From: a virus
Length of the DNA stretch: 30,317 nt
IMG/VR virus record: IMGVR_UViG_3300048554_000409
Coordinates: 1 to 30,317 of that record
Strand: one strand, 5' to 3'
Below the pieces are notes generated by a model. That model saw only the letters and a program-made list of their open reading frames with translations, ran no database searches and was not told the origin of the DNA. This document shows positions 1 through 30,317 of the stretch, piece by piece (position 1 is the stretch's first letter; every line of letters starts with the position of its first letter). A program made the translations under genes and the position numbers.

Positions 1-201
1 AACGGTGGTTATGGACTTGAACAAACTGTTGATGGATCATACAATTTACACCCCACAGTAACATTCACTAATGACAGTGGTGATAGCACTGGATCTGACG
101 CTTCCGCACAAGCAGTTCTTGGCGGCGAATCGATCACTGGTAATGGTGGTGCATCATATAGAATTAAGCGAATCGAGTACCAGACAGTTATCCGTTCGTA
201 A
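1..201 (+). CDS. C-terminal end of a virion structural protein (partial)
   Basis: An open frame enters from the left edge and encodes 66 residues before TAA at 199-201. The visible part is rich in Gly, Ser, Thr and Asn and ends in a charged stretch ([14 protein letters not shown]). No domain can be named from so short a piece. It lies directly upstream of the gp8-like gene, where T4-like cyanophages usually carry baseplate-wedge or other large virion proteins (gp6/gp7 or VrlC-like), so a structural role is inferred from position only. No terminator follows it, and a late-type promoter box begins 5 bases after its stop. Confidence 0.6.
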
Positions 202-205
202 CCAA

Positions 206-213
206 CATAAATA
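206..213 (+). promoter_or_regulatory. Late-type promoter box CATAAATA upstream of g8
   Basis: CATAAATA differs by one base from the T4 late promoter TATAAATA, which is read by the phage sigma factor gp55. It lies 27 bases before the g8 start codon. An AGAGGA-like purine run (about 217-222) follows, rather far from the ATG for a Shine-Dalgarno site. Confidence 0.6.
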
Positions 214-240
214 AACAAGAGGACAATAGTCTCATACCAA

Positions 241-1773
241 ATGGCAGCTCTACTTACTGATCAATTTAGAATTTTTTCTGCGAAAAAATTTATCAAATCA
301 TTGGAAGGACCAAATCCTAATGATAGTGATGATATTGCAGGAACTTCTCGCGACCGTTTATATTTGTTCATTGGGAGACCTCAACCCTGGGACAATGAGA
401 ACTCACCACCTCAAGCGGTAGACTCTTTCGGAGAGTTTTCTGCGTCATATGATGATATGGTTTCTTTGAAGAGAGTTCTTGCAGCGGACACGGTGCAAGT
501 TGTTCGTCGTATTGACTGGGTTTCACCTGAACAAACCACTGGTGGTTTAGGTTTCACCTATGACATGTATCGTCATGATTATTCCCCCAGTAAAACTGCT
601 GCCTCTGGTGCTACCAAATTATATGATTCTGACTTTTATGTTGTAAATTCTCAATATCAAGTATATAAAGTAATTTACAATGGTACTTCCCCTTCTGATC
701 CAAACGGCAAGCCTTCTACTGTTGAACCTACTGGTACTTCAACTTCCATTATTACCACTGGTGATGGTTATCGTTGGAAATATATGTATACGATTCCTGT
801 TGCATCGGTCTTGAAATTCTTTTCAAATGACTATATGCCAGTCTTCACCAATGATGCTGTGAAGACTAATGCAGTATCTGGTGAAATCGACACTGTTGTT
901 ATCAATGCGGCAGGTGCTGGTTATAACAATGGTACATATGATAACGTCGCTATCAATGGAGATGGCACTGGTGGTCGTGTTTCCATTGTTGTTGATGGTG
1001 GTAAAATTATTTCTGCTACCGTAACTTCTGGTGGTACTGGTTATACTTTTGGTAAAATCAGTGTTGACAACATTACTGGTATTGGTACAGGAACTAGTGC
1101 TCAAGTTGATGTCATCATTCCTCCTCCTAGTGGGCATGGTGCTGACGCAGTTGTTGAAACTGGCGCTTTCCGTGTGATGGTCAATGCCAAACTTTCTTAT
1201 GATGAGGGTGCGGGTGACTTCCCAATTGATAATGACTATCGCCGTATTGGTTTAATTACCAATCCTTTAAAGTTTGGTACGGCAGAACTTATTTCTGATT
1301 TGACAGTTTCTGCTACAAAAGCAGTCATTTTTCCACCATCATTTCAAGGTAACTATGTTCCCGATGAAATTGTTACTCAAACAAGAGTTGTTGGTGGCAC
1401 AAACGTTACTGCTCGTGGTCGTGTTATTTCTTGGAATGCTACTACCAAGGTTCTGAAATATTATCAGAATGCTACAGATGGTATTTTCCCAGAAGTTACT
1501 GGTACGCAAAATGAATTTGATGGTTCTAACGTTATAAACGGTGCAACATCAGGTGCTGCTGGACAACCAGATACAAACTTCCCTGCTGTTCCTAATTCGT
1601 CTTCTAGGACAATCAACAATACCGAGTATGACTTGGGTATGAAGTTTAATAATGGATACGCAAAACCAGAAATTGAATCAAACAGCGGCGACGTTGTTTA
1701 CATAGATAATAGAAGGTCAATTAGTCGTGCAAACGACCAGGTAGAAGACATCAAAATCGTAATCGAATTCTAA
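241..1773 (+). CDS. 8: Baseplate wedge subunit gp8-like
   Basis: This 510-residue protein aligns with T4 gp8 (334 residues) at several landmarks. YLFIGRPQPW (about residues 40-49) matches the T4 FITFGRSEPW segment. DGYRWKYMYTIP (about 174-186) matches DGYVWEYLFEIP. RRIGLITNPL (about 334-343) matches RQISIITNPL. The C-terminus SGDVVYIDNRR...DQVEDIKIVIEF matches T4's SGEMIYMENRP...DQTEEINILFTF. In T4, gp8 is a dimeric wedge component that contacts gp10, gp7 and gp6. The extra length falls in two insertions: a Gly-rich GG-x-GY segment (about 214-297) and an ARGRVISWNATTKVL segment (about 380-440). Similar segments occur in other virion proteins of this window. The stop overlaps the next start as TAATG, suggesting coupled translation. 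Confidence 0.93.
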   Translation: MAALLTDQFRIFSAKKFIKSLEGPNPNDSDDIAGTSRDRLYLFIGRPQPWDNENSPPQAVDSFGEFSASYDDMVSLKRVLAADTVQVVRRIDWVSPEQTTGGLGFTYDMYRHDYSPSKTAASGATKLYDSDFYVVNSQYQVYKVIYNGTSPSDPNGKPSTVEPTGTSTSIITTGDGYRWKYMYTIPVASVLKFFSNDYMPVFTNDAVKTNAVSGEIDTVVINAAGAGYNNGTYDNVAINGDGTGGRVSIVVDGGKIISATVTSGGTGYTFGKISVDNITGIGTGTSAQVDVIIPPPSGHGADAVVETGAFRVMVNAKLSYDEGAGDFPIDNDYRRIGLITNPLKFGTAELISDLTVSATKAVIFPPSFQGNYVPDEIVTQTRVVGGTNVTARGRVISWNATTKVLKYYQNATDGIFPEVTGTQNEFDGSNVINGATSGAAGQPDTNFPAVPNSSSRTINNTEYDLGMKFNNGYAKPEIESNSGDVVYIDNRRSISRANDQVEDIKIVIEF

Positions 1774-4700
1774 TGGCACAAAATACCAATCTTAACGTAA
1801 CTCCTTATTACGACGATTTCGATAAGGATAAGAACTTTTATAAAGTTCTATTCCGTCCTGGATTTCCCATTCAGGCGAGAGAACTCACTACAATGCAGTC
1901 GGTTCTCCAGAATCAGGTGGAGAATGTAGGGCAACACTTATTCAAAGATGGCGCAATGGTCATCCCAGGTCAGGTAGGTTATGACCTAGGTGTTGATGCT
2001 ATCATGCTTCAAGAATCTTTTCTTGGTGCAGATGTTGAGTTGTATCGTACACAACTCGAAGGTAGAATTATTGAAGGTCTTACTACAGGTGTTAAGGCAA
2101 AAGTTCTCTTTAGTATTTCCGATACCGCTTCTGATAAGGGATATATCACGTTATATGTGAAGTATATTGAGTCTGGTGGAGATGGTGGAACCGTAGAAAC
2201 TTTCCAAGATAACGAACAGTTAGTTACCGATAAAGAAATTACTTTTGGAACAACTCTGATTGAAATTGGATCTCCATTTGCACAACTTCTTCCTACTAAC
2301 TCACTTCAACAAGGTTCTGTTGCATATATTCAACCAGGTGTTTATTTCATCAGGGGATATTTTGTAGATATCTCATATCAGACAGTTCTTCTTGACCAAT
2401 ATGGAACGACGCCAAAATATAGAATTGGTCTTGAAATTTTAGAATCTATTGTTACTCCTGAAGATGACTTATCACTCAATGATAATGCTGCAGGCACATC
2501 TAATTATGCTGCTCCTGGTTCTCATCGATTCAGAATTACAGCAAACTTAATTAAGAAACTTCTTACAGATGAAGCAGATAAAGACTTCATCGAATTACTT
2601 CGTATTAATGGTAGTAAGGTTGAAAAACTTGTTGACCGTAGTGCATATGATGAGTTAGAAAAGTCTTTAGCTCTTAGAACATATGAAGAGTCTGGAGACT
2701 ATACTGTTATTGATTTCAGCATAGAAATGCGTGAAAATCTGGATGATACTTTTAATAATGGTGTTTACTCTGCAGGTGATACTACCTCTAGTGGTGCAGT
2801 TCCAAGTGATGATTTATATTCTGTTGAAATTGGACCAGGTACTGCATATGTTAGAGGGTATAGAGTTAAAACACTTTCTCCAACATATATCGATCTCAGA
2901 AAACCAAGAGATACTGACTCAGCACAAAATGTTATCTCTCCATTCACATTAGGTAATAAGTGTATAGTTAATAATGTTTATGGATTCTTAAACACTAGTG
3001 GTGCTACAATTTCTAATGCATATCAAACATTAGAACTTAGAGATACATTTACCGCAACTCCAGGTACGGCACAAGGTAATGTTGTTGGATATGCTAGATC
3101 CTGTGTATTAGAACATGTTGAAGACCCAGATAATACTTTTGGAACAGTAGATGATAGGTATGCTTTGCATGTCTTTGATATCCAAATGTTCACTATTTTA
3201 GAATTAGCAAGCAATCAAACAATTTCTGCTGGTTCTTTATTAGTTGGTCTCAACACTGGAGCAAAGGGATATCTTGTTAATGGTGTTACCGCTGCCGATC
3301 ATATTCAATTATATCAAGTCGAAGGTGTATTCCAAGAAGGTGAGGTTTTAACTTTAGATGGTCTGCAACTGGACACGATTGAGAAATCATATGTCTATCA
3401 GTTCTCAGATACAAGGCAATTTGTTGGTAGAGATGAAACTACTACTGCTGTAGAATTTACATCTGATGTTCTCCTTTTAGACGAAAAAACTGTTCAGGGT
3501 CAGACATTTACATACGATGCAACTGGTGCTGCTGAGAAAATTACTGGTCTGAATTCTAACTTTGCTGCAGATTTAAGATCTGGCGATAGAATCTTCTTCA
3601 ACACTACAACCTTTGTTGATGTTGATTCTGTTACTCCCGCTGCATTATCAACATCCAATCCATCTACAATTTTTGATTTTGCTGACCAGGTAGTCAATGT
3701 AACTCCTGGTTCTTCCGCTCCTACTGCTGGTGATTATACTGTTTTAACTAGAAAGAGAGCAAGACTAGATGGTCTTAACAATGCAAATCTCTTTACTAAA
3801 TTAGCAAAACCGTATGTAAGTAGTATTTCTGACGAATCTATGATTGTCAGAAGAACGTTTGATTCTCAAACAGTTGCCTCCAACTCTATTTCAATCACTC
3901 TTCCTGAAAATGAGCAGTTTGAATCTATTAGTGAATCAAACTTTACCGTCACAGTATTAGCTGGTACTAGTGCTACTCATCCAGTTGGTGACCAGGTTAC
4001 CATTGATACTACTAATACTGGTGCCGTTGGATATACATCTTTTACTACTGCTGATAGAACTACACTTCAGGTTGATAATTTAACAAATATTACTTCTGTT
4101 AAAGTTACTGCAACAATCTCGAAGAATATCACTACTAGAAAAACAAAGTCTCCTGTTGAGATGTTTGTTTTAAAAGCAAATAAGACGATTCAAAATCTTG
4201 ATAAGCAAAACTATAATCTTGTTTATAGCAATTTATATGGAACAAGAATTGATGACCTTGATATTTCTTTAGGATTGACCGACGCATATAAACTTCATGC
4301 AGTATATGAGTCTTTAGATGATGATGATCCTGTTCTTCCATCTATCACTCTTGTAGAACCTGCATTCTTTGCTACAGGTACTATTGTTGGTGGAAGAACT
4401 TCTCTGGCTAGAGCAAGAGTTGTTGGATTCAATTCAAGCACTTTGAAATTGAGTATTGTCTACTTGGATGGAACATTCCAGGTTGGTGAAACTGTAACTG
4501 GTTTTGACAGCACTGGTGCTGGAATTAGTGCGATTATTAATGATTCTGTTGGTTCAATTGAACTTGGATCAAAAGTAATTACTGATAGATATGAATTACA
4601 AACAGGTCAAACTGAGTTTCAATATGGAATTTCTAAACTAGTAAGACAGAAGGGTGTTGCAGCACCTATCAGAAAAATTAAAGTTGTTATTGATTACTAT

Positions 4701-7700
4701 AATCATTCTGCAACAGGAGACTACTTTGGAGGTCAGTCTTATCTGAATACCTCATATAAGGATGTTCCAATCTTTAACGGCAGATTCCTATCAGACTATC
4801 TTGATTTTAGACCTGGTGTAAAGAACCTTTATAGTGGTGCTGGTTCTGTGGCATCTCCTGCATATGTTAATTGTTCAACATTAGATTTCAAATCCAGAGT
4901 TTATCCAACCTCAGGAACTCCTGGCGCAACATTATTTGATGTTCCTAAGATTGATAGTAACTTCCGCTGCGACTTTAGTTGGTATCTGGCAAGAATTGAT
5001 AAACTATTCCTCTCTCCAGATGGGGAGTTCAAAATTATTGTAGGTAAGTCTGAGGAGCAACCTTCAGAACCTGATGATTTACAAGAGGGGATGTTGTTGG
5101 CAACTCTTCGTCATGCTCCATATGGATTTGAACCTGATGAAGATGTTATCATCACTAAGTCTGAAAATAGAAGATATACAATGAGGGACATTGGTACTCT
5201 TGAAACTAGACTTGACCAAGTTGAGTATTATACGTCTCTTAACATGCTTGAGAGTGATACTTTCAATGTAGAAATTACTGATGCTTCTGGTAAGAGTCGT
5301 TTGAAGAATGGTTTCATTGTAGATGATTTTAGCGACCACTCCAAGTCTGCTACTGATTCTGTAGACTTCTCAGCATCTTTGGACTTTTCGGACGGAATTG
5401 CTAGAGCTTCGCATTACACAACTTCTGTTCCTCTAGAAGTTAGTGATACGTTATCCTTAAATTATCAGAGAACTGGTTCTACTGGCACTGATGATGAAGG
5501 TGCAATTATCACCCTTCCTTATGTTGAAGATACTTTAATTGAGCAACCATATGCTTCTCGTGTTGAAAACGTTAACCCTTTCAATGTGTTTGCATATATC
5601 GGTAATATTACTCTTGACCCAGCATCAGATGACTGGGTAGATACAAAGCGTCTCCCAACCAAAGTTACTAATATTGAAGGTAACTTCCAAGCAACAAGAC
5701 AACGGTTAAATGCAACTGGTAGAGGGGGTTTTGGACCCATTCAATGGGGTTCTTGGAGAACAAATTGGTCTGGTACAAGAAGAAGATCAAGAACACAAAA
5801 CGTCGGCCGTCGTTCTGATTGGGGTAGAGGTCGTGCTACTGACAGAATTACAACTATCCAAACTACAAGAAGACAAACTAGAACAGGAATTAGATCTAGA
5901 GTTGTTCCTAGAATTGATAGACAGTCTCTCGGTGATAGTGTTGTTTCTACCACATCTATTAACTGGATGCGTTCTAGAAACGTCCGTATTACTGCGGAAA
6001 GAATGAAACCCAGAACAAGATTCTACATCTTCTTTGATAGAAAGATTATTAATGATTATGTAACTCCAAAGGTTATTGAGGTTATTAAAGATCCAGCAGT
6101 TGACAACAGAACAAACTCGATTCCATTTGTTCCTGGTGAGACTATTACTGGTCTTAAGAGTAAGTGTAAGTTTAAGTGCCTTAAACCAGATAGTTGGTAT
6201 AAGGGTTATAACCCGTATGATGATTCAGATCTTCCTACTTCATATTCTTCCAATACAAACTTTGTTAACCATAATGTTTGGGCGCTGGCAATGCGTAATG
6301 GTAAGAATGCTAAGTACTATGGAAATATGGAAGTCGGTGAAGTTCTTAGAGGAAAGTCTGGTGCTAAAGCGGTTGTAAAAGACCGTAGACATATTACTGA
6401 CCGTTTTGGAGCATATAGAGGTAATTTCTTTATTCCAGAACCAATCAAGAACGTCAATCCTCGTTGGAAGACTGGTACAAGAACTCTTCGTATGACATCT
6501 CAAGCAGATGATACAAGAATTCCAGGTGCAGTTGCGTCTTCTGGAGAAGTTGAATTTACAGCAGCGGGAACTTTACAGAGAGTTCGCGAAAATGTAGTTG
6601 CTGTACGTAATGCTGATATTGTTCGCGACACAGTTACTCAAAGGAGAACTGTTCGGACAACTAGAACAGAGACTCGTCAAGTTGGTTGGTGGGACCCTCT
6701 CGCACAATCTTTCATTAATGATATTCCTGGTGGTATATTTGTTACCTCTGTAGAAATTTATTTCTTTGCTACAGATAGCACAATTCCAATCTCCATGCAG
6801 ATTAGAACAATGGAAAATGGATATCCTACTACTGCGATTCTTCCATTCTCTGATGTTACTATTAATCCAACTGATATTCAAACCTCTGAATCTGCTGCTA
6901 TTCCTACTAAGTTTACATTTAGAGCACCTGTTTATATTCCACAATCCCAAGAACATTGTTTTGTTCTTTTCTCGGACTCAAATGAATATCAGGTTTGGAT
7001 CTCTAGAATGGGAGAACTTGAAATTGGTGGAGATAGAACTATTTCTGAGCAACCTTATGCGGGTGTCTTGTTTAAGTCGCAAAACGCAACTACCTGGACT
7101 GCTGACCAGTATGAGGATATGAAGTTTAAACTCAATAGAGCAGTATTTGATACTACTGTGAATAGTAGAGTTACATTTAACAATGCTGATTTACTTCCTG
7201 GTAATGGTGGATATGCAGAACTTCCTGTAGATTCTATTCAGACCTTCCAACCTCAATTACAGTTGGTAATGAACTCTCAAACATTACCATTTACGATTGG
7301 TGCTCGTATCTATCAGAAGACCACACTTGCTGAGGGTACAGTTGTTAAGGTTGAAGATAGTCTTGCAGGAAAACTGGTAACTATTACTGATATTAGTGGA
7401 AACTGGGTTGCTGGTTCTTCTACTGGTGGTGCTATTACAAACCGTGTAGTGTCTTCAAAGACAACTGCTACTGTTGTTGTAACTGGTGCATCTGGCGACT
7501 TTATTGTTGGTGAAACGGTTACAGGTGACTCTTCTTTAGCACCTACTGGAGAAGTGGTAACTTGGGACAGTGGAACAAATACTTTAACGCTTCGTTATGT
7601 ATCTATTAATTTTGATGATACAACGCCAGAAACTATCACTGGTTCTCAGTCTGCTAAAACTGCCTCAATTTCTACTACTGTTGCTCCTGTTTATTCTGGA

Positions 7701-9044
7701 GACGCTGTTGAAACAGGTGCTGTTAGTGATTCATTCCCAAGTACAACCCCAACATATACAACATCTGAAAGAAGACTTCGTGTAATTCACACGAACCATG
7801 GTATGCATAGTTTGAGTAATAATGTTTCGATTGCTGGTGTAACGAGTGAAGTAAGTTCTACCCTTCTATCTTCCTCCATCTCAGCAACAGATACTACTAT
7901 TAATGTGAATGATGCTACTGCTTTCCATACTATTATCAATGGTTCTGCAGTTAGTAGCAGTAATGTTGGTTACATTAGAGTTTATAATACTGGTCCTTCA
8001 GGAGAAATTGGTATAGACTTCCCATTAGATTTTGAGGGAGATCCATTTGAAATCATGTCTTATGAAGCAATTAGCAGTGATGGTAAGACTATTACAATTA
8101 CTGAGAGAGGTCTTGATGGGACAACAGCAGATTCTTTCTCTGATGAGTCTGTCGTAGAGTGTTATAATCTTGATGGCATTCCTCTAACAGAAGTTAACAA
8201 AACTCATACTGCTATTTTAAATCCAACTCTTGATACATATGATGTTGCAACAACTTCCATCGCTTCTAGAGGAATCAGATCTGGTGGTGAAGGTGTACAG
8301 GCTACGCAAAACGTTCAATATGAGCAATTTGCACCTCAGATTCAGAAGATGCTTCTTCCTGGTACAAATGTTACCGCAAGAGTTAATACTGTTACGGGCA
8401 CATCAATCAATGATGGTGTTAATCTGAATCAAGCATCCTTCTCAAATACTGGAGAGTTTTACGATATTCTCTTAGATGAGGATAACTACTTCAATACTCC
8501 TCAGATTATTTGTTCTAATATTAACGAATCCTCAGAATTGTCTGGTGCAAAGTCGTTTAGAATGGATCTTATACTTACTAGTGAAACCGATAACGTCTCA
8601 CCAGTTATTGACCTTGATAGATTCTCGTTGCTAACAACAACAAATAGAATCAACAAACCGTCAAACGCCAATGCAGCACTTGTTTCTGTTGGTGATGAGC
8701 ATGAGGCATGTTACATCACTAAGGTTGCTACTCTAACAAATCCATCGGGTTCTATCAAGTTACTCTTTGCGGCTCAACGCCCACCAGATACTCTGATTAA
8801 ACCACTATATAGAGTGTTGCCAACTGGTTCTAGCGATCCAATTGAATCTTTCGGTTGGACATATTTCCCAGTAGATGATGCAACAATCCCTGCAACGAAC
8901 GAAGAAGGATTCTTTGAGGATTATGAATATGAAGTTGCAGGATTAGATTTCCAGCAATATCAGATTAAAGTCCTTCTCATCTCCCAAAACCAGGCAGATG
9001 TTCCTCAACTTCAAGACTTTAGAGCAATTGCACTCGCTATCTAA
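1773..9044 (+). CDS. Giant DUF4815-type virion structural protein
   Basis: This 2423-residue protein begins with a stretch typical of cyanophage proteins annotated with DUF4815 (YYDDFDKDKNFYKVLFRPG...IQARELTTMQS, about residues 12-45). Other family-like blocks are WWDPLAQSF (near 1640) and a segment around QIRTMENGYPT...FRAPVYIPQSQEHCFVLFSD (about 1675-1735). Residues about 1314-1384 form an Arg-rich patch (GTRRRSRTQ, RRSDWGRGRAT, TTRRQTRTGIRSR), unlike the acidic rest of the chain. At least three copies of a VGExVTG/W-type module occur (about residues 480-530, 866-930 and 1875-1950). No signal peptide or membrane helix is seen. The gene takes the place of T4 g9-g12 between g8 and the neck genes, so it probably forms part of the baseplate rim or a fibre attachment structure; that role is inferred from position. 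Confidence 0.85.
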   Translation: MAQNTNLNVTPYYDDFDKDKNFYKVLFRPGFPIQARELTTMQSVLQNQVENVGQHLFKDGAMVIPGQVGYDLGVDAIMLQESFLGADVELYRTQLEGRIIEGLTTGVKAKVLFSISDTASDKGYITLYVKYIESGGDGGTVETFQDNEQLVTDKEITFGTTLIEIGSPFAQLLPTNSLQQGSVAYIQPGVYFIRGYFVDISYQTVLLDQYGTTPKYRIGLEILESIVTPEDDLSLNDNAAGTSNYAAPGSHRFRITANLIKKLLTDEADKDFIELLRINGSKVEKLVDRSAYDELEKSLALRTYEESGDYTVIDFSIEMRENLDDTFNNGVYSAGDTTSSGAVPSDDLYSVEIGPGTAYVRGYRVKTLSPTYIDLRKPRDTDSAQNVISPFTLGNKCIVNNVYGFLNTSGATISNAYQTLELRDTFTATPGTAQGNVVGYARSCVLEHVEDPDNTFGTVDDRYALHVFDIQMFTILELASNQTISAGSLLVGLNTGAKGYLVNGVTAADHIQLYQVEGVFQEGEVLTLDGLQLDTIEKSYVYQFSDTRQFVGRDETTTAVEFTSDVLLLDEKTVQGQTFTYDATGAAEKITGLNSNFAADLRSGDRIFFNTTTFVDVDSVTPAALSTSNPSTIFDFADQVVNVTPGSSAPTAGDYTVLTRKRARLDGLNNANLFTKLAKPYVSSISDESMIVRRTFDSQTVASNSISITLPENEQFESISESNFTVTVLAGTSATHPVGDQVTIDTTNTGAVGYTSFTTADRTTLQVDNLTNITSVKVTATISKNITTRKTKSPVEMFVLKANKTIQNLDKQNYNLVYSNLYGTRIDDLDISLGLTDAYKLHAVYESLDDDDPVLPSITLVEPAFFATGTIVGGRTSLARARVVGFNSSTLKLSIVYLDGTFQVGETVTGFDSTGAGISAIINDSVGSIELGSKVITDRYELQTGQTEFQYGISKLVRQKGVAAPIRKIKVVIDYYNHSATGDYFGGQSYLNTSYKDVPIFNGRFLSDYLDFRPGVKNLYSGAGSVASPAYVNCSTLDFKSRVYPTSGTPGATLFDVPKIDSNFRCDFSWYLARIDKLFLSPDGEFKIIVGKSEEQPSEPDDLQEGMLLATLRHAPYGFEPDEDVIITKSENRRYTMRDIGTLETRLDQVEYYTSLNMLESDTFNVEITDASGKSRLKNGFIVDDFSDHSKSATDSVDFSASLDFSDGIARASHYTTSVPLEVSDTLSLNYQRTGSTGTDDEGAIITLPYVEDTLIEQPYASRVENVNPFNVFAYIGNITLDPASDDWVDTKRLPTKVTNIEGNFQATRQRLNATGRGGFGPIQWGSWRTNWSGTRRRSRTQNVGRRSDWGRGRATDRITTIQTTRRQTRTGIRSRVVPRIDRQSLGDSVVSTTSINWMRSRNVRITAERMKPRTRFYIFFDRKIINDYVTPKVIEVIKDPAVDNRTNSIPFVPGETITGLKSKCKFKCLKPDSWYKGYNPYDDSDLPTSYSSNTNFVNHNVWALAMRNGKNAKYYGNMEVGEVLRGKSGAKAVVKDRRHITDRFGAYRGNFFIPEPIKNVNPRWKTGTRTLRMTSQADDTRIPGAVASSGEVEFTAAGTLQRVRENVVAVRNADIVRDTVTQRRTVRTTRTETRQVGWWDPLAQSFINDIPGGIFVTSVEIYFFATDSTIPISMQIRTMENGYPTTAILPFSDVTINPTDIQTSESAAIPTKFTFRAPVYIPQSQEHCFVLFSDSNEYQVWISRMGELEIGGDRTISEQPYAGVLFKSQNATTWTADQYEDMKFKLNRAVFDTTVNSRVTFNNADLLPGNGGYAELPVDSIQTFQPQLQLVMNSQTLPFTIGARIYQKTTLAEGTVVKVEDSLAGKLVTITDISGNWVAGSSTGGAITNRVVSSKTTATVVVTGASGDFIVGETVTGDSSLAPTGEVVTWDSGTNTLTLRYVSINFDDTTPETITGSQSAKTASISTTVAPVYSGDAVETGAVSDSFPSTTPTYTTSERRLRVIHTNHGMHSLSNNVSIAGVTSEVSSTLLSSSISATDTTINVNDATAFHTIINGSAVSSSNVGYIRVYNTGPSGEIGIDFPLDFEGDPFEIMSYEAISSDGKTITITERGLDGTTADSFSDESVVECYNLDGIPLTEVNKTHTAILNPTLDTYDVATTSIASRGIRSGGEGVQATQNVQYEQFAPQIQKMLLPGTNVTARVNTVTGTSINDGVNLNQASFSNTGEFYDILLDEDNYFNTPQIICSNINESSELSGAKSFRMDLILTSETDNVSPVIDLDRFSLLTTTNRINKPSNANAALVSVGDEHEACYITKVATLTNPSGSIKLLFAAQRPPDTLIKPLYRVLPTGSSDPIESFGWTYFPVDDATIPATNEEGFFEDYEYEVAGLDFQQYQIKVLLISQNQADVPQLQDFRAIALAI

Positions 9045-9046
9045 TT

Positions 9047-9280
9047 ATGAAAATCCCGATTACAGATGCAGAAGGTTGGTATAAAGATTCCCAGGCTGGT
9101 TCTATCGAGTGTGGGAGTACTTCTGAATATCAGAAGTATATGGCAGGTATTCGTGCTGAAGAACGGGATAAAATGAAAATGCAGGCTTTACAAAATGAAG
9201 TTTCTGAGTTAAAATCTGATATGAGTGACATCAAATCACTCTTACTAACGTTAGTCCAAACCACTAAAAAAACATCATGA
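9047..9280 (+). CDS. Small coiled-coil protein, unknown function
   Basis: This 77-residue protein starts two bases after the giant gene's stop. The N-terminal half contains GWYKDSQAGSIECGSTSEYQKY, followed by a charged helical region (about 36-70) with heptad-like hydrophobic spacing (LQNEVSELKSDMSDIKSLLLTLV) that should form a coiled coil. I do not recognise a family. Its position between two large tail proteins and its coiled-coil character suggest a small chaperone or structural partner of its neighbours. It ends in an ATGA overlap with the next gene. Confidence 0.75.
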   Translation: MKIPITDAEGWYKDSQAGSIECGSTSEYQKYMAGIRAEERDKMKMQALQNEVSELKSDMSDIKSLLLTLVQTTKKTS

Positions 9281-9507
9281 CTATTGAACAAGTCCCTCAA
9301 ACTGATATGCTCACTCAGTTCAAAGAGCGTTTTCAGACATTGATTGCCGAGAATCAACAACTCGCTGCAAAAATTAAAGAGAATGAAACAACTGCTTTGA
9401 AATTGCAGGGGGCTATTGAAACACTGGAGTATTACAATCCAGAAACTATGTCAGCACCTCCTGAAGAGGGTGTAGAAGAAGAAACTGCAGTAGAAGCAGC
9501 AGAATAA
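9277..9507 (+). CDS. Small coiled-coil protein with acidic tail, unknown function
   Basis: This 76-residue protein starts inside the previous stop (ATGA), a sign of translational coupling. Residues about 12-50 (LTQFKERFQTLIAENQQLAAKIKENETTALKLQGAIETLEYY) look like one continuous coiled coil. The last 20 residues are acidic (PPEEGVEEETAVEAAE). No family is recognised. A strong terminator directly follows, so this is the last gene of the g8 transcription unit. Such a small helical protein could assist fibre assembly; that is a guess from context. Confidence 0.75.
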   Translation: MTIEQVPQTDMLTQFKERFQTLIAENQQLAAKIKENETTALKLQGAIETLEYYNPETMSAPPEEGVEEETAVEAAE

Positions 9508-9508
9508 C

Positions 9509-9533
9509 AAAAAGGGGCAACGTCCCCTTTTTT
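9509..9533 (+). terminator. Intrinsic terminator after the g8 unit
   Basis: AAAAAGGGG (9509-9517), a six-base loop (CAACGT) and CCCCTTTTTT (9524-9533) form a perfect stem with a U-tract. It lies just after the stop of the 76-residue gene and before the next late-type promoter. Confidence 0.9.
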
Positions 9534-9539
9534 ATTACG

Positions 9540-9547
9540 CATAAATA
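9540..9547 (+). promoter_or_regulatory. Late-type promoter box CATAAATA for the 2082-residue gene
   Basis: This is the same CATAAATA octamer as upstream of g8, placed 38 bases before the start codon at 9586 and just past a terminator. That position makes a real promoter likely. No clear Shine-Dalgarno sequence is visible before the ATG. Confidence 0.7.
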
Positions 9548-9585
9548 ACTTGGAAGCATAATCTCAATCGAGTTGTCTGTAAACA

Positions 9586-12500
9586 ATGGCAAATAGAATT
9601 CAATTAAGACGCGGTGGGGCTCAAGAATGGGCAAACGCGAATCCAACTCTTGCTCAAGGTGAGTTAGGCATTGAACTTGACACTGGTCGTTTTAAAATCG
9701 GTGACGGTGTTTCTGCTTGGAATACTCTGAGATATGAACGCCCTGTTGAGTCAACTTCCAACACGGCAAATACTCTTGTGCAGAGAGATAGTGATGGCAA
9801 CTTCTCTGCGGGTACTATTACTGCAACTCTGATTGGTAACTCTTCTACTGCTGCACGTTTAGCATCTACTAGACAGATTCAGTTATCTCAAGATATTACC
9901 GCCTCTGGTGTTTTTGATGGTTCTGCAAACCTGAACCTTAATGCCGAATTAACTCTTGTTTCAACTCTTCCACATTATGATGGAACTGGAACTCCTTCAG
10001 CGACATACACTTCTGTTACTGTAGACGCTAAGGGACGTATTATCAATGCTTCAAATCCAACAACTCTTGCTGACTATAACTTAAATGGTACTGTAGAAGG
10101 TCAATCTGCACAAGCATATGATCTAGACCTTGCTGCAATTTCTGGTCTGACCACCACTGGTATTATTTCCAGAACTTCTGGTGGTAATGCGGCAACCAGA
10201 ACTATTACTGGTACTGCAACTAGAATTGCCATTAACGATGGTGCTGGTATTTCGGGCAATCCAACGATTGACCTTATTGTTACTGCTGTTGTCCCTGGTG
10301 ATTACAATACAGAATCCCTCACATCAGTTTCTGGTGTTGGATCCAACTCAGAACCATTTGGTACAGAGACTGTAAACGCAACGAAATTTACAGTTGATGG
10401 TTATGGTCGTCTGACATCCTCAACAAATGTGCCTATCGCTACTGCTACCGAGGGTAGTAAGTATGCTAACTATGATGCAGGCACTGCTTATTCTAGATAT
10501 GCAATCATTCAGAATGCATCAAAAGTCTACCAAGCGATTGCAGACATCGGTGCTGGTGTTGGTGCTCCTACTCATTCCAGTGGTGATACTGGATCATGGC
10601 GTTACCTCGCGGCTGAGGCAACGGAACAGAAGGGACTGGCTAGTTTTGCACAGGAAGATTTCGACGTTGACAGCAACGGGCATGTCACAATCGCCGCACT
10701 AGGTGTAGATAATTTACAATTACAAAATAATCGTATTGGTTTCGCTGACGGTAATACCGTAGAAAATTTTGAACTGGATCAGGAACTTACTGCAACCTCT
10801 GGATACAGAGGATTCAATTATCTTAACTATATTAAAGTTAATGATACGAGCGGTAATCTACTCGTTGGCGCTAATAATACGGGGGACAGCGGAGCTGGCG
10901 AACTTGATGTTAATGTACGGTCGTACTTCTCTGACGCTGATATTACTCTTGACGGCGCTCTTAATCAGACACTGGATAAGACTGGGGATGGTGACCTTAC
11001 CTTCCAGTTAAGTCAGAATACTGCTACAGATAGAAACTTTAACATTCTGACAACTAATGCTGGTTCTGGATCCAGCAACATTATTATTACTGCAGAAGAT
11101 TTAGTTGAAATTAATGCCTCTGAGGGAAGTGGTAAAGTCACTGTAGAAAACGCAAGATTCCAAGCAAACTACATTGCCACAGGTAATGCGACGATGAATC
11201 TTGACCCTGGCGATGATCGTGCTGTAACTGGCACCGTTCGTGTCTGGGGTGACCTCCAAGTCGATGGTGTAACAACTACAGTTAATAGCGCCACCTTACA
11301 AGTTGATGACCCTATCATTACTCTTGGTGGTGATACTGCACCTACAACTGACGATAATTTAGATCGTGGTATTGAGTTCCGCTATTACGATACTCAAGCA
11401 CGCTTAGGTTTCTATGGTTGGGATACTAACTACACTGACTTAGCTGGTCATGGTGGTGGTTATAGTTTCCTCCATGCTGCTACAAATAATACTGAAGTCT
11501 TTAGTGGTACTGCTTCTGGTATCCTTGCAGGTAACGTAAAACTTACATCTGGCACCAACTCAACTACTAATACAACTGGCGACTTGGTAGTTGCTGGTGG
11601 TGTTGGTATTACTCAGGACGTTAACATTGGCGGTTTGCTGGATGTTGATGGTACACTCAGAGCAAATAGCACATCTCGTTTCGATGATACGATGGTGCTC
11701 CGTGGTGCTTCTAAGTCACTACAATTCCAGAATGGTGCAGGCACTGTTAAGTCCGAGATTCATACTACTACAGGTAATGCTGAGTTTGGTGGTATTGTAA
11801 CAGTTACTGGTGCTTGTGATTTTAACAGCACACTGAATGTTGCTAGTTCTGTCCACTTTGAAGCAACTGATGAGCCCACATTTGCATTGAATTCTGGCAC
11901 TGGTGTTTGGGAAATTCAATCCAATGACTATGGTTCATTCCGATTTGATGGTGGTGGATATATTGCTGGCGACTTTATGTTCGACAGCGACGTTGTTATC
12001 AACGGCACAATCCTACAAAAAGAATCTGCTACTGAGGTCTTCAACGAGCAAAACTTCCTGAGAGTTCGTCGTAAGTTTGAATCTGGATCTGTTCAGGTTC
12101 TAACCCCTAGTTATGCTTCACATACTACCTCAAACGCTAGAATCTTTGGTGGTGCTGGTATCGGCACTAGTCTCCACATTGGTGGCACATCTGCCAGCGA
12201 AGGTCTGTTTATTGGTAAGAAAGTCAATTCCGATACAGTCAAGTTCTCTGTCCTAGGTGCATCTGGTAACACTGATATTGAAGGCACTCTCAATGTTGAG
12301 GGTGAAGTTACTATTCAAGATAGTGTAATTATCAATGCTGCCAACGAAGTATTCTCTATTAGAAATGGTTCTGGTGTTGCTAAGTTTGATGTTGATACTG
12401 ATAACGGCAATACCTTAATTGAAGGGACGTTAAATGTTAATGGCACTGTCGATGTTGATGCAGACTTTGCTGTCAGAAACGGCACGACGGATAAATTCTT

Positions 12501-15500
12501 CGTTGATAATGTAACTGGCAATACCGATATCCAAGGCACACTGGATGTCAATGGTGCAACTGAGATTACAAATACTCTGGATGTCAGCAATGCTGTCACA
12601 TTCGACCAGACACTGTTAGTCCAAGGCAACTCTGAGTTTAACGGTACTGTTGATGTTGATGCTAACTTCGCTGTAAGAAGTGGTAGCACGGACAAGATGA
12701 CCGTTGCCTCGTCTTCAGGTAACATTGCAACTGATGGTACATTAGTTGTCCAAGGTCAAACAACCATTAACGATTCACTGATTGTCGATGCTTCTAATGA
12801 AGTCTTCTCCATCAGAAACGGATCTGCTGTTGAGAAGTTTGGTGTTGATGCCGATAACGGTAATACAAATATCGTTGGTACATTAACTGTTGGCGATCCA
12901 ACTCAAGTTAATGACACTTTTGGTGTCACTGATATCGTAACATTTACAAAAAATACCCAACAAACTCTAACTGGTTCTTATTCTGCAGATGGTGCGTTCC
13001 GTCTAACAGGTGGTGTTGGTATTGGTAAGAACCTTGCAGTTAGTGGTGACGCTAGAATTTATGGTGCTACCGAACTTACAGGTGCTCTCGACCTCAATAA
13101 TAATGCCAATATTTCAGGAACACTCCTACAAGGTGGTGGTGCCACATTCCTTTCTAACGTTGAGATTTTAGCAGGCGTTGGTGGTGCTACTAAGTTCCAG
13201 GTAGTTTCTGCAACTGGCAATACTGATATTCGTGGCACTCTAGATATCGGTGGTGATGTAACTGCTGAGTCTGATGTTATTATTACTGGAAATCTGACCG
13301 TCAATGGAACAACAACTACTGTTAACTCTACGACAACAACTCTCGACGACCCTATTATTACTCTGGGTGGTGACACAGCACCATCGTCTAACGACGCTAA
13401 AGATCGTGGTGTTGAATTCCGTTATTACGACGGCTCTGCGAAAATTGGTTTCTTCGGATACGACAGATCCACCAGCGAATTCGCATTCTTAACAAGTGCA
13501 ACCAACTCCTCTGAAGTAGTTAGTGGTACAGATGGTCCTCTTCGTGCTGGTAGTCTTAATCTTACTGGCGCTGGAACATCTCTTGACGTTGATGCTAATG
13601 CCAATATTGATGGCACCTTGACTGTAGATGGTCAAATCGTCTCTCAAGTTTCTTCTGGTCCTGCACTGGTTATTCCTACAACCAATAAGATTAACAATCT
13701 TAACGCAGACTTATTAGATGGTTTAACAACTGCAACCGCTGCAACTGTTTCTACAATTGTCGCTCGTGACTCTTCTGGAGACTTTGCTGCAAATGAGATT
13801 ACGATGGTAACATCGACAGTTAGTGGAGCAGCAACAGTCGGTACAACTCTTGGAGTTACTGGTGCAACAACTCTGAGTTCTACACTTGGAGTTACTAATG
13901 CAACAACACTTAGTAGTACCTTAGCAGTCACTGGTATTACGACTCTTACTGGTCTTCTGAATGCTAATGGTGGCATTGCAGTTGACACTGATAACTTTAC
14001 TGTTAGTGGAACAACTGGTGCAGTTGCAACAGAAAGCACATTAACTGTTGGCAGCACTTCTGATTTTACAGGTGCTATTACAGCGAGTGGCGGAGTTATT
14101 GGTGATATCACTGGTAATTTGGTTGCTGCTATTTCTACTGGTAAGACCTTTAACCCAGAAACCGATAGTACCTATAACTTAGGTGCTAGTACACTAAGGT
14201 GGGCAACTGCATATGTAGATTCACTCAACGCTGGCACAGCTATTACAACTGCTGGAACTCTATCTGTAACCAGCACTTCTAGTTTCACTGGTGAGATTAG
14301 TGCTAATGGTGGCATTGCTCTTGGTGATACCGACAAGGCAACATTCGGTAATGATGACGACATGCAGATCTACTGGAGTGGGTCTCAAAATAGAATTGAT
14401 ACTACTGGTCCATTACAGATTAGAAATAGTAATGCCGCTGGTATTTCTTTATATGATGAAGATAATACCAACTTTATGTTTAAAGCGTTGCCTCTTGGTG
14501 CAATCGAACTTTATCATGATGGCACTAAGACATTTGAAACAACTGCAACAGGTGCAACCCTTACAGGTGTTCTAATTGCAACATCTCTAACTGGTAATGT
14601 TACAGGCGATGTAACTGGTACGGTTTCTAGTATCGCAAACCATAGTACTACTAATCTTACAGAGGGAACCAACCTTTATTACACTGATGAGCGTGTTGAT
14701 GACAGAATTGACGCACTGCTTGTTGCTAGCACAGGCATCACTAAGGTATATGATGACACTGCAGGCACCTATACACTCTCTGTAACGCAGTCAGACGTTA
14801 ATACCGACAATGTAACCGAAGGTTCCACAAACCTCTTCACAACCGCTGCTAGGACCCGTACACACTTCACATATGGTGCAGGTATTGAACTTAGCGGTGC
14901 AGGTGCTCTGAGTGTCACTCAGGCAGACATCAATACTGATAATGTAACTGAAGGTTCTACTAATATCTTCTACACTGAGGCACGATTTGATACAAGTTTT
15001 AATACTAAAGATACTGCCGATCTTCCTGAAGGTACTAACCAGTATTACACTGAGGCAAGGGTTCAAGATAAACTTGATAATGCCTTTGCTCAACTTAGTG
15101 CAATGCTCAACAACCTTGCAACCTCTACCACTCTGACATTGAATCTTTCTGGTGACCCCACACCTGGTGAAGTTGTTACCATGTCGATTGCAAATAATGG
15201 AGGTGGTGGATTCACAGGAGCTTCAGGACTCCCAAATGGAACTATAACTGGACTGGCAACTACTGGTGGTAGTGGTACTGGTTTAACTGTTAATGCTGTA
15301 ATTTCAAGTAATGTTATCACTAATGCTAGTGTTAATGTTGGTGGTGGTAATTATCTCAATGGTGAGACAGTAACAATCGTTAACCCCAATGCTGGTGAAG
15401 TATTATCACTGAACCTAGCATCTCTTGCAGGAGGTTCTGGTTATGCAACTGGAACTGCTCTTGCAACAACTGGTAATGGTACTGATTTAACTGTCGATAT

Positions 15501-15834
15501 CACTGCCTCTGCTGGTGCAATCACCAATGTTACTATCAACGACGGTGGTATTGGATATAGTATCGGTGACACAATCACTATTGTTCAGGCAGGTGGAGCA
15601 GGTGGTACTGTTGATGTAGCAACTGTTGCTACTGATGCTACTCTCACTCTTACCGACGTTACTACAATGGAAATTGGTGCAACTGTGACAGGTGCTACCA
15701 CTGGCACTACAGGAATTATTACTGCTATTGGTTCTACTGCTATCACCGTAGATAATGTTGACGGATTCTTTAAAGTTGGAGAAGTCGTTAGTGCTAATGA
15801 TGTTCAATCACTTGTTGTCGATTCATTCGCTTAA
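9586..15834 (+). CDS. Giant repetitive fibre-like virion protein
   Basis: This 2082-residue protein opens with IQLRRGGAQEWANANPTLAQGELGIELDTGRFKIGDGVSAWNTL (residues 4-47). That is the small domain often found at the N-terminus of phage fibres and Mtd-like receptor-binding proteins. The rest is a chain of beta-rich repeats: VTVDAKGRI-type, NGNTDIxGTLxVNG-type (about 880-1105), two copies of a DDPIITLGGDTAP...RG(I/V)EFRYYD domain, an LNADLLDG motif, DDMQIYWSGSQNRI...GAIELYHDGTKTFETTATG (about 1588-1662) and four TEGTNLYYTEAR-type units. The end (about 1860-2080) is glycine-rich with GGxGY motifs. Residues about 293-340 resemble a carbohydrate-binding module. It lies in the T4 g9-g12 position and is probably an adsorption or baseplate-fibre protein. 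No intramolecular chaperone is evident. Confidence 0.85.
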   Translation: MANRIQLRRGGAQEWANANPTLAQGELGIELDTGRFKIGDGVSAWNTLRYERPVESTSNTANTLVQRDSDGNFSAGTITATLIGNSSTAARLASTRQIQLSQDITASGVFDGSANLNLNAELTLVSTLPHYDGTGTPSATYTSVTVDAKGRIINASNPTTLADYNLNGTVEGQSAQAYDLDLAAISGLTTTGIISRTSGGNAATRTITGTATRIAINDGAGISGNPTIDLIVTAVVPGDYNTESLTSVSGVGSNSEPFGTETVNATKFTVDGYGRLTSSTNVPIATATEGSKYANYDAGTAYSRYAIIQNASKVYQAIADIGAGVGAPTHSSGDTGSWRYLAAEATEQKGLASFAQEDFDVDSNGHVTIAALGVDNLQLQNNRIGFADGNTVENFELDQELTATSGYRGFNYLNYIKVNDTSGNLLVGANNTGDSGAGELDVNVRSYFSDADITLDGALNQTLDKTGDGDLTFQLSQNTATDRNFNILTTNAGSGSSNIIITAEDLVEINASEGSGKVTVENARFQANYIATGNATMNLDPGDDRAVTGTVRVWGDLQVDGVTTTVNSATLQVDDPIITLGGDTAPTTDDNLDRGIEFRYYDTQARLGFYGWDTNYTDLAGHGGGYSFLHAATNNTEVFSGTASGILAGNVKLTSGTNSTTNTTGDLVVAGGVGITQDVNIGGLLDVDGTLRANSTSRFDDTMVLRGASKSLQFQNGAGTVKSEIHTTTGNAEFGGIVTVTGACDFNSTLNVASSVHFEATDEPTFALNSGTGVWEIQSNDYGSFRFDGGGYIAGDFMFDSDVVINGTILQKESATEVFNEQNFLRVRRKFESGSVQVLTPSYASHTTSNARIFGGAGIGTSLHIGGTSASEGLFIGKKVNSDTVKFSVLGASGNTDIEGTLNVEGEVTIQDSVIINAANEVFSIRNGSGVAKFDVDTDNGNTLIEGTLNVNGTVDVDADFAVRNGTTDKFFVDNVTGNTDIQGTLDVNGATEITNTLDVSNAVTFDQTLLVQGNSEFNGTVDVDANFAVRSGSTDKMTVASSSGNIATDGTLVVQGQTTINDSLIVDASNEVFSIRNGSAVEKFGVDADNGNTNIVGTLTVGDPTQVNDTFGVTDIVTFTKNTQQTLTGSYSADGAFRLTGGVGIGKNLAVSGDARIYGATELTGALDLNNNANISGTLLQGGGATFLSNVEILAGVGGATKFQVVSATGNTDIRGTLDIGGDVTAESDVIITGNLTVNGTTTTVNSTTTTLDDPIITLGGDTAPSSNDAKDRGVEFRYYDGSAKIGFFGYDRSTSEFAFLTSATNSSEVVSGTDGPLRAGSLNLTGAGTSLDVDANANIDGTLTVDGQIVSQVSSGPALVIPTTNKINNLNADLLDGLTTATAATVSTIVARDSSGDFAANEITMVTSTVSGAATVGTTLGVTGATTLSSTLGVTNATTLSSTLAVTGITTLTGLLNANGGIAVDTDNFTVSGTTGAVATESTLTVGSTSDFTGAITASGGVIGDITGNLVAAISTGKTFNPETDSTYNLGASTLRWATAYVDSLNAGTAITTAGTLSVTSTSSFTGEISANGGIALGDTDKATFGNDDDMQIYWSGSQNRIDTTGPLQIRNSNAAGISLYDEDNTNFMFKALPLGAIELYHDGTKTFETTATGATLTGVLIATSLTGNVTGDVTGTVSSIANHSTTNLTEGTNLYYTDERVDDRIDALLVASTGITKVYDDTAGTYTLSVTQSDVNTDNVTEGSTNLFTTAARTRTHFTYGAGIELSGAGALSVTQADINTDNVTEGSTNIFYTEARFDTSFNTKDTADLPEGTNQYYTEARVQDKLDNAFAQLSAMLNNLATSTTLTLNLSGDPTPGEVVTMSIANNGGGGFTGASGLPNGTITGLATTGGSGTGLTVNAVISSNVITNASVNVGGGNYLNGETVTIVNPNAGEVLSLNLASLAGGSGYATGTALATTGNGTDLTVDITASAGAITNVTINDGGIGYSIGDTITIVQAGGAGGTVDVATVATDATLTLTDVTTMEIGATVTGATTGTTGIITAIGSTAITVDNVDGFFKVGEVVSANDVQSLVVDSFA
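11269..11553 (+). repeat. First copy of the DDPIITLGGDTAP domain duplication
   Basis: About residues 562-655 of the 2082-residue protein contain TTVNSATLQVDDPIITLGGD, RGIEFRYYD, GFYGWD and NTEVFSGT in order. The same series recurs at about 13300-13566. The DNA of the two copies differs at many synonymous positions, so the duplication is old or both copies came from a common fibre-domain pool. Ends are approximate. Confidence 0.8.
12226..12895 (+). repeat. Tandem coding repeats of the NGNTDIxGTLxVNG type
   Basis: Within the fibre-like gene the motif GNTDIEGTLNVEG recurs as GNTLIEGTLNVNG, GNTDIQGTLDVNG, GNIATDGTLVVQG and GNTNIVGTLTVGD. It alternates with NEVFSIRNGS or DFAVRNGTTDK. The period is roughly 40-60 residues. 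It reads as a long beta-structured fibre shaft. Confidence 0.75.
13300..13566 (+). repeat. Second copy of the DDPIITLGGDTAP domain duplication
   Basis: About residues 1239-1327 contain TTVNSTTTTLDDPIITLGGD, RGVEFRYYD, GFFGYD and NSSEVVSGT in the same order as the first copy. This copy is slightly shorter because it lacks the YTDLAGHGGG insert. Ends are approximate. Confidence 0.8.
13843..13960 (+). repeat. Short tandem repeat TLGVTGATTLSS
   Basis: Three imperfect 36-base units encode TLGVTGATTLSS, TLGVTNATTLSS and TLAVTGITTLTG in the fibre-like gene. Such direct repeats can change copy number by slippage or recombination. Confidence 0.75.
14641..15090 (+). repeat. Four TEGTNLYYTEAR-type repeats
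   Basis: The units are NLTEGTNLYYTDERVDDRI, NVTEGSTNLFTTAARTRTHF, NVTEGSTNIFYTEARFDTSF and DLPEGTNQYYTEARVQDKL. The middle two are preceded by SVTQ(S/A)D(V/I)NTDNVTEG. This unit is common in marine phage fibre proteins and usually precedes the C-terminal region. Confidence 0.8.
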
Positions 15835-15840
15835 TAAAAT

Positions 15841-16647
15841 ATGTCTGCCACAAAACCCGCTTCTAAAACAGAACTAAAAAACTATGCTCTTCGTAGATTA
15901 GGTTTTCCTGCAATTGACATCAACGTGTGTGATGAGCAACTGGATGATCTGATTGAAGAAGCAATTGATTATTTTCAAGAATATTCATATAACGGTAGTT
16001 ATAAAGCATTCATCAAGATTGAAGTAACTGATGCAATTAAGACTGCTGCACAAACAGGCAGTGCTTTAGGTTCTACTGATTGGACAGAAGGGAATGAATA
16101 TGTATCACTTCCTCCTGGAGTGTTAGCAGTTAATCATGCCTACACTCAAATTGGTGCTGCTAGTGTAACTCCTGGTAATATTTTTAATATTAAGTATCAG
16201 ATTTTCTTGAATGACATCTATGCAATGACGCATGGACATATTCTACATTACTTCATGACCTCTCAGTATCTTGAGACTCTTGATTTTATTACTAACTCGG
16301 ATAGAAATCGCAGAGTCAGATTTAATGAATATCAAGGAAGACTTTACCTGGATTTTAATTGGGCAACTCTTCAATCAGGTGACAAGATGGTAGTGGAAGT
16401 TTTGATGCGTCAAGACCCTGATACTTATACTGGGATGTATAATGATGCTTGGTTGAAAGATTATGTTGAGGCATTATTCCAACAGCAATGGGGTCGCAAC
16501 CTGAGTAAGTATGATGGTATTCAAATGCTTGGTGGTGTGACTTTGAATGGTCGTCAGATTCTTGAGGACGCAAGTCAGTTCAAGAAAGACCTTGAAGAAA
16601 CTATTCGTAGCACATACGAACTCCCTCCAATGGACTTAATAGGTTGA
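15841..16647 (+). CDS. 13: Neck protein gp13-like
   Basis: This 268-residue protein (T4 gp13 has 309) begins with SKTELKNYALRRLGFPAIDINVCDEQLDDLIEEAIDYFQEY, the typical start of cyanophage gp13. In T4, gp13 and gp14 form the neck that closes the filled head and joins it to the tail. It is followed after one base by the gp14-like gene and lies in the T4 order 13-14-15. The ATG is seven bases after the preceding stop, with no strong Shine-Dalgarno sequence. Identification rests on N-terminal resemblance and position. Confidence 0.9.
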   Translation: MSATKPASKTELKNYALRRLGFPAIDINVCDEQLDDLIEEAIDYFQEYSYNGSYKAFIKIEVTDAIKTAAQTGSALGSTDWTEGNEYVSLPPGVLAVNHAYTQIGAASVTPGNIFNIKYQIFLNDIYAMTHGHILHYFMTSQYLETLDFITNSDRNRRVRFNEYQGRLYLDFNWATLQSGDKMVVEVLMRQDPDTYTGMYNDAWLKDYVEALFQQQWGRNLSKYDGIQMLGGVTLNGRQILEDASQFKKDLEETIRSTYELPPMDLIG

Positions 16648-16648
16648 T

Positions 16649-17821
16649 ATGACTTATAGAAACGATCCCGCAGAAAATTGCATTCAGTCGGACTATACTA
16701 GTAGTTGCCGACTAAATCTAAACGGTTCTTCCCAGGAACAAATGTTCATGGGCAATCTGATCATTGAGAGTATTGAACTCTATGGTCAGGATATCTATTA
16801 TCTGCCTAGAACGTATGTCAATAAAGACACGATTTTTCAAGAAGTAGAAAGTAGCAATTTTACACAGGCACTTGCTATCAGAGCATATGTTAATAATGTA
16901 GACGGATGGGAAGGTCAAGGAGAACTTCTGAGTAAGTTTGGTGTTCGTATTGAAGACAAGACTACCTTTATCTTTTCTAGAACTAAGTTTACCGAGAAAG
17001 TAGATGATAATGCAGTATTGAATGTGGAGGGTCGTCCTAATGAGGGTGACCTTATTTGGTTTCCAACAACAAAACATTTATTTGAGATTAAGTTTGTAGA
17101 AGCAGAAAGACCTTTCTATCAGTTAGGTAAGGGTTATGTCTGGGAATGCCAGTGCGAACTCTTTGAGTATAGTGACGAACAACTTGATACAGGTGTTGCA
17201 GCAATTGATGCTATCGAAACGGCATTTGCCAATTCTATTAAGTTGGTTATGGATGCTGGCGGTTCAGGAGACTTCACAGTTGGTGAAGAAATTGTCGGTG
17301 ATCTATATCTTGCTGCAGCAACAGCAGCAATCACTGGGGACGCAGTAAGTTCCTTTACAATTACTGATGGTGGTGAGCATTATAAATCAGCATTGCCACC
17401 TACAGTTACTATTACAGGAGGTGGTGGAAGTGGAGCAACAGGAACAGCGGTGGTTTCGGCTACAGGGATTGTTACTGGCATTACTGTCACAGCTGGTGGT
17501 ACTGGTTATACTAGTGCCCCATCTGTTGCGATTGACTACTCACCAAAAGACTCTAGAGCAGAAGTCAAGTCCTGGAATAGTTCTTCAAGAGAACTCCAAG
17601 TCATCAATAGAACAGGAACCTTCAATACTTCAGAAACAATTAAGGGAATAACATCAGGTGCTCTCTGGAGTCCTGAATCTTATAACACTCTAAATAATAC
17701 TAATACCGCTGATAGCATTGACCAGAACTATAGTTTTGAAACTGCTGATGACGATATTATAGATTTTACTGAAGGTAATCCCTTCGGTTCTATTGGATCC
17801 ACCACTGATACTACAATCTGA
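16649..17821 (+). CDS. 14: Neck protein gp14-like with a glycine-rich insertion
   Basis: This 390-residue protein matches T4 gp14 (256 residues) over its first half. Here it has [21 protein letters not shown], where T4 has [41 protein letters not shown] aligns with [40 protein letters not shown] and PFYQLG align with [20 protein letters not shown] and PFYQLG. Residues about 205-340 are extra: a [11 protein letters not shown] segment, a GG-rich stretch with ITDGGEHY and [14 protein letters not shown], then [23 protein letters not shown]. The C-terminus ends in a NPFGSIG-type tail. It probably works with gp13 at the head-tail junction. The stop overlaps the gp15 start as TGATG. Confidence 0.92.
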   Translation: [390 protein letters not shown]

Positions 17822-18606
17822 TGTTAGGCACATATTCATATCACGAGATTTTTAGAAAGACTATTGTAGCGTTCGGTACGTTGTTCAACAATATTGAACT
17901 TCGTCGCTCTACTGAAGTGATGAAAGTGCCTCTGGCATATGGTCCAAAACAAAAGTTTTTAGCACGTCTCGATCAAAATCCTGACCCTACAAACAAAAGA
18001 ACTCAGATTACTCTTCCTAGAATCTCTTTTGAGATTAATGGTATTACCTACGACAATGCTAGAAAGGTATCTCCAACTCAAAAAATTAAGATTGCAAAGG
18101 ACGGTGATGCAAATAAAAATGTATTCATGCCTGTTCCTTACAATTTATCATTTGAGTTAGCAATCATTTCTAAAAATCAAGAAGATGGACTACAAATTTT
18201 AGAACAGATTCTTCCATATTTTCAACCACATTTTAATCTGTCAGTTAAACTGCTTCCTGATATTAATGAAACTAAGGATGTTCCTGTTATCCTGACTAAT
18301 GTTGATTATGAAGATGACTATGAGGGAGATTTTGCTACTCGTAGAGCAATCACTTATACTCTACAATTTACGGTAAAGACTTATCTATACGGTCCTGTTA
18401 CCGAGTCCAAGATTATCAAAAAGGCAATCACGGATATGTACACAAGTATCGATACTTCTTCTGCACCTAGAGAAGTTCGATATACAATTCAACCAGATCC
18501 GTTAGATGCTGATGCTGATGACGATTTTGGATTTGGTATTGTTGATGAAGACTTTACCGATAACAAGAAACGTAATCCCGTAAGCGGAGCGGATGAGGTT
18601 ATTTAA
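17821..18606 (+). CDS. 15: Tail completion / sheath stabiliser gp15-like
   Basis: This 261-residue protein is close in size to T4 gp15 (272). It shares the start pattern (GTYSYHEIFRKTIVAFGTLFNNIELRR) and the segment EQILPYFQPHFN (residues 128-139), which is identical to T4. In T4 a gp15 hexamer caps the finished tail tube and sheath and binds the neck. The gene overlaps the stop of g14 by one base and is followed two bases later by the small terminase gene. The C-terminus is acidic (DPLDADADDDFGFGIVDEDF). Confidence 0.95.
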   Translation: MLGTYSYHEIFRKTIVAFGTLFNNIELRRSTEVMKVPLAYGPKQKFLARLDQNPDPTNKRTQITLPRISFEINGITYDNARKVSPTQKIKIAKDGDANKNVFMPVPYNLSFELAIISKNQEDGLQILEQILPYFQPHFNLSVKLLPDINETKDVPVILTNVDYEDDYEGDFATRRAITYTLQFTVKTYLYGPVTESKIIKKAITDMYTSIDTSSAPREVRYTIQPDPLDADADDDFGFGIVDEDFTDNKKRNPVSGADEVI

Positions 18607-18608
18607 TT

Positions 18609-19040
18609 ATGGCAAATCCTTTTGATGGACTAAATGATGCTTTTGGAGCAGAACCTTCTGAACTTGAAAAACATGTTGAAAAGGTAAAACCAGAACTGAA
18701 AAAAACTGATACTCCTGATGTGAGGCAGGATTATGAGTATTCTCGTGCTCAACTTCACAACTTAGTAATGAAAGGTCAGGAGGCAGTAGATGGCATACTT
18801 GATGTGGCACGAGCGTCAGATCATCCTCGTGCTTATGAAGTTGCAGGTCAACTTATTAAACATGTAGCAGACACTGCTGACAAACTCATTGACTTACAAA
18901 AGAAAATGAAGGATTTAGATGCAGAGGATAAAAAGTCGGGCCCGTCTACTGTTAATAACACGATGTTTATTGGCAGTACTGCGGACTTACAAAAGATGTT
19001 AAAGAAGCAAAAGGAGATAAATAATACTGACACGAACTAA
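18609..19040 (+). CDS. 16: Terminase small subunit gp16-like
   Basis: This 143-residue protein (T4 gp16 has 164) contains DVRQDYEYSRAQLHNLVMKGQEAVDGILDVARASDHPRAYEVAGQLI. It corresponds to the T4 LEDDYGVVRRNMHFQQQML...A..ADSPRHMEVFATLM region. Near its end, TMFIGSTADLQKML parallels T4 TVFMGSPTELMDEI. The middle is a helical coiled coil (about 75-110), as in the oligomerising core of gp16. In T4, gp16 rings recognise DNA and stimulate the gp17 packaging motor. Here g17 starts about 5.1 kb downstream rather than overlapping g16. Confidence 0.9.
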   Translation: MANPFDGLNDAFGAEPSELEKHVEKVKPELKKTDTPDVRQDYEYSRAQLHNLVMKGQEAVDGILDVARASDHPRAYEVAGQLIKHVADTADKLIDLQKKMKDLDAEDKKSGPSTVNNTMFIGSTADLQKMLKKQKEINNTDTN

Positions 19041-19046
19041 CATGAC

Positions 19047-19583
19047 ATGACAGTATTAAATGTTTTAAGCACAAATGCAATTGCTGCTGATGCTACCGAG
19101 TATCAAGTTGTACAGACTGGATACTATCGCGTGGTTGCAACTGCAGGTGATGCCACAGTCGCATTCAATGGTGGTCCCGCAATCACTCTGATTCAAGATC
19201 AAGCACTTCTACTAAAGGGTGGCAAACCTGGTCAAGCAAGAATTGTAAAAGGCGTAGATGATTCGACTGCAGATTATCAACTCGGAACTAATCTTGGTGA
19301 GTTGTCAAACACTCATCCATTCTCAGTAGATGACTTCATTGCTGTAGAGGATGATAGCACATCTCCTGCAATCAATGCTGCTTTCTTGTCAGCAGGAACA
19401 GCAGGTAAGAAAGTTACTGCTGCAACAGGAAATACAATCAGCACTGATATTGACTCTTCTGCTGCATCTGCCGATTACACCTATGCTTACAGCGGACCTC
19501 AGGCAGTTGTTAAGCGTTGCGTAAGTATTGCTGCAACTGGCAATGCAATTGTTGTTGAAGAAGTACAAGTTGTAGGCGGTTGA
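19047..19583 (+). CDS. Beta-rich protein, unknown, possibly virion-associated
   Basis: This 178-residue protein is not assigned to a family. It has alternating hydrophobic and small residues (YYRVVATAGDATVAFNGGPAITLIQDQALLLKGGKPGQARIVKG, about residues 26-68). The second half is Ala/Thr/Ser-rich and ends VKRCVSIAATGNAIVVEEVQVVGG. The composition suggests a beta-sandwich and there is no signal peptide. An ATG five bases earlier (19042) is in another frame and closes quickly, so 19047 is chosen. It sits between small terminase and a basic modular protein, so a virion role is plausible but unproven. Confidence 0.75.
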   Translation: MTVLNVLSTNAIAADATEYQVVQTGYYRVVATAGDATVAFNGGPAITLIQDQALLLKGGKPGQARIVKGVDDSTADYQLGTNLGELSNTHPFSVDDFIAVEDDSTSPAINAAFLSAGTAGKKVTAATGNTISTDIDSSAASADYTYAYSGPQAVVKRCVSIAATGNAIVVEEVQVVGG

Positions 19584-19584
19584 T

Positions 19585-21126
19585 ATGGCACAAGGTTTTG
19601 CATCAGATGTTCCACCTGCCCTTAATGGCACCGCTAAGAAATATATTAGGGGTATGATGAAGGGTAAGAATAGGTGGAATAAACTCTATGGAAATCGTTC
19701 CAAAGAGGTGATGCATAAAACTGCAAACAAAATGGCTATGGGAGAGATGTCTAAAATGCCGCCAACATACAAAGATGTATTTGGAGAAGCAAACAAGTCT
19801 GGAGATAATTCTCTTCGTGACTGGTTTGGTAAGAGTAAATCATCTGATGGAACACCTGGTTGGGTACAACTTGGTGGTAAGTATGCAGGAAAACCTTGTG
19901 CAAAACAACCTGGTCAGACTACTAAACCCAAATGCGGGTCTAGTAAGATGAAGAGAAACCTAAATAAAGGCGAAGAGGATGCAGCATTTCGTCGCAAGAA
20001 TGCTAAAGACCCAAATCCAGATAGAAAAGGGAAGGCAATCAACGTGAAGACAGAAGATCTAGACCTTAAAAAAATGTCTAAAGAACTGGATGGTGCATCT
20101 AAGATGCATAAAGGTCAGTCCGAACGTATTAAAAAGCATCTTAAAAAAATGAATGTTGCAGAACGTGCTGACATGTGGCATCCAGATCCTGAGAAGGATA
20201 AGAAACTGGGTGGACCTGGTGCTAATGCTCGTGCCCGTGAAGATGGTGCTGCCGCTTCTAAACCAAAGGCAGACCCTAAGAAACTGAAACCAGGTGAGTC
20301 CTACATGGACTACTCCAAACGTCAGAAGGCATCAAGGCCAAAGTCTAGCACTGCTACTAGTAGATTGAATGCGATGGGTGCCAACATCAAACCTAAGAAA
20401 AAATCTTTGTTAGGTAGGTTAGGTCTTAGAAAAGAAGAAATCCAAACAGAAGGTATGGGTGATGTTGCTATCACGGCAATCAGAAAAACCCAAGGTGAGA
20501 AACCTGCATATCTTAGTAAGCGTTCTTCTATGATTCGTGCAATCAAGCAGAAGCAACTTGATTCATATCTCAAAAAGGTAGATGCCAAGAAGAAAACAGT
20601 AACTAACGTTGGCATGGGTGAAGAAGTTGTTAATGAGAAAGCAGGCGAGAAAGATGCTTGCTATAAGAAAGTAAAAGCAAGTGCAAAGGTATGGCCTTCT
20701 GCATATGCTAGTGGTAGATTAGTCCAGTGCCGTAAGAAAGGTGCTGCTAACTATGGTAATAAGTCTGAAGGAATGACACTTCAAGACTTTCAAGAGAAGT
20801 GCTGGAAAGGATATAAGCGTGTTGGGATGAAGAAGAAGGGTAATAAGATGGTTCCTAATTGTGTTCCAGAGGAAGTGCAAACTGAAGGTGCAGCGTGGAC
20901 AAAAAAGTCTGGTAAGAATAAAGAAGGTGGTCTCAATGAAAAGGGACGCAAGTCTTATGAAGCAGAGAATCCTGGTTCTGACCTGAAAGCACCCTCTAAA
21001 AAAGTTGGTAATAAAAGAAGAGCATCATTCTGTGCAAGGATGAAAGGAATGCGTAAGAGACAAAAACCTTCTAACAACACTGGAGATGACCGTCTGTCGA
21101 AGTCACTAAGAGCTTGGAACTGCTAA
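19585..21126 (+). CDS. Very basic modular protein, DUF6321-like C-terminus
   Basis: This 513-residue protein is extremely rich in Lys, Arg and Gly. Several small units can be seen. Residues about 355-392 hold the Cys359-Cys382 unit with VWPSAYASGRLVQCRKKGAANYG, and about 400-429 hold CWKGYKRVGMKKKG...PNC (Cys406, Cys427). The C-terminal 75 residues (TKKSGKNKEGGLNEKGRKSY...RRASFCARMKGM...RLSKSLRAW) resemble the domain I know as DUF6321 from phages and large viruses. Units are separated by similar short motifs: VKTED (154-158), IQTEG (286-290), VNEK (349-352) and VQTEG (431-435). The charge suggests DNA or nucleic acid binding, for example as an internal head protein. The domain name is recalled, not checked. 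Confidence 0.7.
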   Translation: MAQGFASDVPPALNGTAKKYIRGMMKGKNRWNKLYGNRSKEVMHKTANKMAMGEMSKMPPTYKDVFGEANKSGDNSLRDWFGKSKSSDGTPGWVQLGGKYAGKPCAKQPGQTTKPKCGSSKMKRNLNKGEEDAAFRRKNAKDPNPDRKGKAINVKTEDLDLKKMSKELDGASKMHKGQSERIKKHLKKMNVAERADMWHPDPEKDKKLGGPGANARAREDGAAASKPKADPKKLKPGESYMDYSKRQKASRPKSSTATSRLNAMGANIKPKKKSLLGRLGLRKEEIQTEGMGDVAITAIRKTQGEKPAYLSKRSSMIRAIKQKQLDSYLKKVDAKKKTVTNVGMGEEVVNEKAGEKDACYKKVKASAKVWPSAYASGRLVQCRKKGAANYGNKSEGMTLQDFQEKCWKGYKRVGMKKKGNKMVPNCVPEEVQTEGAAWTKKSGKNKEGGLNEKGRKSYEAENPGSDLKAPSKKVGNKRRASFCARMKGMRKRQKPSNNTGDDRLSKSLRAWNC

Positions 21127-21144
21127 CATTGTAATATACTGTAA

Positions 21145-21173
21145 CTGACAATCTGGGTAAATAGTATTATACT
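21145..21173 (+). promoter_or_regulatory. Sigma70-type promoter before the accessory cassette
   Basis: CTGACA (21145-21150), a 17-base spacer and TATACT (21168-21173) match the bacterial sigma70 consensus at five of six bases in each hexamer with ideal spacing. The spacer also holds a late-like GGTAAATA (21156-21163). Transcription would start near 21180, just before the membrane-peptide gene at 21197. Confidence 0.55.
21156..21163 (+). promoter_or_regulatory. Late-like box GGTAAATA
   Basis: GGTAAATA keeps the TAAATA core of T4-type late promoters. The surrounding GGTAAATAGT-n-TTA...TATCAA pattern is repeated in front of the plastocyanin gene at 21732. Confidence 0.4.
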
Positions 21174-21196
21174 TGTTGTATCAATGCGATACTAAT

Positions 21197-21409
21197 ATGG
21201 TTTCATTTTACTTATTGGTAACTGCTTTCATTTTGCTTGTAGCATATGCAGGTATGGAGAATACCATGCGGTTATTTGAATTTGCAGATTTAGAATTGCG
21301 TTGGCATTGGGTTATATTCCGTAGTTATTTTATCAGAAGAGATCTAGAAGAACGACTAGGATTTCCCAAGACGAGTTTTATACAACACTACAAAACCTAT
21401 GGAAAGTAA
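21197..21409 (+). CDS. Small single-span membrane protein, unknown function
   Basis: This 70-residue protein starts with a hydrophobic helix (SFYLLVTAFILLVAYAGM, residues 3-20), followed by a charged, aromatic C-terminal domain (LELRWHWVIFRSYFIRRDLEERLGF). I chose ATG 21197; an upstream TTG start at 21173 would overlap the -10 hexamer of the likely promoter. The orientation cannot be determined securely. No family is recognised. It is the first gene of the accessory cassette and overlaps the next by 11 bases. Confidence 0.65.
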   Translation: MVSFYLLVTAFILLVAYAGMENTMRLFEFADLELRWHWVIFRSYFIRRDLEERLGFPKTSFIQHYKTYGK

Positions 21410-21692
21410 AGAAGTATCCGAATTATCTCTGTCTAGAACGGAGTGTGAGAAGTGTGGTGCTATTTGGATTAATGGTAAGCACATGTTTAGTGGAACTGCT
21501 GCCTCATACGATAGCAGCGAACTAGACCTTGCTGGTTTAGTATGCAATACGTTAGGTAATGAGCAGTGTATTAATCCCAGAAAAGGGCAAGATGGTGGTC
21601 AGACATGGGCGTATAGAGCAGGATTTGTTGATGGTGCAATTAAAGCAAAAAGAGATACTTTAGATGATTTAAATGGCATGATGAATCCCTGA
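21399..21692 (+). CDS. Hypothetical protein with a CxxC motif
   Basis: This 97-residue protein contains C16-x2-C19 (TECEKCGAIWINGKHMFSG) plus Cys49 and Cys57 (NEQCINPRKG). The four cysteines could form a small zinc site. The second half (QTWAYRAGFVDGAIKAKRDTLDDLN) looks helical. I do not recognise the family. The gene overlaps the end of the membrane-protein gene and precedes plastocyanin after 68 bases. Confidence 0.65.
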   Translation: MESKEVSELSLSRTECEKCGAIWINGKHMFSGTAASYDSSELDLAGLVCNTLGNEQCINPRKGQDGGQTWAYRAGFVDGAIKAKRDTLDDLNGMMNP

Positions 21693-21718
21693 CATAGACT
21701 GTTAAATCTTAGTTAAAT

Positions 21719-21771
21719 AGAAACTTCATTAGGTAAATAGTCTTAGTTACTATCAACCGAATGAAGTTTCT
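21719..21771 (+). promoter_or_regulatory. Inverted repeat enclosing the petE start codon
   Basis: AGAAACTTCATT (21719-21730) and AATGAAGTTTCT (21760-21771) are perfect 12-base complements separated by 29 bases. One T-T mismatch followed by three A-T pairs extends the stem outward. The AUG at 21761-21763 lies within the right arm, so transcripts that include both arms would hide the petE start. Confidence 0.7.
21732..21739 (+). promoter_or_regulatory. Late-like box GGTAAATA inside the petE hairpin loop
   Basis: GGTAAATA falls within the 29-base loop. A transcript starting at the usual late-promoter distance (about 21745) would lack the left arm and leave the petE start codon unpaired. Confidence 0.5.
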
Positions 21772-22084
21772 TTTTGCAATTTTTATTACTATGGTTTTTG
21801 CTCTTCCAGCATGGGCAGTTGATGTCTCAATGGGTGCTAATGGAAACCTAGCATTCTCACCAAATGAGCTCACAATCTCTGCTGGTGATACAGTTCATTT
21901 TATCAACGAATCACTTCCTCCTCATAATATTATTGTTGAGGCACGTCCTGATCTTTCTAGAGAAGCATTATTGTTTGCTCCTGGAGAATCACAAGATGTT
22001 GTGTTTGCTGATGCAGGTGATTACAACTTTTTCTGTGGTCCTCATCAGGGTGCAGGTATGACTGGAATCGTCCATGTAGAATGA
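21761..22084 (+). CDS. petE: Plastocyanin
   Basis: This 107-residue protein has a Sec-type signal peptide (MKFLFAIFITMVFALPAWA, cleavage likely after Ala19) and a cupredoxin domain. The copper ligands are all present: His55 (LPPHN), then Cys92, His95 and Met100 in CGPHQGAGM. Plastocyanin carries electrons from cytochrome b6f to photosystem I in the thylakoid lumen. Phage copies are thought to sustain electron flow during infection. The length is about that of host precursors, and the gene looks intact and functional. It lies alone between two small unknown genes, behind its own late-like box. Its start codon is buried in an inverted repeat and has no clear Shine-Dalgarno site. Confidence 0.95.
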   Translation: MKFLFAIFITMVFALPAWAVDVSMGANGNLAFSPNELTISAGDTVHFINESLPPHNIIVEARPDLSREALLFAPGESQDVVFADAGDYNFFCGPHQGAGMTGIVHVE

Positions 22085-22089
22085 TTCTA

Positions 22090-22097
22090 TATAAATG
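22090..22097 (+). promoter_or_regulatory. Possible late-type box TATAAATG
   Basis: TATAAATG differs from TATAAATA only at the last base. It lies just after the petE stop and 22 bases before the start of the 51-residue gene. Confidence 0.35.
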
Positions 22098-22119
22098 AAT
22101 GACTTCTAAAAAAGGAATT

Positions 22120-22275
22120 ATGACTGCAGATTTTACTGAAAGTGACTATGATACAATCATAGCGTGTGTTAAAAAACGTCAACGTCAATACACAGTTGGC
22201 GATAGAGTCTATAATGAATTGGGTGTGATTGTTGAAAAACTATCAGAGTCTCGCATAGCAACCGTATCAAGTTGA
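22120..22275 (+). CDS. 51-residue protein, possible small SH3/KOW-like fold
   Basis: The frame MTADFTESDYDTIIACVKKR, then QRQYTVGDRVYNELGVIVEK and LSESRIATVSS ends at TGA 22273-22275. AAGGA at 22112-22116 is a well-placed ribosome binding site, the clearest in this neighbourhood, and supports translation. The YxVGDRVYNxLGVIVEKL pattern resembles short beta-barrel (KOW or Tudor-like) modules, but similarity this short is only suggestive. Confidence 0.6.
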   Translation: MTADFTESDYDTIIACVKKRQRQYTVGDRVYNELGVIVEKLSESRIATVSS

Positions 22276-22285
22276 GTTAAAAATT

Positions 22286-22762
22286 ATGAAAGTAGGAATG
22301 ATAGGTCTAGGTCGTACTGGTGAAGGTATGGCTCGCCGTATGATTGAGAAAGGTATTGAAGTCTGGGGTTACAGTAGTACTAACTATGAGAATGCCTGTG
22401 GACAATATGAAGCAGGACATATCAGTGGATGTGTAACTTCAATAGAGTATCTTGTCCAGGCAGTTAAATCTGATGCTAAGAAGTTTACTAGTGCTGGTAG
22501 GATTCCTGGTATTTTTCAGATGACATGTCCAGAGCAAAAAGCAGAAGACACACTTGATGAGTTGCTACCATTACTCGAAGAGGGTGATATTATCATTGAT
22601 CATAGCACCAGTGACATTTCAAAATGTCAAGAACTTCAAAAGTATTGTAGTAAGTTAGGTATCTCATATATCTTCTCTGGAGTATATGGAGATACCCATG
22701 CTGTCAATGCATGTTCTAAAATTTTCCAATCGCTATCACCAGGTAATGCCTTCCGAATTTGA
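22286..22762 (+). CDS. NAD-binding-domain remnant related to 6-phosphogluconate dehydrogenase
   Basis: This 158-residue protein starts with MKVGMIGLGRTGEGMARRM. It has the Rossmann GxGxxG (Gly7, Gly9, Gly12) of the 6-phosphogluconate/3-hydroxyacid dehydrogenase superfamily. ELLPLLEEGDIIIDHSTSD (92-110) matches the end of that domain. Next, FSGVYGDTHAV...KIFQSLSPG (130-153) aligns with family sequence only if the SGGxxGAxxG loop is deleted. The C-terminal helical domain that normally carries the catalytic Lys is absent. Complete phage 6PGDH (gnd) proteins feed NADPH production through the pentose phosphate pathway. This one probably cannot catalyse that reaction and may be a decayed or repurposed nucleotide-binding domain. 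No frameshifted remainder was seen downstream. Confidence 0.7.
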   Translation: MKVGMIGLGRTGEGMARRMIEKGIEVWGYSSTNYENACGQYEAGHISGCVTSIEYLVQAVKSDAKKFTSAGRIPGIFQMTCPEQKAEDTLDELLPLLEEGDIIIDHSTSDISKCQELQKYCSKLGISYIFSGVYGDTHAVNACSKIFQSLSPGNAFRI

Positions 22763-22931
22763 TTATGTTGAAGCACCTACAGAAGGTGAAGTTGATAAAT
22801 GGGGGTTTTCTATCAAACCCACTATCAGTGATGATGAATTAATTCTTCGATGTATTAAGAATGCACCTGAAGGATGTGATAAAAAACAAGCGATGAGATT
22901 AATTAAAATCTACGAGGAAAAGACTCAATGA
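22746..22931 (+). CDS. Hypothetical 61-residue protein
   Basis: The start at ATG 22746 follows an AGG and overlaps the dehydrogenase-like gene by 17 bases. A longer frame from 22686 would overlap it by 77 bases and adds a sequence of low quality. The protein (MPSEFDYVEAPTEGEVDKWG...KNAPEGCDKKQAMRLIKIYEEKTQ) is soluble, with a helical C-terminus. No family is recognised. Its stop overlaps the next start as ATGA. Confidence 0.6.
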   Translation: MPSEFDYVEAPTEGEVDKWGFSIKPTISDDELILRCIKNAPEGCDKKQAMRLIKIYEEKTQ

Positions 22932-23059
22932 ACCTAGCACATGTCTTACTTTTCGGATCACTACCCTTTATATGTGCCACCATCTATTTCGGGCTACGAA
23001 AAGGTGAAAATAACTATTATGAAACTGACGCCTACTCAGGAAATGGAACAGCGCATTAG
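22928..23059 (+). CDS. Tiny membrane protein (43 residues)
   Basis: The frame starts within the previous stop (ATGA) and reads MNLAHVLLFGSLPFICATIYFG, then LRKGENNYYETDAYSGNGTAH. The first 22 residues form a good membrane helix, followed by a polar tail. The exact stop/start overlap and the helix-plus-tail design favour a real gene. The function is unknown. Confidence 0.6.
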   Translation: MNLAHVLLFGSLPFICATIYFGLRKGENNYYETDAYSGNGTAH

Positions 23060-23249
23060 AATGCGATTTGCATTTGCAATGTCTTCATTCGGGAGAATGT
23101 TTAAACCTTCAGGTATATCACAAGAAATGAGAGAACTTTGTAATCAATGGTCTCAGAATGAAGAACAACCACCTCAAGGTGATTTGTATATGGTAGACCG
23201 ATATTTTCTAGAACTTTGGAAATCATGGTCATCGAAATCAGCATCATAG
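23019..23249 (+). CDS. Hypothetical 76-residue protein
   Basis: The protein begins MKLTPTQEMEQRIRMRFAFAMSSFGRMF and continues with a segment including ISQEMRELCNQWSQ and DLYMVDRYFLELWKSW. It looks helical and amphipathic. I prefer ATG 23019 because an AAGGTGA sequence lies about 13 bases upstream. The in-frame ATG at 22941 would add 26 low-complexity residues overlapping the tiny membrane gene. No family is recognised. Confidence 0.55.
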   Translation: MKLTPTQEMEQRIRMRFAFAMSSFGRMFKPSGISQEMRELCNQWSQNEEQPPQGDLYMVDRYFLELWKSWSSKSAS

Positions 23250-23305
23250 TAATCTATTGTTTATTTGGATTATTTTTATTCACTCTATCGGTCTTGCAAG
23301 AATGA
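23225..23305 (+). CDS. Possible 26-residue membrane peptide
   Basis: The frame MVIEISIIVIYCLFGLFLFT, then LSVLQE overlaps the previous gene by 25 bases. It ends in an ATGA that also starts the next gene. The peptide is almost entirely one hydrophobic helix. The reading relies on the overlap and hydrophobicity only. Confidence 0.4.
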   Translation: MVIEISIIVIYCLFGLFLFTLSVLQE

Positions 23306-23463
23306 TGTTACAGTTTGCTAGGTTTTGCGGAACAGTATTAAACAACCCATACGGGTTAGGACTCATGGCATGGTGTCTGGTCTTCGTCCCTATCATTGGT
23401 ATGTGGGCAGTTCATAAACATGGATGGGAACATTGGGAACCATTTAACAAAGGACATAAATGA
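23302..23463 (+). CDS. Small membrane protein (53 residues)
   Basis: The protein is MMLQFARFCGTVLNNPYGLG, then LMAWCLVFVPIIGMWAVHKH, then GWEHWEPFNKGHK. It has one membrane span (about 20-37) and an aromatic, His-rich tail. The ATG 23302 overlaps the stop of the preceding peptide; an upstream TTG (23257) would be the alternative. Its stop overlaps the next ATG (ATGA). No family is recognised. Confidence 0.6.
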   Translation: MMLQFARFCGTVLNNPYGLGLMAWCLVFVPIIGMWAVHKHGWEHWEPFNKGHK

Positions 23464-23669
23464 ATTTATTATTGAGACCTTTAGATAATGTTGTTGACCC
23501 TGTGTGGTCAGTGATTATATGTGTGATACTTGCAGTTGCGGGTGCTTTGTTTGTAGTCATATACATACTAAGAGAAGCATTTGCAGAATTAGAAGATGGC
23601 AGGACTGACACCACCAAGCAGGAAGAGCTGCTACAACTTCCGAGTGACGGAGATCAACCGTGTCCTTGA
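23460..23669 (+). CDS. Small membrane protein (69 residues)
   Basis: The start overlaps the preceding stop (ATGA). A strong membrane helix (VWSVIICVILAVAGALFVVIYIL, about residues 15-37) is followed by a polar, acidic tail (AELEDGRTDTTKQEELLQLP). The last 74 bases overlap the nuclease gene in another frame, so the tail is constrained by two coding sequences. The function is unknown. Confidence 0.65.
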   Translation: MNLLLRPLDNVVDPVWSVIICVILAVAGALFVVIYILREAFAELEDGRTDTTKQEELLQLPSDGDQPCP

Positions 23670-24057
23670 TGGTGATACTATCGATGTCACTATTGACCTC
23701 GGGTTTGATTTATACAAGAAAGAAAGAGTTAGAGTTGCAGGCGTTGATACGCCAGAGAAAAGGACGAGAAACCTAGAGGAGAAAGCACTTGGAATCGACG
23801 CAACCAACTGGCTCAAAGAAAAACTCGAAGGCACGCTGGCTGGTGATGATGAGTTGTCTGTTAGGACTGAACTTGTTGGTGGCACTGGCAAATACGGGCG
23901 TCTTCTGGGTTGGCTTTACATTGGGGACGACAGTGTGTCCCTTAACGAGCAAATGATTGAAGAAGGATATGCTCACGCATATGATGGTGGAACCAAGGAT
24001 ATGAACTTAGAAGCACTACGAGAAATTCGTAGACAGCATGGTACGTTAGTAGAATGA
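23596..24057 (+). CDS. Staphylococcal-nuclease-like (thermonuclease) protein
   Basis: This 153-residue SNase-fold protein keeps all the expected active-site positions. DGDTIDV (25-31) supplies Asp27, equivalent to SNase Asp21. RVAGVDTPE (46-54) supplies Arg46, Asp51 and Glu54, equivalent to Arg35, Asp40 and Glu43. GKYGRLLGWLY supplies Arg102, equivalent to Arg87. LNEQMIEEGYAHAY follows, as in the family. The enzyme class is a calcium-dependent phosphodiesterase cutting DNA or RNA. No signal peptide is present, so it should act inside the infected cell, perhaps on host DNA or during DNA processing. It overlaps the upstream membrane-protein gene by 74 bases. ATGA at its end starts the next tiny frame. 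Confidence 0.9.
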   Translation: MAGLTPPSRKSCYNFRVTEINRVLDGDTIDVTIDLGFDLYKKERVRVAGVDTPEKRTRNLEEKALGIDATNWLKEKLEGTLAGDDELSVRTELVGGTGKYGRLLGWLYIGDDSVSLNEQMIEEGYAHAYDGGTKDMNLEALREIRRQHGTLVE

Positions 24058-24140
24058 TGAGTGGATTATTTGTATTTGGATTTATGATATTGATTACAAT
24101 AGGAATGGAAATGACTTGGCCTGTGAAAAATAATAAATGA
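24054..24140 (+). CDS. Possible 28-residue membrane peptide
   Basis: MMSGLFVFGFMILITIGMEM, then TWPVKNNK begins in the nuclease stop (ATGA) and ends in the g17 start (ATGA). It fills the whole gap between these genes. The peptide is one hydrophobic helix with a short basic tail. Its precise fit to both neighbours suggests a coupling frame or a real membrane peptide. Confidence 0.5.
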   Translation: MMSGLFVFGFMILITIGMEMTWPVKNNK

Positions 24141-25786
24141 GTACGACCGAACAGTATCTTGGTAATCCCAATCTAAAGAAAGCAAACGTCGCTACAGAGT
24201 TTTCTCCTGAAGAAGTGCAGGAGTATCTTAAGTGTGCGGATGATCCTGTATATTTCATTCAGACATATATTAAAATTGTTTCTCTGGATAAGGGTTTGAT
24301 TCCTTTTGACATGTATGATTTTCAGGTTGATATGACCAGAAAGTTTCATGACAATAGATTTAATATTGCCAAGTTGCCTCGTCAGTCTGGTAAGTCTACT
24401 ATCGTTACTTCATACCTTCTCTGGTATGTTCTTTTTAATGCGAATGTTAATGTCGCAATCCTAGCAAACAAAGCAGCAACCTCCCGCGAGATGCTGCAGA
24501 GATTACAACTTAGTTATGAAAACCTCCCAAAATGGCTCCAGCAAGGTATCCTCCAATGGAACAGGGGCAGTCTGGAATTGGAGAACGGCAGTAAAATCAT
24601 GGCTGCCTCTACTAGTTCTAGTGCCGTCAGGGGTATGTCTTTTAATGTCATATTTCTGGACGAGTTCGCGTTTGTTCCGAACCATATTGCTGACCAGTTC
24701 TTTTCATCTGTCTATCCTACTATATCTTCTGGTAAAAGCACAAAGGTAATTATCATCTCCACGCCACATGGAATGAACATGTTCTATAAGTTGTGGCATG
24801 ATGCAGAACTTAGTAAGAATGAATATATACCAACAGAAGTTCATTGGTCTGCTGTTCCTGGTAGGGATGCTGCGTGGAAAGAGCAGACTATTAAGAATAC
24901 TTCAGAACAACAATTCAAGGTTGAGTTTGAATGTGAGTTCCTCGGTTCTGTTGATACTCTGATTAGTCCTAGTAAGTTGAGGACTATGCCGTATATCGAA
25001 CCTATTACACAAAACAAAGGTCTTGCAATTTATAAACGTGTTGAACCTGAACATAATTATATCATAACAGTTGACGTTGCTCGTGGCACAAGTCAAGATT
25101 ACTCGGCGTTTTGTGTTATGGATACTACGACAGTACCATATGAACTAGTTGCTAGATATAGGAATAATGAAATCAAACCTATCATCTTCCCCAATGTTAT
25201 TATAGATGTGGCGAGAAATTATAACTATGCATATATTTTATGTGAGGTAAATGATATTGGTGGACAGGTTGCAGATATTATCCAGTTTGATTTAGAGTAT
25301 GAAAATCTTCTGATGGTAGCAATGCGCGGTCGTGCAGGACAGCAACTCGGTCAAGGATTTTCTGGTAAGAAGACACAACTGGGTGTCAAGATGTCTAGTG
25401 CTGTTAAGCAGGTTGGATGTTCTAACCTAAAGGCATTGATCGAAGAGGATAAACTTATCATTCCAGATTATGATACTATCGCAGAACTCACTACCTTTAT
25501 TGTCAAGGGTCAATCATTTGCTGCAGAAGATGGTTGTAATGACGACCTTGCTATGTGTCTGGTTATTTTTGCTTGGATGGCGATGCAAGAATACTTTAAA
25601 CAGATGCACGATAATGATGTGAGACAACGCATCTATGATGACCAAAGAGAAAATATCGAACAAGACATGGCACCGTTTGGATTTATGTCAGATGGATTAG
25701 AAGATGATCATATTATTGATGCTCAGGGTGAGGTGTGGCAGGTTGCGGAATACGGAGATAAATCGTACATGTGGGAGTTCCAGTGA
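24137..25786 (+). CDS. 17: Terminase large subunit gp17
   Basis: This 549-residue packaging motor (T4 gp17 has 610) has an N-terminal ATPase and a C-terminal nuclease. Walker A is RQSGKST (82-88) and Walker B is VIFLDE (171-176) with Glu176. The coupling motif STP follows (208-210). Nuclease acidic residues are Asp313 (TVDVARG), Glu370 (CEVND) and Asp470 (CNDD), matching T4 Asp401, Glu458 and Asp542. It pumps DNA into the prohead through the portal gp20 and cuts concatemers. In T4, g16 and g17 overlap; here small terminase lies about 5.1 kb upstream. No promoter box is seen directly before it, so it is probably transcribed with the accessory genes. Confidence 0.97.
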   Translation: MSTTEQYLGNPNLKKANVATEFSPEEVQEYLKCADDPVYFIQTYIKIVSLDKGLIPFDMYDFQVDMTRKFHDNRFNIAKLPRQSGKSTIVTSYLLWYVLFNANVNVAILANKAATSREMLQRLQLSYENLPKWLQQGILQWNRGSLELENGSKIMAASTSSSAVRGMSFNVIFLDEFAFVPNHIADQFFSSVYPTISSGKSTKVIIISTPHGMNMFYKLWHDAELSKNEYIPTEVHWSAVPGRDAAWKEQTIKNTSEQQFKVEFECEFLGSVDTLISPSKLRTMPYIEPITQNKGLAIYKRVEPEHNYIITVDVARGTSQDYSAFCVMDTTTVPYELVARYRNNEIKPIIFPNVIIDVARNYNYAYILCEVNDIGGQVADIIQFDLEYENLLMVAMRGRAGQQLGQGFSGKKTQLGVKMSSAVKQVGCSNLKALIEEDKLIIPDYDTIAELTTFIVKGQSFAAEDGCNDDLAMCLVIFAWMAMQEYFKQMHDNDVRQRIYDDQRENIEQDMAPFGFMSDGLEDDHIIDAQGEVWQVAEYGDKSYMWEFQ

Positions 25787-25797
25787 GTTTTCAAAAA

Positions 25798-25805
25798 TAT
25801 AAATA
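25798..25805 (+). promoter_or_regulatory. Late promoter box TATAAATA for g18
   Basis: This is an exact match to the T4 late promoter octamer. It lies 42 bases before the tail sheath gene and is followed by a good ribosome binding site (TAGGAGA, 25833-25839). Confidence 0.8.
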
Positions 25806-25847
25806 ATCTTAGACAACCGATGTTGGAATCACTAGGAGACTTTAAAC

Positions 25848-28133
25848 ATGGCAGTAAATCAATCCTCGCCAGGGGTAGTAATTCAGGAGAGAGACCTGAC
25901 GACTATTACTACTCTTTCGACAGCAAATGTAGGCGTACTTGCAGCACCTTTTGAATCTGGTCCTGTAGAAGAAATTGTACAGATTTCCTCTGAAAGAGAA
26001 CTGGTAGAGCGTTTTGGTAAGCCTAACGATAAGAACTACGAGTATTGGTATACTGCTGCTCAGTTTTTATCCTATGGTGGTACTCTTAAGACCATTCGTG
26101 TTAATGCTACAGCATTGAAGAACGCTGTTTCCAATTCCACTGCAGAGTTAATTAAGAATCTTCAAGACTACGAAACCAATCACACTAGTCAAGATTGGCA
26201 TTGGGCAGCAAGAACTCCTGGTACAAAAGGTAATTCCATCGGCATTTTTGTAACAGATGCTGGTGCCGATCAAATTCTGACATTGCCAGTACCTGCTTCC
26301 AAAGAGTACAGATACACTCTTGGAAGTGCAGTAACTGTGAGTGGTGGAGCAACTGCTAAGGTTGTCAATTACAGATACAAGTGTACTGTAAATGCCGTTA
26401 CGACTACTCCCGTTGCTGGTCAAAACGTTCATATTGCAGACTCTCAAAATGGGTCTCAAGACAACGAGTATATTATTGATGCATATGATGCTGCTAATAA
26501 CACTGTAGAACTTCGTCCTTTAGATGCGGATGATATTGGAGTTCTTTCTCCTACCGCAACTTTCCTGAATATTGATTCTCAGGACGCTGCAGCAGTCACT
26601 TCATTCACTATTAGTGCTCTCTCAAGAGAACTTATTGTTGCCCTTGATAAGGATAGTGTAGAGTTTGCAGCAGCAGATGTAATCGCTGATAACTACACTG
26701 GTTCTGACTCACCCTACAGTAATGCAACTATTGCTATTGCTTCTGTTCGCTCCGAGTATGCTGACAGACAGTATCTCCCTGGTTTGAAGTGGAATTCTGT
26801 TGCAGCACGCCCTGGTACTTCCAACTTTGCATCTTCTGTTGGTGGTCATAAGGACGAACTGCATGTCCTAGTTCTTGATATTGATGGAAAAATTACTGGT
26901 ACTACTGGTGCAGTTCTTGAGCGTTTCCTCAATCTTTCTAAGGCATCTGATGCAAAGACAACTGTTGGTGAAACTAATTACTACAAAGAAGTAATCAAGC
27001 AACGTTCTCAGTACATCTATTGGGGTACTCATGAAGATGAACTCCACCAAGTAGGTGCATCTCTTTCCGCTGGTGATTGGGGTGGTGCTGCTTCTACCGT
27101 CTTTAACTTGATTAAATCCACAAGCGGAACTCAAAATTACCCTGCTGGTACAACAACCATGGGTACTGTTAATGGATCTACTGCATACTACCGTCTGGGT
27201 AATGGTGCTGATTACACAGGTGCTAGCGAGTATTCTATTGATAACACCGATATTATCGTTGCATATGAGTTAGTAGAAGACCCAGAATCTCAAACTGTTG
27301 ACTTCATCTTAACTGGTCCTTCAGGTGTTGATGATGCATCTGCTCTCGCAAAAATCACTGCTCTGACTAACGTTGTAGAAGAGCGTCGTGATTGCATGTT
27401 GTTTGTATCTCCTCGCAGAGCGACTGTTGTAGGATCTTCCAACGCAACAACTATCACTGATAACTTGGTTGCTTTCTTCGATACGCTACCATCTTCATCT
27501 TACGTTGTATTTGACTCTGGTTATAAGTACATCTATGACAAGTACAATGATGTCTATCGCTATGTTCCTTGTAACGGTGACGTTGCTGGTCTTTGCTTGC
27601 AGACAACAGAAGTTTCGGAACCTTGGTTCTCACCTGCTGGTTTCCAACGTGGTATTCTGAGAAATGCAATCAAACTTTCATATTCTCCCAATAAGACTCA
27701 ACGTGAGCGTCTTTATGCTGCTCGCATCAATCCTGTTGTTTCATTCCCTGGTCAAGGCGTAGTCCTGTTCGGTGATAAGACTGCTCTTGGATTTGCTTCA
27801 GCATTCGATAGAATCAACGTCCGTCGTTTGTTCTTGACTATTGAGCGTGTCATTGGTGGTGCTGCTAAATCTCAACTGTTTGAACAGAATGATGAGGCAC
27901 AACGTTCCTTGTTCCTTAACATTGTCGAACCTTACATGCGCGATGTTCAAGGTCGTCGTGGTGTAACTGACTTCCTAGTTAAGTGTGACAGCGACAACAA
28001 TCCTCCTGAATCAGTTGACCGTGGTGAGTTCTATGCAGAAATCTACGTAAAACCAACCCGTACAATCAACTTCATTACACTGACGTTTACAGCAACCAGA
28101 ACTGGTGTTTCGTTCGGTGAAGTTGCTAACTGA
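25848..28133 (+). CDS. 18: Tail sheath protein gp18
   Basis: This 761-residue protein (T4 gp18 has 659) starts with SPGVVIQERDLTT, typical of contractile sheath proteins. The C-terminal half contains the conserved sheath core (FQRGILRNAIKLSYSPNKTQRERLYAARINPVVSFPGQGVVLFGDKTAL...FDRINVRRLFLTIERVI). In T4, rings of gp18 surround the tube and contract to drive it through the envelope. Residues about 145-250 form an extra beta-rich segment (YTLGSAVTVSGGATAKVVNY...DAANNTVELRPLDADDIGVLSP), probably surface exposed. Its own exact late promoter and strong Shine-Dalgarno sequence fit very high expression. A terminator follows within 20 bases. Confidence 0.97.
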   Translation: MAVNQSSPGVVIQERDLTTITTLSTANVGVLAAPFESGPVEEIVQISSERELVERFGKPNDKNYEYWYTAAQFLSYGGTLKTIRVNATALKNAVSNSTAELIKNLQDYETNHTSQDWHWAARTPGTKGNSIGIFVTDAGADQILTLPVPASKEYRYTLGSAVTVSGGATAKVVNYRYKCTVNAVTTTPVAGQNVHIADSQNGSQDNEYIIDAYDAANNTVELRPLDADDIGVLSPTATFLNIDSQDAAAVTSFTISALSRELIVALDKDSVEFAAADVIADNYTGSDSPYSNATIAIASVRSEYADRQYLPGLKWNSVAARPGTSNFASSVGGHKDELHVLVLDIDGKITGTTGAVLERFLNLSKASDAKTTVGETNYYKEVIKQRSQYIYWGTHEDELHQVGASLSAGDWGGAASTVFNLIKSTSGTQNYPAGTTTMGTVNGSTAYYRLGNGADYTGASEYSIDNTDIIVAYELVEDPESQTVDFILTGPSGVDDASALAKITALTNVVEERRDCMLFVSPRRATVVGSSNATTITDNLVAFFDTLPSSSYVVFDSGYKYIYDKYNDVYRYVPCNGDVAGLCLQTTEVSEPWFSPAGFQRGILRNAIKLSYSPNKTQRERLYAARINPVVSFPGQGVVLFGDKTALGFASAFDRINVRRLFLTIERVIGGAAKSQLFEQNDEAQRSLFLNIVEPYMRDVQGRRGVTDFLVKCDSDNNPPESVDRGEFYAEIYVKPTRTINFITLTFTATRTGVSFGEVAN

Positions 28134-28150
28134 TAACAACTAACATAATC

Positions 28151-28178
28151 AAAAGACCCTACGGGGTCTTTTTTTTGT
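28151..28178 (+). terminator. Intrinsic terminator after g18
   Basis: AAAAGACCC (28151-28159), loop TACG and GGGTCTTTT (28164-28172) form a perfect nine-base-pair stem closed by a stable C(UACG)G tetraloop, followed by a run of T. It separates g18 from g19, which has its own promoter. Confidence 0.92.
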
Positions 28179-28195
28179 CTGAAAATATTGTTTAG

Positions 28196-28203
28196 ACTAA
28201 ATA
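28196..28203 (+). promoter_or_regulatory. Late-type box ACTAAATA for g19
   Basis: ACTAAATA keeps the TAAATA core and lies just past the g18 terminator, 33 bases before the g19 start. Confidence 0.6.
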
Positions 28204-28236
28204 TTAACGACGGAGACATACTGGAATTTAAAAACC

Positions 28237-28824
28237 ATGGCAAAAAGAGGAACAATTGACGATTTTAAAGCAAATGTCGCAGCGGACTTTGCGCGTCCTA
28301 ATCTATTCCAAGTAGATTTAAACTTCCCAACGGGAATTATTAATAATGCATCTCTGATTGAACTGGGTAAGTTCACAGTTCGTGCAGCAAATCTTCCCTC
28401 TTCTCAGATTGGAGTGATTGAAGTTCCTTTCAGAGGTCGTGTACTGAAGATTGCAGGCGACAGAACCTTTGAACCCTGGACAATCACGATTCAAAATGAC
28501 AGCAACTTCGCTCTGCGTAGTGCATTTGAAGTCTGGACATCCAGCATTCAGGCATACAATGAGAACTTCACTTCAGCTGCTGGTCTTGGTGACACAGATG
28601 ATGCGACGGGTTATTTCGCAGATATGACTGTTCATCAGTTAGCACGCGATGTTAAGGATGGAGATATTCCCAAGATTCTTAAGTCGTATAGATTCTACAA
28701 TGTTTTCCCAAGCAACATCGCCGCAATCGATCTTGACTTCGGTAACAATGATGCTATCGAAGAGTTTACAGTCGAACTCCAAACTCAGTATTGGACTCCG
28801 ATTGATGCTACTGTTGATGCTTGA
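28237..28824 (+). CDS. 19: Tail tube protein gp19
   Basis: This 195-residue protein (T4 gp19 has 163) shares DFARPNLFQV (18-27) with T4. AGDRTFEPWTITIQND (73-88) corresponds to T4 AGDRTFDDWTVTVMND. Later LARDVKDGDIPKILKSYRFYNVFPSNIAAIDLDF parallels ARDAKTVTKEIEIKGLWPTNVGELQLDW. It forms the inner tube through which DNA passes. The about 30 extra residues are mainly in the middle (SIQAYNENFTSAAGLGDTDDATGYF). It is a single-gene unit between the g18 terminator and the g20 promoter box. Confidence 0.97.
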   Translation: MAKRGTIDDFKANVAADFARPNLFQVDLNFPTGIINNASLIELGKFTVRAANLPSSQIGVIEVPFRGRVLKIAGDRTFEPWTITIQNDSNFALRSAFEVWTSSIQAYNENFTSAAGLGDTDDATGYFADMTVHQLARDVKDGDIPKILKSYRFYNVFPSNIAAIDLDFGNNDAIEEFTVELQTQYWTPIDATVDA

Positions 28825-28830
28825 TAAATA
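28823..28830 (+). promoter_or_regulatory. Late-type box GATAAATA for g20
   Basis: GATAAATA overlaps the g19 stop codon (TGA 28822-28824) and lies 28 bases before the portal start. It differs at one base from TATAAATA. Confidence 0.6.
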
Positions 28831-28858
28831 GAACAGGATCAATCAACTTAGTATTATA

Positions 28859-30317
28859 ATGTCGAATCAGCTCTTCGGTTTTTCACTTGAAAGAGCAAAG
28901 AAGGTCCCCAAGGGGCCTTCTTTTGTTCAGAAAGATAATATGGATGGTTCGCAACCTATTGTCGGTGGCGGATACTACGGATATTCTGTCGATTTTGATG
29001 GCAGTGTTCGTAATGACTATGAATTAATTTCTCGTTATCGAGAAATGGTAATGCAACCCGAATGCGATAGTGCAGTAGACGATATCGTAAATGAAACAAT
29101 TTGCGGTAATTTTGATGATGTACCAGTAGAGGTTGAACTATCAAACCTCAAGGCGTCGGATAAAATTAAAAAACTTATTAGAGAAGAATTTCATGAAGTA
29201 ATGAGACTTCTTGATTTTGATAATCGTTCATATGAAATCTTCCGTCGTTGGTATGTTGACGGGAGATTATTTTATCATAAAGTAATTGACCCTAAGAATC
29301 CTCGTGATGGTCTTACGGAACTGCGTTATATCGATCCTCGTAAGATTCGTAAGGTTACTGAGTATGAGGCGAAACGTCCAGAGCAATTGCGAGGCGTTGA
29401 TATGAATACTCAACTCACACAGAAATCGGCAGAGTATTTTCTTTATAATCCCAAGGGTTTAAAAAATTCCACCAATCAAGGAATTAAAATTACTTCAGAT
29501 TCTATTACATATTGCCACTCAGGTATTCAGGATTTGAATAAAAATATGACTCTTAGTCACCTGCATAAGGCGATTAAGGCAGTCAACCAACTGAGAATGA
29601 TTGAAGATTCTCTGGTTATCTATCGTTTAAGTAGAGCACCAGAACGTAGAATTTTCTACATTGATGTTGGCAATCTTCCTAAGAACAAAGCGGAGCAATA
29701 TCTTCGTGAAGTTATGGGACGCTATCGTAACAAGATGGTTTATGATTCAAACACTGGTGAGATTAAAGACGACAAGAAGTTTATGTCCATGATGGAAGAC
29801 TTCTGGTTACCTCGCCGTGAAGGTGGTAGAGGAACAGAAATCTCTACACTTCCTGGTGGTCAGAATCTTGGTGAATTGGAAGATGTAAAGTATTTTCAGA
29901 AGAAACTTTATAAGGCACTTAATGTTCCTGGTTCACGTCTAGAAACAGAAACGACATTTAACATTGGTCGTGCTGCTGAGATTACTCGTGATGAAGTTAA
30001 GTTCCAGAAATTTATTGCACGTTTGCGTAAGCGTTTCTCTGAACTGTTTATGGATCTTCTGAAGACTCAAGTCATTCTAAAGGGTGTTGTAACTCTTGAA
30101 GAATGGGAAGACATGAAGGAGCATATTCAGTTTGATTTTATTGCGGATAACTATTTCACAGAACTCAAAGAAATTGAAATCCGTAATGAACGTATGAATC
30201 AAGTCAACGTTATGGATCCTTATGTTGGTAAGTATTTCTCTGTAGATTATATGCGTCGTCAAGTTCTGAAACAAACTGAAACTGAAATCAAGGAGATGGA
30301 TGAGCAAATCAAATCTG
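28859..30317 (+). CDS. 20: Portal vertex protein gp20 (partial, right edge)
   Basis: The frame runs from ATG 28859 past the window end, giving 486 codons. Portal features include DYELISRYREMVMQPECDSAVDDIVNE, REEFHEVMRLLDFDNRSYEIFRRWYVDGRLFYHKVID, LRYIDPRKIRKV and RIFYIDVGNLPKNKAEQYL(R)E, which is the segment used to survey cyanophage g20 diversity. VPGSRLETETTFNIGRAAEITRDEVKF matches the T4-like portal core. Twelve copies form the head vertex ring that receives DNA from gp17 and later joins the neck. About 40-80 residues are probably missing at the right. A hairpin resembling a terminator lies within codons 13-22. Confidence 0.97.
   Translation, partial: MSNQLFGFSLERAKKVPKGPSFVQKDNMDGSQPIVGGGYYGYSVDFDGSVRNDYELISRYREMVMQPECDSAVDDIVNETICGNFDDVPVEVELSNLKASDKIKKLIREEFHEVMRLLDFDNRSYEIFRRWYVDGRLFYHKVIDPKNPRDGLTELRYIDPRKIRKVTEYEAKRPEQLRGVDMNTQLTQKSAEYFLYNPKGLKNSTNQGIKITSDSITYCHSGIQDLNKNMTLSHLHKAIKAVNQLRMIEDSLVIYRLSRAPERRIFYIDVGNLPKNKAEQYLREVMGRYRNKMVYDSNTGEIKDDKKFMSMMEDFWLPRREGGRGTEISTLPGGQNLGELEDVKYFQKKLYKALNVPGSRLETETTFNIGRAAEITRDEVKFQKFIARLRKRFSELFMDLLKTQVILKGVVTLEEWEDMKEHIQFDFIADNYFTELKEIEIRNERMNQVNVMDPYVGKYFSVDYMRRQVLKQTETEIKEMDEQIKS
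28897..28927 (+). terminator. Terminator-like hairpin inside the start of g20
   Basis: AAAGAAGG (28897-28904) pairs with CCTTCTTT (28916-28923). The centre extends this with one T-G wobble and three C-G pairs around a three-base loop, and TTTTGTT follows. It covers codons 13-22 (KKVPKGPSF) of the portal gene. It could attenuate transcription, or simply reflect codon choice. Confidence 0.4.

Follow-up and report, generated by a model that had tools for sequence, protein, structure and literature searches.

In bacteriophage T4, a late promoter placed inside a hairpin that closes the translation start is known for gene e (lysozyme), soc, gene 49 and I-TevI. This device is reviewed in PMC3014915, which bears out the precedent invoked in a sequence-only reading of the DNA studied here, and it is established for gene e. 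The gene e promoters, two copies of the consensus TATAAATA, sit in the leader segment that forms the 5' strand of the hairpin, and the Shine-Dalgarno region is paired; the long RNA is closed and the promoter-initiated RNA is open. The psbA 5'-UTR of cyanophage S-PM2d (PMC5931967) likewise belongs to a photosynthesis gene and has a leader hairpin along with promoter motifs of the early and late kinds, but the hairpin there follows the promoter motif, so that RNA begun from the motif retains it, and the start codon stays open. The effect proposed there is one on stability, not a promoter-linked lock.

A layout like that of T4 gene e, with a long form predicted to be closed and a promoter-initiated form predicted to be open, precedes the plastocyanin gene petE in a 30.3-kb virus record, the whole of which was analysed (the window) and whose closest relatives among named phages are Synechococcus phages ACG-2014a, d and g. 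With its ATG at 21761, petE belongs to a small gene cassette flanked by the tail sheath stabilizer gene on one side and by the terminase and tail sheath genes on the other; all are + strand genes. The features are the following, class A being the group of leaders that have the window's layout.

21145 to 21173, + strand: sigma-70-like promoter, CTGACA-17-TATACT, 10 of 12 matches, with GGTAAATA (21156-21163) in its spacer
21399 to 21692, + strand: small upstream gene, phrog_484, of unknown function; its 3' end is 68 nt before petE
21719 to 21730, + strand: left outer arm, AGAAACTTCATT, the perfect complement of 21760-21771; conserved and covarying in relatives
21732 to 21739, + strand: GGTAAATA, putative late-type (gp55) promoter element in the hairpin; GTAAATA is invariant in class A
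21737 to 21753, + strand: inner stem ATAGT/ACTAT with loop CTTAGTT, from the fold; its end pair is U-A, U-G or C-G among relatives
21745, + strand: predicted transcription start, the sixth base past the element, from the purine preference at that offset
21760 to 21771, + strand: right outer arm, AATGAAGTTTCT, the petE AUG and next codons, from the inverted repeat and the fold
21761 to 22084, + strand: petE, plastocyanin, 107 aa (Pfam PF00127, E 1.1e-19)

The comparison with gene e also brings out differences. In the predicted fold of petE it is the AUG and codons 2 to 5 that are paired inside the long hairpin, and no Shine-Dalgarno sequence is visible in the 16-nt predicted leader, whereas in gene e the Shine-Dalgarno region is paired; the petE promoter candidate is an off-consensus GTAAATA that overlaps the stem. 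Since genes of cyanobacteria that are independent of a Shine-Dalgarno sequence tend toward weak leader structure (PMC6847405), a closed petE start would matter more. Furthermore, petE is a host-derived photosynthesis gene, unlike gene e, and its lock is a prediction from sequence. While the device itself is known from T4, no description of the petE hairpin was found in a library of open-access papers, and the petE case appears to be undescribed there.

The perfect 12-bp inverted repeat that had been noticed at the petE start is indeed present, AGAAACTTCATT being fully complementary to AATGAAGTTTCT, and the full hairpin exceeds it, with arms at 21715-21741 and 21749-21775 (27 nt, 85% complementary, 7 nt apart). 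The same reading had placed the promoter in a 29-base loop between the two repeats. The element does lie there, but the loop holds two short stems, GGT/ACC and ATAGT/ACTAT, so the element is partly in a stem and not in an open loop. A 101-nt stretch folds at -25.5 kcal/mol (z = -4.8), a stability that none of 200 shuffles equals, and when the upstream 46 nt are dinucleotide-shuffled 20,000 times, a 12-bp arm against the start codon turns up once. There is no Rfam match at the gathering score in the window.

The petE leaders gathered from IMG/VR and from named phages comprise 154 distinct sequences over -70 to +30. About 25 of these form class A; class B is the residual rest of about 129 distinct leaders, a few of which (e.g. 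L120) are near-copies of class A leaders. The hairpin and the GTAAATA element precede petE in Syn9, Syn19, S-SM1, S-RIM2, S-RIM12 and ACG-2014a, d and g, and the same hairpin is folded by 25 of the 26 aligned class A leaders. Covarying arms, proposed earlier as a check, are found in the hairpin type of these approximately eight named phages, where compensatory changes are present. Across 23 distinct class A leaders, standard pairs make up 92% of the cells in 21 pairs. Changes on both sides occur in four pairs, for example A-U replaced by U-A in the ACG-2014a type (AAATACTTCAT with ATGAAGTATTT), and the end pair of the inner stem occurs as U-A, U-G and C-G in this alignment. Among 500 shuffles, none reaches the covariation score or the percentage paired and 4 reach the count of doubly changed pairs, figures that kinship between the sequences makes optimistic. 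With the same alignment, RNAalifold retrieves no more than 12 pairs and gives a small covariation term, partly because one sequence type sits one base shifted in it. In an alignment-free swap test, leaders with their own arms reach a mean of -16.9, compared with -14.4 (sd 0.46) for arms re-paired at random, and none of 5000 re-pairings matches the former value.

These data bear on whether the complementarity has arisen by chance, or by common ancestry without selection on the pairing. The sequences are related and many pairs are invariant, hence uninformative on covariation, but the rarity of the arm in shuffles and the compensatory changes speak against this explanation, as does the tree of mature PetE, on which the hairpin label must change 12 times, with well-supported branches forcing six or more of the changes (FastTree, few columns). 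The forced changes imply that the leader is not simply carried along with one gene lineage, and that leader and petE body have recombined while the arms still match locally. Chance or bare ancestry is therefore considered very improbable.

The late motif reported for cyanophages is NATAAATA (PMC2984593), and the petE element GGTAAATA, containing GTAAATA, is one position off this consensus. In Syn9, NATAAATA occurs 37 times on the + strand and once on the - strand; the strand bias of NGTAAATA ([N]GTAAATA) in the same genome is modest, 27:16, which weakens the late-promoter support for the petE element. The sixth base past NATAAATA is a purine in 88% of 42 sites (Syn9 and the window), and on this ground the petE transcription start is placed at A21745. 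The bases downstream of the petE element also resemble those of the tail-sheath late promoter (GTAAATAGTCTTAGT versus TATAAATAATCTTAGA). Taken as sequence evidence, the case for GTAAATA in the petE hairpin being a late promoter is good but indirect.

Some further promoter-like sequences were considered. The element TAGATAGTGTAGTT, found before petE in class B phages, also precedes the transaldolase gene (talC) in L367, but as a general promoter it is rejected, since for the most part the matches are 14-mers occurring by chance, with 31 of 120 located before petE and one before talC. A copy of GTAAATAGTCTTAG is seen near the end of phoA in S-SM1. The other top promoter-in-hairpin match in Syn9, before gp4, lies in the divergent gap with gp48 and looks like two back-to-back promoters and not like a read-through lock.

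Accessibility of the start was calculated as an opening cost, the free energy required to unpair the region from -8 to +10 at the AUG, for two RNAs: a read-through form of 100 nt (long) and a form begun at the sixth or seventh base past the element (short). For the window petE the cost is 18.1 kcal/mol in the read-through RNA and 5.0 kcal/mol in the RNA begun at A21745. The class A values are 15.0 (long) versus 5.5 kcal/mol (short), falling to 6.4 when the upstream sequence is shuffled, and the class B values are 5.2 versus 4.3 kcal/mol. The positive control, T4 gene e, has similar computed costs to those of petE, 15.8 versus 4.7 or 2.0. The documented case of T4 soc gives 8.0 versus 7.3 and is thus missed by this measure, which is therefore uncalibrated. 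Among the 160 predicted genes of Syn9, and likewise among the 20 of the window, no start is more sequestered than that of petE. The psbA starts of the phages with this leader are open (1-3 kcal/mol). The earlier suggestion that read-through RNA is translated poorly and loop-initiated RNA freely is consequently upheld for the computed start-accessibility gap, which in these models has the size seen for gene e; poor translation stays a prediction.

Elsewhere in the window, at 19016-19070, GATAAATA precedes a gene at 19047 whose start has a modelled opening cost of 9.6 kcal/mol in the long RNA and 2.4 kcal/mol in the promoter-initiated RNA, possibly a weaker case of the same layout.

It is probable, on these models, that petE carries a translational lock of the T4 gene e type. 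RNA from upstream promoters would carry the left arm, the AUG and codons 2 to 5 would be held in the long hairpin, and translation would be poor. Any RNA begun inside the hairpin is missing the left outer arm, and RNA begun at the GTAAATA promoter (predicted +1 A21745) would also be without the left side of the inner stem and so have an open start. PetE protein would thus depend on the gene's own promoter, not on read-through. We infer, as parts of this lock, promoter activity, late timing, repression in vivo and that the RNA read through from the sigma-70-like site is the silenced form. A leader hairpin that serves RNA stability or processing, with no internal promoter, has been proposed for the S-PM2d psbA leader, where a 36-bp inverted repeat in the 5'-UTR was tied to mRNA stability (PMC5931967). 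For petE this explanation is improbable, as its hairpin includes the start codon and a promoter-like element, whereas in S-PM2 the psbA hairpin comes after the promoter motif and the start stays accessible, at an opening cost of 4.2.

The gene e-type lock presupposes RNA entering from upstream. The sigma-70-like site that precedes the small gene, with GGTAAATA in its spacer, recurs at the same place and in the same arrangement in ACG-2014a, d and g and in Syn9. Counting the window and these four, together with S-RIM2, S-RIM12, S-SM1 and Syn19, whose sites differ in sequence, nine phages have sigma-70-like sites 390-590 nt before the element, in three different sequences that score 10-11 of 12, a height that arises by chance every few kb. 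The pattern scan did not find such a site upstream of petE in S-MbCM100 or L075; the L087 locus runs in the reverse direction. Early read-through petE RNA from the sigma-70-like promoter is plausible on this sequence evidence, and it is also possible that late RNA reads through from the structural genes. Describing plastocyanin as strictly promoter-timed, as was done initially, goes too far, considering that the element is one base off NATAAATA and that the upstream RNA may be late too.

The 71-nt element is matched by 155 phage-collection records and, among the matches listed, all are at petE. The one class A exception, L028/L022, has kept a remnant of the left arm, but the petE start differs and the hairpin structure is lost. 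Most other petE leaders are also without the hairpin, so it is dispensable somewhere. An intact petE without the left arm, named earlier as an observation that would count against the lock, does occur in most other petE phages, but their leader is entirely different, so that the claim is confined to one leader type and is not refuted there. The hairpin lock is not general among petE phages.

Most class B leaders have a TAGATAGTGTAGTTG-like sequence at the same distance, without the class A hairpin. In some of them (e.g. L006, L160 and L145; about -27 to -12) the conserved TAGATAGTGTAGTTG is complementary to CTACACTA in codons 9-13, and this pairing could form a different hairpin with the start codon in its loop. 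The idea that class B leaders are a concealed form of the same lock is rejected, as start accessibility is unchanged. In L142, L144, L148, L175, L140, L155, L150 and L209, GC-rich hairpins resembling terminators lie immediately upstream of the petE promoter region, in the position that the start-codon hairpin occupies in class A; a simple scan finds such terminators ahead of the class B petE promoter in 10 of 129 leaders, at least eight of them convincing.

These terminators suggest that barring upstream RNA from petE expression is useful, whichever means is employed, and this is in agreement with a reading of the class A hairpin as a transcription attenuator, in which the stem and the U-rich first petE codons directly after it end the read-through RNA and RNA begun inside escapes. 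Nevertheless, G-C pairs are few near the base of the A/U-rich stem, the AUG is at the centre of the pairing, the promoter/terminator scan does not call the petE hairpin a terminator, and a second scan finds a canonical terminator (GC-rich stem, then U-run) in none of 25 class A leaders. Attenuation is accordingly rated unlikely, and translational closure of the start the preferred reading.

Cyanophage metabolic genes are mostly discussed by way of their presence and transcript level. If petE RNA from upstream promoters goes untranslated, transcript counts, including those of metatranscriptomes, would misstate plastocyanin production. It is about evenly balanced whether the wider reading holds, namely that a conserved RNA switch in many marine T4-like cyanophages parts early, host-type transcription of petE from late translation and makes plastocyanin conditional on the embedded promoter, as the first case of a promoter-linked translational lock in a metabolic gene of a cyanophage. 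If true, this would carry the T4 device across a wide evolutionary gap to a gene of host origin and would indicate when the phage wants the plastocyanin electron carrier. The presence of the element in cultured phages such as Syn9 and Syn19 makes the claim directly testable.

Two neighbouring observations concern gene annotation. The 6-phosphogluconate dehydrogenase gene at 22286-22762 of the window encodes just 158 aa, with a match to the NAD-binding domain, and ACG-2014a shares this short form. In L090 (S-MbCM100), petE is annotated from an internal start, as a single base in the signal-peptide T-run causes a frameshift; either a sequencing error or a defective gene may be the reason.
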